NCBI GenBank assembly: GCA_026987075.1
Contig: JALSNI010000004.1
Span: forward strand, 1-63,400
From: Persephonella sp.
GTDB lineage: Bacteria > Aquificota > Aquificia > Aquificales > Hydrogenothermaceae
Direction: 5' to 3'
Length of the DNA stretch: 63,400 nt
The notes below the pieces were generated by a model. That model did no database searches and had not been told where the DNA came from. It saw only the letters and a program-made list of their open reading frames with translations. The position numbers were made by a program, and so were the translations under genes. Positions within the stretch are counted from its first letter, which is position 1; each line of letters starts with the position of its first letter. Below, one piece after another: positions 1 to 63,400 of the stretch.

Positions 1-389
1 AAAATAAAATATAAAAAAAAATTAATGAATATGTAACTACATTTTCTATTCTATAGAATAACTTACTGTAATCTGTGTATCTATCCACCTAATCCCCCAT
101 ATTACTATAATTTAACTTTTGTTTTTTCTGCTTTCTACTAATTTGTCTAGTATCTGCAGTAGTTTATTCAGGTTTATTCTCTTTAAGTCTATCCTTCTTC
201 CCCCTCGTATATAGTATTTTATCTATCCATGCGATTTTTTAACACACTATATTTATAAGCTGAAAAAACTGAGGCATAAAAGCTCCCTCTGTGATACGGT
301 CTGTTATATTTGGAAGATTTTCAGCAGGTGGCTTCCACTGCTTCATAACTTTTCTCCTCTGCGGTTAGTATTTACTAACATTAATTTTA
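1..389. other. Intergenic stretch without a convincing gene
   Basis: I see no full-length gene here. The sequence is very AT-rich with homopolymer A/T runs. It holds a perfect 14-bp palindrome at 47-60 (TATTCTATAGAATA) and, on the minus strand, a 35-codon reading frame at 239-346 with a good ribosome binding site, followed by further short open stretches in other frames. That pattern would fit a decayed gene. It lies downstream of radC (minus strand), so part of it may be the 3' flank of that transcript, but I see no GC-rich hairpin with a T-run. Confidence 0.5.
239..346 (-). CDS. Small ORF (35 aa), possibly the 5' end of a decayed gene
   Basis: ATG at 346 is preceded on the minus strand by AGAGGAG with seven bases of spacing, a convincing ribosome binding site for a 35-residue product beginning MKQWKPPAEN and ending at TAA (239-241). 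The product has no recognisable domain. Beyond the stop, reading frames continue in shifted registers (one encodes a Lys/Leu-rich stretch ending near 120), which could be remnants of a once longer protein. It could equally be a genuine small protein or chance. Function unknown. Confidence 0.25.
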   Translation of the reverse strand: MKQWKPPAENLPNITDRITEGAFMPQFFQLINIVC

Positions 390-1079
390 CTAGGTTATTC
401 TGCTGGATGCAAAGGAGAAATAACCTTTTTTACACACAATTATGTGGTCTAAAAGCTCAAACCCCATCTGAATACTGAGATTTTTAATCATCTGGGTAAA
501 CTGAATGTCCTCTTTAGACGGTTCACATTCCCCTTCTGGATGGTTGTGAACAAGAATGATACCATAAGCATTGTAGCGAAGGGCAGATATGAATATGTCT
601 CTTGGCTTAACATTTACAACATTTACAGAGCCTATTGCAACAGTTTCTTCACCAAGAAGCTGGTTCATTGTGTTTGTATAAATAGCTATCATCTTCTCTT
701 GTTTTTCTTTTGCAAGCCATTTTATATGCTTGTAAACATCATCAGGGTTGCTGAAGGACAGCTTTTCTTCCTCTTCTTCAATCCTTTTGAGTATTTCAGA
801 AATTGCAAGAACCTGCAGTGCTTTTGCTTTTCCGATGCCTTTGATTTTTAGCAGTTCTTCTAGCGTTATATTTTTCAAGCTTTCTAAAGATTTACCCTGA
901 AGTATCTTATCAGCAAGTCCCAAAACATTCATATCCTTTGTTCCCTGTCCCAGCAAAAGGGCAAGAAGCTCAACATCAGACAGAGATTCTATACCGAACT
1001 TTAATGCTTTTTCCCTTGGAAGAAGCTCCTGTGGAAGCTCTTTTATCTTTTTTCTGTAAAGAACTTTCTTGAAAGTCAT
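390..1079 (-). CDS. radC: RadC family JAMM-domain protein
   Basis: A 229-residue protein of the RadC/UPF0758 family. An N-terminal helical part contains a helix-hairpin-helix-like stretch (KGIGKAKALQVLA, about residues 80-92). The C-terminal JAB1/MPN domain carries the metal-binding signature H178-N-H180-P followed by S188 and D191, as in RadC proteins. The family name comes from an E. coli allele once tied to DNA repair; that role has been disputed and the true function is unsettled. The length is normal for the family. ATG at 1079 has AAGGA six to seven bases upstream. It is transcribed divergently from nrdJ across about 110 bp and stands alone. Confidence 0.93.
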   Translation of the reverse strand: MTFKKVLYRKKIKELPQELLPREKALKFGIESLSDVELLALLLGQGTKDMNVLGLADKILQGKSLESLKNITLEELLKIKGIGKAKALQVLAISEILKRIEEEEEKLSFSNPDDVYKHIKWLAKEKQEKMIAIYTNTMNQLLGEETVAIGSVNVVNVKPRDIFISALRYNAYGIILVHNHPEGECEPSKEDIQFTQMIKNLSIQMGFELLDHIIVCKKGYFSFASSRIT

Positions 1080-1190
1080 AATTTTTCCTTTTTTAATTTA
1101 AATTTTAAACATCTGAAATTATTTTTCCAGCTTGAACTAAAAAAGCAAAAAAATGAAATTTAATTAATAAGGAAAGGTGGAGATTTTAAG

Positions 1191-3737
1191 ATGATTAAAA
1201 AAATCATTAAAAGAGACGGTAGAGTTGTTCCATTTAATCCTGAAAAGATAACGAATGCTATTTATAAGGCAATGCTTGCAACAGGAGAGCAGGATTTAAA
1301 GCTTGCAAAGAGATTATCCCAGAAGGTTGTAAACAAATTAGAAAAAAGTCTTAAAAAGGAAGAGATACCAACTGTAGAGCAGGTTCAGGACATTGTTGAA
1401 CAGGTTCTGATAGAAGAAGGACTGGCAAGGGTTGCAAAAGCTTACATACTTTACCGGCAGAAAAGGGCAGAAATAAGGAAAGAAAAACAGCAGATATTAG
1501 GCAAGAAAGAGATTGATGAGATTGATAAGAGGTTTGATATAAACGCCCTCAGAATTCTTGCTTCCCGATACCTGTCAAGAGACAGGACAGGAAAGATAGT
1601 TGAATCTCCTAAACAGCTTTTTGAAAGGGTGGCCGTTCATACAACAATTCCCTCAATCCTTTACGACAGCAGAGTATATTCCCTGAAAAGACTAAGCAAA
1701 AAACAGAAGAAAGAAAAGATAAACCCTGAAGCATTAGAGGGAAAACTGAAAATAGGCAGATATACCCTTAACAGATACCATATTGAGGGGCTTATAAGGG
1801 TTTACAGCAGATTAAACAGTGAAAGGAAGATGAAAAAAAGACTCTCTCAGATAATAGAGATGATAAAAAGTGGAGAGTTTGACAGTTATGAAGAGGAGAT
1901 AAACCAGTATTACAATCTTATGACGCACAAAAAGTTTATGCCAAACACTCCGGTTTTAGTTAACTTTGGTAATCCACTTGGTATGGGAATGGCGTGTTTT
2001 GTTTTAGATATGGAAGACTCTATAGAGTCCATAATGGAAACTCTAAAAAGGGCTGCTCTTATTTTTAAGGCAGGTGGAGGATGTGGTTACAACTTCTCAA
2101 AACTCAGACCAAAGGGTGATTACATCAGTACAACCCACGGTAAAAGCTCAGGTCCCATTGCATTTATGACCCTTTACGACAAAATGACAGACGTTATAAA
2201 GCAAGGGGGAGTAAGAAGGGGAGCTAACATGGGAATTCTAAACAGCAACCATCCTGATGTTGAAGAGTTTATTGTTGCAAAAAAGGGAAACAGACAGCTG
2301 ACAAACTTTAATATATCAGTGTTTTTAAAGGAAGATTTCTGGGATTACTACAGGGAAAACAGACCATATCCTCTGATAAATCCGAGAGATGGAAAGGTAT
2401 GGAAATATATCAACCCCCGCTCGTTTTTTGACCTTATTGTTTACGAAGGGTGGGAATCGGCAGAACCGGGACTGCTGTTTGACGACAACATAAACAGATA
2501 CAATCCCCTCATAAAAGCATTTGGAAAGATATATGCAACAAATCCATGCGGGGAAGTTGTCCTGTATCCCAATGAAAGCTGTGATTTAGGTTCCTTAAAT
2601 CTGTGGGCTTTTGTTAAAGAAGAGTTCAGTCAGGAAGGCAGAAAGGTTTACTTTGACTGGGAAGAGTTTGAAAGGGCTGTAAGGACAGCAACAAGATTTT
2701 TAGATAATGTTCTTGATGTAAACAAATACCCTTTCCCTGAAATTGAAAAGATGACGCTGAAAAACAGAAAGATAGGACTGGGAATAATGGGACTTGCTGA
2801 TATGCTGTTTGAATTGGAGCTTCCTTACAACAGTGAAGAAGGAAGAAAAATGATGGAAAGGGTTATGGAGTTTGTCAACTACTACTCAAAGGAAGAATCC
2901 ATAAAACTGGCAAGGGAAAGAGGAAGATTTCCCACATACAGGAAAAGCTTCTATCCTGAAGGAAAGATGCCCATTAGAGGGTTTGAAGAGAGGGAAAGCT
3001 GGCATTTAGATTGGGAAAAGTTAGTCAAAAAGATAAAAAAGTACGGCCTGAGAAATGCATTTACAACAGTTGTAGCCCCAACAGGCTCCATAAGCATGAT
3101 AGCAGGAACGTCCTCTGGTATTGAACCGGTGTTCAGTCTTGTTTACGAAAAAAAGGTAACGGTAGGAACATTTTATTATGTTGACCCAGTTTTTGAAAAA
3201 ACGATAGAAAGGGAAGGACTGTTTGACGACAGCCTGATAAAGGAGGTCTCAAAAAGAGAAGGAAGCATTCAGCAGATAAAGTATATACCAGATAAGTGGA
3301 AAAAAATATTTGTTACAGCACTTGACATATCAGCAGAAGACCATGTTAGAGCTCTTGCTTCTGTTCAGAAATGGACAGATTCATCTGTTTCAAAAACGAT
3401 AAACTTTCCAGAAAATGCAACAGTGGAAGATATGAAAAAGGCTTATCTTTTAGCCCACTCACTGGGCTGTAAAGGTCTTACTGTTTACAGATACAAATCA
3501 ATAAAAGGAGTCTATATTGCAGGAGCAGAAGAAGAGGAGAAAAAAACAGAGCTGACATCACTGAAAGACGTAAAAGCAAAGGGACCTACCATATACAAGG
3601 AAGCAGGAATAAAATCAGAAATCAGGGAAACAGGAGAAACCACAGGAGAGAAATGTCCCGTTTGTGGCTCTCCCCTTATAAATATTGAAGGCTGTAAAAA
3701 ATGTCCAGTATGTGGATGGAGTGTATGTGAGATATGA
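1191..3737 (+). CDS. nrdJ: Adenosylcobalamin-dependent (class II) ribonucleoside-diphosphate reductase
   Basis: This 848-residue enzyme reduces ribonucleotides to deoxyribonucleotides using a thiyl radical generated from adenosylcobalamin. The N-terminus (about 1-95) is an ATP-cone allosteric domain. The barrel domain shows C269 in MACF and the active-site N451-P-C453-G-E455 followed by NESCDLGSLNL. The last 27 residues hold a cysteine cluster (C822, C825, C835, C838, C841, C846) typical of the NrdJ tail, which re-reduces the active site and binds zinc. It needs no partner beta subunit. A GGTGGAG ribosome site precedes ATG 1191. The stop overlaps the start of cobO by four bases, pairing the enzyme with synthesis of its cofactor. 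No intein is apparent in the reading frame. Confidence 0.97.
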   Translation: MIKKIIKRDGRVVPFNPEKITNAIYKAMLATGEQDLKLAKRLSQKVVNKLEKSLKKEEIPTVEQVQDIVEQVLIEEGLARVAKAYILYRQKRAEIRKEKQQILGKKEIDEIDKRFDINALRILASRYLSRDRTGKIVESPKQLFERVAVHTTIPSILYDSRVYSLKRLSKKQKKEKINPEALEGKLKIGRYTLNRYHIEGLIRVYSRLNSERKMKKRLSQIIEMIKSGEFDSYEEEINQYYNLMTHKKFMPNTPVLVNFGNPLGMGMACFVLDMEDSIESIMETLKRAALIFKAGGGCGYNFSKLRPKGDYISTTHGKSSGPIAFMTLYDKMTDVIKQGGVRRGANMGILNSNHPDVEEFIVAKKGNRQLTNFNISVFLKEDFWDYYRENRPYPLINPRDGKVWKYINPRSFFDLIVYEGWESAEPGLLFDDNINRYNPLIKAFGKIYATNPCGEVVLYPNESCDLGSLNLWAFVKEEFSQEGRKVYFDWEEFERAVRTATRFLDNVLDVNKYPFPEIEKMTLKNRKIGLGIMGLADMLFELELPYNSEEGRKMMERVMEFVNYYSKEESIKLARERGRFPTYRKSFYPEGKMPIRGFEERESWHLDWEKLVKKIKKYGLRNAFTTVVAPTGSISMIAGTSSGIEPVFSLVYEKKVTVGTFYYVDPVFEKTIEREGLFDDSLIKEVSKREGSIQQIKYIPDKWKKIFVTALDISAEDHVRALASVQKWTDSSVSKTINFPENATVEDMKKAYLLAHSLGCKGLTVYRYKSIKGVYIAGAEEEEKKTELTSLKDVKAKGPTIYKEAGIKSEIRETGETTGEKCPVCGSPLINIEGCKKCPVCGWSVCEI

Positions 3738-4288
3738 TTTATGTTTTTACAGGAAATGGAAAAGGTAAAACAACGGCAGCTGTTGGAACAGGTATAAGGG
3801 CTGTTGGAGCAGGTCTGAATGTTCTGATGATACAGTTTATGAAGGTAAAAGAACTTTCATCGGAGTATGCTGTTCTCTCTCACATAAAAGGTTTTGATGT
3901 TGTCAGTTTTGGAAGAAAGGGATTTTATCTGCCAGAAGAAGAGCTAAAGAAAAAACCAGAGCTGATAAAGATGGGGTTTAAACCTTTCTCTGAAATAGAT
4001 TACAGACTGGCAGAGGAAGGAATAGATTATCTGAAAAATGCTGCTGAATCTGAAAAGTACAGTCTGATTATATTAGATGAGATATGTGTTGCCCTCCATT
4101 ACAGATTAATCGGTGAAGAGGAGATAAAGTCTGTCCTCCTAAAGGATAGGGAAAATATAGATTTCATACTGACAGGAAGATACTGTCCCTACTGGCTTAT
4201 AGAAGTGGCAGACTTAGTTACAGAGATGAGAGAGGTAAAACATCCATTTTACAGGGGAATAAAGGCAAAAAAAGGAATAGACTACTAG
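3734..4288 (+). CDS. cobO: Cob(I)alamin adenosyltransferase (CobO/BtuR type)
   Basis: A 184-residue enzyme that transfers the adenosyl group of ATP to cob(I)alamin, giving adenosylcobalamin. The P-loop is at the extreme N-terminus (G7-NGKGKTT14), as in CobA/CobO/BtuR, and IILDEI (about residues 112-117) is the Walker B-like strand followed by the family's LILTGR-like FILTGR strand. Length and layout match the family. It overlaps the nrdJ stop by an ATGA junction, so the two are probably translationally coupled. The pairing makes sense because the upstream reductase consumes adenosylcobalamin. No other B12 synthesis gene lies in the window. Confidence 0.95.
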   Translation: MIYVFTGNGKGKTTAAVGTGIRAVGAGLNVLMIQFMKVKELSSEYAVLSHIKGFDVVSFGRKGFYLPEEELKKKPELIKMGFKPFSEIDYRLAEEGIDYLKNAAESEKYSLIILDEICVALHYRLIGEEEIKSVLLKDRENIDFILTGRYCPYWLIEVADLVTEMREVKHPFYRGIKAKKGIDY

Positions 4289-4340
4289 AGTTTATGAGAA
4301 AATTCACAGAATTTATCCTGTCTGTATTTATACTGTTTTT

Positions 4341-6134
4341 ATGTGGAAATTTATAATAGCTTTGCTTGTTGCAGGAGTATCTTACGCATCACAGATTAAC
4401 TGGCTGAGTTTTGAAGAAGGAATCAAAAAGGCAAAAGAGGAAAACAGGCTGATTTTGATGGACATATATGCCCAGTGGTGTCACTGGTGCAATGTTATGG
4501 AAAACACCACATACAGAGACCCTGATGTTGTAAGGATTATAAACAGACATTTTGTTCCAGTAAGGGTAGATGCAGAGGAAAGACCAGAGATAAACAAGAA
4601 GTACAATCAGGGAGGTCTTCCTTCCACTGTAATACTTGATAAAAATGGGAATATTCTTTATGGGAGGATTTATGTTCCCCCTGAAGAGATGATAGAAGTT
4701 CTGTCTTACTTTGCATCCCTTTCTGACAGGCAGATAAAAAAAATAGCTGAAGAAAACAGGAAAAAGGAAAAAAGATTTTACAGGAGATTTATTAAAAAAA
4801 CCTCACTGAAAGAACCTTCTGAAAAATTTATCAGAAAGGCTTTCAGGTCTGTAAAAATCCGTTTTGACAGGGAAAACGGAGGATTTTTTGGGGCTCCAAA
4901 GTTTCCAGAGGAGGAGCTGCCCCACTTTTTAATGCTTTACTATCTGCTTGAAGGAGACAAAGAAGCAAAAAGTATGCTTTTAAAAACAGCAGAAGGATAC
5001 GAAAAGCTGATAGACCCTGTAGAAGGGGGGATTTATAGATACAGCGTAAACCAGTTCTGGAGCGAGCCCCATTATGAGAAACTGCTGAAAGACCAGGCAG
5101 ACCTATCTGTGATGTTCTTTGATATCTACAGCATAACAGGGAGCAGAAAATACCTGAAGGATGCCCTATCACTTGTTGATTTTGCTTTGACAAAACTGTA
5201 CAGTCCCCAGCGTAAGCTGTTTTACAACTCTCAGGGAGCTGACATTGTTGATGAAGAAGGAACGCTGCTTATGAGTGGTGAGGAATTTTTTAAACTCAGC
5301 AGAGAAGAAAGGGAAAGAGCAGTTAAAAAGATTGGACATTCTCCAAAAATAGAAAAAAGATTTTATTACGGCAGAAATGCTCTTATATCAAAAGCTTTAC
5401 TTTACAGCTACATATTCACAGGAGACAGAAAATATCTACAGACTGGTCTTAATACTTTAGATACAGTTTTGAAAGAAGCATTTAAAGATAAAGGTGTGCT
5501 GTATTCAGAAAAGGGAGGATACTTTCTCAGCTCAAACGTTTACACCCTTGAGGCAGTTTTGACAGCTTACCAGATAACAGGAGAGGAAAAATATCTAAAA
5601 ACAGCAGAAAAGACTGCACAGATGCTCAAAAAATATTACCACTCCAAGCATACAGGAATACTGACAGACCAGCAGGATATTGGCCTGAGTTTAAACAGGA
5701 TTTCTTTTATAGACGACATTATACTCCTCAACAGAAGAGCTATTTATCAGCTGTATGGTCTGTTTATGATAACAGGAGATGAGGAGTATAAAAGATTTGC
5801 AGACAGTATAATAAAACATCTCCCTGACAGGATAAATCTGAACACTGCCATAGCTTACATGATTTATCTGAAGCCTCCACTGATGCTCCATGTTGTAGCT
5901 GGCAAGGAGCAGGCAAAAAAGCTGCCTTATATCTTCAGAAGTTTTCCAGTTTACACCTTCGTTGATTTTATAGATAGAGAAGACAAAAATAGGCTAAAGA
6001 AAATAGGATACAGAGCAGAAGGGGATTTTGTAGTTTATCTGTGCAATGCAGATTTTTGTTTTGAGAGAATAAAAGATATTAACCAGATTAAAAATAGTAT
6101 ACTTTCAGCTTTGGAGAGATACAGAGAGTTTTAG
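4341..6134 (+). CDS. Exported thioredoxin-fold / glucosaminidase-like protein (DUF255, YyaL/SPATA20 family)
   Basis: A 597-residue protein with an N-terminal signal peptide (hydrophobic residues 3-16, likely cleaved after YAS). The thioredoxin-like DUF255 domain follows, with W46-C47-H-W-C50 and the typical VDAEERPEINKKY stretch. The rest (about 165-560) resembles the (alpha/alpha)6 barrel found in YyaL/SPATA20 proteins. The CxxC and the export signal suggest a periplasmic thiol or redox role, but the biochemical function of the family is not established. No clear Shine-Dalgarno precedes ATG 4341. An overlapping 20-codon frame starting at 4294 could couple translation. It follows cobO by about 50 bp in the same orientation. 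Confidence 0.88.
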   Translation: MWKFIIALLVAGVSYASQINWLSFEEGIKKAKEENRLILMDIYAQWCHWCNVMENTTYRDPDVVRIINRHFVPVRVDAEERPEINKKYNQGGLPSTVILDKNGNILYGRIYVPPEEMIEVLSYFASLSDRQIKKIAEENRKKEKRFYRRFIKKTSLKEPSEKFIRKAFRSVKIRFDRENGGFFGAPKFPEEELPHFLMLYYLLEGDKEAKSMLLKTAEGYEKLIDPVEGGIYRYSVNQFWSEPHYEKLLKDQADLSVMFFDIYSITGSRKYLKDALSLVDFALTKLYSPQRKLFYNSQGADIVDEEGTLLMSGEEFFKLSREERERAVKKIGHSPKIEKRFYYGRNALISKALLYSYIFTGDRKYLQTGLNTLDTVLKEAFKDKGVLYSEKGGYFLSSNVYTLEAVLTAYQITGEEKYLKTAEKTAQMLKKYYHSKHTGILTDQQDIGLSLNRISFIDDIILLNRRAIYQLYGLFMITGDEEYKRFADSIIKHLPDRINLNTAIAYMIYLKPPLMLHVVAGKEQAKKLPYIFRSFPVYTFVDFIDREDKNRLKKIGYRAEGDFVVYLCNADFCFERIKDINQIKNSILSALERYREF

Positions 6135-6135
6135 A

Positions 6136-6669
6136 TTACTTTAGCTGCTGTATGCCGTCATAGGTGTATGTCAGCGTTGATAAAACAGTAAAGAAAGTTG
6201 CAGTGTATATAATGCCCTTCACCACCAAGTCAGGTACTAATGTGATGTTCGCCACAAGAACTGTTATAACAGAAAGTATCTGAAAAAATGTTGTTGCTTT
6301 TCCAAATACTGAAGGTTTCACGTCAAGATAGCCTTTTAGAAAATATATCAGAGCACTACCAAGGAGTATGTAAATGTCCCTGCTTATAACAATAACCACA
6401 TACCAGTAAGGAAACTTCACAGCAAGGTTTGATGTGGAAATAAAAACAAAACTACTAATAAGGAGAGCCTTATCAGCTATAGGGTCAAGGATTTTGCCTA
6501 ATGTTGTTATCTGGTTAAATCTACGGGCAACAAAGCCGTCCAATGCATCTGTAAGACCAGCAATAATAAAAACAATCAGGGCATAAAGGGGTTTGTTGTA
6601 TCCTATAAGGATTACAAACACAGGTATAAGAAATATCCTGAAGATTGTTATCTGGTTAGCAAGGTTCAT
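6136..6669 (-). CDS. pgsA: CDP-diacylglycerol-glycerol-3-phosphate 3-phosphatidyltransferase
   Basis: A 177-residue integral membrane enzyme that makes phosphatidylglycerol phosphate from CDP-diacylglycerol and glycerol 3-phosphate. The CDP-alcohol phosphatidyltransferase signature is complete: D41-x2-D44-G-x2-A48-R49, then G58-x3-D62-x3-D66. About five membrane segments surround it. Length is normal for PgsA. The start overlaps the end of the heptose adenylyltransferase-like gene by four bases, placing it last in a minus-strand run (8903 to 6136). It could instead be another CDP-alcohol transferase, but the size and N-terminus ([10 protein letters not shown]) are typical of PgsA. Confidence 0.9.
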
Positions 6670-7112
6670 CTTTTTATTTTCTCAATAATCTTTGTGGTTG
6701 ATATATCATAAACAAAATCAATGGTTGTTACTGTTCCACCGTAAGATTTCACAAAGTCTGCTCCCACAATGTTTTCAATCTTCCAGTCTCCACCTTTCAC
6801 AAGAACGTCCGGTTTTATCATCTTTATCAGTTTCTCTGGGGTGTCCTCATCAAACACAATAACAAGGTCAACAGGTTTTAAAGCTTCTAACACTTTTTTT
6901 CTATGCTGCTGAATGTTTACAGGTCTGTCTTTTCCTTTTATCCTTCTTATTGAATCATCACTGTTTAGACCAACAACAAGTATGTCTCCTAATGCTTTGG
7001 CCTTTTCTAAATAATCAACATGCCCTGCATGTATAATATCAAAACAGCCGTTTGTAAAAACGATTTTTTTTCCTTCCCTTTTCCACTTTTTTATCTTTTC
7101 AAGCTCTTTCAT
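6666..7112 (-). CDS. rfaE2: D-glycero-beta-D-manno-heptose 1-phosphate adenylyltransferase (RfaE2/HldE C-domain type)
   Basis: A 148-residue cytidylyltransferase-fold nucleotidyltransferase. It has the nucleotide-binding motif H28-A-G-H31 after TNGCFD and a KGGDW stretch characteristic of RfaE domain II, which adenylylates heptose 1-phosphate for lipopolysaccharide inner core synthesis. It is a stand-alone domain, not fused to the kinase as in E. coli HldE. It overlaps its neighbours on both sides (4 bases with pgsA, 14 bases with the upstream membrane protein gene), so the run is tightly packed. A glycerol-3-phosphate cytidylyltransferase is a less likely alternative. Confidence 0.9.
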
Positions 7113-7476
7113 TTTTTACAGCCTTCCCTGTTGGTAGTAAAAGCAGATATGTGAGCAAAAATATAGGATACTCTACAAAAAAGTATACATAGTTAGACTT
7201 AAAAATAGAAAAAAATGTTCCCACTACAAGGGGCAACTGCCCTAACAGCAGTAGTTTTATGTAAATGCCTTTTTCGTATACATATCTGATTTTTCTCAAA
7301 ATTATGATAACAGCAGGAACTATTCCCATGCTTCCCAAAATTATTCCATCTGTATCTGTTATCTTAGCAGGTTTGACACTTTTTCCTATAATCAATATAA
7401 GAACAGCCACATATATAAAAGACAGATAAAGAAAAGAGAAGTAATATCTCCTCAGATTGAATATCTTTTTATCCAT
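7099..7476 (-). CDS. Uncharacterised membrane protein
   Basis: I do not recognise this 125-residue protein. It is mostly hydrophobic with four likely membrane segments (about residues 12-32, 45-60, 73-95 and 98-117) separated by short Lys/Arg-containing loops. There is no signal peptide cleavage site and no cofactor motif. It lies between a ModE-type regulator (8-base overlap) and the heptose adenylyltransferase gene (14-base overlap), so it is probably co-expressed with envelope genes, but that context is too mixed to assign a role. Confidence 0.7.
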
Positions 7477-7798
7477 TTTTTTCCAGCTGTTTTTTCAGAT
7501 TTTCAAATGCTGTGCTTATCCTTTCAAAATCTGACAGGAGCTGTTTCGCTTCTTCTGTAAGCTGTGTTCCTCCTCCTTTCTTACCTCCTCTCTGTGTTTT
7601 TACCAGCTTTACCCCCAATCTGCTTTCCATCGTTTTCAGAAAGCTCCATGCCTTTTTATACGACATTCCCACATTTTTTGCTGCCTTTGATATTGAACCA
7701 GTTTTTTCAATCTCTCTAAGGAGTTTATCCCTTCCAAGACCTATAATAATATCTCCATCCTTTTCAACCCACAGTTTAAACTTAATCTGATACTTCAC
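7469..7798 (-). CDS. ModE N-terminal domain-like winged-helix regulator
   Basis: A 109-residue DNA-binding protein consisting only of a winged helix-turn-helix of the ModE/LysR type. The segment SISKAAKNVGMSYKKAW (about residues 35-51) is the helix-turn-helix and RGGKKGGGTQLTEEAKQLL (about 69-87) is the family's hallmark wing and following helix. It lacks the molybdate-binding (molbindin) domain of full ModE, so either another partner senses the ligand or it acts without one. The start overlaps the pilD stop by four bases. Target genes cannot be deduced; no mod transporter is in the window. Confidence 0.82.
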   Translation of the reverse strand: MKYQIKFKLWVEKDGDIIIGLGRDKLLREIEKTGSISKAAKNVGMSYKKAWSFLKTMESRLGVKLVKTQRGGKKGGGTQLTEEAKQLLSDFERISTAFENLKKQLEKNG

Positions 7799-8574
7799 AT
7801 CATTCCCCCCAGATACCAGTCTTTTACAACATCACCGAAAAATATATAAACCACAGCTGCAAAAGCAAGGAAAGGACCAAAAGGTATCTCAAATCTGCCC
7901 TTATCCTCAGCCTTCAGAAGATAAGCAGACAGACCTCCAACCAGCGCCCCTAAAAAAGAGCCGACAAATATAGTAAACAAAGCTCCAAACCATCCCACAT
8001 ACATACCTACAAAAGCCATCATTTTTACATCTCCCATACCAAGACCTTCTATACCTCTAAATCTCATGTACAGGTAAGCTATCGCCCACAAAAAACCTGC
8101 TCCAGTCACTGCTCCCAAAAGACCGTCTAACAGGGTAAAATCTTCTCTAAAAAATGTATAAACAATTCCTGTTAAAAATCCAGACAGATTAAGCTCATCT
8201 GGTATTATCTTAAAGTCTATATCAATAAACGTTATTGCAATCATCAGTGATAAAAAGATAAAAATAAATATGTATTCCACAGATAAACCTGTCTTCATGT
8301 AGGAAAGGACAGAGGCAATACCTGTTATAAGCTCAACAACAAAGTATCTGAGGCTGATTTTAGCCCCGCAGTTTCTGCATTTTCCTTTTAAAATCAGGTA
8401 AGAAATTACAGGAATGTTGTCGTACCACTTTATATTTTTCCCACACTCTGGACAGAAAGAAAATGCAGGTTTTACAATAGACCTGCCCCTTGGAAGTCTG
8501 TATATCAGCACATTTAAAAAACTGCCTATAATTGTTCCAAATAGAAAGAAAGCAATGTATAAAGCTGTTTCCAT
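7795..8574 (-). CDS. pilD: Type IV prepilin leader peptidase / N-methyltransferase
   Basis: A 259-residue membrane aspartic protease (family A24) that cleaves type IV prepilins and related pseudopilins and methylates the new N-terminus. Two CxxC pairs (C41/C44 and C66/C69) sit in the cytoplasmic methyltransferase domain. The aspartate motifs are FIDIDFKIIPDEL (D118, D120) and GLGMGD (D182) followed by KMMA. About seven to eight membrane segments are visible. Length and two-domain architecture match PilD. No pilin or secretion genes accompany it here; its neighbours are an AtpR-like protein upstream and a ModE-like regulator downstream. Confidence 0.95.
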   Translation of the reverse strand: METALYIAFFLFGTIIGSFLNVLIYRLPRGRSIVKPAFSFCPECGKNIKWYDNIPVISYLILKGKCRNCGAKISLRYFVVELITGIASVLSYMKTGLSVEYIFIFIFLSLMIAITFIDIDFKIIPDELNLSGFLTGIVYTFFREDFTLLDGLLGAVTGAGFLWAIAYLYMRFRGIEGLGMGDVKMMAFVGMYVGWFGALFTIFVGSFLGALVGGLSAYLLKAEDKGRFEIPFGPFLAFAAVVYIFFGDVVKDWYLGGMM

Positions 8575-8576
8575 CT

Positions 8577-8903
8577 TTATTTATTCTCTGTGTTTTCTTC
8601 CTGAGAGAGCCTTTCTGCCTCTTCCTCAACCTCTTTTTTCAGCTGGGTTCCCACCTTAACTAAAAAATAAATCTGGAAAACTGTAAAACCTACCAGAACA
8701 GATATTATCCCCCCAATACCTGCAAGACTTCCAAGCAAAACTGCCACAACAGGAATAGGGAGTCTAATCATCATACTCCTGAGAACTTTACCTTTGTCTG
8801 TTCCAAAACTGCTGACACTTTTAAACAGATGGGTAAAGTAAAAAAATCCTGCTATAATTCCTAAAACAAAAAGGGGAAAGTAAAAAAGAACTTTCAGGGA
8901 CAT
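8577..8903 (-). CDS. Small membrane protein resembling N-ATPase AtpR / ATP synthase accessory subunit
   Basis: A 108-residue protein with three hydrophobic segments (about residues 5-24, 46-64 and 66-84) and a charged, glutamate-rich C-terminal tail (about 90-108). The arrangement of a GFFYFTHLF-like first helix, an R-rich loop and a second helix beginning with RLP resembles the AtpR family that accompanies some ATP synthases. I base this on pattern recognition only. No atp genes are adjacent. It starts the minus-strand run leading into pilD, two bases before that gene. Confidence 0.5.
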   Translation of the reverse strand: MSLKVLFYFPLFVLGIIAGFFYFTHLFKSVSSFGTDKGKVLRSMMIRLPIPVVAVLLGSLAGIGGIISVLVGFTVFQIYFLVKVGTQLKKEVEEEAERLSQEENTENK

Positions 8904-9010
8904 TACAACCTCTGCTCAGTCTTAATAAATCTGTTATATTTTAACATACTGGTAGACAGACATTTCTTTTTTTGAGAGAATTTAATTATATTCAAGGGAG
9001 GAGTATAGTG

Positions 9011-9454
9011 ATGGACAGGGAAAAAATGATAGAATTTAGAAAACTGCTGCTGGAGAAAAAGAAGCAGATTTTAGACAGGTACTTAAAGCAGGAAGAAACT
9101 ATAAAAAAACTAACCGAGGAAGGAATAACAATTCCTGAAGACCTTGAAGATTATGCAAAGATAGATTACACAGAGATTGTTTTAGGAGAATTAGAAGACA
9201 TAGAGATAGAAATACTAAGGGAAATAGATAAAGCATTAGAGAGAATAAAAGAAGGAAGTTACGGATACTGTGAGGTATGTGGTAAGCCTATTGAGGAAGA
9301 AAGACTGAAGGCTGTTCCGTGGACAACCCTTTGTGTAGAACATGCACAGGAAGCAGAAAAAAATAGAGATTTTATAGATAGAAGATATAAAGAATACTTT
9401 GATAAAATCTCTCCTGCAAAACCACCTGCAACAGAAGAAGAACACGAGCTTTAA
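9011..9454 (+). CDS. DksA/TraR (YteA-like) zinc-finger protein
   Basis: A 147-residue protein with an N-terminal coiled-coil (about residues 5-80) and a C-terminal zinc finger, GYCEVCGKPI with LCVEH, spacing C-x2-C-x17-C-x2-H. DksA itself uses four cysteines; the final histidine is the version seen in YteA-type proteins. DksA family members bind in the secondary channel of RNA polymerase. I chose ATG 9011 because GGGAGGAG at 8996-9003 lies just upstream; a GTG at 9008 is adjacent and a TTG at 8972 would run through the ribosome site. It is followed ten bases later by gatA. Confidence 0.88.
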   Translation: MDREKMIEFRKLLLEKKKQILDRYLKQEETIKKLTEEGITIPEDLEDYAKIDYTEIVLGELEDIEIEILREIDKALERIKEGSYGYCEVCGKPIEEERLKAVPWTTLCVEHAQEAEKNRDFIDRRYKEYFDKISPAKPPATEEEHEL

Positions 9455-9464
9455 GGGGTAAGAT

Positions 9465-10922
9465 ATGGAAATATGGAGAAAGGGATTAAAAGAGCTTTCT
9501 GACCTTATAAGGAAAAAAGAGGTTAAGCCTTCTGAAGTAGTGGAATCTTTTTACGAAAGAACTCAGAAGTTTGAGCCAGAGATAAACAGTTATGTAACAA
9601 ACCTTATGGAAGAGGCACTGAAAGAAGCACAGGAAAAAGATAAACAGCTATCACAGATAGAAGAAATACCTGAACTTTTTGGTATTCCCATAGCAATAAA
9701 AGACAACATATCCACAAAAGGAATAAAAACCACATGCTCTTCAAAAATCCTTGAAAACTACATTCCCCCCTTTGATGCAACAGTTATAAAAAAACTGAAA
9801 GAAAAGGGATACATCATAACAGGTAAGACAAACCTTGATGAGTTTGCAATGGGTTCATCAACAGAAAACTCTGCATTTTTCCCCACAAAAAATCCGTGGG
9901 ATACAGAGAGAGTTCCGGGAGGCTCTTCTGGTGGCTCTGCAGCTGCTGTTGGAGCTGGGATAGTTCCTGGAGCTTTAGGCTCTGACACAGGAGGTTCAAT
10001 AAGACAGCCTGCTGCTTTCTGTGGTGTAGTAGGGCTGAAGCCTACTTACGGTAGAGTTTCAAGATATGGGCTTGTGGCATTTGCCTCATCTCTTGACCAG
10101 ATTGGCCCCATAACAAGAACAGTGGAAGATGCTGCACTTCTTATGAACGTTATATCTGGAAAAGACCCAAAAGATTCAACATCTGTAAATAGAGAGGTTC
10201 CTGACTTTCTCTCTTTTATTGGTAGAGACATAAAAGGTCTAAAGATAGGTCTGCCTGAGGAGTTTTTTGTGGAGGGTTTAGACAGCCAGATAAAGGAGAT
10301 GGTGCTGGGCGGTGTAAATCAGCTTGAAAAGGAAGGAGCTGAAGTTATAGAAATATCCATGCCAACGACAAAGTATGCTATTGAAGCCTATTACATCATT
10401 GCTCCATCTGAAGCATCTTCTAACCTTGCAAGATACGACGGTGTGAGATACGGATACAGAACACCTGAATATTCAGACCTTGAAGAGATGTATTCAAAAA
10501 CGAGGGATGAAGGATTTGGAGCTGAAGTAAAAAGAAGGATAATGCTGGGAACATATTCTCTGTCCTCTGGCTATTACGATGCTTATTATCTAAAAGCCCA
10601 GAAGGTAAGAACACTGATATATCAGGATTTTATGAAAGCATTTGAAAAGGTTGATGTTATTATTACGCCAACAACTCCTGATGTTGCCTTCAAAATTGGG
10701 GAAAAGGTGAGCGACCCTATACAGATGTATCTGTCTGACATATTTACTGTTTCTGTTAACATGGCAGGCGTTCCCGGTATAAGCATCCCCTGTGGATTTA
10801 AAGAAGGTCTTCCTGTGGGAATGCAGATTATCGGTAAGCCTTTTGACGAGGGCACAGTTCTGCAGGTAGCTCATTACTATGAAAGAATGAACGACTTTTA
10901 TAAAAGATTTCCCGGGGAGTAA
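9465..10922 (+). CDS. gatA: Aspartyl/glutamyl-tRNA(Asn/Gln) amidotransferase subunit A
   Basis: A 485-residue amidase-signature enzyme, subunit A of the GatCAB transamidase that converts Glu-tRNA(Gln) or Asp-tRNA(Asn) to the amidated form. The Ser-cisSer-Lys triad is visible as K79 (AIKDN), S154 (GGSSGGS) and S178 (DTGGS), the same positions as in characterised GatA proteins. AAGGGG precedes ATG 9465. gatB and gatC are not in the window. The stop codon TAA at 10920-10922 forms part of a terminator hairpin shared with the convergent chemoreceptor gene. Confidence 0.97.
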
Positions 10923-10935
10923 TCACTCCCCTTTT
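10914..10935 (+). terminator. Rho-independent terminator of gatA, built from converging stop codons
   Basis: A perfect 7-bp stem GGGGAGT / ACTCCCC (10914-10920 and 10925-10931) with the loop AATC is followed by TTTT on the plus strand. The left arm holds the last codons and first stop base of gatA (Gly-Glu-stop). The right arm, read on the minus strand, is the end of the chemoreceptor gene (Gly-Glu-stop). The T-run is present only in the plus direction, so it should act mainly on gatA. Confidence 0.75.
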
Positions 10936-12572
10936 AGTTTAAATTTGTTTACTTCTTCTCTTACCTCTTCTGCAATTTCTGTCAGCTGGATAACTTCTTC
11001 TTTAATGTTTTCATTCTTTTGTGTCGTTTTTTCTGATATCTGTGTTACGTTTTGTATATTGTCAGACATCTGTTTTATAGATTCGTTTTGATGCTTAATA
11101 TGGTCTGTAATCTGGGTAAGAAGTTCAGACATCTTACTGTAGTTTTTAGACATTGTTACGTAGCCGTTATCTGTTTTCTCTACAGATTTTGAAGCTTTCC
11201 TAATATTTTCAAAAATCTCTCCTACCATATCTTGAATCCTTTTTGCAAACTCAGAAGTTGTTTCTGCTAATTTTCTTACTTCATCAGCAACCACAGCAAA
11301 GCCCTTTCCTGTTTCCCCTGCTCTTGCAGCCTCTATTGCAGCATTTAAAGCAAGCAAGTTTGTCTGACTTGCTATGTCTATGATGCTTCCTATAGCCTGA
11401 TTTATATTTTCCCCTGCTTCTGTAAGCTTTTCTATAGAGTTTTTTAATTCATAAATGTTTTTTTCTCCCTCTTCAATATTAACCTGAACCTGATTTCCAA
11501 TTTTTTCAAGTAATAAGGCATTTTCTGATATAAAATTGATTTTCTCGGAAATTTGAATAATAGAGTTTTTAATCTGATGGATGTTCTGGTTTTCTAACTC
11601 AAGGTCTTTTGATACTTCCATAATCTGGTCAGATACTTCTCTTAGCTGTTTTATAATTCTTGAAAATCCTTCTATTGTTATGCCCAATGTTATAGACAGA
11701 GCATCAATACTTTTGTTTATGTTCTGTCTTAAGTTTTCAAACTCCCCTTCCATTTTTGTATTTATTCTGACAGAAAGGTCAGCATCTGCAAGGGCATTCA
11801 TAACTTTTTTTATTTCAGAAAAATTCCTGTAGAGCTTTTCCATAAAGTTGTTGAACTCCTGAACTGTTTTTCCTGCTTCATCTTTAAGATTGGTTTTTAT
11901 TCTTAATGAAAAATCTCCTTTAGTTGCTTTAGACATAGCCTCCTTTAGCTTGCCAAACAGGTCAACATACTTACCTACAAATTTATACATATATAATCCA
12001 GAAAGAAAAAGAACAAAAATTGAACCTATAAGTATTATCGTAGTAGTATTTAGAGCATAAGACCTTATGTCTGAAATGTCCATTAAGACACTGACAGCTC
12101 CTAAAACTTCTCCTTTAGAAACTGTATGACAAATCATACAGTTAATTTCTCCAGTATTATCTGCTGTGTAAGGAATTGTTATTCTGTATTTAACAGAATT
12201 TATGTCTTCTATTAACTTTTTTTGCACTTTTCCTGTTTTTAAAGCCATTATATCCAACTGGTCTTTAGGCTCCTCGTATTTACTCCCTTTCCCAAATTGT
12301 TTAACAACTGGTTCTCCCCTTATAATCCACAAACTTTCTATTCCTTCAATTCTTTTTATCTGGTTAAGAAAATAATCTCTTTTATCCATCGTCCCTGTTA
12401 TCATGTGAGCCGTCAAACCATCTCTCACCAGCTGGGCAATTATCTTTCCTGTTTTTTCAGCATTGTGGATACCATAATCCCTAAAACTTAAAGCATTTAT
12501 TGATATGGTGAACACAAGAACTATTAAGAGAATTAAGAAAAGCCTGAGTATAAATTTTTTTCTGAGACTCAT
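10923..12572 (-). CDS. Methyl-accepting chemotaxis protein with a c-type heme motif in its sensor domain
   Basis: A 549-residue chemoreceptor. Transmembrane helix 1 spans about residues 8-28 and helix 2 about 174-196, bracketing a periplasmic domain of about 145 residues. That domain holds C145-M-I-C148-H149, a canonical CxxCH heme c attachment motif, next to a [10 protein letters not shown] strand; this matches heme-containing sensors of the Tll0287/DUF3365 kind. A HAMP region follows, then the signalling domain with its conserved hairpin ([20 protein letters not shown] and [14 protein letters not shown], about 415-455). It is likely a redox or gas sensor for taxis. No che genes are adjacent. 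It is monocistronic and convergent with gatA. Confidence 0.93.
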
Positions 12573-12631
12573 GCCACACCACCACTCTCGATATTTTATT
12601 AATATTTATATTAAGTTAATAATTAGTGATT

Positions 12632-13864
12632 TTAAACCCTTCTTAACGCATTAATAGGTTTTATTCCTGCTGCCTTGTATGCAGGGTATATACCTGCTGA
12701 AACTCCTGTTATAAAAGAAAGTAAAAAAGATATCATCACCCATTCTAAAGAAAGCGTCATAGGCAGGGAGAAAAAGAAGAAAATAATCAGACAGAACATA
12801 CTTCCTAAAAGACTTCCTATAACACTTCCCAAAAACGCTATAATATTTGACTCTAATAAAAACTGGAACAAAATGTCAGTTTTTTTTGCTCCAACGGCCC
12901 TTCTAATCCCTATCTCTTCAATCCTTTCATTTACAATAAGTATCATTATAGACAGTATACCTATTCCCCCGATAATAAACGATATTACTGCAGATACACT
13001 ACCTAACAGACTGAATATGTGGAGTGCTTCCCTTTCCATTCTCAGATAATCGTCTGGAGAAAGAACTGTGAAGTCTTCCTTTTCTCCCGGTTTTATGTGG
13101 TGTCTTTTTCTTAAAAGCTGTCTTATTTTTCTTTTTACATAGGGTATGTAATCACGGTGTTCAACCTGAACATATATAGTGTTAATGTAGTCAACATTTG
13201 CCAGTCTTCTCATTGCTGTCTTTAGGGGAGTGTATATCAGACTGTCCTGGTCCTCTCCTGACACATCTGTTCCTTTCTCTTCCATTACACCGATTACCCT
13301 GCATGGAACCCTAAATATTAGAAGAGTTTTCCCTACAGGTTCCTCATCTCCAAAAAAATCTTTTGCTATCTTGTATCCTAAAACGATAACCTTTTCCCCT
13401 GATTGTTCTTCTTTTCTTGAATAAAAGCGTCCTTTCATAACTTTTATGTTTCTAACTTGTGGATACTCTCCTCCAACACCTATTATTGTTGAAAATATCG
13501 TTGTTCCCCCTTTTCTGATAGGGTAAGAAATCTGGAAAGACGGTAGAACTGTTTTTACGTGGTCTATATGCTGCTTTATTGCTAATGCATCTGATATTTT
13601 TAATGTTTTTGCAGATGTTATGCTTCTGGAACTTCTTCTAAAAACCCTTACCTTTCCAGCTTTTACTACGACAAGGTTTTTACCAAATTTTTCTACCTCT
13701 TGACGGCTTTTCTCCTGTAGAGAATGGGAAATAGAAATCATAGCAATTAAAGCAAAGGTGCCAAATCCAATACCGAGAATAGACAGAACAGACCTCAGTT
13801 TGTATTCTTTAAATATTCTTATTATAACTGCTGTATACAGAGCTATTTTGTGGATTATAATCAT
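12632..13864 (-). CDS. MacB/FtsX-type ABC transporter permease (second copy)
   Basis: A 410-residue permease with one N-terminal membrane helix (about 26-46, LRSVLSILGIGFGTFALIAM), a periplasmic MacB_PCD-like domain (about 50-270) and three C-terminal FtsX helices (about 285-400) with the conserved ERIEEIGIRRAVGAKKTDI loop that contacts the ATPase. It overlaps the preceding paralogous permease gene by four bases (ATGA), so the two probably form a heterodimer. No ATP-binding subunit and no membrane fusion protein lie beside them; a TonB-family gene does. Likely exports a lipid, peptide or lipoprotein, but the substrate is unknown. Confidence 0.9.
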   Translation of the reverse strand: MIIIHKIALYTAVIIRIFKEYKLRSVLSILGIGFGTFALIAMISISHSLQEKSRQEVEKFGKNLVVVKAGKVRVFRRSSRSITSAKTLKISDALAIKQHIDHVKTVLPSFQISYPIRKGGTTIFSTIIGVGGEYPQVRNIKVMKGRFYSRKEEQSGEKVIVLGYKIAKDFFGDEEPVGKTLLIFRVPCRVIGVMEEKGTDVSGEDQDSLIYTPLKTAMRRLANVDYINTIYVQVEHRDYIPYVKRKIRQLLRKRHHIKPGEKEDFTVLSPDDYLRMEREALHIFSLLGSVSAVISFIIGGIGILSIMILIVNERIEEIGIRRAVGAKKTDILFQFLLESNIIAFLGSVIGSLLGSMFCLIIFFFFSLPMTLSLEWVMISFLLSFITGVSAGIYPAYKAAGIKPINALRRV

Positions 13865-15075
13865 TCTCTAATTGCCTCAATTGGATTGAGTCTGGCAGCT
13901 TTTAGGGCAGGGTTAAGAACAGAAACTGTTCCTACTATTATAGATGTGACTACAGCTAATAAGAATGCGATAGGAGAAAACTTTATAGGAAACTGAGCAA
14001 TAAAGGTCAGTAATTTAGCTCCTCCGATAGCTATTATAAAACCAAAAACTGAGCCTACTACAGAAACAAGCCATCCTTCAACTAAAAACTGGAATACGAT
14101 GTCTTTCTTTTTTGCCCCAACTGCTCTCCTAATTCCTATCTCTTTTTTTCTTTCATTTACAGAAAGGAGAAATAGATTTGCGAGGACAAAACCTCCAACT
14201 GTTAACGATATTATTGAAGAAAGACCTAAAAACAAAACAAGAGTTCCTGTCAAGTTAACTAAAAATCTTATAATTTCTTTTGGTGATAGGATGAAAAAGT
14301 CATCTGATTGGTCCGGAGACAATCTATGTTTTTTTCTTAAGAGTTTTCTTACCTCTTCAACAAGTTTCTCAACATCTGAACCTTTTTCAAATCTTATTCT
14401 GATGGAGTTTACATATTTAAAGTCATGATTTATCTTTGCCATTACTGTTGTATAGGGCATCAGAATTCTATCGTCAAGATTTCTTCCTGTAGGTGTTGTT
14501 CCTCTTCTTGACAATACACCTAACACTTTACACGGTAGTTTGTTCACTACAATCATTTTACCTACAGGGTCTTCATTATCAAAAAGCTCTTCTTTTATGT
14601 AAAGCCCTATTACGCAAACGTTCTTTTTGTGTTTGAGCTCCTCCTCATTAAACAGTCTTCCTTCTATTAAATACCAGTTCCATGTTTCTTCAAACTGGGT
14701 TGAGACACCATAAACTTTCGTTGTTACTATCTTTCCGTTGTGGTATACCTGTGCATCATCAACATACAAAACCGGCATAATCAGTTTTATCTGGGGAATA
14801 TTTTTTTTCAGATACTGAATATCATCCATAGTGAGTGTCTTTTTTCTCTGTCTTATTCCCCTTTCTTCCCTTGAACCACTAAAAATCAAAATACTTTCAG
14901 GGCCAAAAACATCAATTATCTGATAAGCCCTGTTATAAGAGCCTTCCACTGAAGCTACAATGATAGTTAGCGAAGCAATACCAAAAGCAATACCTAATAC
15001 AGAAAAGAATGTTCTTATTTTATAAGATAAAACAGCACTAAATGACTGTTTGAAAATATTTAAAAGTATTTCCAT
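13861..15075 (-). CDS. MacB/FtsX-type ABC transporter permease (first copy)
   Basis: A 404-residue paralogue of the downstream permease with the same plan: N-terminal helix (about 19-41), periplasmic domain, then three FtsX helices at the C-terminus preceded by ERKKEIGIRRAVGAKKKDI (about 308-326). Both copies share the sequence VGRT/VGKxxxVxxxPCxVxGVL in the periplasmic domain, indicating duplication. Start ATG 15075 overlaps the tonB stop. The missing ATPase must be supplied from elsewhere on the chromosome if the transporter is active. Confidence 0.9.
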   Translation of the reverse strand: MEILLNIFKQSFSAVLSYKIRTFFSVLGIAFGIASLTIIVASVEGSYNRAYQIIDVFGPESILIFSGSREERGIRQRKKTLTMDDIQYLKKNIPQIKLIMPVLYVDDAQVYHNGKIVTTKVYGVSTQFEETWNWYLIEGRLFNEEELKHKKNVCVIGLYIKEELFDNEDPVGKMIVVNKLPCKVLGVLSRRGTTPTGRNLDDRILMPYTTVMAKINHDFKYVNSIRIRFEKGSDVEKLVEEVRKLLRKKHRLSPDQSDDFFILSPKEIIRFLVNLTGTLVLFLGLSSIISLTVGGFVLANLFLLSVNERKKEIGIRRAVGAKKKDIVFQFLVEGWLVSVVGSVFGFIIAIGGAKLLTFIAQFPIKFSPIAFLLAVVTSIIVGTVSVLNPALKAARLNPIEAIRE

Positions 15076-15827
15076 TACATCTTTGTTTTAAATCTGATAG
15101 TAGTAATAGCCCACTGTTTCTGATTTTTATCTATTTCGTTAAACTTCCAGCTCTGGACGTAATCTTTTATCATCCGGTCAATTTTTTTATTTCCTGTAGT
15201 TTCTAAAAGCTCTACCTTATAAACTGTTCCGTCCCTATTAATCCACAGTTTAACCTTTACAGGAGGAGGAGGGATTTTTGCTTTGATCACAGGTGGTTGT
15301 GGTCTGTATATAAGTTTTCTACCTACAGCTGTTCCTTCAGCTGTTTTATCAACTTTTTTCAAATCTGTTCCAAAGGATGGGTTAAACTCACCTAAAGAAG
15401 AAGCCTTAAACTCTTTTATCTCTCCTGTTTCTAAAGGAAGGTCAGAAAAATTTCCTATGTCAACTTCTTTTTCTGGTAAAGTTACCTCTTTTTCTGGCAG
15501 GGTTTCCACTTCAGGGATTGCTGGAGAGACAGCTGGAACAACCGGTGATTTAGATACCTTTTCCCCTTTTGAAATTCCTGCCTTTTTCTGACTGCTTTTT
15601 ACTACTTTCTTTTTCTGAACCTTTTTGTGGACTAACTTTTTCTTTTTAACTGTTTTTTTGACCGGGATGTATCTAACTTTAATCTCTTTCTTTTCTACAG
15701 GAGGGACAGAAGTAGTATAAAACTCTAAAAATGCTAAAAACATCAGGTTGACAACAAGACCAAACAGTAGTGAAATAATAAGTATTTTCTTATTTATGTA
15801 GTTTTTGTTTTGATAATATATCTCCAT
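15075..15827 (-). CDS. tonB: TonB-family energy-transducing protein
   Basis: A 250-residue inner-membrane protein with a single N-terminal helix (about 14-38), a long Lys/Pro/Glu-rich periplasmic linker (about 45-125) and a C-terminal TonB domain. The last domain contains PPPVKVKLWINRDGTVYKVELLETTG and ends in a KFNE...TIRFK strand, as in TonB. It couples the proton-motive force (through ExbB/ExbD, not seen here) to outer-membrane receptors. It heads a run with two MacB-type permeases. ATG 15827 has no Shine-Dalgarno, but a promoter-like sequence lies directly upstream, suggesting a leaderless message. Confidence 0.87.
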   Translation of the reverse strand: MEIYYQNKNYINKKILIISLLFGLVVNLMFLAFLEFYTTSVPPVEKKEIKVRYIPVKKTVKKKKLVHKKVQKKKVVKSSQKKAGISKGEKVSKSPVVPAVSPAIPEVETLPEKEVTLPEKEVDIGNFSDLPLETGEIKEFKASSLGEFNPSFGTDLKKVDKTAEGTAVGRKLIYRPQPPVIKAKIPPPPVKVKLWINRDGTVYKVELLETTGNKKIDRMIKDYVQSWKFNEIDKNQKQWAITTIRFKTKM

Positions 15828-15834
15828 AGGGTAT

Positions 15835-15863
15835 ATTTTATGTCATTGATAAAGAGCAGGCAA
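15835..15863 (-). promoter_or_regulatory. Putative tonB promoter giving a leaderless mRNA
   Basis: On the minus strand, TTGCCT (15863-15858) and TAAAAT (15840-15835) are separated by exactly 17 bases. The -10 element ends seven bases before the tonB ATG (15827), so transcription would begin at or next to the start codon. No ribosome binding site precedes that ATG, which agrees with leaderless translation. The -35 element overlaps the ribosome binding region of the divergent gpsA gene. Confidence 0.4.
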
Positions 15864-15867
15864 GAAA

Positions 15868-16866
15868 ATGTTTTCTAAAAGTTTAGCAGTAATAGGAAGT
15901 GGTAGCTGGGGAACAGCACTTGCCCAGGTTTTTTCGGAAAAATTTGAGAAGGTTTATGTATGGGGGCGGTCAAAAGAAGTAGTTGACAGCATCAATGAAG
16001 AAAAAGAGAACAAAAAATATCTTAAAGGCATAAGGTTAAGAGAAAACATATCAGCATTTACAGATGTTAAGAAGGTATTTAGAGAAGGAGAAATCATAAT
16101 TATTGCTGTTCCAACACAGCACATAAGGGATGTATTAACAGATGTTGACTTTCCTGTAGAGAAACCTGTTATATCAGCATCTAAAGGCATAGAAATAGAC
16201 ACATTAAAGCTGATTTCTGAAGTTATATATGAAAGTTTAAAAATAGAAAAAAGGTTAATATTTGCTCTTTCAGGTCCTTCATTTGCAAAAGAGGTTGCTC
16301 TGGGTCTCCCAACAGCTGTAACACTTGGAGGGGAAATTTCCCTGGGAGAAAAACTACAGATGACACTCAATACCCAGAGCTTCAGACTTTATCTGAATGA
16401 AGATATAAAAGGTGTTCAGATTGGGGGAGCTGTTAAAAATGTTATTGCAATTGCTACAGGTGCGAGTGATGGATTAGGGCTGGGAAATAATGCACGGGCT
16501 GGTCTTATTACCAGAGGACTATATGAAATGACAAAAGTTGCAAAAGTATTTGGAGGAAAACCCCAGACACTTTACGGACTATCTGGTATGGGAGACCTTG
16601 TTTTAACAGCAACAGGAGAGCTTTCACGAAACAGAAAGTTTGGCTTTCTGTTAGGTAAAGGTTATTCTGTAGAAAAGGCTCTAAAAGAAGTAGGACAGGT
16701 TGTTGAGGGAGTAAAAACTGTTAAAGCTCTAAAGATACTAATGGAAAAAAATGATGTTGACCTTCCTATATCTGATGTGGTTTACAGAGTTGTGTATGAA
16801 GGTTTTTCTCCCAAAGAAGCAGTAAAAACTCTTATGAGCAGACAGCCTAAAAAGGAGCTTTTATGA
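15868..16866 (+). CDS. gpsA: Glycerol-3-phosphate dehydrogenase [NAD(P)+]
   Basis: A 332-residue cytoplasmic enzyme that reduces dihydroxyacetone phosphate to sn-glycerol 3-phosphate for phospholipid synthesis. The Rossmann motif is at the N-terminus (G-S-G-S-W-G-T-A in VIGSGSWGTALAQVF). The C-terminal domain has IGGAVKNVIAIATG with the catalytic lysine, NARAGLITRGL and LSGMGDLVLT, all diagnostic. GCAGGCAAG precedes the ATG. It is a single gene convergent with the lipoprotein gene, overlapping its end by six bases. It supplies the acceptor substrate of PgsA encoded at 6136-6669. Confidence 0.97.
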   Translation: MFSKSLAVIGSGSWGTALAQVFSEKFEKVYVWGRSKEVVDSINEEKENKKYLKGIRLRENISAFTDVKKVFREGEIIIIAVPTQHIRDVLTDVDFPVEKPVISASKGIEIDTLKLISEVIYESLKIEKRLIFALSGPSFAKEVALGLPTAVTLGGEISLGEKLQMTLNTQSFRLYLNEDIKGVQIGGAVKNVIAIATGASDGLGLGNNARAGLITRGLYEMTKVAKVFGGKPQTLYGLSGMGDLVLTATGELSRNRKFGFLLGKGYSVEKALKEVGQVVEGVKTVKALKILMEKNDVDLPISDVVYRVVYEGFSPKEAVKTLMSRQPKKELL

Positions 16867-17382
16867 CAGATTTCTTTTTGCAATGGAAAATAAGAGATAC
16901 CCTATAGCTGAACCTAAAAAAACAGAAAAAATAATAATTCCAACAGGTCCATAGGTTGTAATCATCTTAATCATTTTTCTATTGTTCTTTTCTGTTTCTC
17001 TTGCTTCTTTTATATATGACTGGAAAATCTTTAGCGTTTTTATAAGTTCATTTTCAACATATCTGTGTTCATCTTTTAATGCTTTTTGCGTAAGCTTATA
17101 CATTACATAGTAGTATATTTCTCTATTAAATGTTCCTGAATAACCTAATTTCTCAAAGCCTTTCCTTGGGTCTACAGCTTTGTAAGTATCGTCTATAGGG
17201 TCATAATATATAAGACCTATCTGAAGGTCTGGATATTTCTCTTTTATTTTTTTGTAGTATTTGCCCTGTTCAATTTCATAAAGATATTTAGATAGCCTCC
17301 CTACAGCTTCAGCTCTTTCTTTTTCTTCAATATTACAGGCTGTAATGAAAATAGATAAAAAGATTACTAATATTCTCTTCAT
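16861..17382 (-). CDS. Putative lipoprotein with a C-terminal membrane helix
   Basis: I do not recognise this 173-residue protein. The N-terminus is a lipoprotein-type signal (hydrophobic residues 3-14, then I-T-A-C16), and a second hydrophobic segment lies near the C-terminus (about 143-165, rich in Gly and Ile) followed by a Lys/Arg tail. The middle is charged and contains DPIDDTYKAVDPRKGFEKLGYSG-type text, predicted periplasmic. It is last in the long minus-strand run and follows an unknown 134-residue protein by about a dozen bases. Confidence 0.65.
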   Translation of the reverse strand: MKRILVIFLSIFITACNIEEKERAEAVGRLSKYLYEIEQGKYYKKIKEKYPDLQIGLIYYDPIDDTYKAVDPRKGFEKLGYSGTFNREIYYYVMYKLTQKALKDEHRYVENELIKTLKIFQSYIKEARETEKNNRKMIKMITTYGPVGIIIFSVFLGSAIGYLLFSIAKRNLS

Positions 17383-17394
17383 CTCCCACCTGTT

Positions 17395-17799
17395 CTACAT
17401 TTTCTTAATTACAAATTTTGCAACACTCTTTAAAAATTCTTCCTGGGGTATAAACAGCTTGCCCTCCTTCAGATAAGCCGAAAGATTTTTGTCAGTTCCA
17501 GATAAAAATAAAAGTTCGCTGTTATCAGAAAGAAAACCTTCTTCTGAAGGGATAAAGTTCCACAGATTTTCTATATACACCCTGTCATTATCAAATGTTA
17601 TATCTGTTCTACTGCCACCTATGTTTAAATAAATCTTTAAAGGGCAATCTACATCAACAGAAATACCCATCACTTCCACAGATGTATCATATACGGAAAA
17701 CATCACGCTGTCTGTTATCTGTATGTTAAACTTATCATATTCAATCATTGCTGAGAATGAGTTTCCTATCCTGTTAAAAACAAGGTTAACTACTCTCAT
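17395..17799 (-). CDS. Uncharacterised protein (134 aa)
   Basis: No recognised domain. The protein is soluble by composition, with alternating hydrophobic residues that suggest mostly beta structure in its first 90 residues and a helical C-terminus. The ribosome site GAGAGG lies eight bases before ATG 17799, inside the end of the ROK kinase gene (14-base overlap). It may work with the lipoprotein encoded next. No homologue could be named from memory. Confidence 0.65.
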   Translation of the reverse strand: MRVVNLVFNRIGNSFSAMIEYDKFNIQITDSVMFSVYDTSVEVMGISVDVDCPLKIYLNIGGSRTDITFDNDRVYIENLWNFIPSEEGFLSDNSELLFLSGTDKNLSAYLKEGKLFIPQEEFLKSVAKFVIKKM

Positions 17800-18670
17800 C
17801 TATTAACCTCTCTGCAAGTGCCATAGCTCCAAATGCCCCGCTAAACTCTCCAAGCTCTGCTTTTTTTATCTGGCAGTCTCTAAATGGGAGTGAAAATGCT
17901 TTATTTTTCAGAGAAGAAACCGCAAGGCTGATAACAGCAGGATAATGTTGAGGTATTCCTCCTCCAATAACTACAACGTCAGGGTTAAATGTGTGAATTA
18001 CGTTCATTAAACCTGTTGATAGATATTTGGAAAACTCTTCAATGGCTTTCATTGCTTCTGTGTTTCCTTCATTAGCAAGGGTTATTATTTCTGTAGAAGA
18101 AAGCTTTTTGTCTGTAAGCATAAAATACATCCTTTCAAGACCGTAAGAGGATACATAAGACTCAAGGCATCCTTTTCTTCCACAGTGACAGTGCCATCCT
18201 TCTATGTCTATTGTTGTGTGTCCTATCTCCATTGCACTGCCAGAAACACCACTGATAAGGTTTCCATTTATTACAAGACCACCTCCCAGACCTGTTCCTA
18301 ATGTAAAACAGACTAAAATTTTGCTGTTCTTTCCTGCTCCATAACAGTATTCTCCAAAAGCTGCCGCTGAAGCATCATTTTCTATTATCACAGGAATGTT
18401 AAACCTCTCTTCTAAAAGCCTTTTTAATGGCAATCCCTCAAGAAATTTTATGTTGGGGGAATGGGTTAACTTTCCTGTCTTTTTATCGTATAATCCTGCA
18501 ACTCCAATACCTAAGACATCAGGCTGAAAATTTTTCATAATTTTTTCAAGCTCAGAAATAACTTTATTAATGTCATTTCCTGTAGATATCTTCCCTGTCT
18601 TTATCTCATTCTTTTCTTTTCCGCAAAATTTTATAAAAGTGCCTCCAATATCTATCCCTAAAACACTCAT
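17786..18670 (-). CDS. ROK-family sugar kinase (glucokinase type)
   Basis: A 294-residue ATP-dependent sugar kinase. It has the N-terminal phosphate motif (GIDIGGTFIKF), the central glycine-rich stretch (CFTLGTGLGGGLVINGNL) and the ROK zinc site GHTTIDIEGWHCHCGRKGC with one histidine and three to four cysteines. IIENDASAAAFGE contains the catalytic Asp. Glucose is the likeliest substrate, but ROK kinases also phosphorylate N-acetylmannosamine, fructose and others, so I do not give a symbol. It overlaps the PfpI gene by four bases. Confidence 0.9.
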   Translation of the reverse strand: MSVLGIDIGGTFIKFCGKEKNEIKTGKISTGNDINKVISELEKIMKNFQPDVLGIGVAGLYDKKTGKLTHSPNIKFLEGLPLKRLLEERFNIPVIIENDASAAAFGEYCYGAGKNSKILVCFTLGTGLGGGLVINGNLISGVSGSAMEIGHTTIDIEGWHCHCGRKGCLESYVSSYGLERMYFMLTDKKLSSTEIITLANEGNTEAMKAIEEFSKYLSTGLMNVIHTFNPDVVVIGGGIPQHYPAVISLAVSSLKNKAFSLPFRDCQIKKAELGEFSGAFGAMALAERLIDESS

Positions 18671-19185
18671 ACTTTTTCCCTTAACATTGAGGTTAGTATC
18701 TTCATCATCTCTGGCATAGCTTTCGGGTCTGTTGCTGTTATAATGTTTTCATCAATCTCAACAGGTTTACCTGTGTATATAGCTCCTGCATTTTGAATGT
18801 CGTCCTTTATAGAAAAAAATCCTGTTATTCTTTTGCCTTTTACAATACCTGCTGATATCAAAGCCCACGGACCATGGCATATAGCTGCAACAATTTTTCC
18901 CTTTAGATACATCTGTCTTATAAACTCAATAGTTTCTTTGTCTCTTCTAAATCTATCTGGAGCATATCCTCCCGGAATAAATACACATATGTACTGGTCT
19001 GCCGTCTCTGGGTCTACACGGTGAGAAGAGTGGAAAAGTAAACCTTTTTTTCCTTTAAACTCTCCAATACGAGGAGCAAGGACATCAACAATATATCCTT
19101 CCTCTTTAAATCTGTAAAAAGGATAGATAAACTCTACATCTTCAACAAACTCTTCTAACAGCACTGCTACTTTTTTACCGTCCAT
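18667..19185 (-). CDS. DJ-1/PfpI family protein
   Basis: A 172-residue class I glutamine amidotransferase-like protein of the DJ-1/PfpI family. The nucleophile elbow is AAICHGPWALISAG, with Cys flanked by Ile and His as in PfpI/YhbO proteins, and an upstream FIPGGYAPD loop. Family members have been described as proteases, deglycases or stress proteins; the precise activity is debated. TAAGGAGGAATT is an excellent ribosome binding site for ATG 19185. It follows mutS2 by about a dozen bases. Confidence 0.9.
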   Translation of the reverse strand: MDGKKVAVLLEEFVEDVEFIYPFYRFKEEGYIVDVLAPRIGEFKGKKGLLFHSSHRVDPETADQYICVFIPGGYAPDRFRRDKETIEFIRQMYLKGKIVAAICHGPWALISAGIVKGKRITGFFSIKDDIQNAGAIYTGKPVEIDENIITATDPKAMPEMMKILTSMLREKV

Positions 19186-19197
19186 GATAATTCCTCC

Positions 19198-21504
19198 TTA
19201 TTTTATGTGAACAACAGTTACTCCCATACCTCCTTCTTGATACGGAGCATCTGTATACTCTAATTTATATGGAAGAGTATCTAAAAACTCTCTAATCGCT
19301 TTTCTAAGCACTCCAGAACCAAACCCGTGAATAATCCTCACTGTAGAGAAGCCTTCTAAAATAGCTCTATCTATAAACTGCTCTACTTCTCTGATTGCTT
19401 CTTCTTTTGTTTTTCCTATTATTTTTAGCTCTGGTTTAAAAGAGTATTCTTTCTTTCTCTTAAAACTAAAACCAAATTTTTTTTCTGTAGGTTTATTTTC
19501 TTCTTTTTCTATTTCTGATAATTTTACCCATACTTTTATTCCTCCGAAATTTATGTGAGCTTTATTTTCTCTTATAGATATCACCTCTCCTACTGTGTTC
19601 TTACCTTTTAGCTTTACCATATCTCCTATGTTTATTTCTTCAGCTTTTTCTTCTTCTAAGCTAACAGAGAGTTTTCCTTTTTTTTCTCTCAAGAACTCTT
19701 CAAGAGCTTTTCCTGAACGGGAGGTTCTTACTTGTTGGAGAACTTTGTAACCTTCTTGTCTAATATTTTCAAGATACTGGTGGGCTTCTTTTTGAACTAA
19801 TTCCCATCCTTTTTTCTTCTGTTCTTTTAGTTCTGATATAAGTTTCTGATACTGGAGTTTTTCTTTTTCTAATCTTTCTCTTTCTACTTTCAGTTTGTTC
19901 AGCTCTTTCTCATACTCTGTTTTATATTTCTCAAGATTTTTTATAGCTTCTTCTAACTTAACAAACTGCTGGTCAACAAATTTTCTGGATAGGTCTATTA
20001 TGTAAGGGTCAAATCCTAATCTTTCAGCTATATAAAATGCCATACTTTCTCCAACAGAGTTGTAATGAAGGGTATACGTAGGTAAAAGACTGTCCTTATT
20101 AAAACCAACAGAACAGACGCTAAAATAATCATCTGTAAGGGCATACAGCTTTATCTGTTTAAAGTGTGTTGTTACCATAACAAAAGAGCCTTTTTCTTTT
20201 ATTTTTTGGAGTATGCCTATTCCCAGTGCAGACCCTTCATCTGGGTCTGTTCCAGGAATTAACTCATCCAACAAAACAAAACTGTTTTTCGTTATACCTT
20301 TAAGAATTCTATTTATGTTTTTTATGTGAGCTGTAAATGTAGAGAGATTTTGCTCTATTGACTGCATGTCCCCTATATCTGCAAAGATACCATCAAAAAG
20401 TGTTATTTTACTTTCTTCAGCTACAGGGACTGGAATTCCCGATTGAACAAGAGCAGAAATTATTCCTGCAGTTTTAAGTGCAACAGTTTTTCCTCCTGCG
20501 TTGGGACCTGTAATCACTAATCCCCTTTTTTTATTTTCCAACCTGATGTCAATAGGATTAAACTTCTTATCCATAAAGAGGAACAGGGGATGTTTTGCCT
20601 CTAAAAGCTCTATATCTTCAGATATTTCTGGAAATCTACAGTTAAATCTAACTGCATATTTTCCAACAGTGTATAGGTAATCTATATGGATAATCTCATT
20701 AAAAGTTTTTTTAATTAAGCTCTTTTTTGACCGTAGAATGTCTGAAAGGAATTTCAACACTTTTCTAATTTCTATCTGTTCCCTTAGTTTCAGGTCTGAC
20801 AGTTTATTATTCAGCTCAACTACAGTTACAGGCTCTACGTATACTGTCTGTCCAGAAGAAGACCTATCTTGAATTATTCCTTTTATCTTTCCTGCAAAGT
20901 TATGTTTTAGAGGAATAACATATCTATCTCTTCTTACTGTTATCAGTTTTTCCTGAATAACTTCACTGTATTTTGGACTGTAAATTATCTTTTCTAACTG
21001 GGAAATAATAGTTTTTTCTACTTCTTTTATGCTTTTTCTTACATCAGCAAGGTCTCTACTTGCTGAATCTTTTATCATACCTGAACTGTCAATGCTTTCA
21101 TCTATAATTCTTTCTGTTTCTCTGGATGAGTAAAGGTTTTTGTAGATAGAAAACAGATATTTTTTTTCTTTTATATGGGGTTGTAGAAAACTCTTTATAT
21201 CCCGCGATATTCTAAGGATGTTTTTTATATCTTTTATCTCTTTGGTCGACAAAATACTGTCCTCAATGTAGAGCATACTCAAAGCTTGTGTTATGTCTGG
21301 ATATTCAGAAAGAGGTAAATAACCCTCTTCTCTTAATAAGCTTAAAAACTGTTGAACTTCTTCTATTCTTTCTTTTACTTTTTCTCTGTTTGCTGTCGGT
21401 TTTATAAAAAGTATTACATCTTTTGTTCTTGTGTTTGGCGTAAGCTCAGACAATCTTTCTAAGAATTTATCAAACTCAATAGCTTTTAAATCAAACCTAT
21501 CCAA
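19198..21504 (-). CDS. mutS2: Endonuclease MutS2 with Smr domain
   Basis: A DNA-binding ATPase of the MutS2 family, linked to suppression of recombination or to ribosome-collision rescue depending on species. Visible parts: a MutS-type core, the Walker A motif VITGPNAGGKTVALKT, the VLLDELIPGTDPDEGSALG Walker B region, a long coiled coil, and a C-terminal Smr nuclease domain with IIHGFGSGVLRKAIREFL. I place the start at TTG 21504 (768 residues) because AGGAGG lies ten bases upstream at 21515-21520 and MutS2 N-termini begin near LDRFDL; a longer frame from 21558 would overlap the regulator gene stop. Confidence 0.92.
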   Translation of the reverse strand: MDRFDLKAIEFDKFLERLSELTPNTRTKDVILFIKPTANREKVKERIEEVQQFLSLLREEGYLPLSEYPDITQALSMLYIEDSILSTKEIKDIKNILRISRDIKSFLQPHIKEKKYLFSIYKNLYSSRETERIIDESIDSSGMIKDSASRDLADVRKSIKEVEKTIISQLEKIIYSPKYSEVIQEKLITVRRDRYVIPLKHNFAGKIKGIIQDRSSSGQTVYVEPVTVVELNNKLSDLKLREQIEIRKVLKFLSDILRSKKSLIKKTFNEIIHIDYLYTVGKYAVRFNCRFPEISEDIELLEAKHPLFLFMDKKFNPIDIRLENKKRGLVITGPNAGGKTVALKTAGIISALVQSGIPVPVAEESKITLFDGIFADIGDMQSIEQNLSTFTAHIKNINRILKGITKNSFVLLDELIPGTDPDEGSALGIGILQKIKEKGSFVMVTTHFKQIKLYALTDDYFSVCSVGFNKDSLLPTYTLHYNSVGESMAFYIAERLGFDPYIIDLSRKFVDQQFVKLEEAIKNLEKYKTEYEKELNKLKVERERLEKEKLQYQKLISELKEQKKKGWELVQKEAHQYLENIRQEGYKVLQQVRTSRSGKALEEFLREKKGKLSVSLEEEKAEEINIGDMVKLKGKNTVGEVISIRENKAHINFGGIKVWVKLSEIEKEENKPTEKKFGFSFKRKKEYSFKPELKIIGKTKEEAIREVEQFIDRAILEGFSTVRIIHGFGSGVLRKAIREFLDTLPYKLEYTDAPYQEGGMGVTVVHIK

Positions 21505-21554
21505 TATTTTAATACCTCCTTTTTGCCTGAAAATTATCCATCTATAAGCAGATG

Positions 21555-22943
21555 TCAATACTTTCTGTATTTTGACGGGTCTACACGGTATTTTTTGAGT
21601 AGTTTCTGAAGAGACTGTCTCTCTATTTTTGCAATTTTTGCTGCCTGGGAAATATTACCTCCTGTTATGGAAAGAAGAACACTTAAGTAAGTTTTCATAA
21701 ATTTTTCTGTATAACTTTTTTTAGCTTTACTGTATTCCAAAGGAAACTCTTCTACAGAAATTTTGACCTCTGGGTCAAGATGTGTTTCTTCTATAAACTG
21801 TCCGTCATCAGCTAAAATTATTGCCTTTGAGATGATGCTTTCAAGCTGGCGCACGTTTCCAGGCCAATCATATCTCACTAATACTTCAAGAGCTTCAGGA
21901 GTTATACCAACAATGTTTTTACCGTATTTCTCGTTATACTTTTTTATAAAGTGATTTACCAGAAGAGGGATGTCATCTTTCCTATCCCTGAGTGGAGGTA
22001 TCTCTATTTTAAATCCTCCTATTCTGTAATAAAGGTCTTTTCTGAACTTGCCTTCTTCAACCATTTTTTTCAGGTTTCTGTTTGTTGCTGTAATAACCCT
22101 AACATCTAACTTTATAGGCTTGTCATCTCCTATTCTCCTGATTTCTTTTTCTTCTAAAAACCTGAGAAATTTTGCCTGAAGGTCGTAGGGAATTTCTCCA
22201 ATCTCGTCTAAAAATACTGTCCCACCATCTGCTTTTTCCAGAATTCCTGCCTTGTCTTCTGTTGCTCCTGTAAAAGAACCTTTTTTATAACCAAAAAATT
22301 CTGCTTCCATAAGTTCTCCTGAAATGTTTGCACAATTTAATGCTATAAATGGTTTATTTTTTCTGGGGCTTAACTGGTGTATAGCTCTTGCAACAAGCTC
22401 TTTTCCAACTCCACTTTCTCCGTATATAAGAACTGTGTTATCAAAGGGAGATACCTTCTTAATAAAATCAATAACATTTTTCATTAGTTGGTTTTTTGTG
22501 ATGATAAACTCTATTTCTGACTTGCTTATTTCAAGTTCTATTCTTAGTCTTTGATTTTCTCTTAGTATCTTAGCTTTTTCAACGGCTTCTTCTATAAGTT
22601 TCCACACAGCAGGGTCATTAAAGTCCACTGGTTTTGTTATGTAGTGAAATGCCCCTTCTTTCATACATTGGACAGCGTTGTCTATAGTTCCATAAGCTGT
22701 CATAACTATGAATGTCGTTATTCTATTAAACTTTCTAAGATTTATAAGGAATTCTTCCCCTGTCATTTTAGGCATCCTCATATCTGAAAGAACAAGGTCA
22801 AAATCTTCATTTTTTAACATTTCTAATGCTTCTACAGGATCGCTAATCGTTTCAACTTTATAGCCTTCGTCTTCTAATATCACCTTGAACGAATGAAGTA
22901 TGTCTTCTTCATCATCAACGATTAGAATCTTCCCTTTTTCCAA
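21555..22943 (-). CDS. Sigma-54-dependent response regulator (NtrC family)
   Basis: A 462-residue transcription activator. The receiver domain (about 1-120) has the acidic pair DDE and the phospho-acceptor Asp in LVLSDMRMPKMTG. The AAA+ domain (about 145-375) has Walker A GESGVGKE, the sigma-54 contact loop GSFTGA and Walker B GGTVFLDEIG. A Fis-type helix-turn-helix ends the protein (NISQAAKIAKIERQSLQKLLKKY). TTG 22943 is used, with GGAGG ten bases upstream. It is the partner of the histidine kinase gene two bases before it. Its operon begins with FliM/FliN-like genes, so flagellar control (as by FlgR) is an attractive inference. Confidence 0.95.
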   Translation of the reverse strand: MEKGKILIVDDEEDILHSFKVILEDEGYKVETISDPVEALEMLKNEDFDLVLSDMRMPKMTGEEFLINLRKFNRITTFIVMTAYGTIDNAVQCMKEGAFHYITKPVDFNDPAVWKLIEEAVEKAKILRENQRLRIELEISKSEIEFIITKNQLMKNVIDFIKKVSPFDNTVLIYGESGVGKELVARAIHQLSPRKNKPFIALNCANISGELMEAEFFGYKKGSFTGATEDKAGILEKADGGTVFLDEIGEIPYDLQAKFLRFLEEKEIRRIGDDKPIKLDVRVITATNRNLKKMVEEGKFRKDLYYRIGGFKIEIPPLRDRKDDIPLLVNHFIKKYNEKYGKNIVGITPEALEVLVRYDWPGNVRQLESIISKAIILADDGQFIEETHLDPEVKISVEEFPLEYSKAKKSYTEKFMKTYLSVLLSITGGNISQAAKIAKIERQSLQKLLKKYRVDPSKYRKY

Positions 22944-22945
22944 AA

Positions 22946-24973
22946 TTAGTCCTCCATTAGTGGAAGTTTTATTATAAACTCTGCCCCTTCTCCTTCCTGA
23001 CTTCTTACTTCAATTTTACCTTGATGGTCTTTTATTATTCTGCTGACAACAGAAAGACCCAAACCTGTTCCTTTTTCTTTCGTTGTAAAAAATGGGTCAA
23101 AAATATCTCCAATTACGTCTTCAGGTATACCCGGACCATAATCCTTTATTGATATTACAGCATAATTTTCATTTTTTGTTAGTCTTATATCAATCCTTCC
23201 TTTACTGTTCATCGCTTCAACGGCGTTTATTATAAGATTGATAAAGACCTGTTGCAGTGCGTTTTTATCTCCATATGTAAATATATCTGAAGGTAATTTT
23301 TTATAGATTTTTATGTTTCTTTTCTTTGAATCAGGAACAGAAAACTCTATAGAAGACAGTATTACTTCTCTAAGGTTTACTCTTTCTGACCTGTAATAAG
23401 ATGGTTTTGCGTAATTCAGCAGTCTATTTATAATGTCAGCAGCTCGTGAGCTGTTTTTTTCTATTTTTTCAGCAAGTTCAATAATTTTATTATCTTTGAG
23501 CCTTTCTCCTTTTCTTTTGATTGCGAATGCAGAGGCTGATATAGCTGCAAGGGGATTTTTTATATCGTGGGAAAGACCTGCAGCCATTTTACCTATAACT
23601 GCATGTTTTTCTGTTTCAAGCAGTTGGGCTTCTAACTTTTCTTTTTCTGTTATGTCTTCAATAACAAGAACTATTTTGTCTGTATCTGAGCTGCTTGATG
23701 ACATTAAGGGAAGAGCTTTTATCCTGTATATTGAACCTTTCCTGTGTATAGAAGATAATACAGTATCAACAGGTTTTTTCTCATTTATGACACTCTGGAG
23801 TTCCTTTTTTAAAGGCTCTATTTCAGGAATTATCTCAAAAATATTTTTGCTATGCTGAGAACCTGTAAGCTCTCTTAACGCTCTATTTGCTCTTTCAATC
23901 TGAAAATCTTTATTAATAATTGCTATTCCAATGTCAACAGATTCAAAAGTTTTTTCAAGAAGTTGTTGTAGCTTGTCTATCTCTTTGAAATATATAGTTT
24001 TTGTTATAGATATAGCAACAGAGTTAGCATATGTAGAAAGATATTCTATTTCTTTAGATGTTGTTCCTTCTTTTTTATATACCCCTAACACTCCTATCTT
24101 TTCTTTATCACTAATAAGGGGAAGGAATATAGATTTTTCGTCCTCAGATATCGTGATTTTATTAATTTTTTCAAACTTTTCCACTAAATAACTTTTCAGG
24201 TTTGGAAAAAAACCACTTTTTTTAAAGATAGGACTACTCCCAACATCTATATACAAAACAACACCTGAATAACCGAGATTGTGTAATCCCTCTACAACTC
24301 TTTCAGCAATATCTTCTATGTCAAGAGGGAACAAAGTGTAGTTACTTAGTTTGAAAATCTCTTTTAATTTTTTATATGTTATTTTCAGCTCATCATCAAT
24401 CTCTGCATATCTTTTCTGAAATTCACTGTTAATTGCTCTACTAACGAAATCTCTATATCTCTTCTTATCTTTTTCTATTTCTAATTGATGTTCTTTCACA
24501 GTTTCAGCTACGAAAAAGATTACAAACAGAATGTTCGTATATAAAAACAACTCAACACTAAATAGATAAGAAAACAAGTTTAGAAATACTATGCCTGTCC
24601 ACACAAAAATTTCTGTATTTGAACGATACTGCCTTATCAGAAGCAACATAAGTGCAATAGGAATAACAGTTTCCGAGTATGGTATGTTATAAACAGTTAA
24701 CAGTAAAAAAATGCCAGCTAAAATGAAAAACAGAATGCTGACGGTTATTTTCAGTCTGGGATTAAGTTCTTTTGATGCGTGGAGGAAAATAGATGTGAGA
24801 TAGATGGGTATTACTACATTCAGTAAAGGATTACTTCCTAAAAAATACTTTCCAGACAGATATACCCCAAGGGAGATAATAGCTCCTAAGATAAACAAAA
24901 TCTTTTTAAGATTCCTTTCTAACAGATATGCTCCTATAGCATATATAAGCCAAGAGTATACTAATGCATACAT
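22946..24973 (-). CDS. Membrane sensor histidine kinase with GAF and PAS domains
   Basis: A 675-residue kinase. The first 155 residues form about six or seven membrane helices. Then come a GAF-like domain (about 205-335), a PAS domain (about 350-440, GIAIINKDFQIERANRALREL), a HisKA domain with the phospho-accepting His in GLSHDIKNPLAA, and an HATPase domain with N, G1 (DYGPGIPEDV) and G2 (GTGLGLSVV) boxes. It pairs with the NtrC-type regulator immediately downstream. ATG 24973 lacks a Shine-Dalgarno and sits five bases past the upstream stop, so translation is probably coupled. The signal is unknown. Confidence 0.94.
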   Translation of the reverse strand: MYALVYSWLIYAIGAYLLERNLKKILFILGAIISLGVYLSGKYFLGSNPLLNVVIPIYLTSIFLHASKELNPRLKITVSILFFILAGIFLLLTVYNIPYSETVIPIALMLLLIRQYRSNTEIFVWTGIVFLNLFSYLFSVELFLYTNILFVIFFVAETVKEHQLEIEKDKKRYRDFVSRAINSEFQKRYAEIDDELKITYKKLKEIFKLSNYTLFPLDIEDIAERVVEGLHNLGYSGVVLYIDVGSSPIFKKSGFFPNLKSYLVEKFEKINKITISEDEKSIFLPLISDKEKIGVLGVYKKEGTTSKEIEYLSTYANSVAISITKTIYFKEIDKLQQLLEKTFESVDIGIAIINKDFQIERANRALRELTGSQHSKNIFEIIPEIEPLKKELQSVINEKKPVDTVLSSIHRKGSIYRIKALPLMSSSSSDTDKIVLVIEDITEKEKLEAQLLETEKHAVIGKMAAGLSHDIKNPLAAISASAFAIKRKGERLKDNKIIELAEKIEKNSSRAADIINRLLNYAKPSYYRSERVNLREVILSSIEFSVPDSKKRNIKIYKKLPSDIFTYGDKNALQQVFINLIINAVEAMNSKGRIDIRLTKNENYAVISIKDYGPGIPEDVIGDIFDPFFTTKEKGTGLGLSVVSRIIKDHQGKIEVRSQEGEGAEFIIKLPLMED

Positions 24974-24977
24974 TATG

Positions 24978-25550
24978 TTATATGAATAATTCTAATATTT
25001 TTAGTTTAAAGGAGTTTTTTTCTTTCTTCAGAATACCTCTGCCTATCACTTCTCCGTTTACTAACAGCTCAGCATCAAAGTGTGACTGTTGTGATATTAA
25101 AATTTCAGTTGTTTCTCCTATATTTTCTATCTCCGAAAGGGGAACAGTTTTACTAAAAATTCTGATTACTACTGGTAAGGATATATCTTTCTTTTCCTCT
25201 TTTTTAATACTTTCTTTTTTTTGGGAAGTAAAATGTTTTATAACAATGCCATAATCAAATCTTTGCTGGTCTGCTGTTATGTTGAGCACCGTATCTTCAG
25301 GATTTATGCTAATCTCCTCCACAACTTCTGTTTTAATGCTGGCTGGATTAAATAACTTTTCAAAAATTCTCTCAGCCCAATCTGCACCCTTAGAAAAAAC
25401 TGTCATAACAAAAAGGTCACTTCTTACAAACAAGCGAGCATCTTCTGAAAAGATAGAGTAATAATCCCCACTTACTGATTTCTTTTCTTTTACATCTGCT
25501 GGTTCTACACTGTCAAATATATCTGAAATTAATGGGATAATCTCTTTAAT
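24978..25550 (-). CDS. SpoA-domain (FliN-like) protein, probable ATT start
   Basis: The C-terminal 70 residues fit a SpoA (FliN/FliM C-terminal) domain: PVVIRIFSKTVPLSEIENI followed by the AELLVNGEVIGRGIL strand pair, as in flagellar switch protein FliN. The rest is unrecognised. The open frame extends well upstream of the first conventional start (TTG 25433, no ribosome site), back to a stop at 25566-25568. AGGAGG at 25557-25562 lies six bases before ATT 25550, the best start (190 residues). It follows the FliM-like gene directly and precedes the sensor kinase. A type III secretion YscQ-like protein is an alternative, but no secretion genes are present. Confidence 0.6.
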   Translation of the reverse strand: MKEIIPLISDIFDSVEPADVKEKKSVSGDYYSIFSEDARLFVRSDLFVMTVFSKGADWAERIFEKLFNPASIKTEVVEEISINPEDTVLNITADQQRFDYGIVIKHFTSQKKESIKKEEKKDISLPVVIRIFSKTVPLSEIENIGETTEILISQQSHFDAELLVNGEVIGRGILKKEKNSFKLKILELFI

Positions 25551-25560
25551 ATCTGGCCTC

Positions 25561-26304
25561 CTAACCTACTGTATTCTTAAACCTAAGGTTTAAATTAATT
25601 TCATTACCTGACTTTAATTGGCTGATAGGTATGTTAACTATTTCACTTTGAAGAGTATATCTAACATCAAGCATATCTATCAGTTTTTTTATCTTCTTCT
25701 TACCTGCTGTTGTTGGAGAAGATACTATTAGAGGGGATACCTCCTCGCTTTCTACCATAGCCTTATCCATCCATATAGAGATTTCTCCTTCTTCCTCTTC
25801 CACTGACAAAATATATTCTAACTTTATAAAGTCATTATCATAGAACTGTAAAACAGGTAAATTTATTTTTTTGTAACTATAGGGATAGTCTTTTTTTATT
25901 TCGGAAATAAGCTGTTCAGACAAGCCTTCTAAAAATTTTTGAACATTAAAGTTTTTGTCTAATATACTGTTAAATCCTGTTGAGAACTTTTTATTTATTC
26001 CTTCTTCAAAACCACTGTCTACTGTTATGTAGATACGAAACTTTTTTTCAACGTCGTATCCTGATATAAAAAGATTATCTAACTGGACTTCTTTTCCCTC
26101 GTAACAGCCAAATCTTTTTAACTTTATTTTCAATGGTAACGATGAAACTACCTGTCTTTTTATAATATTTTTATATTTGTATGCAAGGAAAATATATTCT
26201 TTTGTTGGGATAAGCGTATCTTTAGATATATCCTCTTGAAATGAACTACTATATACTTCTCTAAAGAGGGCGTCTAACTCCTCTTTAGATACTTTATATT
26301 TCAT
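25561..26304 (-). CDS. Divergent FliM-like protein
   Basis: A 247-residue protein whose N-terminus KVSKEELDALFREV resembles the EIDALL segment by which FliM binds CheY-P. Its C-terminus (LDVRYTLQSEIVNIPISQLKSGNEINL, about 212-240) looks like the first half of a SpoA domain, then stops. The middle is shorter than the CheC-like domain of FliM (full FliM is about 330 residues) and poorly conserved. With the FliN-like protein encoded next it could form an atypical switch complex. AAGGGGAGAAGT precedes ATG 26304. It heads the nine-gene minus run. Assignment rests on short motifs, so moderate certainty. Confidence 0.5.
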   Translation of the reverse strand: MKYKVSKEELDALFREVYSSSFQEDISKDTLIPTKEYIFLAYKYKNIIKRQVVSSLPLKIKLKRFGCYEGKEVQLDNLFISGYDVEKKFRIYITVDSGFEEGINKKFSTGFNSILDKNFNVQKFLEGLSEQLISEIKKDYPYSYKKINLPVLQFYDNDFIKLEYILSVEEEEGEISIWMDKAMVESEEVSPLIVSSPTTAGKKKIKKLIDMLDVRYTLQSEIVNIPISQLKSGNEINLNLRFKNTVG

Positions 26305-26364
26305 ACTTCTCCCCTTAGAATATTCCTTAATTATAATTATATAAAAATTTTCACAGGAAGGAAG

Positions 26365-27534
26365 ATGGAAGTTAAATTTTTTTCTCAGGAAGATAGCTGG
26401 AAATTAGGTGTTGAACAAGCTGTGTTTAATAAACCTTTGGGAGTAGCAATTTTTAAAGATAGAGTTCTTTACATAGAAAGAAGAAAGTTAAAAACAACCA
26501 GACCTTTAAATGTAATTGAAAAATATATACAGGAGAAAAAGTGTTATGCTGCTGGATTTATATCCTATGATTTTAAAAAACAGATATATCCTGAAAGATT
26601 TAAAAAAAAGTCAGACGTTAACATCCCAGAGATATTTTTTATTTTTTTCAAAAATTTCAAGGCCGGTTTCACAAAGAACCCAGAAGTAAAAAGTAAAATA
26701 AAACACATTCACATTTCCGTTAAGGAAAAGGAGTTTATAAATTCTGTAAAAAAAGCTCAACAGTTTATTGGAAAGGGGGACATATATCAGATAAATCTTT
26801 CCCATAGGATACAGCTTGAAGGTTTTTTTGATGTTGATAGTATTTTTTATAGACTGATTGAGTTTCAACCAGCTCCATACATAATGAGTATAAAAACACC
26901 TTACTTTTCTGTTGTATCAGGTTCAATGGAGCTGTTTATAGAAAAAGAAGATAGAAAAATAAAATCTATACCTATAAAAGGAACCCGCCCCACAGGAAAA
27001 AATAGGGAAGAAACTGAAAAATTAGAGGAGGAGCTTAGAAAATCTGAAAAAGAAAGAGCTGAAAATCTTATGATAACAGACCTTATGAGAAATGACATTG
27101 GAAGGATATCTGAAAAAGGCAGCGTTAAGGTGGAAGACTTATTTAGAGTATATAGATTTAATTCTGTTCTCCAAATGGGTTCAACAGTTACTGGGACATT
27201 AAAAGAAGATGTTTCCCTGCAGGATATTATCTATGCTACCTTTCCCCCTGGTTCTGTCACAGGAGCACCTAAAAAAAGAGCTATAGAAATTATAGATATG
27301 TTAGAAAAACACAGAAGAGGCGTGTATTGCGGAGCAACAGTCCTTATTAAACCAAATCTTGATTTTGTTATGAGTGTTGCCATAAGGCAGTCTATTTTTG
27401 TGAAGAATAGATGTTATGTATATGTTGGAAGTGGTATAGTTGCTGATTCTAATCCAGAAAAAGAGTATGAGGAAACATTGATAAAAGCCGTTGCCAATCT
27501 GAAATCTATTGATTCACAGCTTGATGTTTTGTGA
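26365..27534 (+). CDS. pabB: Aminodeoxychorismate synthase component I
   Basis: A 389-residue chorismate-binding enzyme that aminates chorismate to 4-amino-4-deoxychorismate in folate synthesis. Conserved parts: GDIYQINLSHR (about 135-145), the PIKGTRPTG motif whose lysine is diagnostic of PabB rather than anthranilate synthase (PIAGTR), ERAENLMITDLMRNDIGRIS, and FPPGSVTGAPK. The glutamine amidotransferase partner PabA and PabC are not present; no lyase domain is fused at the C-terminus. AGGAAGGAAG precedes ATG 26365. It converges on the recombinase gene with a 21-base overlap. Confidence 0.92.
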   Translation: MEVKFFSQEDSWKLGVEQAVFNKPLGVAIFKDRVLYIERRKLKTTRPLNVIEKYIQEKKCYAAGFISYDFKKQIYPERFKKKSDVNIPEIFFIFFKNFKAGFTKNPEVKSKIKHIHISVKEKEFINSVKKAQQFIGKGDIYQINLSHRIQLEGFFDVDSIFYRLIEFQPAPYIMSIKTPYFSVVSGSMELFIEKEDRKIKSIPIKGTRPTGKNREETEKLEEELRKSEKERAENLMITDLMRNDIGRISEKGSVKVEDLFRVYRFNSVLQMGSTVTGTLKEDVSLQDIIYATFPPGSVTGAPKKRAIEIIDMLEKHRRGVYCGATVLIKPNLDFVMSVAIRQSIFVKNRCYVYVGSGIVADSNPEKEYEETLIKAVANLKSIDSQLDVL

Positions 27535-28392
27535 CAGGGCTTTTGTTGCCTTTAGAAGTTGTTTCTGACCAACCTTTGCATATCTTGCTGTAGTTATAGG
27601 GGATGCGTGACCCAAAAGCTCCTGAATAATTCTTAACTCTGCACCTGATTGAAGTGCTATAGTTGCAGCTGTATGCCTTAATTTATGAGGATGTAGAACT
27701 ATATTACATCTCTTTCCAATATTAACTATCATTTTCCACAGGGAGTAGTAAGACATAGGAAAAACTCTTTCTGAACTGTTGAACCTTAGATATTCTGCAA
27801 ACAGCTTCATTGGTTTTCCTGTTATAGGAACTTCTCTCTCCTTTCCCCCTTTACCTTCAACTCTTATGTAAATAATGTCCTCCTCTTCTATCTCTAACTG
27901 GTAGATAGAGTCGCAGTTGTATATGTGATTGTTCTTTTCTATGAGAATGTTTTCTCTTCTTATGCCTAAAAGCTCTGAAGACCTCAATCCTGTAGTAAGT
28001 AATAAAACAATAATAACCCTTTCTTTAAGAGTTTTTGTGCTTTTTATTAGCTTTTCTATCTCTTCGTGGGAAAGGGCAGAAGGTATTTTTTGAGATACCT
28101 TTGGTCTATGGGATTTTGTGATAGGAGAAGAGTTTACCATTTCAAGGTCTATCAGGTATTCAAAAAACGAATTAATACAGGCAAGTTTCCGTGATATTGT
28201 AGAAGATTTTTTCTTATTTGACTGGAGAACCATTCTAAATTTTGCTATGTCTGCCTTTGTTACTTTCTCAACCTCTTTGTCCCCAACTATACTAATAAAC
28301 TGCTTCAAATCTGAGCGATAATTTTTGACAGTGTTCTCTGATTTATCTGATATATACGACAAGAATAACTCAACACATTCAGAAATCTTCAT
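27514..28392 (-). CDS. Tyrosine recombinase (XerC/XerD type)
   Basis: A 292-residue site-specific recombinase. The N-terminal SAM-like core-binding domain spans about 1-95. The catalytic residues are all visible: R137 (TGLRSSEL), K181 (GKGGKERE), H236 and R239 (HPHKLRHTAA), H262 (LLGHASPITTA) and nucleophile Y271. Length and position in core genes, without phage or integron neighbours, suggest a chromosome dimer resolution recombinase rather than an integrase, but an att-site integrase cannot be excluded. I saw no dif-like site close by. It overlaps the end of ubiX by 14 bases and shares 21 bases with the end of pabB. Confidence 0.92.
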   Translation of the reverse strand: MKISECVELFLSYISDKSENTVKNYRSDLKQFISIVGDKEVEKVTKADIAKFRMVLQSNKKKSSTISRKLACINSFFEYLIDLEMVNSSPITKSHRPKVSQKIPSALSHEEIEKLIKSTKTLKERVIIVLLLTTGLRSSELLGIRRENILIEKNNHIYNCDSIYQLEIEEEDIIYIRVEGKGGKEREVPITGKPMKLFAEYLRFNSSERVFPMSYYSLWKMIVNIGKRCNIVLHPHKLRHTAATIALQSGAELRIIQELLGHASPITTARYAKVGQKQLLKATKALSQNIKL

Positions 28393-28957
28393 TTCTCCAC
28401 CTTTTATATAAACTGTGTTCTATACCAAAACTGTCTAAAACTTTACCTACAACAAAGTTAATCATGTCTTCAACTGTTTTGGGTCTGGTATAAAATCCCG
28501 GTGATGCTACTGCTATAGTTCCACCTGCCTGCGCTACCTTTTCCATATTTTTTATGTGTATAAGGGAAAGGGGCATCTCCCTGACTAATAAAAACAGTTT
28601 TTTCCTCTCTTTCAGTGCAACATCACACACCCTGTGTATAAGATTGGAAGAAATTCCATTAGCCACAGCCCCTAATGTTCCTGTAGAACAAGGAGCAACG
28701 ATTACTCCTTCTGTTTCTACAATCCTTGTTCCACTGGATATAGGAGCATCAATCTCATTTTGAGAGTAAAAACTACAGTTTTCAGGGAGATTGTTTAAGA
28801 ATTGTTCCTTTTCAATGCTTAGTTCTTTTTCCATGACTTTAAATCCACCTTCAGACACGACAAGGTAAATATAGTAATTTTTTGATAAAACATTCAACAG
28901 CTTTAAACCATATACAGTCCCGCTTGCTCCTGTGATACAAAGCACTATTTTTTTCAT
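28379..28957 (-). CDS. ubiX: Flavin prenyltransferase
   Basis: A 192-residue UbiX/Pad1 enzyme that prenylates FMN to make the cofactor of UbiD decarboxylases. The N-terminus KKIVLCITGASGTVYGLKLL is the flavin-binding start, and APCSTGTLGAVANGISSNLI and MPLSLIHIKNM are conserved. I place the start at ATG 28957 rather than 29053: the extra 32 residues are not conserved and reach across the promoter of the divergent DedA gene. No Shine-Dalgarno is evident; CATAAT six bases before the ATG could be a -10 element of a leaderless message. The recombinase gene follows. Confidence 0.93.
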   Translation of the reverse strand: MKKIVLCITGASGTVYGLKLLNVLSKNYYIYLVVSEGGFKVMEKELSIEKEQFLNNLPENCSFYSQNEIDAPISSGTRIVETEGVIVAPCSTGTLGAVANGISSNLIHRVCDVALKERKKLFLLVREMPLSLIHIKNMEKVAQAGGTIAVASPGFYTRPKTVEDMINFVVGKVLDSFGIEHSLYKRWRNEDF

Positions 28958-28988
28958 GACACAATTATGCCACACATAAACATAAGTG

Positions 28989-29018
28989 TATAATAATAAT
29001 CTATCAGTTTTTGGGAGG
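28989..29018 (+). promoter_or_regulatory. -10 element and ribosome binding site of the DedA gene
   Basis: TATAAT at 28989-28994 is a consensus -10 hexamer; only a weak -35 (TTATGC, 28965-28970) lies 18 bases upstream. Transcription would start near 29001. GGGAGG at 29013-29018 follows, eight bases before ATA 29027. The ribosome site decides the start of the gene because no ATG, GTG or TTG lies at the right distance. Confidence 0.5.
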
Positions 29019-29026
29019 TCGTTTAA

Positions 29027-29593
29027 ATAGAAAGTCTGGAACACTTTCTCCAAAATTACGGCTACATAGCTGTATTTGTAGGAACATTTTTAGAAGGGGA
29101 AATATTCCTTTTAGTTGTTGGTTTTTTTATAAAGCTAAAACTTCTTAATCCTTACATTTCCCTTGTATTTGCAATGGCAGGGGCTTTCTTTCACGAAATC
29201 ATCTACTTTTTTCTTGGAAAGTGGAAGGGAAGAGAGATTTTGCTCAGAAACAAGCATACGAGAAAAGAATACAGAAGAGCTAAAAAGTTATTAGAAAAAT
29301 ATGGAATTTTATCTATTTTTATTATTAGATTTTTATATGGTATGAGAATGATACCTATGATGCTTCTGGGAGCTACAGGTTTTAATCCTTTAAAGTTTAT
29401 CTTCTTTAACCTTATATCCTTATTCTTCTGGGCAGTTATATACTTATCTATAGGTTATTTCTTTGGAAAAGCAGCGGAACATTTCTTTGGTGAGGCTAAG
29501 GAGTATTATTTTGTATTTATAGGTGTAATTATCCTCTTACTTCTGCTTATACTTGTGCATCCTAAAATTTTAGAAAAGCTTAAAAAAAACTAA
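29027..29593 (+). CDS. DedA family membrane protein, probable ATA start
   Basis: A DedA/SNARE-associated family integral membrane protein, a group of lipid scramblase/transport proteins (undecaprenyl phosphate or phosphatidylethanolamine flipping in some bacteria). The conserved N-terminal stretch NYGYIAVFVGTFLEGE begins at about residue 10 when read from ATA 29027 and would be lost if the first ATG (29174) were used. A stop codon lies immediately before (29024-29026), GGAGG is eight bases upstream, and the resulting 188 residues equal the usual length. Other motifs: FIIRFLYGMRMIPMMLLGATG. ATA is the only plausible start. It is transcribed alone, divergent from ubiX. Confidence 0.85.
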   Translation: MESLEHFLQNYGYIAVFVGTFLEGEIFLLVVGFFIKLKLLNPYISLVFAMAGAFFHEIIYFFLGKWKGREILLRNKHTRKEYRRAKKLLEKYGILSIFIIRFLYGMRMIPMMLLGATGFNPLKFIFFNLISLFFWAVIYLSIGYFFGKAAEHFFGEAKEYYFVFIGVIILLLLLILVHPKILEKLKKN

Positions 29594-30028
29594 CTACTTA
29601 ACTACAAGAACAGACTGGTTTGCATACTTAACTAAATTTCCTGCAGTCGTTCCTAATATCATTCTTTTAAAACCACCAACTCCCCTATGGCCTACTACTA
29701 TAAGGTCACAACCATTTTCGTCTGCATAGGACATAAGTTCTTCTGCAGGTTCCCCTTCTCTCACAACAGTTATACTCTCTACCCCATTTTCCTCAGCAAT
29801 TTCTCTTGCCTCTTTCAAAAATTTTTCTTCCTTTGAAATCTCTTCCTTTTCATACTCCTCAATCTCTTCTGGGGAAATGTAATCTATAGCTGCAAACTCA
29901 AAAGGCCTGACCACACCAACAATGTGGAGTTTACCTCCACAGGATTTAGCAAATTCAATAGCCTTTTTCAAAGCTTTCATACTGGGCTCAGAACCGTCAT
30001 ATCCAACTAAAATATTTTTAAATGGCAT
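29594..30028 (-). CDS. Universal stress protein (UspA family)
   Basis: A 144-residue single-domain Usp protein. It begins KNILVGYDGSEPS and ends with the ATP-binding loop GHRGVGGFKRMILGTTAGNLV (G-x2-G-x9-G-T), placing it in the ATP-binding (MJ0577-like) class. GAGGGAATAAG is the ribosome site for ATG 30028, one base after the leuS stop, so the two genes are co-transcribed. The end abuts the DedA gene stop, convergent. Confidence 0.93.
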   Translation of the reverse strand: MPFKNILVGYDGSEPSMKALKKAIEFAKSCGGKLHIVGVVRPFEFAAIDYISPEEIEEYEKEEISKEEKFLKEAREIAEENGVESITVVREGEPAEELMSYADENGCDLIVVGHRGVGGFKRMILGTTAGNLVKYANQSVLVVK

Positions 30029-30029
30029 C

Positions 30030-32729
30030 TTATTCCCTCACTACAATATTGAGAATTTTACCCTTTATAAAAATAACTTTAACTATTTCTTTTCCTTCTG
30101 TCCATCTCTTTACATTTTCATTACTGAAAGCAATATTTCTAACTGTCTCTTCATCTGCATCTGCTGGAACTTTTATTTTTGCTCTTAATTTTCCGTTTAT
30201 CTGAACAGGAATTTCTTTTTCCTTTTCAACGAGAACTCTTTCATCGTGTTCAGGAAATTTTTGTTCTATTGTAAATCCTGTATTTCCTATCATTTTCCAC
30301 AAATAATCAGAGATAAATGGTGTAAAAGGAGACAAAAGAAGTATAAGATTTTCCACTGCTTCTTTCAGTAGTTTTTTGTTATCTCCTTTGTAACTGTAAA
30401 GCTCGTTAACAAGCTCCATTATCGCTGCTATAGCTGTGTTAAACTGATATTCCTTATTTATATCATCGTTGACCTTTTTTATGACCTGATGGAGTTTTCT
30501 TCTAAGCTTTTTGTCTTCTTCAGATAAATTTTGAAGCTCATCAAGAGTATATCTGATGTTCCTGAGTTCTTCCGCTTTTTTATTTACGAAATTCCATACC
30601 CTTCTCAAAAATCTGTGGGCTCCCTCTACACCGCTGTCAGTCCAATCAAAACTGTTGTGAGGAGGGGCTGCAAATAGAATATAAAGGCGAACAGTATCTG
30701 CTCCGTATTTTTTTATCATCTCATCTGGGTCAACGGTGTTGTGCTTGGACTTTGACATCTTGTCAGACTTTCCATACTTTTCTTCAAATTCCTTCAGGAT
30801 ACTTTCAGAAATGCCAAGTTTATTAAACAGTAATTTTGCATTGTCATTCAGTGTGAGATGGTGTTTTTCCATAAACTCTTTTATTGTTATATCCTCAACT
30901 TTTACATTTTCAATGTTTCCGTAAGAAGACAGCTCTTCTATTAACTTCTTTAGTTTTTCTTCTGGTGATAAATGCAGAACTTCCAAGAGTTTTTCTATTT
31001 TTATCCATTTTTTTAAAACCATTCCCTGTGTTAAAAGTTTTACAAAAGGTTCTTTTACATTCACAAGACCTATTTCCTTTAGAAATTTTGTGAAAAATCT
31101 GGAGTATAGTAGGTGGAGAACTGCATGCTCAATACCCCCTATGTAAAGGTCTACAGGCATCCAATAATCTGTTTTTTCCCTGCTGAAAGGCTCTTTTTCA
31201 TTATGGGGGTCACAGTATCTGAGAAAATACCAGGAACTGTCAATAAATGTATCCATTGTGTCTGTTTCTCTTCTTGCCGGTTTTCCACATCTTGGACATT
31301 CTGTCTTTACAAAGCTTTCGTTTTTCTCTAATGGATTTCCCATTCCTGTAAATTGAACATTTTCAGGGAGAATAACTGGAAGTTGTTCTTCAGGAACAGG
31401 AACAATACCACACTGGTCACAGTAAACTACAGGAATAGGAGTTCCCCAGTATCTTTGCCTTGATATGTTCCAGTCTCTAAGTCTAAAGTTAACAGTTTTT
31501 TCTCCAATACCCTTTTCTTCCAATAGCTGTGTTATCTTTTCTTTTGCTTCTGATGAGTGTAAACCGTTAAACCCGTCAGAATTGATAAGAACACCTTCCC
31601 CTTCGTATGCTTTTTCTTCAAAATTCCATTCTTCTGGTGGCTGAATAACAGGTTTTATAGGAATGTTATACTTTTTTGCAAATTGATGGTCTCTTTCGTC
31701 ATGAGCAGGAACTGCCATTATAGCTCCTGTTCCGTAGCCCCAGAGTATGTAATTAGCAACGTATATAGGAATTTTTTCTTCTGTTAAAGGGTTTATAGCA
31801 TATCTTCCTGTGAAAACCCCTTCTTTCTCTTCAACTATATTTCTTTCCCTCGTTGACATAGTTAGATATCTCTGAACAAACTCTTCAACTTCTCTTTCCT
31901 GCTCTGTTCCTTTAGCAAGTTCAACAGAAAGAGGATGTTCAGGTGCCAAAGCCATAAAAGTAACGCCAAAAAGGGTGTCAGGTCTTGTTGTGAAAATTTC
32001 AATGGTTGTGGTGGAATTTTCTACAGGAAATTTTACTGTTGCTCCTACAGACTTACCAATCCAGTTTTTCTGCATTGTCAAAACAGCTTCAGGCCAGTTT
32101 TCTTTTAGCTCTTCAAGGTCGTCAAGAAGAATTTCTGCATAATCTGTTATCCTGAGAAACCAGGAAGGAATTTCTTTCTGAACGACAGGGGTGTCACACC
32201 TCCAGCATCTTCCTTCTATGACCTGCTCATTCGCAAGAACAGTCATATCGTGAGGACACCAGTTAACAACAGCAGACTTTCTGTATGCTATGCCTTTTTC
32301 TAACATTTTCAGGAAAATCCATTGATTCCATCTGTAGTATTCAGGACTACAGGTTGTAATCTCCCTGTCCCAATCATAAGAAAAACCCAATCTTTTTAGC
32401 TGTTTTCTCATGTAATCTATGTTTTCATAAGTCCATTTTGCAGGATGAATTCCGCTTTTTATCGCTGCATTTTCTGCAGGCATACCAAATGCATCCCATC
32501 CCATTGGGTGAAGGGTGTTTTTCCCTTTCATCCTCAAATATCTATTAACAACGTCACCTATTGCATAATTTCTTACATGCCCCATATGTATTTTTCCTGA
32601 TGGGTATGGGAACATTTCTAACACATAAAATTTTTCTTTTTTTCTATTTTCCTCAGATTTAAACAGATTTTCCTGCTCCCACTGTTTTAAAATACTTTCC
32701 TCCACTTCTCTAAAGTTATACTCTGTCAA
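30030..32729 (-). CDS. leuS: Leucyl-tRNA synthetase
   Basis: An 899-residue class I synthetase in one piece. HMGH is at 48-51 and KMSKS at 657-661. The CP1 editing domain holds [19 protein letters not shown] (about 247-265). Zinc-finger-like CxxC pairs occur near 437-440 and 478-481. Just before KMSKS there is an insertion of about 80 residues (574-656, Lys/Glu/Leu-rich) where the leucine-specific domain sits. In Aquifex aeolicus the enzyme is split into two polypeptides upstream of KMSKS, so this region is of interest. TTG 32729 is the start, seven bases after AGGAGG. The usp gene follows. Confidence 0.97.
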
Positions 32730-32812
32730 TGCATCTCCTCCTGTGTTTAGGGAGTTTATTATACCAGCTGTATGATATTATTATATAAATATTTCTAATC
32801 TGAGGAGAAAAA

Positions 32813-33613
32813 ATGAAAAAGTTTCTTTTACCTGTTTTGTTTGTTTTTTGTTTCGCCACAGGTGACACCTTGATACTGTCTAAAAATAAATACTCAACCT
32901 ATATTCAAGAAGAAGAGTTTATGCTTGCTGAAGGGGAAAACATCATTGGCCCCATCTCTCTCCTTCCAAACGCTCTTATTGATGCTGTAGATATTTTTGC
33001 TGACAGCGTTACTGTAAAGAGTGTAATATATGACAAAGTAAATCAAGACTGGAGAAAAAATTTCCTCGGGAAATATGTAACAGTAGAAGGTGAAGGAAGA
33101 ATTATCAGGGGCGTTGTTGTTTCTATTGATGAAAAGTTTATAACGTTAGATACCAAAAAAGGATATGTTGTAACCACACTCCCTGAATTTCCATCAAGGA
33201 TTTCTTCTCACCTTAGATGGAAAGAGATATTTTCTCCTCAACTGACACTTAAAGTTAACTCACCTGAGGCTATGTCACAGATGTTTAAGATAAGATATCC
33301 TGTCTCTGGTTTTAGGTGGGAAGTTTACTACATTCTTTCTATTAATAACGGTATAAAGCAACTAAAAGGGTTTATAAAAATAATCAATGATACAGCTGTT
33401 AATCTAAAGAAGGTAGATATACAGATTGATGGTTTAAATAATAAAAAGTTCAAAGACATTTCTATTTCTCCTTTTTCTATAAAAAAGATTATGTTTGTAA
33501 AAAGAAATATTAAAAATGTTCAGCAAACTAAAGGACTGGTAGAAGGAAAGGTATACATATATAAAAACGGTGTATTTACGAAAGTAATTAATCTTAAGAA
33601 TCTGTCTATCTGA
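32813..33613 (+). CDS. Exported DUF4139-like protein
   Basis: A 266-residue protein with a signal peptide (about residues 1-17). The second half (about 155-245) resembles the DUF4139 module: a YPVSGFRWEVYYIL strand pair then LKGFIKIINDTAVNLKKVDIQI, like the W-x-A-x-Y and N-x-(S/T) features of that family. The N-terminal DUF4140 part seems shortened to beta-rich text around 30-120. Function is unknown; secreted or periplasmic. GAGGAG precedes ATG 32813 and its stop overlaps the rsmI start (TGATG). Confidence 0.6.
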   Translation: MKKFLLPVLFVFCFATGDTLILSKNKYSTYIQEEEFMLAEGENIIGPISLLPNALIDAVDIFADSVTVKSVIYDKVNQDWRKNFLGKYVTVEGEGRIIRGVVVSIDEKFITLDTKKGYVVTTLPEFPSRISSHLRWKEIFSPQLTLKVNSPEAMSQMFKIRYPVSGFRWEVYYILSINNGIKQLKGFIKIINDTAVNLKKVDIQIDGLNNKKFKDISISPFSIKKIMFVKRNIKNVQQTKGLVEGKVYIYKNGVFTKVINLKNLSI

Positions 33614-34434
33614 TGAGCACTTTATTTGTGGTTGCCACTCCTATAGGCAATCTAAAGGACATAACATTAAGAGCTTTAGAAATCCTTAAACAGGTTGAAA
33701 TTATAGCCTGTGAAGATACAAGGACAACAAGAAAGCTTCTAAGTCATTATGGAATTTCTGGAAAAAAATTAATCCCTTATCACGAGCATAATGAAGAAGA
33801 AACAACAGACAAACTAATAAAATTGTTAAAAGATGGAAAAAACATTGCTCTCGTTTCTGATGCTGGAACTCCATGTATATCTGACCCAGGATACAGGGTG
33901 GTAAAAAGAGCCTGGGAAGAAGGTATAACGGTTTCCCCTATCCCCGGAGCTTTTGCAGGAGCAGCTGCCCTTTCAGCTTCTGGGCTGCCTACAGACAGAT
34001 TTTTGTTTGTAGGATTTTTGCCTAAAAAAAGAAAGGAGGAAGAGTTAAGAAAGGCTGTTGAAACAGGAGTAACAGTGATTATATACGAAAGTCCTAAACG
34101 GGTTTTAGATACATTGACAGTGATAGACAGACTGTATCCTGATGCCTCTGTTGTAGTTGCAAAAGAGCTGACAAAGATACATGAAAGATTTTTCAGAGGA
34201 AAGCCTGCCCAGATTATTGATATGCTAAGTAAAGAAAAGGTGTTAAAGGGGGAGTTTGTTATACTTGTCAGGCATGAAAGCAAGAAAGAGGCAGATTTGG
34301 AAAAGGTCAAAGAAGAAGGGGTAACACTTTTAGAAAAAGGATATAAAAGCAAAGAGATTGCAACAATTCTGCACGAGAAATACGGAATAAGCAAAAAGGA
34401 AGCTTATAAAATAGTTCAGGAATTAAAAGGTTAA
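33613..34434 (+). CDS. rsmI: 16S rRNA (cytidine(1402)-2'-O)-methyltransferase
   Basis: A 273-residue tetrapyrrole-methylase-fold enzyme that methylates the ribose of C1402 in 16S rRNA. Diagnostic stretches are VVATPIGNLKDITLRALEIL at the N-terminus, CEDTRTTRKLL, SDAGTPCISDPGY (S-adenosylmethionine site) and PIPGAFAGAAALSASGLPTDRF. Length is normal, and the usual short C-terminal helical domain is present. It is coupled to the DUF4139-like gene by a one-base overlap and overlaps the convergent barrel gene by four bases. Confidence 0.96.
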   Translation: MSTLFVVATPIGNLKDITLRALEILKQVEIIACEDTRTTRKLLSHYGISGKKLIPYHEHNEEETTDKLIKLLKDGKNIALVSDAGTPCISDPGYRVVKRAWEEGITVSPIPGAFAGAAALSASGLPTDRFLFVGFLPKKRKEEELRKAVETGVTVIIYESPKRVLDTLTVIDRLYPDASVVVAKELTKIHERFFRGKPAQIIDMLSKEKVLKGEFVILVRHESKKEADLEKVKEEGVTLLEKGYKSKEIATILHEKYGISKKEAYKIVQELKG

Positions 34435-35279
34435 AAAGAATAGCCTATTCCGGAAAACAGATATCTGTTTTCTATTTTTAGATTATCTTTATTTACACTT
34501 ATTGCATTGTTGTTTACGTTTACATCTTTTAATTTCCATACTTCATACACATATCCAAAACTAAAATAAAGCTGTGGAGATAAAGAAAAAATGCCTAAAT
34601 CTACTTTTTCTTTTAATAAATAAACATCAATACCAGCATAAACATTTCCATATTCCCCGTTTACTGAAGAGTTTATACCTATGAGGGAGTTTTTCACTTT
34701 TCCTGTCTGCCAACCGTAAGATAAACCACTTTTAAGATAAATTCTCTGAAAAAGTTTGTAAGCACCTTTTACCGATACACCAACCCTATAAGTTTTAATT
34801 TTTGTTTTGCTATCAGGTAAATATCTGAGTGTAGTTTGACTGTTATTTTTTGTATTGTAATTTCTAATGTATGGAAGAGAGATACCAAGGAACCCTCCTA
34901 TCCCAAGGAAGTAATTACTTTTCTTTATAATGTCATAACCTGCCTCTAACTGTCCGTCAAATCCTTCTAATCTATACTCCATTACAGGCTTATAATCTGT
35001 AGGAAAAGGTTCAACTGATGAGTTATAGAGGTCTAAAATTTTCTTCTCTTTCTGCGATAGTATGTAACTCAGATTATAACCGTAGAAAAAGTCTGAACTT
35101 AAAACATTTTTATGAAACTCAGAAATAGAAAATACACTTACTCTATCCTCAAGCCTGTCTGAAAAACCAAAGATTTTACTTTTAACTGAAAAAGTTCCAT
35201 AACCATATCTAAACTCTGCACTGAAAGAAGGAAAAATTAAAGCAAAAAAAGAAACAATTACTACAAAAACTGCTGGCAT
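34431..35279 (-). CDS. Putative outer-membrane beta-barrel protein
   Basis: A 282-residue exported protein. ATG 35279 is chosen because GGAGG lies five bases upstream and a signal peptide follows (hydrophobic residues 3-16, FSAE cleavage region). The mature part alternates polar and hydrophobic residues with many Tyr, Gly and Ser, includes Tyr/Gly-rich strands such as YLKSGLSYGWQTG and FSFGYVYEVW, and ends in aromatic Phe (GIGYSF), the C-terminal signature of barrel proteins inserted by BamA. Substrate or role unknown. It lies just downstream of the RND operon terminator. Confidence 0.7.
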   Translation of the reverse strand: MPAVFVVIVSFFALIFPSFSAEFRYGYGTFSVKSKIFGFSDRLEDRVSVFSISEFHKNVLSSDFFYGYNLSYILSQKEKKILDLYNSSVEPFPTDYKPVMEYRLEGFDGQLEAGYDIIKKSNYFLGIGGFLGISLPYIRNYNTKNNSQTTLRYLPDSKTKIKTYRVGVSVKGAYKLFQRIYLKSGLSYGWQTGKVKNSLIGINSSVNGEYGNVYAGIDVYLLKEKVDLGIFSLSPQLYFSFGYVYEVWKLKDVNVNNNAISVNKDNLKIENRYLFSGIGYSF

Positions 35280-35292
35280 GGTTACCTCCATT

Positions 35293-35317
35293 AAAAAAAG
35301 CCCCTAACGGGGCTTTT
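35293..35317 (-). terminator. Rho-independent terminator of the tolC-MFP-RND operon
   Basis: GCCCC (35300-35304) and GGGGC (35309-35313) form a stem extended by AAAA/TTTT pairs, with the loop TAAC. Read on the minus strand it is followed by a run of T residues. It lies five bases after the stop codon of the RND pump gene, so it ends that operon. Confidence 0.85.
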
Positions 35318-35321
35318 AGAA

Positions 35322-38300
35322 CTATTTTTCTGGCTTTTCATCTATAGGAACAGCTGGTGTCATTCCAAGGGTTAAAGCTCTTTTTCTTTCTATCATGTAG
35401 TAAAGAACAGGAACGACAACAAGAGTAATCAAGGTAGAAGCACCTGTTCCAAAAATCAGAGCAATAGCAAGACCATTAAATATAGGGTCAAATATGATAA
35501 CAAATGCACCTACTATTATCGCCGCAGCAGTAAGCAAGATTGGCCTTGTCCTTACAATTCCAGCTTCAAGAAGGGCTTCTTCAACAGAGTAACCTTCTTT
35601 TAGCTTATCTTCCGCAAACTGGACGAGAAGAATAGAGTTTCTCAGTATTATCCCTGCAAGAGCTATGAAACCTATCATAGATGTGGCTGTAAAGAATGCT
35701 CCCATCAGCCAGTGACCAGGAACAATACCTACTAAGGTAAATGGAATAGGAGACATTATTACAGCAGGCATTCTGAAAGAGCCAAACCATCCAACCAAAA
35801 GCATGTAAAGAACAACAATAGCCACGGCAAAAGCTATTCCCATATCTCTGAATGTTTCATAGGTTATCTGCCATTCTCCATCCCATTTAACGTAGTATTT
35901 ATCTTCTACTTCAGGTTGATGGGTTAAAAGCTCTGTTATACCTTTTCCATCTGGTGTTTTAATCTCTTTTATCTTGTCCCACAGGTCAATAATAGGATAC
36001 ACAGGAGAACCTATAGAATCATTAATGTTTGCTATAACGTATACAACTTTCTGTAGATTTTTTCTGTATATGTCGTTCTGGGAAGAACCTTTTTCAACAT
36101 TAACAAATGTTCCTATTGGAATTCCACCTTTTGGAGTAGGTATTTTCATAGAAAGGAGTTTTTCAAGAGAGGTTCTGCTTTTGTCATCTAATCTCACAAT
36201 GATACTAACAGGATTTATGTCTTTTTCTGAATGGAGCAGTCCCACAGAATATCCTGCAAGTGCAATCCTCATCGTTTTCACAATAACATCTTCTGTCAGC
36301 TGATATTTTCTGACCTTTTCCCTGTCTATATTCAGTATGTATTCCCGTTGAGGCAGGTTTGCGTATATTCCCACATCTATTATTCCCGGTGTATCTTCAA
36401 ATATCTTCTTTATCTTCTGAGCTATCTGAAGCTGAACATTGTAATCAGGACCATAAACCTCAGTAACAATAGGAGATAATACAGGTGGTCCCGGAGGTGG
36501 TTCAACAACAGCTACATATTTTGCACCGTTTGATTTGGCTATCTTGTAAACATCTTCTCTTATTCTTTCTGCTATCTCATGGGATTGAGCTTTCCTGTCG
36601 TGTTTCCCTATGAGATTAACTTTTATCATTGCATAGTATGGAGCCTCCCTGAGATAGTAATGTCTTGCAAGACCATTAAAGTCAAAAGGAGCAGGAACAC
36701 CTGCGTATATTACGTAGTTTTTAACCTCATTAACATTCTTTACATAGTCTGCTATTTTCTTAGCTACTGTGTATGTTTTTTCAACTGTTGTGCCTTCAGG
36801 CATGTCTAAAACGATAAACAGCTCACTTTTGTTGTCATATGGAAGCATTTTTACAAGAACTGCTCTTTTTACTAAAAGGCCAACAGAAACAACAAGGAGC
36901 ATTCCCATTGCTCCTAAAAATATCCATCTTTTCAGTCTACTTTTAAAAAGTGGCATGTATATCTTTTCAAACAGCTTTGCAAGAAATCCTGCTGTTCTCT
37001 CTTCCTCTTTTTCTAAATCTTCAGGTGTTAAAGTCTCTGCTTCGTGTTTTAACCATCTTATTGCAAGATACGGCGTCAGGATGAAGGCAACAAGCATTGA
37101 GAAGAACATTGCGACAGAGGAGTTTATTGGAATAGGTCTCATATAAGGACCCATCATTCCTGTAACGAATGCCATTGGAAGAAGAGCAACTATAACAGCA
37201 AATGTGGCAAGTATTGTTGGGTTTCCAACCTCGTCTGTGGCTATGACTGCTGCCTCATCTGGAGGCAGTTTCCTCATTTCAAACCATCTGTGTATGTTCT
37301 CTAAAACAACGATAGAGTTGTCCACTAAGATACCTATAGAGAATATTAGAGCAAACAGGGTAACCCTGTTAAGGGAGTATCCATACATCTCACTTAAGAA
37401 CAGAGCAATAGCAAGTGTAACAGGTATTGTAACAGCAACTATGAGAGACTCTCTCCATCCAAGGGTCACAGCAATAAGAAGAACGATAGAGAATGTTGCT
37501 ATTAGAAGGTGTTCAATCAGCTCGTTAGCTTTTTCTGTTGCTGTTTCTCCATAGTTTCTGGTTACTTTAACATATACATTGTCAGGTATAACTTTGCCCT
37601 TTAGCTCTTCTAACTTGTGGAGTATTGTTTCTGCAACAACTACTGCATTACTTCCTGTTTTTTTGGCTACTGCCAGCGTTACAGCGTTATACACATCATT
37701 CCTGTCTCCTTCTCCGTGAACACCATAGCCAAACTGGACGTAATTTGTTGGTTCTCCTTCCCCTTCAAAAACTTTCGCTACATCTTTTATAAAGATAGGT
37801 TTTCCGTTATAAACAGTTACAACAACATTTTTTACATCTTCTATTGTTTTAAAGAATTTTCCTGTTCTGACCTTTACTCTATAGTTATCTTCATCAAACT
37901 CTCCAGAAGGTAAGGTCATATTTGCCTGTTGGAGAGACTGAACAACCTGAGGAAGCATTATGTTGTAAGCATTAAGCTTTGCAGGATCAAAGTATATGTA
38001 TATTGTTTTTGGCTTTGAACCTATGATAGTCGTTTCAGATACATTTGTCAGCTGTTTAATCTCGTCTTCTACCTGTTCTACAATCCTTCTGATTTCATAA
38101 GAAGATAAATCTTTGCTGTAAAACGTCAGAGACAATATAGGAACGTCATCTATAGATTTTGGTTTTACTATAGGTTGCATAGTTCCAGGGGGCATTCTAT
38201 ACATGTTTGACTGCAGTTTACTGTGAAGTCTCACAAGGGCATCTTCAGGGTCTTCCCCTACATAAAATCTGACTGTAGTTATACCAAATCCATCTCCTGC

Positions 38301-38579
38301 ATAGGAATAGACATATTCAACTCCAGGAATTTCCCACATTATTTTTTCAAGTGGTTTTGTTACTAACTTATCAATGTCTTTTGATTGAGCCCCAGGAACA
38401 GGAACCATAATATCAATCATAGGAACAACAATCTGTGGTTCTTCGTCCCTTGGTGTGGTTAGAACTGCAAATAATCCCATCAAAAGGGAAGCAAGCACAA
38501 GCAGAGGAGTGAGTGGAGAGTTTATAAAAGCTTTTGCAATCTTTCCTGCCATTCCGTAATCTTTTTTTATCTTATCCAT
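35322..38579 (-). CDS. RND-type efflux pump, inner-membrane component
   Basis: A 1085-residue AcrB/HAE-type transporter with twelve predicted helices: one near the N-terminus (about 20-40), a cluster in the middle (about 355-535), and a second half beginning near 560 with its own set (about 910-1060). The large periplasmic loops, PGAQSKDIDKLVTKPLEKIM near the start, and GILVDNSIVVLENIHRWFEM in helix 4 are family hallmarks. It expels drugs, metals or lipids using the proton gradient; the substrate cannot be told. It is last in the tolC-MFP-RND operon, about 23 bases after the adaptor. GGAGG precedes ATG 38579. Confidence 0.93.
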   Translation of the reverse strand: MDKIKKDYGMAGKIAKAFINSPLTPLLVLASLLMGLFAVLTTPRDEEPQIVVPMIDIMVPVPGAQSKDIDKLVTKPLEKIMWEIPGVEYVYSYAGDGFGITTVRFYVGEDPEDALVRLHSKLQSNMYRMPPGTMQPIVKPKSIDDVPILSLTFYSKDLSSYEIRRIVEQVEDEIKQLTNVSETTIIGSKPKTIYIYFDPAKLNAYNIMLPQVVQSLQQANMTLPSGEFDEDNYRVKVRTGKFFKTIEDVKNVVVTVYNGKPIFIKDVAKVFEGEGEPTNYVQFGYGVHGEGDRNDVYNAVTLAVAKKTGSNAVVVAETILHKLEELKGKVIPDNVYVKVTRNYGETATEKANELIEHLLIATFSIVLLIAVTLGWRESLIVAVTIPVTLAIALFLSEMYGYSLNRVTLFALIFSIGILVDNSIVVLENIHRWFEMRKLPPDEAAVIATDEVGNPTILATFAVIVALLPMAFVTGMMGPYMRPIPINSSVAMFFSMLVAFILTPYLAIRWLKHEAETLTPEDLEKEEERTAGFLAKLFEKIYMPLFKSRLKRWIFLGAMGMLLVVSVGLLVKRAVLVKMLPYDNKSELFIVLDMPEGTTVEKTYTVAKKIADYVKNVNEVKNYVIYAGVPAPFDFNGLARHYYLREAPYYAMIKVNLIGKHDRKAQSHEIAERIREDVYKIAKSNGAKYVAVVEPPPGPPVLSPIVTEVYGPDYNVQLQIAQKIKKIFEDTPGIIDVGIYANLPQREYILNIDREKVRKYQLTEDVIVKTMRIALAGYSVGLLHSEKDINPVSIIVRLDDKSRTSLEKLLSMKIPTPKGGIPIGTFVNVEKGSSQNDIYRKNLQKVVYVIANINDSIGSPVYPIIDLWDKIKEIKTPDGKGITELLTHQPEVEDKYYVKWDGEWQITYETFRDMGIAFAVAIVVLYMLLVGWFGSFRMPAVIMSPIPFTLVGIVPGHWLMGAFFTATSMIGFIALAGIILRNSILLVQFAEDKLKEGYSVEEALLEAGIVRTRPILLTAAAIIVGAFVIIFDPIFNGLAIALIFGTGASTLITLVVVPVLYYMIERKRALTLGMTPAVPIDEKPEK

Positions 38580-38602
38580 TATTTACCTCCAACGCACAAT
38601 GT

Positions 38603-39769
38603 TTAGCGAACCTTACAACCTTCACAAGCTTTTTCCACATCTGAAACTACTATCTCTGTTCCCTCTTTCAGACCTGAAATTATTTCAACATTTCCGTTAG
38701 ATATTTCTCCTGTTTTAACAAAGGTTAGATGAGCTATACCATCTTTATCTACTGTAAATACAGCATCAAGCTGTCCCCATTTTATTAGTGCAGTTAAAGG
38801 AATTATTATTTTTTTGTCTTCTCCCACCTTTATCTTTATCTTTCCATACATACCAGGCTTAAGGGATGGATCCTGTGGAAGTTTTGCTTTTACTGTAAAT
38901 GTTCTGTTCATAGGGTCTATGCTGTTGCTTTTTTCAACAATTTTTGCCTTATATCTTTTTCCAATAGTAGATATTTCTATATTCACAGTATCTCCAATAT
39001 TTACTTTATTTATTAAAGACTCATCTATCATAGAGATAAACTTTAGATTTTTGTCTCCAATTATAAATATTGGCATTCCAGGAGCTGCCATATCTCCAAC
39101 ATCATTCATCTTTTTTATAATTACACCATCAAAAGGAGCTTTTACATAAGCATATCCCTGCATTATCTGTGCATACTTTAGTTTTGCTCTTACCTGTTTT
39201 TCTTTAGCATCTAACTGTTTTAACTTTGCCTTTATTGCATCTACCTGTGCCTTTGCTCCTATCATTTTTGTTTCAATTTCTTCAAGCTGCTGCTTTGAGA
39301 CAGCATTCTCTCTGTATAGATTTTTAAACCTTTCATATGTTCTTTTTGCAAACTGGTAAGCAGCCTCTGCTCCTTTGAGACCTGATAGAGCTTCTTCCCT
39401 TGCTTTTGAAAGCTCTTCAAGAGCAGCTTTTGCTTCTTTTATATTTTGTTTTATCTCACTATCGTCAAGAACAGCTAATAACTGCCCTTTCTTGACGTAG
39501 TCTCCTTCTTTAACATTAATTTTTAAAATTTTTGCCATCAGTTTAGTAGCCACTTTTGCATTATTGTTAGATATAACAGAACCGTCTACCTGATAGAACT
39601 TTTCAACTAATTGAGCTTTTACTTTTTCTGTAGGGAGTTTTACAACTTTTTTTACTTCTTCTTTTGCGTATCCTGGCTCTACCCGTGGGGAAAGATATCC
39701 ACCTATCCACAGTATAAATATCCCTATAGGAACTATGAAAAATAGAACAAACTTTATTATGCTTTTCAT
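38603..39769 (-). CDS. RND efflux periplasmic adaptor (membrane fusion protein)
   Basis: A 388-residue HlyD/AcrA-family adaptor. One N-terminal membrane helix (about 6-26), then a lipoyl half-motif (VKEGDYVKKGQLLAVLDDSE), a coiled-coil hairpin (about 100-195), the second lipoyl half (YVKAPFDGVIIKKMNDVGD) and beta-barrel and membrane-proximal domains. It bridges the inner-membrane pump to the outer-membrane TolC channel. The start overlaps the tolC-type gene stop by an ATGA. Confidence 0.93.
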   Translation of the reverse strand: MKSIIKFVLFFIVPIGIFILWIGGYLSPRVEPGYAKEEVKKVVKLPTEKVKAQLVEKFYQVDGSVISNNNAKVATKLMAKILKINVKEGDYVKKGQLLAVLDDSEIKQNIKEAKAALEELSKAREEALSGLKGAEAAYQFAKRTYERFKNLYRENAVSKQQLEEIETKMIGAKAQVDAIKAKLKQLDAKEKQVRAKLKYAQIMQGYAYVKAPFDGVIIKKMNDVGDMAAPGMPIFIIGDKNLKFISMIDESLINKVNIGDTVNIEISTIGKRYKAKIVEKSNSIDPMNRTFTVKAKLPQDPSLKPGMYGKIKIKVGEDKKIIIPLTALIKWGQLDAVFTVDKDGIAHLTFVKTGEISNGNVEIISGLKEGTEIVVSDVEKACEGCKVR

Positions 39770-41157
39770 CTTCTATCTCCTCCATTGTTTTCTTTTAACT
39801 GTCCAGACTGGAATTTCAATTCAAGAAGGGAAATCTGAGCGTCATAGGTGGCTTTGGCTTTTTCAAAATTTATCTCGTCATACATGGTTTGAGTGTCTAA
39901 AAGGTCTATCATTGAAGCCATCTGATTCTTATACCGCTTTTCTGTTATTTTCAGAACCTCCTGTGCATATTTCAGATTGTCTTCAGCTGTTTTCAGCCTG
40001 TCAATTGCTGTCAATAACTCTTTGTATGCTTTAAAGACAGAAAACTTTATGTATTCTTCAAAACCTTTTTTCAGGTTTTTGTATTGTCTGTAAACTTCTT
40101 TTGCTGCTCTGTATTTGTTTAAAGACTGAAACCCGTCAAAAAGTTTCCAATTCAAGGCTATTCCTATCATAAATCCTGTTCCATCTGTTCCAAATGGGTT
40201 GTATCTGTCGTCCATCTGATAGTAACCAAATGCTCCTATTGAAGGAAGTAAATCTCCTTTCTGAAATTTTGCATATCTTTTAGCATTCTCAACTCTTGTC
40301 CTGAGTGCTATAAGGTCTGGTCTTTCTGAAACTGCAACCTCCTGCCAGTAACGGACATCTTTTTTTATTCCTTCAAACTTTAACTCTCCTACAACTTCTA
40401 TCTGGGAAGGGTCTATATCATCTCTTCCCATTGCTAAAAGCAGTCCTCTCTTTGCAATTAAATACTGGTTTTTGGCTTCTGTTATTTTACTCTTCACTTT
40501 AGACAGGTAAACCTTTGCTCTGAGAACATCTGCATAGATTGCCAGTCCGTTGTTATACATACTTTGTGCAGTTTCGTAATGTTTTTTTACACTTTTGTAA
40601 GCCTGATTTGCAATCTTTATAGCTTCTTTTGCAAGGAGTGCTCCGTAATATGCTTTTGTTACATCGTATATCACTTTCTGTTTTGTTTTTTCAAGGTCAA
40701 ATTTTGATGCTTCATACTCTTTTTCTCTCATTTTTATTCCTGTTCCTATTTTTCCCCCTGCCCATATAGGAACTTGAAACTCTATCTTTGTCTGCCAGTT
40801 ATTCCATTCTGGGTAAGTTGGAGGAGAAAACATACCAGGCATCATTGCATTAAAAGCAGTCATGTCTACATACTTTGAAGAGCTTGTCATGGTAAGTCTA
40901 TGCTGATTTAACTCACTCATCATAGCCCAGCCAGGGATGTTTGTTCTCATAAATGCTTCTGTAAAACTGATAGTAGGAAATCTTATACCTTTTGCTGCTT
41001 TATACTCTAACTTCTTGCTTTCTAACTTTCTTTTTTCTGCTTTTAGCTGGTAGCTATTTTTAAGAGCTATGTCTATTGCTTCTTGAAGTGTTAGCTCTTG
41101 AGCATTTATTGAAAAAGCAAAAAGTGTCAATATTACCAGCACCTGAAACCTTTTCAT
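39766..41157 (-). CDS. TolC-family outer-membrane efflux protein
   Basis: A 463-residue outer-membrane factor: signal peptide about 1-19, then the repeated TolC fold with LTLQEAIDIALKNSYQLK at the N-terminus and KTAEDNLKYAQEVLKITEKRYKNQMASMIDLLDTQ (here cited as two halves) near the C-terminus, both typical. It provides the exit duct of the tripartite pump. First gene of the operon; GAGAGGTGG precedes ATG 41157 and a near-consensus promoter is at 41200-41228. Confidence 0.92.
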   Translation of the reverse strand: MKRFQVLVILTLFAFSINAQELTLQEAIDIALKNSYQLKAEKRKLESKKLEYKAAKGIRFPTISFTEAFMRTNIPGWAMMSELNQHRLTMTSSSKYVDMTAFNAMMPGMFSPPTYPEWNNWQTKIEFQVPIWAGGKIGTGIKMREKEYEASKFDLEKTKQKVIYDVTKAYYGALLAKEAIKIANQAYKSVKKHYETAQSMYNNGLAIYADVLRAKVYLSKVKSKITEAKNQYLIAKRGLLLAMGRDDIDPSQIEVVGELKFEGIKKDVRYWQEVAVSERPDLIALRTRVENAKRYAKFQKGDLLPSIGAFGYYQMDDRYNPFGTDGTGFMIGIALNWKLFDGFQSLNKYRAAKEVYRQYKNLKKGFEEYIKFSVFKAYKELLTAIDRLKTAEDNLKYAQEVLKITEKRYKNQMASMIDLLDTQTMYDEINFEKAKATYDAQISLLELKFQSGQLKENNGGDRR

Positions 41158-41199
41158 TTTCCACCTCTCAGGTTTTTTGTATTATTATATTAGAATATA

Positions 41200-41228
41200 A
41201 TTATATCCCTATAGAGCATATTTTTCAA
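41200..41228 (-). promoter_or_regulatory. Near-consensus sigma-70-type promoter of the tolC-MFP-RND operon
   Basis: On the minus strand TTGAAA (41228-41223) and TATAAT (41205-41200) are separated by exactly 17 bases. Transcription would begin near 41193, leaving a 5' leader of about 36 bases with a ribosome binding site. No obvious operator palindrome overlaps it, though the Crp-family gene next door is a candidate regulator. Confidence 0.7.
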
Positions 41229-41279
41229 GGGTAAACCTACAGATAACCTCCTATCCCCCAACATAAAATACATTGTAAA

Positions 41280-41966
41280 TTAAGAAATTAGGTCTTCCAA
41301 ATAATCTGGGTCAAGAATTTCTATTTTTCCCCTTTCTGTATCTACTATGCCTTCTTTTTTCCATCTACTCATAATTCTGATAGCTGTTTCTACTGTCGTG
41401 CCAGTCATTTCAGCTAAATCCTGTCTGGTTATAGGTGCTCTGATTACTATTTTCCCATTTTCCTCTTTTCCTATTTTTTTAGAAAGCTCTAAAAGAAGGT
41501 TAGCTATTCTACCTTCAACTTTCTCAGCTGCAAGGCTCTTAAGTCTGTCATAAGCCTCTAATAGCATCTTACTTGCATCGCAGGTTATTTTTACTGCAAG
41601 AGCTGGATATAGATTGAGGAGTTTAAGAAAATCCTGATTTGACACATAAAGAACTTTTGAATCAACTAAAGCCTGAGCTGTGTATGTGCTTGTAGGCCGG
41701 GATTCTCCCATAACAAGCCAACCAAATACTTCTTTTGGGGTTACTAATCTAAGTATCACCGTTTTACCATCAGCTGTTTCTTTTATCAGTTTTACAATTC
41801 CATCTATAACTATATATATGCCCGGTTCTTCATCTCCTTCAAAGAATATATATTCATTTTTTTTATACTCTTTCAGGTGAAAATAAGAGGCTATCTTCTT
41901 TATTTCTTCTTCTGGTATACCTTCAAGTAAAGGTATTTCCTTTAAAAATTTTTCCTTATCCATCAT
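41280..41966 (-). CDS. Crp/Fnr-family transcription regulator
   Basis: A 228-residue regulator with an N-terminal cyclic-nucleotide-binding-type barrel (about 12-125), a dimer helix (about 130-160) and a Crp-type winged helix-turn-helix near the C-terminus (ITRQDLAEMTGTTVETAIRIM). There is only one cysteine in the sensor half, so it cannot carry an Fnr-type iron-sulfur cluster; cAMP-binding residues are not clearly present either. It ends a minus run after the MCE gene (10 bases away) and lies next to the efflux operon. Confidence 0.9.
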   Translation of the reverse strand: MMDKEKFLKEIPLLEGIPEEEIKKIASYFHLKEYKKNEYIFFEGDEEPGIYIVIDGIVKLIKETADGKTVILRLVTPKEVFGWLVMGESRPTSTYTAQALVDSKVLYVSNQDFLKLLNLYPALAVKITCDASKMLLEAYDRLKSLAAEKVEGRIANLLLELSKKIGKEENGKIVIRAPITRQDLAEMTGTTVETAIRIMSRWKKEGIVDTERGKIEILDPDYLEDLIS

Positions 41967-41976
41967 TTACCCCATT

Positions 41977-43521
41977 TTAAGGTTTTGGAACACTACCCAG
42001 TAAATATTTTATATCATCATCTCTGAACATAAATCCTGCACCTACATAAATTCCAATAAGGTCGTTATTTAGAACGTCCGAACCTCCAAAACTAATAAAG
42101 AAGGGGTTGTTTTTTAACTTATAAGTAAGACCAATATCAAGTTGTGGATTGTCTGGTTGGTTAAAAGCATATTTTCTCTCAAAGTTATAAAGGTCTCCCT
42201 TTAAAATTAGTCTGTCTGTAAAATAAAAGTCAAATCCTACATCTCCTGTTGAATCCTTTAGTCCACCTCTAATCCAGAAACTTCTGTTCATAATCTCAAA
42301 CAGTTTATGGGCATACTGAACATCAAATAAAATACCGTAATCTTTTTTAACTACCGTCGTTGTCGTGCTTCCTGATATTGTTTCTTCTTGTCTTTTTACT
42401 GTTCCTTCACTATTTGTTAAAAGTCCTACATATATATAACTATTCTTTCCTGGTGATAACTTCCCTGCTATACCTGCTTTCTCACTCTTGTTTCCTGTAT
42501 GTTTTTCTCCATACATGATGATGTCTAATTTTGTCTTGTTTATGACTGAGAAAGGTTTTGAAAACTCTCTTATACCTGTATTTGCATTATCATACAGACT
42601 GTCGTCATTTACTAACTTTCCTAAGGTTCCTTTTCCCTCATCAATTTTTGCAAGAATTCTATCCAGTTTCAATGAGGCATCTTTTATTTTTTCTATAGCT
42701 ACTTTTATATCTTCTCTGTTTTCTCCAACTGTTCCTTTTATGACCTTTGCAGCATCTCCTATTTCGTCTAAAACCTGTGGTGTTTTTTCTCTTAAAGCTA
42801 TAGATGTTTCCTTGAGATTTTTGATAAGCTCTCTTATGTCTTCTCTGTTTTCCCCAGTTATTGCTTCAAGATTTTCTGCAACTCTGTCTATTTTTCTGAT
42901 TAGAACTGGTAAATCCTTTTTAAGACTTTCTGTAATCTGGGTTATGTTGTCTATAGACCGTTTTATGTTTTCTCTGTTTTCAACGACAAGCTGGTCCGCA
43001 TGTTGGGCAAGTTTATTTATGTTCTGTATAAGCTGTTTGAGATTTCCCTGACCAATGGCTTCGTTCAGGCTGTCTACTAACTTTCCTATTTTGTATGCAA
43101 CATCTTTTGCTGATGCAAAGGCTTCTTCCGTTGATGCATAAACTTCTGTGTTTTTTATAACTCCTTTTTCAGAAAGCAATCCTGAAGAAGGATTTCCCGG
43201 GTCTATGTATATGTATTTATCTCCCATTAATCCAAGTGTTCTGACGTAAGCTTTAGCATCTTTATAGATAGGAATATTGGCCTTTATTCCTATGGTTACT
43301 TTTACTTTGTTATCTTCAAGCTCTATCTTTTCAACCTTCCCTGCTTTCACGCCTTTAACCTGAACGTCAGCTCCCGGAGACAATCCTTCAACTACATCAA
43401 AATAGAGATAATATTCCTTTGTTTTTACTCCTAATTCTTTACCACTGAAGGTTATTATTAAATATCCAGCAATTAATGAAATGGCAAGAACAAAAAGCCC
43501 TACCTTAAACGAAGTATTCAT
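41977..43521 (-). CDS. MCE (MlaD-like) protein with 43-residue repeats and a C-terminal barrel-like domain
   Basis: A 514-residue protein. A membrane helix (about 6-25) is followed by one MCE domain (about 36-115, GLSPGADVQVKGVKAGKVEKI), the lipid-tunnel module. Residues 130-310 are helical; the motif ENRE(D/N)I recurs at 181, 224 and 267, exactly 43 residues apart. From about 325 to 514 the sequence looks like an outer-membrane barrel (alternating strands, e.g. DYGILFDVQYAH, FWIRGGL, IGIYVGAGFMF). It may span the periplasm as a lipid conduit. No MlaE/MlaF genes are adjacent. GGAGG precedes ATG 43521. Confidence 0.85.
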   Translation of the reverse strand: MNTSFKVGLFVLAISLIAGYLIITFSGKELGVKTKEYYLYFDVVEGLSPGADVQVKGVKAGKVEKIELEDNKVKVTIGIKANIPIYKDAKAYVRTLGLMGDKYIYIDPGNPSSGLLSEKGVIKNTEVYASTEEAFASAKDVAYKIGKLVDSLNEAIGQGNLKQLIQNINKLAQHADQLVVENRENIKRSIDNITQITESLKKDLPVLIRKIDRVAENLEAITGENREDIRELIKNLKETSIALREKTPQVLDEIGDAAKVIKGTVGENREDIKVAIEKIKDASLKLDRILAKIDEGKGTLGKLVNDDSLYDNANTGIREFSKPFSVINKTKLDIIMYGEKHTGNKSEKAGIAGKLSPGKNSYIYVGLLTNSEGTVKRQEETISGSTTTTVVKKDYGILFDVQYAHKLFEIMNRSFWIRGGLKDSTGDVGFDFYFTDRLILKGDLYNFERKYAFNQPDNPQLDIGLTYKLKNNPFFISFGGSDVLNNDLIGIYVGAGFMFRDDDIKYLLGSVPKP

Positions 43522-43528
43522 TTTCCTC

Positions 43529-44524
43529 CTATTTTTCCATTATAGTTTCTTCAACTTTCATACCAAAATGTCTTCCTGCTTCTTCAATGTACCCTAAAAT
43601 CTCATCTCCTTCTTTCAGGTCAACAACAGATATGAGAGAGCCGTCACCTTTTACAAGCCTGATAGTTTCTGCGTTTTGCAGAACTGCACTCAGTTTTTTA
43701 CCTTCGTATTCAGCTTCCACTAAAAGCATTGGTCTTCTCTCTATTTTGGCTCTACCTACAACTACAGCCCTTCCATTACCATCTATATCATAAGCCATTA
43801 CTTCCTTGCCTGCTTCAAGCTCACATAGATAAACTGTCTTTCCACCGGGAACCCTTGTGTACATATGGACTGCACCGGCATTGACTCTGAAAGGTCTTGA
43901 TGCAACATAAGGAGATTCTTCTGTTTCTGCATGAACAAATATCATTCCTGCAGAAGAATTACCAACAAGCATTCCTTCTCCTTTCTTAAATAAGGATGTA
44001 GTGTCAACAGCCACTCTATCTCCCATTCCTACTGGAATAACTGCTGTTACTTTTGCTCTAACAAGCTGTAGTTTTTCTGTAGTTTCCTTTATCACAGATG
44101 CTACCCTTTTTATTTCACTGAGGTTTTCTGTTTCTAAAACAACCCCTTTTACTCCTTTTTCTAATATTCCTACAGCTATTTCTGCCTCATCAGAATTTTT
44201 TACAACAGCGTATATGTTGTCTGACTGGGCGATAAGGTTTTCCAGAGGTATTATAGTCCAGTCTGTTGTTTTGACTATAACTTTTTTTCCTGATTTTGCA
44301 AGCTGGGCTGCCCTTTCTTCATCTTTTTTGTCTTTAATAACTACAACAACAAAATCATCTGATAGATTACCTTTTTTATCTACAGTTATAAAGTTTACTC
44401 TCCCTAATTTTTTAGCCTCTTCCAATTTTTCTTGTGGAACAATTATGTAATCTGCTCCAGACTCAATAGCTGTTGTTACAATCTTTTTATCGTATTTAGA
44501 TGCATCAACAATAAACTCTTTCAT
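43529..44524 (-). CDS. aroB': 3-dehydroquinate synthase II (archaeal-type AroB')
   Basis: A 331-residue protein of the DHQ synthase II family, first described in archaea, where it makes 3-dehydroquinate from 2-amino-3,7-dideoxy-threo-hept-6-ulosonate for the shikimate pathway. Recognisable stretches are GVVLETENLSEI, VGMGDRVAVDTTSLFKKGEGMLVGNSS, FRVNAGAVHMYTRVPGGKT and YLCELEAGKEV. It is unrelated to bacterial AroB. Its partner aldolase is not in the window. CAAGGAGAGG precedes ATG 44524. Neighbours (methyltransferase, MCE gene) do not hint at pathway. Confidence 0.93.
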   Translation of the reverse strand: MKEFIVDASKYDKKIVTTAIESGADYIIVPQEKLEEAKKLGRVNFITVDKKGNLSDDFVVVVIKDKKDEERAAQLAKSGKKVIVKTTDWTIIPLENLIAQSDNIYAVVKNSDEAEIAVGILEKGVKGVVLETENLSEIKRVASVIKETTEKLQLVRAKVTAVIPVGMGDRVAVDTTSLFKKGEGMLVGNSSAGMIFVHAETEESPYVASRPFRVNAGAVHMYTRVPGGKTVYLCELEAGKEVMAYDIDGNGRAVVVGRAKIERRPMLLVEAEYEGKKLSAVLQNAETIRLVKGDGSLISVVDLKEGDEILGYIEEAGRHFGMKVEETIMEK

Positions 44525-44543
44525 TTTTTACCTCTCCTTGTTA

Positions 44544-45215
44544 TTATTCTTTACGAAAAACTGCTATAACTACAAGACCTAAAAAATAGCTTTTTATAAA
44601 AATATCTTTATAACCAAATCTGTTAAATAAATCTTTCAATTCTCCTGGATTTTTTGAATTTATAACAGATTCCATAAAATAATCATATTCCTCTTTAGAA
44701 AAAATTCTCTCTCCAAGTGGCCTAAAAATTTTATTCGCAATAAAGAACATTGCGTTAAATAGTAGTTTACTGGGTTTTGAAATGTCTAATATTCCTACAT
44801 ATCCCCCTTTAGTTAAGACCCGAGAAATCTCTTTTATAAATTCTTCTCCATTTAGATGTCTGAAAACAAGGGAGGCATATATAGAGGATATGTGATTGTT
44901 TTTAAAGGGAAGTTTATAGGCTGATGCTTTTAAAAAGAAGCTACTACTGTCTGCATTTTTTTCTTTTGCTCTTTTAAGCATGTTTAAGGAAACATCCACA
45001 CCTATGGGTAAGCTGTCTGCGTATTCCTGTTTAATTTTTTTCACCACTTCACCTGTTCCTGTTCCTACATCTACAGGAAACTTACCTGCAGGCGTGTTTT
45101 TCACTAAGATTTTCTGCCACTTATCAATAAGTCCAAAAGTAACAGACCTTAAAAATCTGTCATATCTTTTAACAACACTGTCAAATATACTTTCTGCTAA
45201 CTTTTCCTGAGCCAT
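44544..45215 (-). CDS. UbiE/COQ5-like class I SAM-dependent methyltransferase
   Basis: A 223-residue methyltransferase resembling the menaquinone/ubiquinone methyltransferase family: N-terminal FDSVVKRYDRFLRSVTFGLI, SAM motif I DVGTGTGE, a second acidic strand GVDVS, and the motif ASLVFRHLNGEEFIKEISRVLTKGGY. The NPGELKDLFNRFGYKDI region near the end resembles the C-terminus of UbiE/MenG proteins. Start ATG 45215 is chosen because it follows the cysS stop by one base and MAQEKLAESIFD fits the family; a longer frame would overlap cysS. It could act on a quinone precursor, but this is inferred only. Confidence 0.8.
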   Translation of the reverse strand: MAQEKLAESIFDSVVKRYDRFLRSVTFGLIDKWQKILVKNTPAGKFPVDVGTGTGEVVKKIKQEYADSLPIGVDVSLNMLKRAKEKNADSSSFFLKASAYKLPFKNNHISSIYASLVFRHLNGEEFIKEISRVLTKGGYVGILDISKPSKLLFNAMFFIANKIFRPLGERIFSKEEYDYFMESVINSKNPGELKDLFNRFGYKDIFIKSYFLGLVVIAVFRKE

Positions 45216-45216
45216 T

Positions 45217-46704
45217 TCACTTTTTCTTCCACTTTGTTCCCACAGGCGTATCCTCAATAACAATTCCCATTTCAGAAAGTTTATCCCTTATAAGGTCTGC
45301 AATATCAAAATTTTTCTGTTTTCTTGCAATATTTCTCACATCTAACAGCATCTGGATAAGCTCTTTTTCTTCCTTTTCTATCTCTTCTAAAACAGCTACC
45401 TTTTCCTGAGCAATTTCTGATATGTCTTCTTTTTCAACGCACGGTTGGAGGCTGTCAAACAGCCCAAATATATCTCTTCCTATTTTATGTATTACTTCTT
45501 TTGCTTCCCTGTAAGACTCAAGAGCTTTTTTAGATATTCCCCCTTCTTTGACTGCTCTGTCTTTCAGTATGTTCATCTCTCTGACCAGCCCAAATATTGA
45601 TGCTAAAGCTTCAGGTGTGTTAAAGTCGTCGCTCATGGCTGCATAAAATCCTTGCTCTGCTTTTGCAATTGCATCATATAGATGTCCTTCAAAATCTGGC
45701 TTTTCTGGAAGTTTCTGCAAAATCTCTAACTCGTCCATAGCATTTTTCAGTCTTTCATATGCCTTTTTTGTCTCTTCCATCTTTTCCCATGAAAAGTCTA
45801 AAGGACTTCTGTAATGAACAGATAAAACGAGAAGCCTCAGGATGTCAGGTTCATACTTTGAGTAAATCTCTTTTAAAGTGATGTAATTTCCTAAAGATTT
45901 TGACATTTTTTGACCGTTCACTGTAACAAGACCGTTGTGAATCCAGTATCTTGCAAAAGGCTTGTCAGATAGGGCTTCAGCCTGTGCAAGCTCATTTTCA
46001 TGATGAGGAAATGTCAGGTCTAAACCTCCACCGTGAATATCTATGGTTTCCCCTAAATGCTTGAATATCATAGCACAGCACTCTGTGTGCCAGCCTGGTC
46101 TTCCCTTTCCCCACGGTGAATCCCACGCAGGTTCTCCTGCTTTTGAAGATTTCCAGAGGGCAAAATCTAATGGGTCTTTCTTTTTCTCTCCCGGTTCAAC
46201 CCTTGCACCTGCAATCAGCTCATCTACACTTCTTTTTGAGAGCTTTCCATAATCTTTAAACTTTCTAACAGAAAAATAAACGTCTCCTTCTACCTCATAG
46301 GCATAGCCTTTCTCTATTAATTTCTGTATAAAATCTATGATGTCAGGTATGTGGGTTGTAACACGGGGTTCAACGTCAGCTGGTTCAATACGGAAGTTTT
46401 CAGCGTCCTGAAAGTATTCTTTTATGTATCTGTCTGCAATAACCGTAAAGGGAACACATTCATTCTTTGCCCTGTTTATTATCTTGTCGTCAACATCTGT
46501 AAAGTTTCTGACAAATTTTACGTTGTATCCTAAATATCTGAGATATCTCCTTATCATATCAAAAACTATCAAACTTCTGCCGTGTCCCACGTGATTAACG
46601 TCGTAAACGGTAACACCGCAGGTGTATATCTTTACTTCCCCTGGATTTATAGGAACAAATTCCTCTTTTTTCCCTGAAAGGGTGTTGTATATCTTTAAAC
46701 TCAT
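45217..46704 (-). CDS. cysS: Cysteinyl-tRNA synthetase
   Basis: A 495-residue class I synthetase. The zinc ligands and signature are visible: C in YTCGVTVYD, the HIGH-like HVGHGR, then [14 protein letters not shown] and HHENELAQ, and KMSKS in [11 protein letters not shown]. Length is normal. GGAGG lies seven bases before the second of two tandem ATG codons (46704), which I prefer over 46707. It heads the minus run cysS-methyltransferase-aroB'-MCE-crp, with a possible -10 element TATAAT at 46730-46735 on the minus strand. Confidence 0.97.
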
Positions 46705-46721
46705 CATTCCACCTCCAGTTG

Positions 46722-46750
46722 TTGTTATAATTATAACCTAATTTTATATT
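46722..46750 (+). promoter_or_regulatory. Divergent promoter region with a 14-bp palindrome
   Basis: For the plus strand, TTGTTA (46722-46727) and TATATT (46745-46750) are 17 bases apart and upstream of the 46781 gene. The perfect palindrome GTTATAATTATAAC (46724-46737) contains TATAAT on both strands, so the minus-strand copy may be the -10 element of cysS. A regulator binding the palindrome would affect both genes. Confidence 0.45.
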
Positions 46751-46780
46751 TAATAGAGAAAACATAAAAAGGAGGAGCTT

Positions 46781-47254
46781 ATGAACAACAGAAAAGACAA
46801 GCTGATTAAAGAGTATATTCACGACCCATACTTCACAAAGGAAAAGTATCACGACCCTTCAGTGTGTGAAAGGTGTGGTGTTGTGTTTCATGAAGGGATT
46901 TTCCAGTGGATTGAGCCTCCTCCACCTAATGCTGAAAAGATGGTATGTCCTGCATGTAGAAGAATAGAAGATAGATACGAAGGTGGAGTGGTTGTGCTTG
47001 AGGGAGAGTTTTTACAGACACATAAAGATGAAATTATTAACCGTATAAAGAATGTTGAAGAAGAAGAAATGGCATACAGACCTTTAGAAAGGATAATTGA
47101 GATAAAGGAAGAAGATGGAAAGATTGTTATAACCACTACCTACGAGCATTTAGCAAGGAGAATAGGTGAAGCTGTCCACAAAGCATATAAAGGAAAATTG
47201 AACTTCCAGTATCCTGAAGGAACAAAATACATAAGAGTTCATTGGGAAAGATAG
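46781..47254 (+). CDS. Zinc-ribbon protein of the BCAM0308/NMD3-like kind
   Basis: A 157-residue protein with a zinc-binding pair C-E-R-C near residues 29-32 and C-P-A-C near 56-59, separated by IFQWIEPPPPNAEKMV. The C-terminal half (about 95-157) is alpha/beta, with YEHLARRIGEAVHKAYKGKL near the end. It resembles bacterial proteins annotated BCAM0308 that share the zinc ribbon and order of eukaryotic NMD3, but a function is not established. AAAGGAGGAGC is a strong ribosome site for ATG 46781. hyuA follows within ten bases. Confidence 0.65.
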   Translation: MNNRKDKLIKEYIHDPYFTKEKYHDPSVCERCGVVFHEGIFQWIEPPPPNAEKMVCPACRRIEDRYEGGVVVLEGEFLQTHKDEIINRIKNVEEEEMAYRPLERIIEIKEEDGKIVITTTYEHLARRIGEAVHKAYKGKLNFQYPEGTKYIRVHWER

Positions 47255-47260
47255 ACATCT

Positions 47261-49240
47261 ATGATAAGAGTTGGTGTTGACACAGGGGGAACATTTACAG
47301 ATTTTGTGTTTAAAAAAGGAGATAGATGGGAAGTTTTAAAAATACCCTCTACGCCGGAAAACCCTGCAGTTGCCGTATTAAAAGGAATTAACATAATAAG
47401 AAAAGATGATGCCTGTGACATAACCCACGGTTCTACTGTTGCAACAAATGCTGTTTTAGAGAGAAAAGGAGCAAAAACAGCATTTATCACAAACAGGGGC
47501 TTTGAAGACTTAATATATATTGGGAGGCAAAATAGAAAAAAGCTGTATGACCTTTTTTACAAAAGACCAGAACCTTTAATACCTGAAAACTTGAGAATAG
47601 GTATTAAATGTCGGATTAACTCTAAAGGAGAAATTGTTCAAGCAATTGATGAAAATGAAATTAATACTGTAGTAAAATTTCTAAAAGATAATAATGTTGA
47701 ATCTGTTGCTGTCTCTTTCCTGTTTTCATTTTTAAATCCAGAGCATGAAAAATTACTTAAAGAAAGGTTAGTTAGGGAAGGTTTTTATGTTTCCGTTTCC
47801 CACGAGATAGTTCCTGAATTTAGAGAATATGAACGGTCAATAACAACAGTTATAAACAGTTATGTTATGCCTAAAATGGATAAATACATATCTCACATCC
47901 AAAGAGAATTACAGAAAAAAGACAGTTTCAGAATAATCCAGTCTAACGGTGGAGTTATATCTCTAGAGACTGCAAAAAAAGAGCCTGTAAGAACTGTTCT
48001 TTCTGGCCCTGCAGGGGGTGTGGTTGGTGCATTCCAGACAGGAAGTATGATTAACAGGAAAAGGCTCATAACCTTTGATATGGGAGGAACATCAACAGAT
48101 GTGTCTTTAATCAATGGAAAAATTCCGTTTACTACAGAATCAGAGATATCAGACTTTCCTATAAAAGTGCCTGTTATAGACATACACACAGTTGGTGCAG
48201 GGGGAGGCTCAATAGCATACTTAGATGAGGGAGGATTACTGAGTGTAGGTCCAGAAAGCGCAGGGGCAGACCCAGGACCAGTATGTTATGGAAAAGGAGA
48301 AAAGCTTACAGTAACAGATGCAAATCTATATTTGGGCAGACTTATTCCAGAATTTTTCTTAGGTGGAAAGATGAAAATTGACAGAAAGAGGTTAGAAAAA
48401 TACATAGACCACTACAGTAAACAATGGAATATGGAAAAAACAAAATTAGCAGAAGGTATACTCCGCATAGCAAATACCAAAATGGAAAGGGCGGTAAGAA
48501 AAATATCTATAGAAAAAGGATACGACCCACGAGAATACAGTCTGTTTACATATGGTGGAGCTGGCGGAGCACACGCCGTGTTTTTAGCAAGAATGTTAGA
48601 AATACCAGAAGTTATTATTCCTAAAAACCCGGGGATATTCTCTGCTTTTGGAATGCTTCTGTCAGACATTATCAAAGATTACTCTTTAACAGTAATGCTG
48701 AAAGGAGACCAAACAGAATATTCACACATAAAAAAACTGTTCAATATTCTAAAAGAAAAGGCAAATCGTGACATAAGAAAAGAGACAATCTCTGTAGAAG
48801 ATATAAGATTTGAGCAATACATTGATATGAGATACAAAGGACAGTCTTTTGAGCTGATTATTCCTTTCAGTAAAAACTTTATAGATAGGTTTCATTTAGA
48901 ACACCTAAAAAAATATGGATACAAGTTAGAAGATAAAGAGTTAGAAGTTGTGAACATAAGACTAAGAGTTATAGGAATAACAGAAAAACCTACGATAGAT
49001 AAGATAAAAGAAGGAGGAGAAAATCCTCCAGAAGATGCCTTTATTGGTAAAAAAACAGTTATTTTTGATGGAAAGCCTTACGAAACTCCCATATTTTTGA
49101 GGGATAAACTGACGGCAGGTAATGTTATTAAGGGGGCTGCAATTATCGTAGAATATTCTTCTACTACAGTTATTCCTCCACATTCCTGCCTTAAAGTTGA
49201 TACATATGGAAATCTTATGATAAATACCTACAATGAGTAA
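47261..49240 (+). CDS. hyuA: Hydantoinase A / 5-oxoprolinase subunit A
   Basis: A 659-residue ATP-dependent ring-opening hydrolase subunit (ASKHA fold). The N-terminus VGVDTGGTFTDFVF is the first phosphate-binding loop; RLITFDMGGTSTDVSLI and HTVGAGGGSIAYLDEGGLLSVGPESAGADPGP (quoted in pieces) are diagnostic; a later FTYGGAGGAHAVFLAR is the second phosphate loop. The family acts on hydantoins, 5-oxoproline, N-methylhydantoin or acetone; the substrate is not clear. It partners with HyuB encoded at 49751, with a DUF3592 gene wedged between, overlapping hyuA by eight bases. Confidence 0.93.
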   Translation: MIRVGVDTGGTFTDFVFKKGDRWEVLKIPSTPENPAVAVLKGINIIRKDDACDITHGSTVATNAVLERKGAKTAFITNRGFEDLIYIGRQNRKKLYDLFYKRPEPLIPENLRIGIKCRINSKGEIVQAIDENEINTVVKFLKDNNVESVAVSFLFSFLNPEHEKLLKERLVREGFYVSVSHEIVPEFREYERSITTVINSYVMPKMDKYISHIQRELQKKDSFRIIQSNGGVISLETAKKEPVRTVLSGPAGGVVGAFQTGSMINRKRLITFDMGGTSTDVSLINGKIPFTTESEISDFPIKVPVIDIHTVGAGGGSIAYLDEGGLLSVGPESAGADPGPVCYGKGEKLTVTDANLYLGRLIPEFFLGGKMKIDRKRLEKYIDHYSKQWNMEKTKLAEGILRIANTKMERAVRKISIEKGYDPREYSLFTYGGAGGAHAVFLARMLEIPEVIIPKNPGIFSAFGMLLSDIIKDYSLTVMLKGDQTEYSHIKKLFNILKEKANRDIRKETISVEDIRFEQYIDMRYKGQSFELIIPFSKNFIDRFHLEHLKKYGYKLEDKELEVVNIRLRVIGITEKPTIDKIKEGGENPPEDAFIGKKTVIFDGKPYETPIFLRDKLTAGNVIKGAAIIVEYSSTTVIPPHSCLKVDTYGNLMINTYNE

Positions 49241-49754
49241 ACTGCTATTTGTTCCTTTTGGATTATGGCTTATTTTTGCAGGTGGTATTAGTATCTACCT
49301 TTTTTACAGACTTACCAGGATATTTTTCTGGAAAAAGACCACAGGCAAAATTATAAAATCTCATCTAAAAAAGGATAACTCAACCCTGTCTTACGATACA
49401 TATCTACCTGACGTTGAATACGAATACACAGTAAAAGGAAAGAAGTTTACTGGAAACAAAATATTTATTAGCGATTTTGAGTCTGATAGAGAAACGATAC
49501 AGCAGTTAATAAATAAATTTCCTGAAGGAAGCACAGTAACAGTATTCTACAATCCTTTTAACCCTTCAGAGTCTATACTTTTGAGAAGCTACCACTCAGG
49601 TATGTTTATACAACTGCTTGTGTTTTTCAGCATGCTCTCTGTTTTTATTTTTACACTTGTTTTTGAGATAATCTATTATGGAAGTGATTTATCAAATACA
49701 GCAAACCTTGTTAAAAGTTTCTTCCACAGATTAATCTATGGAGAGGAACAATGA
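49233..49754 (+). CDS. DUF3592-like membrane protein inserted between hyuA and hyuB
   Basis: A 173-residue protein with two membrane segments (about 4-28 and 126-150) flanking a periplasmic or cytoplasmic beta-rich domain of about 95 residues (TTGKIIKSHLKKD...VEYEYTVKGKKFTGN...VFYNPFNPSES), which matches DUF3592. The function of this domain is unknown. Its start overlaps the end of hyuA by eight bases and its stop overlaps the start of hyuB (ATGA), so all three are in one translation unit. Confidence 0.85.
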   Translation: MSKLLFVPFGLWLIFAGGISIYLFYRLTRIFFWKKTTGKIIKSHLKKDNSTLSYDTYLPDVEYEYTVKGKKFTGNKIFISDFESDRETIQQLINKFPEGSTVTVFYNPFNPSESILLRSYHSGMFIQLLVFFSMLSVFIFTLVFEIIYYGSDLSNTANLVKSFFHRLIYGEEQ

Positions 49755-51313
49755 CAGACCCTATAACACTGGAAATCTTTAAAAATAAACTTATTTCAAT
49801 AGCTGAAGAAATGGGAATAAACCTCCAGAAAACAGCATACTCACCAAACATAAAAGAAAGAAAGGATTTTTCCTGTGCAATATTTGACAGTTCAGGTTCT
49901 CTAATATCTCAAGCTGCCCACATTCCAGTCCATTTAGGTTCTATGTCTGAATCTGTAAAATCTGCCATCAAAAATGTAGAATTTGAAGAAGGAGACATGG
50001 TTATTTTAAATGACCCCTTCAGAGGAGGAACCCATCTACCAGATATAACAGTCATAGCCCCTGTATTTTACAGGGAAAAACTTCTCTTTTTCATTGCAAA
50101 CAGAGCTCATCATGCAGATGTTGGAGGAATATCTGCAGGTTCAATGCCACTCTCAACATCTATATTTCAGGAGGGAATTATCATTCCACCTGTAAAACTT
50201 GTTAAAAAAGGAGAAATAAATAGAGAAATCCTGGAGTTTATAAAGTCAAATGTTAGAACACCAAAAGAAAGGGAAGGTGATTTTTTTGCTCAGATATCTG
50301 CAAACATCACAGGGATAAGGAGACTGAATGAACTTATCAGCAGATACACAGAGGATACAGTCATAGAGTATGTTAATGCATTGAACGATTACTCTGAAAA
50401 AATGATGAGGAACAAAATATCCCAGATACCTGATGGCGACTACTCATTTACAGATTACATAGAAGACGATGGGGCAGGAAACAGGGATATAAAAATATCT
50501 GTGGACATAAAAATAAAAGGTAGCGATGCAGTTGTGGATTTTTCAAACAGCTCTCCACAAACGAAGGGAAGCCTTAATGCAGTTAGAGCAATAACACTGT
50601 CTGCTGTTTATTATGTGTTCAGGTCTCTTTTAGATAGTGATGATATCCCTGTAAATGAAGGATGTTTTAGACCTATAGAAGTGATAACAAAAAAAGGAAC
50701 AGTTGTAGACTGCACCTACCCCCATGGAGTTTCTGCAGGTAACGTAGAAACATCTCAGAGGATTGTTGATGTGGTTTTAGGTGCATTATCACAGGCGATA
50801 CCAGAAGAAGTGCCTGCAGCCAGTCAGGGAACAATGAATAATGTCACAATAGGGGGAATTAATCCTGACACTGGTAAACCCTTTACTTATTACGAAACCA
50901 TTGGTGGAGGTATGGGCGGATTTGCAGGGGGAGACGGAGAATCAGGCATCCAGTCCCACATGACAAACACTATGAACACACCTATTGAGGCTTTAGAATT
51001 TGAATTTCCCCTCATGGTTCATCAGTATAATTTAAGGAAAAACTCTGGTGGAAAAGGGCTGTTTAGGGGAGGAGATGGAATTGTCAGAGAGATAGAAGTT
51101 TTATGTGAAAGTGAGGTAACAGTGATTTCAGAAAGAAGGAAGATACCTCCATACGGCTTATTTGGTGGTGAACCGGGAGAAGTTGGGGAAAACATAGTTA
51201 TTCTCAAAGGAAAAAAAATAAAAGAAGGGGGAAAATTCCACAGAAAACTGAAAAAAGGAGACAGCCTTATAATCAAAACCCCCGGAGGGGGTGGTTACGG
51301 AAAAGCTATCTAA
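49751..51313 (+). CDS. hyuB: Hydantoinase B / 5-oxoprolinase subunit B
   Basis: A 520-residue HyuB-family subunit. Conserved parts are the N-terminal ITLEIFKNKLISIAEEMG, DFSCAIFDSSGSLISQA, HLGSM, LNDPFRGGTHLPDITVIAPVF, HHADVGGISAGSMP, and the C-terminal glycine-rich PGGGGYG. With HyuA it forms the ring-opening complex; the metal- and substrate-binding site lies in this family's HyuB subunit. GAGGAACA precedes ATG 49751. The end overlaps the convergent cyclophilin gene by eight bases. Confidence 0.93.
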   Translation: MTDPITLEIFKNKLISIAEEMGINLQKTAYSPNIKERKDFSCAIFDSSGSLISQAAHIPVHLGSMSESVKSAIKNVEFEEGDMVILNDPFRGGTHLPDITVIAPVFYREKLLFFIANRAHHADVGGISAGSMPLSTSIFQEGIIIPPVKLVKKGEINREILEFIKSNVRTPKEREGDFFAQISANITGIRRLNELISRYTEDTVIEYVNALNDYSEKMMRNKISQIPDGDYSFTDYIEDDGAGNRDIKISVDIKIKGSDAVVDFSNSSPQTKGSLNAVRAITLSAVYYVFRSLLDSDDIPVNEGCFRPIEVITKKGTVVDCTYPHGVSAGNVETSQRIVDVVLGALSQAIPEEVPAASQGTMNNVTIGGINPDTGKPFTYYETIGGGMGGFAGGDGESGIQSHMTNTMNTPIEALEFEFPLMVHQYNLRKNSGGKGLFRGGDGIVREIEVLCESEVTVISERRKIPPYGLFGGEPGEVGENIVILKGKKIKEGGKFHRKLKKGDSLIIKTPGGGGYGKAI

Positions 51314-51875
51314 CTTTTTCTACAATCTCTATCTTTTCTATTATTACTGGCTTTACAGGAACATTTATCATCCATCCCACATTCATAACAGGAACATTTC
51401 CAATCTCATCAACCACATCCATCCCCTTTATAACCTTACCAAATACTGTATATCCCCACTTCTGAGGATTTTTACCATAATCTAAGTAAGTATTATCCAC
51501 GAGGTTTATAAAAAATTGTGTCGTTGCACTGTGAGGGTCTGAAGTTCTTGCCATTGCTATTGTTCCCCTTATGTTAGACAGCCCGTTATCAGACTCATTT
51601 TCTACTGGTGGATGGGTAGGTTTTCTGTAATTTAGATTTTTGTCAAATCCTCCACCTTGAATAACAAACCCTTTCACAACTCTGTGAAATATCAGACCAT
51701 CGTAAAATCCCTCTTTTACATAAGTGAGGAAGTTTTTCACAGTCTTGGGAGCTTTGTCAGGATAAAGCTCAACATAAATTTCTCCCATATTTGTTTTGAT
51801 TAAAACAATAGGATTTTTTTCTGCTGAAACAGCAAAAGAAAACACAGACAGCAACAAAACTAAAATTTTTTTCAT
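51306..51875 (-). CDS. Exported cyclophilin-type peptidyl-prolyl cis-trans isomerase
   Basis: A 189-residue PPIase. Signal peptide about 1-18 (ending AVSA), then the cyclophilin domain with FHRVVKGFVIQGGGF and TQFFINLVDN, matching the active-site region, and MARTSDPHSATTQF. It should accelerate proline isomerisation of periplasmic proteins. TAGGAGTG precedes ATG 51875. It is downstream of pdxJ by ten bases. Confidence 0.94.
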   Translation of the reverse strand: MKKILVLLLSVFSFAVSAEKNPIVLIKTNMGEIYVELYPDKAPKTVKNFLTYVKEGFYDGLIFHRVVKGFVIQGGGFDKNLNYRKPTHPPVENESDNGLSNIRGTIAMARTSDPHSATTQFFINLVDNTYLDYGKNPQKWGYTVFGKVIKGMDVVDEIGNVPVMNVGWMINVPVKPVIIEKIEIVEKVR

Positions 51876-51885
51876 CTTTACACTC

Positions 51886-52617
51886 CTACAAATTTTTTCT
51901 CGCTTCCATCATAAGCCTTTTCATTTTTCTTACAGCCTCATCAAGACCTAAGAATATAGCATTTGATATAATTGAATGCCCTATATTCAGCTCCTCTATT
52001 TCAGGAACGGCAGCTACAGGCTGAACATTAGTATAAGTCAAACCATGCCCAGCAAAAACCTTTAAATTTTTTTCTTTAGCATAAACAGATGCCTTTTTTA
52101 TTCTATTTAATTCTTCCATCTTTCTTTTTTCTGTCTCTGCATTGGCATACTCTCCAGTGTGAAGCTCCACCGCATCAGCACCTACATAAACAGAAGCATT
52201 TATCTGCTCAATATCAGGGTCTATAAAAAGGGCAACATCTATACCCTTATTTTTTAGCTCAGACACGAAATCTTTAAGAAAATCCTTCATAGAGACAACA
52301 TCAAGTCCTCCTTCGGTGGTAATTTCTTCCCTTTTTTCTGGAACAAGTGTTACCCTTTCAGGCTTTACCTCTACAGCTATCTTTTTCATCTCTTCTGTTG
52401 GAGCCATCTCCATGTTAAGAGGAACTCTTTTTACAGAACATCTTAATCTAAAAACATCTTCATCCTGAATGTGCCTCCTGTCTTCCCTCAGATGGAAAGT
52501 TATCTGGTCTGCCCCAGCATCCTGAGCAATAAGTGCACCTTTCACAGGGTCTGGTTCATAAGTCATTCTTGCCTGCCTTATTGTTGCAATGTGGTCTATG
52601 TTCACTCCAAGTCTCAT
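51886..52617 (-). CDS. pdxJ: Pyridoxine 5'-phosphate synthase
   Basis: A 243-residue TIM-barrel enzyme of the DXP-dependent vitamin B6 route, condensing 1-deoxyxylulose 5-phosphate with 3-amino-2-oxopropyl phosphate. The start [31 protein letters not shown] and [10 protein letters not shown] are diagnostic, as are LFIDPD and [22 protein letters not shown] is near the end. AGAGAGGGGAAG is the ribosome site of ATG 52617. It begins a two-gene minus unit with the cyclophilin. Confidence 0.97.
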
Positions 52618-52685
52618 CTTCCCCTCTCTAAAGGTTTATTTTCAAGTTACCGATAAATAAAGATAAAAACATAACAGGGAAAAAA

Positions 52686-53813
52686 ATGCTAAAGAAAATT
52701 TTAATCTTTATACTGCTCTGTGTAAATACAGCACTTGCTTTAAAGCTGAAACATGCAGAGCATTCTGACTTTTACAGGGTTGTTATAGAAACAGAAAAGC
52801 CAGTAAAGTTTGAGGAGATACCTTTTTTAGATTCAAGAATTTTTGTAGTTAGCATAAATACAAACTCAAGAAAAATCAACAAAAAGATATTAAAAAGGAA
52901 ATACGTCAAAAGTTTGGATGTTATATACTCTGGTGATACCACAAAGTTTGTGTTTGAAGTATCAAATAAAATTCAAGGATACAAGATATATACCCTAAAA
53001 AAACCTTTTAGAATAGTTATTGATTTACTGAAAAAAGAAAAGAAACAAAAAACAGATAAAACAGTAGTATCAAACGACCCAATTTTTGACATCATAATGG
53101 GTTACGAACTGAGAGAAAAGAAGAAAACTATTTCCACTAAAATAAACACGAGAAAGATTATTGTCATAGACCCGGGACATGGAGGAAAGGACCCGGGAGC
53201 TATTGCAAATGGTCTCAGAGAAAAAGATGTTAATTTAAAAATTGCCAGAAAACTAAAAGAAATTATAGAGAAAGACCCGAGATTTAAAGTGTATCTCACA
53301 AGAAATTCAGATAGATACATAAAACTATACGACAGAACTGTTTTTGCAGTTAAAAAAAAGGCAGACCTCTTCATTAGCATACACTGTAACTCATCTCCTA
53401 CAAGAACAGAATCAGGAACGTATGTTTATACTTTAAACTTGAGAGGTGCAAGGTCAAAGTTAGCCCGGTTAGTAGAGCAGAGAGAAAACAAAGCAGTGAT
53501 AGATTATGTCAGAGTAAGCTCAAATCCGGTAGTTAACAGAATAGTTGCTGACCTTGCAATCAGCACAACAGTAACAGAAGGAAGAAGATTTGCTTATTAT
53601 CTAAAAAAATACCTTAAGCACATAACAGATTTTAAAGATATAGACAGTGCAAATTTTGCAGTTTTGAAAACTCCGGGAATTCCTTCTGTTTTGATTGAAA
53701 CCCTATACCTTACAGACCCTGCTGATGCACAGCTTTTAAAAAACGACCAATTTATAGAAAATTTCAGCTATAGCATATATAATGCCATAACAGATTATTT
53801 TTTTAGAGAGTAA
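52686..53813 (+). CDS. amiC: N-acetylmuramoyl-L-alanine amidase with AMIN domain (AmiC-like)
   Basis: A 375-residue exported cell-wall amidase. Signal peptide about 1-18; AMIN domain about 20-118 (targeting); Amidase_3 domain about 155-375 with the zinc site IDPGHGGKDPGA, the NLKIARKL helix, SIHCNSS (His ligand) and VLIETLYLTDPADA (catalytic Glu). It cleaves peptidoglycan amide bonds, usually at the septum. GGG-A-rich sequence precedes ATG 52686 without a strong ribosome site. coaX follows one base after its stop. Confidence 0.93.
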   Translation: MLKKILIFILLCVNTALALKLKHAEHSDFYRVVIETEKPVKFEEIPFLDSRIFVVSINTNSRKINKKILKRKYVKSLDVIYSGDTTKFVFEVSNKIQGYKIYTLKKPFRIVIDLLKKEKKQKTDKTVVSNDPIFDIIMGYELREKKKTISTKINTRKIIVIDPGHGGKDPGAIANGLREKDVNLKIARKLKEIIEKDPRFKVYLTRNSDRYIKLYDRTVFAVKKKADLFISIHCNSSPTRTESGTYVYTLNLRGARSKLARLVEQRENKAVIDYVRVSSNPVVNRIVADLAISTTVTEGRRFAYYLKKYLKHITDFKDIDSANFAVLKTPGIPSVLIETLYLTDPADAQLLKNDQFIENFSYSIYNAITDYFFRE

Positions 53814-53814
53814 T

Positions 53815-54570
53815 ATGATAATCGGGATTGATATCGGTAACACAACAGTTGAAGTAGGTTTTATACATTCCAGGGAAAGGATAAAAAGTTACAGACTAAA
53901 AACAGACCAGAACAAGACTGCTGATGACTGGCTCCTTGATTTTTACCAGATAATGGAATTGGAAAAAGATATAAATCCAGAAAATTTTTTAATCTCTTCA
54001 GTAGTTCCCCAAGTAGAAACAAAAATTTCTGAAGCAATAAAAAAGATTTCCGGAAAAAGTCCAGTAATCATAGGAAAAGATATTGAAGTTCCTATAAAAA
54101 ATAATTACACAAACCCAGCAGAGGTTGGTATAGACCGATTAATTAATGGATTTGCTGTTGCTGTTGAATATGGATATCCTGCTGTTGTTATAGACTTTGG
54201 GACGGCTATTACTTTTGATGTTATAAATACAAAAGGAGAATATGAAGGAGGAGCCATATTTCCGGGAATAGAATCCAGTATAAATGCACTTTTCTCAAAA
54301 ACAGCAAAACTTCCAGCAGTTGACTTTTCTCAGATAAAAAATGTCGTGGGAAAGACAACCTCACAGAGCATAAAATCTGGCATATACTACGGATACCTGT
54401 CCCTTGTTGAAGGGATGATAGAAAAAATAAATGCAGAAACACAGTGTAAAAACAAAGTTGTAATAACAGGTGGTAACGGAAAGTTAATTTCTGAAGGATT
54501 AAAACTGCCTAACATATACGATAGATACATAACCATGAAAGGAATATTCCTTGTTCATATGAAATCATAA
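53815..54570 (+). CDS. coaX: Type III pantothenate kinase
   Basis: A 251-residue CoaX enzyme that phosphorylates pantothenate, the first step of CoA synthesis. The N-terminal phosphate loop GIDIGNTTVEVGF, GIDRLINGFAVAVEYG, VIDFGTAITFDV and IFPGIESSINALFSKTAKLP are diagnostic, and TGGNGKLI near the end closes the ATP site. CoaX lacks the ancestral CoaA fold. It lies one base after the amidase stop and shares its transcript. Confidence 0.96.
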   Translation: MIIGIDIGNTTVEVGFIHSRERIKSYRLKTDQNKTADDWLLDFYQIMELEKDINPENFLISSVVPQVETKISEAIKKISGKSPVIIGKDIEVPIKNNYTNPAEVGIDRLINGFAVAVEYGYPAVVIDFGTAITFDVINTKGEYEGGAIFPGIESSINALFSKTAKLPAVDFSQIKNVVGKTTSQSIKSGIYYGYLSLVEGMIEKINAETQCKNKVVITGGNGKLISEGLKLPNIYDRYITMKGIFLVHMKS

Positions 54571-54571
54571 G

Positions 54572-54603
54572 TTGCTTTTTATTCCAAATACATTTAGTAT
54601 AAT
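54572..54603 (+). promoter_or_regulatory. Possible promoter for the small-protein-dapB run
   Basis: A consensus -10 TATAAT lies at 54598-54603, with TTGCTT at 54572-54577 as the best -35 (spacing 20, longer than ideal). Transcription near 54610 would give a short leader with AGGAGG at 54618-54623 for the 39-residue ORF. It separates the coaX gene from the next run. Confidence 0.45.
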
Positions 54604-54632
54604 TTAATAACAAAATCAGGAGGTTTAGTGGC

Positions 54633-54752
54633 ATGGAGGCAACATACGGAGGAATTCCAACAGCTGAGGTAATTTTATTTTTCCTTATGCTTGCAATGCT
54701 TTTAGTCCTATGGGGCACAATTATGTACAAAATGGGAACAAAGGAAAAATAA
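54633..54752 (+). CDS. 39-residue single-helix membrane peptide
   Basis: ATG 54633 has CAGGAGG nine bases upstream and starts a 39-codon frame ending at TAA 54750-54752. The product has one hydrophobic segment (about residues 12-32, rich in Leu and Met) flanked by a short acidic N-terminus and a Lys-rich C-terminus, the look of a small accessory subunit of a membrane complex. The stop overlaps the start of the next gene (TAATG), so it is translationally coupled. No family could be named. Confidence 0.6.
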   Translation: MEATYGGIPTAEVILFFLMLAMLLVLWGTIMYKMGTKEK

Positions 54753-55012
54753 TGTCTGAAGAGAAAAAAGCATATCCTTTTGCACTTGTTGGTTTCTTTG
54801 TTACAGAAAAAAATGTAAGTGATGTGTTTAGAACAGATGTTACACCTGAACAGTTAGAAGAAATCAGAGAGCTAATAAAAAAGCTGATATTTGTTGAGGG
54901 TGTTGATGTTGCCATCGCACCCTTTGTTGTTCCACCAGACCAGGTTAACGATGCCCTTCAGCAACTGGCAGAAGTTGTATTTTCACCACCAGAGGAGGGA
55001 AAGGATAACTGA
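54752..55012 (+). CDS. Uncharacterised 86-residue protein
   Basis: Starts at ATG 54752, overlapping the preceding stop by one base, and its stop TGA overlaps the dapB start (TGATG). The protein has no membrane segment. It alternates strands and helices (YPFALVGFFVTEK then TPEQLEEIRELIKKLIF, then VDVAIAPFVVPPDQ and VNDALQQLAEVVF), giving a small alpha/beta domain. I do not recognise it. Position between a small membrane peptide and dapB suggests cotranscription without telling function. Confidence 0.6.
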   Translation: MSEEKKAYPFALVGFFVTEKNVSDVFRTDVTPEQLEEIRELIKKLIFVEGVDVAIAPFVVPPDQVNDALQQLAEVVFSPPEEGKDN

Positions 55013-55818
55013 TGGTCAGAGTTATCATATCGGGTATTATGGGGAGAATGGGCAGAAAGATAGCCCAGATAGCATATCAGGATTCTGACGTTGAGATTGG
55101 TGGAGGAGTAGAAAGTCCTGACTGCGTTCATTTCCATCAGAATGTGGGAGAGGTTATTGGTGAAGAGGTAAATGCTCCTATAGTTTCTGACCTTGCAAAG
55201 GTTATAGACAGGGGGGATGTAATAATAGATTTTGCGGGAAACACAGAGGCTGTTCTGTCCCACGTAAGACTGGCTGCTGCTGACAAAAATAAAAAAGCTA
55301 TAGTTATAGGAACAACAGGTTTTTCTCAACAACAGTTAGACGAGATAAAGCAGCTATCCAAAAACATTCCTATCGTCCTTGCTCCAAACATGAGCATAGG
55401 AGTTAATCTACTGTTTAAACTTGTTCAGGAAGCTGCAAAAGCTCTGAAGGACAAAGGTTATGATATTGAAGTAATAGAGATGCATCACAGATTCAAAAAG
55501 GATGCTCCCTCTGGAACAGCAGTAAAATTGGTTAACATTCTAAAAGAAGAAACTGGAATACAAAAAGTTGTGTACGGAAGGGAAGGTATATACGAGGAAG
55601 GCAGACCATCTGACGAAATAGCTGTCTTTGCTTTAAGGGGAGGAGATGTTGTTGGCGAACACACAGTTATATTTGCAGGTATGGGGGAAAGAATAGAATT
55701 AACCCACAGGGCAGGTTCAAGAGACATATTTGCAAAAGGTGCTGTAGAAGCTGCAAAGTGGGTTAAAGATAAACCTCCCGGGCTTTATGACATGATGGAT
55801 GTCTTGGGCCTGAAGTAA
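55012..55818 (+). CDS. dapB: 4-hydroxy-tetrahydrodipicolinate reductase
   Basis: A 268-residue enzyme of lysine and diaminopimelate synthesis. The dinucleotide motif GIMGRMGRKI is at the N-terminus; VIDFAGNTEAVLSH and IGTTGFS are conserved; the catalytic stretch EVIEMHHRFKKDAPSGTAVKL contains the substrate-binding HH and K residues. GGAGGGAAAGG lies upstream of ATG 55012, which overlaps the stop of the preceding gene. The AtpZ-like gene follows directly. Confidence 0.97.
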   Translation: MVRVIISGIMGRMGRKIAQIAYQDSDVEIGGGVESPDCVHFHQNVGEVIGEEVNAPIVSDLAKVIDRGDVIIDFAGNTEAVLSHVRLAAADKNKKAIVIGTTGFSQQQLDEIKQLSKNIPIVLAPNMSIGVNLLFKLVQEAAKALKDKGYDIEVIEMHHRFKKDAPSGTAVKLVNILKEETGIQKVVYGREGIYEEGRPSDEIAVFALRGGDVVGEHTVIFAGMGERIELTHRAGSRDIFAKGAVEAAKWVKDKPPGLYDMMDVLGLK

Positions 55819-56046
55819 ATGTCCAAAAAAAGTGGATGGATTCAATATCTTTCTATAGGTAGTATCGGTCTTCATCTTGTCTCAGGTGTTATTGTTGGTG
55901 TTCTTATTGGTTACTATTTAGATAGATATTTTGACACTTCTCCGTGGCTAACTATAGTTTTCTTTTTCTTAGGAATAGGAGCAGGTTTTCGCAATATGTA
56001 TAAAGATGTTAAAAAATACATATCTTCGGAGGAAAAGAAAAACTAA
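55819..56046 (+). CDS. AtpZ/AtpI-like membrane protein
   Basis: A 75-residue protein with two membrane helices (about 18-34 and 43-58) and short charged ends. The pattern GVLIGYYLDRYFDTSPWLTIVFFFLGIGAGF is typical of the AtpZ/AtpI family, which associates with F-type ATP synthase or with cation transport. It lies one base after dapB and has no strong ribosome site, so it is probably translationally coupled. No atp genes are near. Its stop overlaps the stop of the convergent phosphoesterase gene. Confidence 0.75.
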   Translation: MSKKSGWIQYLSIGSIGLHLVSGVIVGVLIGYYLDRYFDTSPWLTIVFFFLGIGAGFRNMYKDVKKYISSEEKKN

Positions 56047-57017
56047 ACAAGAATCTGTTCCTGGCGTATCTCTTTTTGTATTTCAGAGACGATTCTGTTT
56101 TTAACTTCCTCAAGGGAACCTTTCAGCCTGCATCCAGCTGCATCTCTATGACCGCCACCTCCAAGTCTTTTTGCTATTTTTTGAACATTAACATTTCCTT
56201 TACCTCTTAGGGAGACTCTCCACGTTTCTCTATCTTCCTTTTGTATCATAATGAATGCAACTTCTACCCCTTCTATACTTCTGGCAAAGTTAACAAATCC
56301 TTCTGTATCCTCTTCTAAAGAGCCTGTTTCCTCTATAAAATCTCTCTTTACTATCAGTGAAGCAATTTTTCCATCTTCATACATCTCTAAAGTAGAAAGA
56401 ACTCTGTGGAGAAGATGTATAGCTGAAGGCTTATTTCTCTCAAATATAAGAGATGCAATTTTAGAAGGGTCTATTCCTTTTGAAACAAGATATTTAGCAA
56501 ACTCAAAGGATTCTTCATTAACGTTATTGTGTTTAAAAGAACCTGTATCTGTTAAAAGACCTGTATACAAACAGGTAGCAATTTCTTTGTCAATACAAGA
56601 TTCGTCCCAGTATCTTAATATTCTTCCTACAACAACTGTAGTAGATGAAGCGTATGGGTCTACATAATCATACACACTTTCAAAAACACCACCTATGTGG
56701 TGGTCAATTCTCATATATTCTTTAGCATTTACAGGAGCATCAGCTCGGAACATACCTGCAGCATCTAATATAACTGCAAGACTGAATTTGTTGTTTATAG
56801 GTAACTTCTCTATTTTTTCCACATCAGGAAGAAAGTCGTAAACATGAGGAATGTCATCTTTCATTGCCATCCGAACATTTTTGCCCTTTCTCTTTAAAAA
56901 TCTGTAGAGGGCAATCATACTACCTATTCCATCTCCATCCGGGTTGTGGTGTGTTACTAAAAGAATTTCTCCTTCTTCCCTTTTTAACCTTTCTACTGCA
57001 GGAATTACTATCTCCAT
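56043..57017 (-). CDS. DHH/DHHA1 phosphoesterase (NrnA-type)
   Basis: A 324-residue DHH-superfamily phosphoesterase, like NrnA, which degrades nanoRNA and/or 3'-phosphoadenosine 5'-phosphate. Metal motifs: THHNPDGDGIGS (DHH motif I region), VILDAAG, RIDHHIGG (motif III) and the C-terminal DHHA1 loop GGGGHRDAAGC. ATG 57017 is preferred to the 19-residue longer frame because GAGGG is eight bases upstream and it lies 11 bases after the nth stop. It is the last gene of the long minus run. Confidence 0.9.
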   Translation of the reverse strand: MEIVIPAVERLKREEGEILLVTHHNPDGDGIGSMIALYRFLKRKGKNVRMAMKDDIPHVYDFLPDVEKIEKLPINNKFSLAVILDAAGMFRADAPVNAKEYMRIDHHIGGVFESVYDYVDPYASSTTVVVGRILRYWDESCIDKEIATCLYTGLLTDTGSFKHNNVNEESFEFAKYLVSKGIDPSKIASLIFERNKPSAIHLLHRVLSTLEMYEDGKIASLIVKRDFIEETGSLEEDTEGFVNFARSIEGVEVAFIMIQKEDRETWRVSLRGKGNVNVQKIAKRLGGGGHRDAAGCRLKGSLEEVKNRIVSEIQKEIRQEQILV

Positions 57018-57028
57018 TTTTCTATCCC

Positions 57029-57700
57029 TCACAGATTTTTTTTGTCGTAAGGGCATATGTCTGAAAGATAACACTTTTTACATTCTGGATTTTTGGCTTT
57101 ACAGATGTACCTACCGAAAAGAACAAGAGCTTTAGATATGTATACCCAATTTTCTTTTGAGAAGAACTGGGCAAGGTCTTTTTCTATCTTGTCTGGATTG
57201 TTTGAAGAGGTCAATCCTAATCTCTGACTGACTCTTTTTACGTGAGTATCAACAACTATCGCTGGTTTGTTAAATGCGTTTACTAAGATAACGCTGGCTG
57301 TCTTTCTCCCAACTCCCGGAAGTTTAACAAGGTCATCTAAGTTATCAGGAACCTTTCCGTCAAATTCTTTAACCAGAAAATCACAGCATTCCTTAATCAG
57401 TTTTGCTTTCCTGCGGTAGTAATTTACAGATTTTATAATCTTTTCTATCTCTTCAATTTTTGACTGAGAAACTGCTTTTGGGTCTGGAAATTGTTTAAAG
57501 AAAACAGGAGTTATCTCATTTACCTTTTTGTCTGTGGTTTGAGCTGCCAGTATGGTAGCAACAAGAAGCTGATATGGATTTTCAAAGTGTAGGTCAATCC
57601 ACGGCTGTGGATAATGTTTTTTTAGTCTCTCTATGACATCTTCTTCTGTAAACTTTATCTGTTTTTCAGAAGAGAGTTTTTTGCTTTCCTTTTTCTTCAA
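57029..57700 (-). CDS. nth: Endonuclease III
   Basis: A 223-residue DNA glycosylase/AP lyase for oxidised pyrimidines. The helix-hairpin-helix with LVKLPGVGRKTASVIL, the catalytic Asp in VDTHVKR and the [4Fe-4S] loop C-x6-C-x2-C-x5-C (CKAKNPECKKCYLSDIC) are clear. The start is TTG 57700, inside the end of the upstream exonuclease gene (35-base overlap), with only a weak AGGT upstream. The overlap with the exonuclease suggests coupled base-excision repair functions. Confidence 0.95.
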   Translation of the reverse strand: MKKKESKKLSSEKQIKFTEEDVIERLKKHYPQPWIDLHFENPYQLLVATILAAQTTDKKVNEITPVFFKQFPDPKAVSQSKIEEIEKIIKSVNYYRRKAKLIKECCDFLVKEFDGKVPDNLDDLVKLPGVGRKTASVILVNAFNKPAIVVDTHVKRVSQRLGLTSSNNPDKIEKDLAQFFSKENWVYISKALVLFGRYICKAKNPECKKCYLSDICPYDKKNL

Positions 57701-58562
57701 TTTTACCTGCCTTACCTATTTCTTTCAGCAAAGATTTAAATCCTAACTCTTTAAACCTATCTTTTAGAGCTACAAGGTCAGCCTTTTCTCTGCGTAAATC
57801 TTCTGTTCTAATCTTTAAATTAATATCAGTTTTTAATTTAACTAAAAATCTGTTCTGTTCAAGTCTGTCTAAAGCTTCTTCAAAGGCCTCCTTTAATTTT
57901 GGTTTAAGTTTATCTAAGTTTTTTATGATATTTTCCATACTGCCAAACTCGTTCAGCAGTTTTTCAGCTGTTTTTGGTCCAACCCCCTTAACACCTATAA
58001 TGTTGTCAACTGTATCTCCTACGATTGCAAGATAATCAACAAACTGCTCAGGGTATATTCCATACTTCTCTTTTACCCTCTCTCTGTCGTATATCTCTTC
58101 GGTTACTGGATTAAGGATGTAAATATTTTCTTCAACTAACTGCATCATATCTTTGTCTGGGGTAACTATTATAACCTCAAAACCTTCTCTTTTACCTTTT
58201 TGGGCAAGGGTGGCTATAACATCGTCCGCTTCATATCCGGGAATTTCAATAATCTTTATACCCCATAGTCTTATAATTTCTTTGAGAGGGTTAATCTGTA
58301 GTTTAAGTTCATCAGGGGTCTCTTTCCGAGTTGCTTTATACTCCTTATACTCTTCATGTCTAAATGTTTTCCCCGGCAGGTCAAACACAACAGCAATGTA
58401 TTCTGGGTTTAACTGATTTACCAGTTTTGAAAGCATTCTGACAAAACCGTATATTGCTCCTGTTGGCTGTCCTTTAGGACTTGTAAGTGGAGGGAGCGCA
58501 TAAAACGCCCTGTAGAGATAAGAAGAACCGTCTATTAAAACTAATCTTTTCTTGTCTGCCAT
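57666..58562 (-). CDS. Stand-alone 5'-3' exonuclease (DNA polymerase I exonuclease domain)
   Basis: A 298-residue nuclease corresponding only to the N-terminal domain of DNA polymerase I. The N-terminus LVLIDGSSYLYRAFYALPPL, the acidic cluster AVVFDLPGKTFRHEEYKEYKATR (split here), EADDVIATL, VTPDKDMMQLV and the helix-hairpin-helix NIIGVKGVGPKTAEKLL are all present. It should remove RNA primers and flaps. The polymerase half is not fused. Its start overlaps the M23 peptidase gene stop. Confidence 0.94.
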   Translation of the reverse strand: MADKKRLVLIDGSSYLYRAFYALPPLTSPKGQPTGAIYGFVRMLSKLVNQLNPEYIAVVFDLPGKTFRHEEYKEYKATRKETPDELKLQINPLKEIIRLWGIKIIEIPGYEADDVIATLAQKGKREGFEVIIVTPDKDMMQLVEENIYILNPVTEEIYDRERVKEKYGIYPEQFVDYLAIVGDTVDNIIGVKGVGPKTAEKLLNEFGSMENIIKNLDKLKPKLKEAFEEALDRLEQNRFLVKLKTDINLKIRTEDLRREKADLVALKDRFKELGFKSLLKEIGKAGKIEEKGKQKTLF

Positions 58563-59362
58563 CAGAATGAGTTTGTCCTGTTTAAGTATAAAAATCTTAG
58601 TGGATTTATCAGTTTACCATACCGCCTTATTTCATAGTGAAGATGAACACCTGTTGACCTTCCTGTACTTCCTGCATATCCAATAACGGTTCCTGCCTTT
58701 ACCCATCTACCTTTTTTTACTCTGATTTTTGACAGATGCCCATAGTATGTTTTGTATCCGTACTTATGCCTTATTATTACAAGTTTACCGTATCCTGGAG
58801 ACCATCCTGCAAACTCTACAATACCATTTGCAGTAGCAAAAACAGGCTGTTTGTATCGGGCTTTCAAATCAAGACCTGTATGAAATGCTTTTTTTCCGTT
58901 AAAAGGGTCTTTTCTATAGCCAAACCTTGATGTTATTCTGCCGTATAATGGAACACCAATAGGAATGTCAGACATTACTTTCAGAAGTTTATCTATGTTC
59001 TTTGTAAGGCTGTCTGCATATATCTGGAGTCTCTTTCCTTCTGATGCAGGAATAAATTTACCCCCCTGGGGAAGCTTAATTCTTATTCCTTTTCTCTTCA
59101 GGGTTTTATTTGCTTTTTTTATCTTTTCTTCTATTGTTTTGAGTTTTTCAACGAGGATTTCCTTTTCTTGAGCTAACTTCTCAATCTGTTTATCTCTTTT
59201 TTTTAGTTCTTCCCTTAGTTGCTGGATTTGCTGCTCCCTTTGGGATATCTCTCTCTTTAATTTTTTTACATCACCAGAGGAATTAAATGAAAGGAATAGA
59301 GCTGTCAATGATACTAATGTTAACCCTATTATGTAATATTTCACAAAATCTCTTTTTGTCAT
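58562..59362 (-). CDS. M23-family (LytM-type) peptidase with coiled coil
   Basis: A 266-residue envelope protein: N-terminal membrane helix (about 11-28), a long coiled coil (about 30-90), and a LytM domain (about 155-255) with the zinc ligands H in FHTGLDLK (also D) and HLHYEIRR (two His). The layout is that of EnvC/NlpD-type hydrolases or regulators of cell separation; the complete metal site suggests it is an active peptidase. The start overlaps the hemB stop (ATGA). Confidence 0.92.
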
Positions 59363-60330
59363 TTTAATAACCTTGCTATCTCTTTTGCGTGATATGTAAT
59401 AATAATGTCTGCTCCTGCCCTTTTCATTGACAATACTGTTTCCATTATAACCTTATTTTCGTCAATCCATCCCAATTTTCCAGCAGCTTTTACCATAGAA
59501 TACTCGCCACTTACGTTATAGGCTGCTACTGGGAGAGTAAAGCTGTTTTTCACATCGCTGATTATGTCAAGATATGCAAGGGCAGGTTTTACCATAACAA
59601 TATCAGCTCCTTCCTCTATATCAAAAGACACTTCCCTTAAAGCTTCCCTTCTGTTTGCAGGGTCCATCTGGTAAGTTCTCCTATCTCCAAAAGCTGGAGC
59701 TGAATCTGCAGCATCTCTGAATGGTCCATAATAAGAAGAAGCAAATTTTGCAGAGTAAGCCATTATTGGAATATCTGTAAAACCTGCACCATCTAATGCT
59801 TCCCTTATGGCCTTTACAACACCATCCATCATACCAGACGGGGCAACCATATCAGCTCCAGCCTGAGCATGGGATATAACCTGTTTTTTTGTGTTTTCCA
59901 GCGTTATGTCATTTGCAACATCGTTGTTATGTAAAACACCACAGTGTCCGTGCTCCGTATACTCACAGAAGCAAACATCTGTGATAACATACAGGTCTGG
60001 ATAGTTCTCCTTTATGTATCTGATTGCTCTTTGTATAATTCCTTCCTCATTCCAGGTCTGTGAACCTACCTGATCTTTGTGCTCTGGAATACCAAACAGA
60101 AGAACGGCAGGTATGTTGAGCTTAGAAACTTCTTCTAACTCTTCATCAATCCTGTCTAAAGACCACCTATATATCCCGGGCATTGAAGGTATCTCTTTTT
60201 TAATGTTTTCCCCTTCTTCAATAAACAGTGGGTATATAAGGTCGTCAACAGAAATACTGTTTTCCCTTACAAGTCTTCTTATGTTTTCATTTTTTCTTAG
60301 TCTTCTAAGTCTATGTATAGGAAAAGCCAT
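59359..60330 (-). CDS. hemB: Porphobilinogen synthase (delta-aminolevulinic acid dehydratase)
   Basis: A 323-residue haem-pathway enzyme joining two 5-aminolevulinate molecules. The zinc-ligand stretch [16 protein letters not shown] has all three cysteines, so the enzyme is of the zinc-binding class; the Schiff-base lysines lie in [17 protein letters not shown] and [21 protein letters not shown] is the ribosome site of ATG 60330. rsmE ends 37 bases upstream in the same run. Haem supply is relevant to the c-heme chemoreceptor elsewhere in the window. Confidence 0.97.
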
Positions 60331-60367
60331 ACTCCACCCCTATTTCCAAGAATTAAATTATATTATA

Positions 60368-61069
60368 CTATCTGAAAACAAAATTTACCTGACATATTCC
60401 TGTTACTACTGCTGTTTCCATTCTCAATATATAAGACCCAAGAGAAAATGCTTCAAATCCTTTATTTTTCAATATTTCAATCTCTTCATCTGTTATTCCT
60501 CCTTCTGCCCCTATGAATACATCAACACTGTCTGTTTGGGTTTTCATTTCTTTGAGAGTTTTACTCTTTTCTTTCTCGTAAAAAACGACTCTTATAGGGG
60601 ATGTTGGGGATATTTTATTAATTGCAGCAGGCATATCAATTTTTAGAGGGAATAATCTTCCACACTGCTTTATAGAGTTAAGGGATATTTTTTCCCACTT
60701 TGGTATTTTCCTTAAAATTTCCTTTTCTTTAACTGCAGTATTTTTAGTAATTACAGGAATAAGACGCTTCACTCCAATTTCTGTTATAGAAGGTATGAGC
60801 TCATCAATTTTTGATAATTTATTAGGAACTCCCAAAAACAGGTTTATACAAAATTTGTCCTCTATGACAGGTATTTTTTCTAAAATTTTACCTTTTATAG
60901 ATTTTTTCTCTATATCAGTTACTACACCTAAATATACATTTCCCTGAAGGTCGTTAATCTCTATCTTGTATCCTTTTTTAATTCTCCTGACTTTAGCGTG
61001 GTGAAATTCCTCATCCTGTATAATAAACTGGGTGTCTTCTACTTTTCCTATAAACCTTGGAATTCCCAT
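60368..61069 (-). CDS. rsmE: 16S rRNA (uracil(1498)-N3)-methyltransferase
   Basis: A 233-residue SPOUT methyltransferase. It begins PRFIGK with the EEFHHAKVRRIKKG stretch of the PUA-like N-domain, and ends with the knot region FIGAEGGITDEEIEIL then SLGSYILRMETAVVTG, which are highly diagnostic (GPEGG and LG-x-x-ILR-x-ETA in most members; here GAEGG). AAGGATGA precedes ATG 61069. It sits between znuB-type and hemB genes in the long minus run. Confidence 0.95.
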   Translation of the reverse strand: MGIPRFIGKVEDTQFIIQDEEFHHAKVRRIKKGYKIEINDLQGNVYLGVVTDIEKKSIKGKILEKIPVIEDKFCINLFLGVPNKLSKIDELIPSITEIGVKRLIPVITKNTAVKEKEILRKIPKWEKISLNSIKQCGRLFPLKIDMPAAINKISPTSPIRVVFYEKEKSKTLKEMKTQTDSVDVFIGAEGGITDEEIEILKNKGFEAFSLGSYILRMETAVVTGICQVNFVFR

Positions 61070-61070
61070 T

Positions 61071-61877
61071 TCATCCTTTTTTAAGCAGTTTTTTTAACGC
61101 CACAACTGCTACAAACATAGCAGAGTATATAAAAACAATAGTTGCGCCAGAGGGAAGGTCTAAAATAAAAGAAATATATATACCTACAAGCACCATAGCA
61201 ATGCTGAAAAATACTGAAAATGCAAGTATCCCCTTATAATGCCAGTAAAATTGATTGGCAAAAGCTGCAGGAATTATCATCATTGCTGAAGAAAGTATAA
61301 CTCCAACTAACTTAACAGACAAAACTGTAGCTATAGCTATTATAACGATAAGACTGTAGTAATAAAATGTTGTATTTATGCCACTAACGTAAGCAACTTC
61401 TTCATTATAGCAACAAAACATAATCTTCCTGAAACTAAAATATATAAAGATAATAGAAACAAGAGTAAAAACAGATAACATTATTATGTCTTTTCTACTA
61501 ATGGTGAGAATGTTTCCAAACAAAAATGTAAAAAGGTCTGTGTTATAATTAGGGGAAAGGGTTATAACTATCACGCCAAAAGCCATAGAAAGAGAAAACA
61601 ATACACCTATGGAAGTGTCCTCGTGTATGTTTCCCTTTCTACTAATATAACCAATAAGAACACCTATTATTACTGCAAATAACATTCCAAGTAATGTTGG
61701 TGATATTCCAAGATAAAAGCCTACAGCCAGCCCTCCAAATGTTGCATGGGATATACCTACATTGATAAAAGACCAATTTTTGAGATATATGAATAATGAG
61801 AGAATAGAAAGCAGAATGGCTATTAAAATGCCACCTATAATAGCATTCTGGATAAAAGGTAAATCTAATAACCCCAT
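61071..61877 (-). CDS. Metal-ion ABC transporter permease (ZnuB/MntB type)
   Basis: A 268-residue permease of the ABC-3 family with about eight membrane helices. Conserved text: ISHATFGGLAVGFYLG near the N-terminus and VLSVKLVGVILSSAMMIIPAAFANQ near 180-205. Start ATG 61877 overlaps the ATPase gene stop (TGATG); a TTG three bases earlier is possible. It imports zinc, manganese or iron; the binding protein ZnuA/MntC is not in this window, so the metal is not specified. Confidence 0.93.
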   Translation of the reverse strand: MGLLDLPFIQNAIIGGILIAILLSILSLFIYLKNWSFINVGISHATFGGLAVGFYLGISPTLLGMLFAVIIGVLIGYISRKGNIHEDTSIGVLFSLSMAFGVIVITLSPNYNTDLFTFLFGNILTISRKDIIMLSVFTLVSIIFIYFSFRKIMFCCYNEEVAYVSGINTTFYYYSLIVIIAIATVLSVKLVGVILSSAMMIIPAAFANQFYWHYKGILAFSVFFSIAMVLVGIYISFILDLPSGATIVFIYSAMFVAVVALKKLLKKG

Positions 61878-62656
61878 CAACTTTTCCCTTTAAAATCAGC
61901 GTGAAAATGTTCACAGGCAACACATTCTGGAGAATGTATAATAAGCTCTATGTCTGAACCATATAGTTTCTGCAGAACATGTTTTTGGAAGAAATCTTTT
62001 GGAGAGCCATAATAATGGAGAAATCTATTTAAACCAGCCACTTTATCAACAAATTTACCAACAACACCAACATCATGGGAAACCATAATCACTGTAATTC
62101 CTTTCTCATCTCTTATTTTTTTAAGAAAGTCATAAAAACTCTCTTGAGCCACCACATCTACTCCTGTAGATGGTTCGTCAAAAAAAACAATTTCAGGTTC
62201 TGATACCAAAACTCTTGCTATAGAAATTCTCTGCTGTTGCCCCCCTGAAAGTTTACTGTAAGGATACTTTTCAAATCCTCCCATTCCTACATAATGGATA
62301 TACTGTTTAGCTCTTTTTAATTTTTCCTTTTCAGGAATGTCCACATTTACAAGGCCAAACATAACAATATCAATGGCAGAAAAAGGAAAATTATGTGGAA
62401 TTTCTGATTTTTGGGGAAGGTATCCTACTTTACCTGTTTTAATCGCTTTATGAGGTTGTAGTCCTAAAATTTCCACATAACCCTTTGACACATTTACAAG
62501 TCCAAGGCAGCTTTTTACAAGGGTTGTTTTTCCTCCTCCGTTAGGACCTACAATAGCTACAATCTCCCCTTCTTTAATATCAAGGTTTACATTTTCAATA
62601 ATAACCTTTCCCCCAAGCTTCACTGTAAGGTCTCTGGCATAAAGAACTGTTCTCAT
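61877..62656 (-). CDS. Metal-ion ABC transporter ATP-binding protein (ZnuC type)
   Basis: A 259-residue ATPase: Walker A GPNGGGKTTLVKS, signature LSGGQQQRISIARVL, Walker B EIVFFDEPSTGVD and H-loop VSHDVG. The C-terminus has HSPECVACEHFHADF, a Cys/His-rich tail that may bind metal and could regulate the transporter. It pairs with the permease gene downstream; both overlap by TGATG. The upstream dehydrogenase stop overlaps its start (ATGA). Confidence 0.95.
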   Translation of the reverse strand: MRTVLYARDLTVKLGGKVIIENVNLDIKEGEIVAIVGPNGGGKTTLVKSCLGLVNVSKGYVEILGLQPHKAIKTGKVGYLPQKSEIPHNFPFSAIDIVMFGLVNVDIPEKEKLKRAKQYIHYVGMGGFEKYPYSKLSGGQQQRISIARVLVSEPEIVFFDEPSTGVDVVAQESFYDFLKKIRDEKGITVIMVSHDVGVVGKFVDKVAGLNRFLHYYGSPKDFFQKHVLQKLYGSDIELIIHSPECVACEHFHADFKGKS

Positions 62657-63400
62657 ATTTTCACGACTATTTTCCCAAAAAACTGTCTGCTGAGAAGTTT
62701 TTTGTAGGCTTCTTTTACTTTGTCAAGCTCGTAAACACTATCTATTACAGGCTTAAGTTTATTTGGAAAGAAATTCAGATAGTGGGCTACTTCCCCTTTT
62801 GTTCCCATATAAACGCCGTGTATGGTTATGTTCTTGCCAAAGATTTTTCTTAAAGTTAGCTCAACATCTCCACCTGTCGTTGCCCCGAATGTAACAACAT
62901 TTCCACCTCTTTTTGCACAGTCAATAGATTTTGGCAGGGTTTCCTTTCCTATGTGGTCTATAACAACATCACACATCCTGCCTTCTGTTATCTCCTTTAC
63001 AGCCTGATAAAAATCCATAGATTTGTAGTTAATTATGTAGTCAGCTCCTATCTCCCTTGCTTTTTCTACTTTCCAGTCATCTCCAACTGTAGTAATCACT
63101 GTTGCACCGTGGAGCTTTGCTATCTGTATCCCTGCTGTTCCGACACCACTACCTCCTCCGTGTATCAGAACAATATCCCCCGGTCTAATTTTACTTCTTG
63201 TAACGAGAGAGTGCCACATTGTGGTGTAAGTTATTCCTATTGATGCAGCTTCTTCAAAAGCAAGTCCATCAGGAATTTTAAAAATATTAACAGCAGGAAC
63301 CTTTACATATTCAGCAGATACACCATTATTTAGAACACCTAAAAGAAAGTATTCACTACACAGATTATCCTGTCCTGACAGACATTTTTCACACCTACCA
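62653..63400 (-). CDS. Zinc-type alcohol dehydrogenase/quinone reductase (5' end cut by the window)
   Basis: Only the C-terminal 249 or so residues are inside the window; the frame is open to the edge at 63400. Near the edge, R-C-E-K-C-L-S-G-Q-D-N-L-C gives the structural-zinc cysteines of medium-chain dehydrogenases, followed by the nucleotide motif VLIHGGGSGVGTAGIQIAKLHGA (split) and GADYIINY. The rest is a typical Rossmann domain. Substrate unknown. ATG at 63219 is internal and not the start. It precedes the metal transporter genes in one minus run. Confidence 0.9.
   Translation of the reverse strand, partial: GRCEKCLSGQDNLCSEYFLLGVLNNGVSAEYVKVPAVNIFKIPDGLAFEEAASIGITYTTMWHSLVTRSKIRPGDIVLIHGGGSGVGTAGIQIAKLHGATVITTVGDDWKVEKAREIGADYIINYKSMDFYQAVKEITEGRMCDVVIDHIGKETLPKSIDCAKRGGNVVTFGATTGGDVELTLRKIFGKNITIHGVYMGTKGEVAHYLNFFPNKLKPVIDSVYELDKVKEAYKKLLSRQFFGKIVVKI

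Follow-up and report, generated by a model that had tools for sequence, protein, structure and literature searches.

The gene for initiation factor 3 (IF3), infC, starts with AUU in Escherichia coli and is autoregulated through its own product. Conserved AUA starts have been reported by Ribo-Ret for infC and ccpN of Staphylococcus aureus, a species in which AUA and AUU reporters yield about 10-30% of AUG (PMC13009471, Kohl et al. 2026). IF3 disfavours weak third-position pairs, and AUU/CAU initiation decreases in vitro as IF3 is raised (PMC10158994). The E. coli pcnB gene also has a weak AUN start, AUU, which limits its expression according to the passage of PMC1780047 that cites it.

In this study, we examine a gene for a DedA/VTT-family membrane protein of the Hydrogenothermaceae that very probably begins with AUA. 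It resembles infC in combining a possibly selected AUN start and a good Shine-Dalgarno sequence with an otherwise normal gene, and the genus's own infC starts with AUU. In contrast to the autoregulated infC, however, its product is a membrane protein for which no link to IF3 is known. With ccpN of S. aureus and Bacillus subtilis (PMC13009471) it shares the AUA start, a strong Shine-Dalgarno sequence and conservation between genera; the difference is that ccpN encodes a transcription repressor in Bacillota, seen by Ribo-Ret, whereas the predicted start of the DedA gene is conserved over several genera of Hydrogenothermaceae. From pcnB, as cited in PMC1780047, it differs in codon, gene and phylum. 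The preliminary description of this DNA had called AUA initiation very rare, which holds for bacteria in general but overlooks the conserved cases already reported in S. aureus (PMC13009471).

The gene lies in a 63,400-nucleotide stretch of Persephonella DNA, which we call the window. Its features are as follows.

28989-28994, plus strand: TATAAT, a likely -10 box that together with ATGCCA at 28967 gives a 10/12 match; putative promoter.
29013-29018, plus strand: Shine-Dalgarno sequence GGGAGG, 8 nt 5' of ATA, from the window letters and the spacing in orthologues.
29019-29026, plus strand: 8-nt spacer between GGGAGG and ATA.
29024-29026, plus strand: in-frame TAA directly 5' of ATA, which rules out any upstream start in the DedA frame.
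29027-29029, plus strand: predicted AUA start codon (ATA in DNA), from orthologue start alignments and substitution pattern.
29027-29593, plus strand: gene for a membrane protein of the DedA/VTT family, 188 codons followed by a stop, with invariant GTF-EGE (residues 19-25) and RF-YGMR (residues 101-107).
29174-29176, plus strand: codon 50, ATG, the earliest in-frame canonical codon and not the start; a start here drops invariant residues between 2 and 40.

On re-reading, the first placement of GGGAGG eight bases before ATA 29027, and of TAA at 29024-29026, proved exact to the base. The frame is open for 188 codons from ATA to the stop at 29591-29593, and the first ATG, GTG or TTG within it is ATG 29174, exactly 49 codons downstream. 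Calling restricted to these three codons therefore begins at codon 50 and loses 49 residues, as had been anticipated, and the conserved N-terminus was rightly placed upstream of that ATG, since GTFLEGE and other invariant residues precede it. The DedA gene is flanked by a divergent ubiX-like gene (28379-28957, minus strand) and by a convergent gene that resembles those for universal stress proteins (29594-30028, minus strand). The two names come from sequence only; with this layout the DedA gene appears to be transcribed alone.

In a search of relatives, nearly all genomes of the family yielded a single orthologue each, and no close orthologue was found outside the Hydrogenothermaceae. Named orthologue records in a second collection come from Persephonella, Hydrogenothermus, Sulfurihydrogenibium and other Hydrogenothermaceae. 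Start codons were compared in 36 orthologues from ten genera of the family, with the DNA read at the start. Codon 1 is an isoleucine codon in all 36 (32 ATA, three ATC and one ATT) and ATG in none, and every one of the 14 members of the window's genus has ATA. The preliminary description had suggested looking in relatives for ATG in place of this ATA; no family member has it there, and ATG stands instead one codon upstream in a nested clade. This is the Sulfurihydrogenibium clade (Sulfurihydrogenibium and a sister genus), whose five sequences all have the ATG; Sulfurihydrogenibium-type orthologues read ATG ATA GAA. At the aligned column of codon 1 itself, ATG occurs only in very distant homologues from Magnetococcales (L093, L098). 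A sequencing error at ATA, the other doubt raised at the outset, was rejected because independent genomes carry the same codon, including the complete chromosome G015.

The codons in front of ATA bear directly on its role. A TAA or TAG directly precedes codon 1 in 12 of the 14 genus members, and in the remaining orthologues the preceding codon is mostly ACC, ACT, AGG, ACA, AAA, AGA, TCA, ATT or GTT. Two orthologues have TTG at this position and three CTG (L015, L020, L022, L023 and L027 together). Against AUA as the start, these codons could serve in those five orthologues, as could the upstream ATG in the five of the Sulfurihydrogenibium clade. Setting aside the five with a preceding ATG leaves 31 orthologues. 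Of these, 26 have no NTG either at the site or immediately before it, and over all 31 codon 1 reads ATA 29 times and ATC twice. This uniformity exceeds chance expectation, since ATA makes up 51% of isoleucine codons in a congener (5321 ATA, 3748 ATT, 1439 ATC) and the other well-conserved isoleucine column is mixed (18 ATA, 10 ATT, 5 ATC). Because ATA is the commonest isoleucine codon, the third base at codon 1 carries only part of the information; nor are the lineages independent of one another.

The substitution pattern favours the AUA start as well, because coding-type change begins right after ATA. When the window was compared with 13 relatives (the genus and G015), the three positions of codons 2-49 differed by 13, 3 and 50%, respectively, as is typical of a conserved protein, whereas those of the 13 codons upstream of ATA differed by 38, 38 and 44%, as is typical of non-coding DNA. 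Invariant residues within the first 40 are E2, E5, F7, G12, Y13 and GTF-EGE. With an isoleucine codon kept in 36 of 36 orthologues, the assignment of ATA 29027 as the start codon thus stands, and we regard it as authentic with high confidence.

Whether the weakness of this start is itself selected is an evenly balanced question. We read it as selected because the single A-to-G reversion is absent in all orthologues. The strongest competing account, which we consider a substantial possibility though a tentative one, accepts AUA as the real start and treats it as a tolerated product of drift, compensated by the strong Shine-Dalgarno sequence and without regulation. Strong Shine-Dalgarno sites are indeed present in most orthologues, the core lying 5-11 nt before ATA and mostly 8 nt; this range overlaps the genome norm, in which spacing peaks at 5-8 nt (373 ordinary genes of the congener G006). 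The codons flanking ATA show free variation, ATC stands at codon 1 in two g4 orthologues, and one clade carries ATG one codon upstream, all of which fit drift. On the other hand, one transition would restore ATG, yet none of the 36 orthologues, which span ten genera, has ATG at codon 1, and AUN starts are otherwise almost absent from the compared genomes.

A further alternative concerns history only. The ancestor may have read ATG-ATA and lost the ATG several times, with initiation sliding by one codon on each occasion; we think this unlikely, though not negligibly so. The ATG ATA GAA of Sulfurihydrogenibium-type orthologues and the TTG ATA and CTG ATA of the five described above could be remnants of such a state. 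In the protein tree, however, the ATG-preceded clade (99/96 support) is nested inside the AUN set, adjoining g10, on a rooting that uses a very long outgroup branch and is not secure. A single gain of ATG is simpler on this topology than several losses, and the simplest history would be an AUN start in the family ancestor, after which ATG was gained once at the codon immediately upstream. Under either history, AUN is the present-day start in the 26 orthologues without NTG.

The upstream signals leave little space for a start elsewhere. The TATAAT/ATGCCA match in the window is on its own not above shuffles; TATAAT recurs, however, 36-38 nt before ATA in 12 of the 13 listed loci of the window's genus and in L015. 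This position points to a transcript start probably near 29001 and an untranslated leader of about 26 nt, with little room for an upstream start. An upstream start in another frame, joined to the DedA frame by ribosomal frameshifting or slippage, for example on the heptamer TTTAAAT at 29022-29028, is very improbable. The heptamer is present in the window as T TTA AAT, and two other genes of these genomes resemble conserved A-run frameshift cases. The candidate was rejected because the heptamer is not conserved (orthologues have TTTAGAT, CCTAAAT or CACACCATA); moreover, the region upstream of ATA lacks coding-type conservation, and no start codon recurs among orthologues in any frame of the short predicted leader. 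Least credible of all is a start at ATG 29174 with the upstream open stretch untranslated, which is what a canonical gene caller chooses and which leaves a protein still scoring 48.1 bits to PF09335. It was rejected on conservation: codons 2-49 show no less conservation than the remainder, with substitutions at third positions, and the invariant GTF-EGE would be lost. The codon-50 ATG is not shared, G006 having its first canonical codon 27 codons down; no orthologue begins at the equivalent of this ATG, and distant homologues likewise start near codon 1.

With AUA as the start, its decoding can be considered. The tRNA set of the congener G006 is ordinary, with three CAU tRNAs, one of them initiator-type by its 5' sequence, and none with the anticodon UAU. 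A special tRNA reading AUA at initiation was therefore rejected on the G006 set; most likely the normal initiator decodes AUA, tolerating a mismatch at the third position. That AUA is both the start and decoded in this way we hold to be likely. The strong, well-spaced Shine-Dalgarno sequence would position the 30S subunit at AUA, which the cell's usual fMet initiator tRNA, with anticodon CAU, would read through a C.A mismatch at the third position, so that the protein would begin with methionine despite its AUA codon. By analogy with other mismatched starts, which are poor and discriminated against by IF3, DedA synthesis would be low and sensitive to IF3 or to growth state, and selection would keep AUA from reverting to AUG. 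Initiation at AUA in the cell, an fMet N-terminus, low yield and IF3 sensitivity are predictions of this scheme, low expression and IF3 control being expected by analogy with the described systems.

The family of the product is clear and its function less so. The full protein read from ATA scores 54.7 bits against PF09335 (VTT/DedA; cut-off 33.9), which places it in the family. DedA proteins of the COG0586 group, such as UptA, share this domain (PMC10127716). The acidic residues of GTFLEGE and the two arginines of RFLYGMR resemble the acidic and basic tips of the re-entrant helices in UptA-type proteins (PMC10127716), and the two glutamates of the N-terminal GTFLEGE are plausible equivalents of the acidic tips. 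The window protein differs from UptA in scoring far under the cut-off of the NCBIfam UptA model NF052604 (48.9 bits against 250), so that flippase activity, probably on a lipid carrier, is only a likely guess. A search of solved structures gave nothing useful for the DedA protein.

To place the DedA start among others, all open frames of G006 were compared with 800 kb of G015 (about 41% of its main contig) after removal of overlapping antisense frames. Homology extended at least 10 codons before the first canonical start in 36 of 881 ortholog pairs. Read by eye, most of these proved to be RNA genes, frames broken in one of the genomes, or stretches that overlap a gene upstream; the only AUN starts left were infC (AUU) and the DedA gene (AUA). 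Two candidates for CTG starts and two for A-run frameshifting also remained. In the window's own genome infC starts as GGAGGTAAATTAGTC-ATT-CAGGA (G000:C5:9909-9931), the AUU following GGAGG with a 10-nt spacer, and the same arrangement is found in eight congeners; G006 and G015 also have the AUU start. Comparison of the window with G006 also drew attention to a FliMN_C-like gene on the minus strand.

24978-25550, minus strand: FliMN_C-like gene with an AUU start at 25550-25548.

Its FliMN_C match, at 21.2 bits, is just below the Pfam cut-off. The start reads AGGAGG-CCAGAT-ATT (6-nt spacer), and GGAGG-N5/6-ATT-AAR-GA recurs where this gene begins in seven genomes of the genus, the window's own included. 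Across this partial census and the window comparison, infC and the FliMN-like gene were the only two other conserved AUN starts.

Four further frames are recorded as separate observations, all in contig C1 of G006. A ylxR-like gene (g6_+_1708908) is split by a conserved nine-A run (TGTAAAAAAAAAGA), as is its G015 counterpart (L228-L267 range); its N-terminal VRTCIICK lies in another frame, which suggests programmed slippage or frameshifting. A large membrane-protein frame (g6_-_642790) and its G015 counterpart open with TTTTGA and then a run of A, and have no canonical start for 42-82 codons, possibly through slippage or a missed start. Possible CTG starts belong to g6_+_824581 and g6_+_1268640, a nitrilase-like gene (GGAGGTCAGTTAAACTG), with CTG in G015 too, and an alanine-racemase-like gene, with CTG in G006 and TTG in G015.

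In Persephonella-type bacteria the three genes with AUN starts, infC (AUU), the DedA gene (AUA) and the FliMN-like flagellar switch gene (AUU), might form a regulon governed by how much IF3 is available or by the fidelity of initiation. We consider this improbable; if true, envelope lipid recycling and flagellar assembly would rise and fall with translation-initiation capacity. A literature search for a DedA gene with an AUA start found none. Conserved AUN starts are a known class; within the literature searched, which is only part of the whole, this gene, its lineage and how widely the start is conserved appear to be new. For gene annotation, calling by ATG, GTG and TTG removes an invariant motif along with the 49 residues from the window gene and misplaces the start in relatives. 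For the family, the predicted AUA start would be conserved family-wide outside model bacteria, on a gene for a membrane protein rather than a regulator, and the AUN start kept in eight genera, set against the two-genus clade with AUG one codon upstream, may offer a natural test of selection for weak starts.
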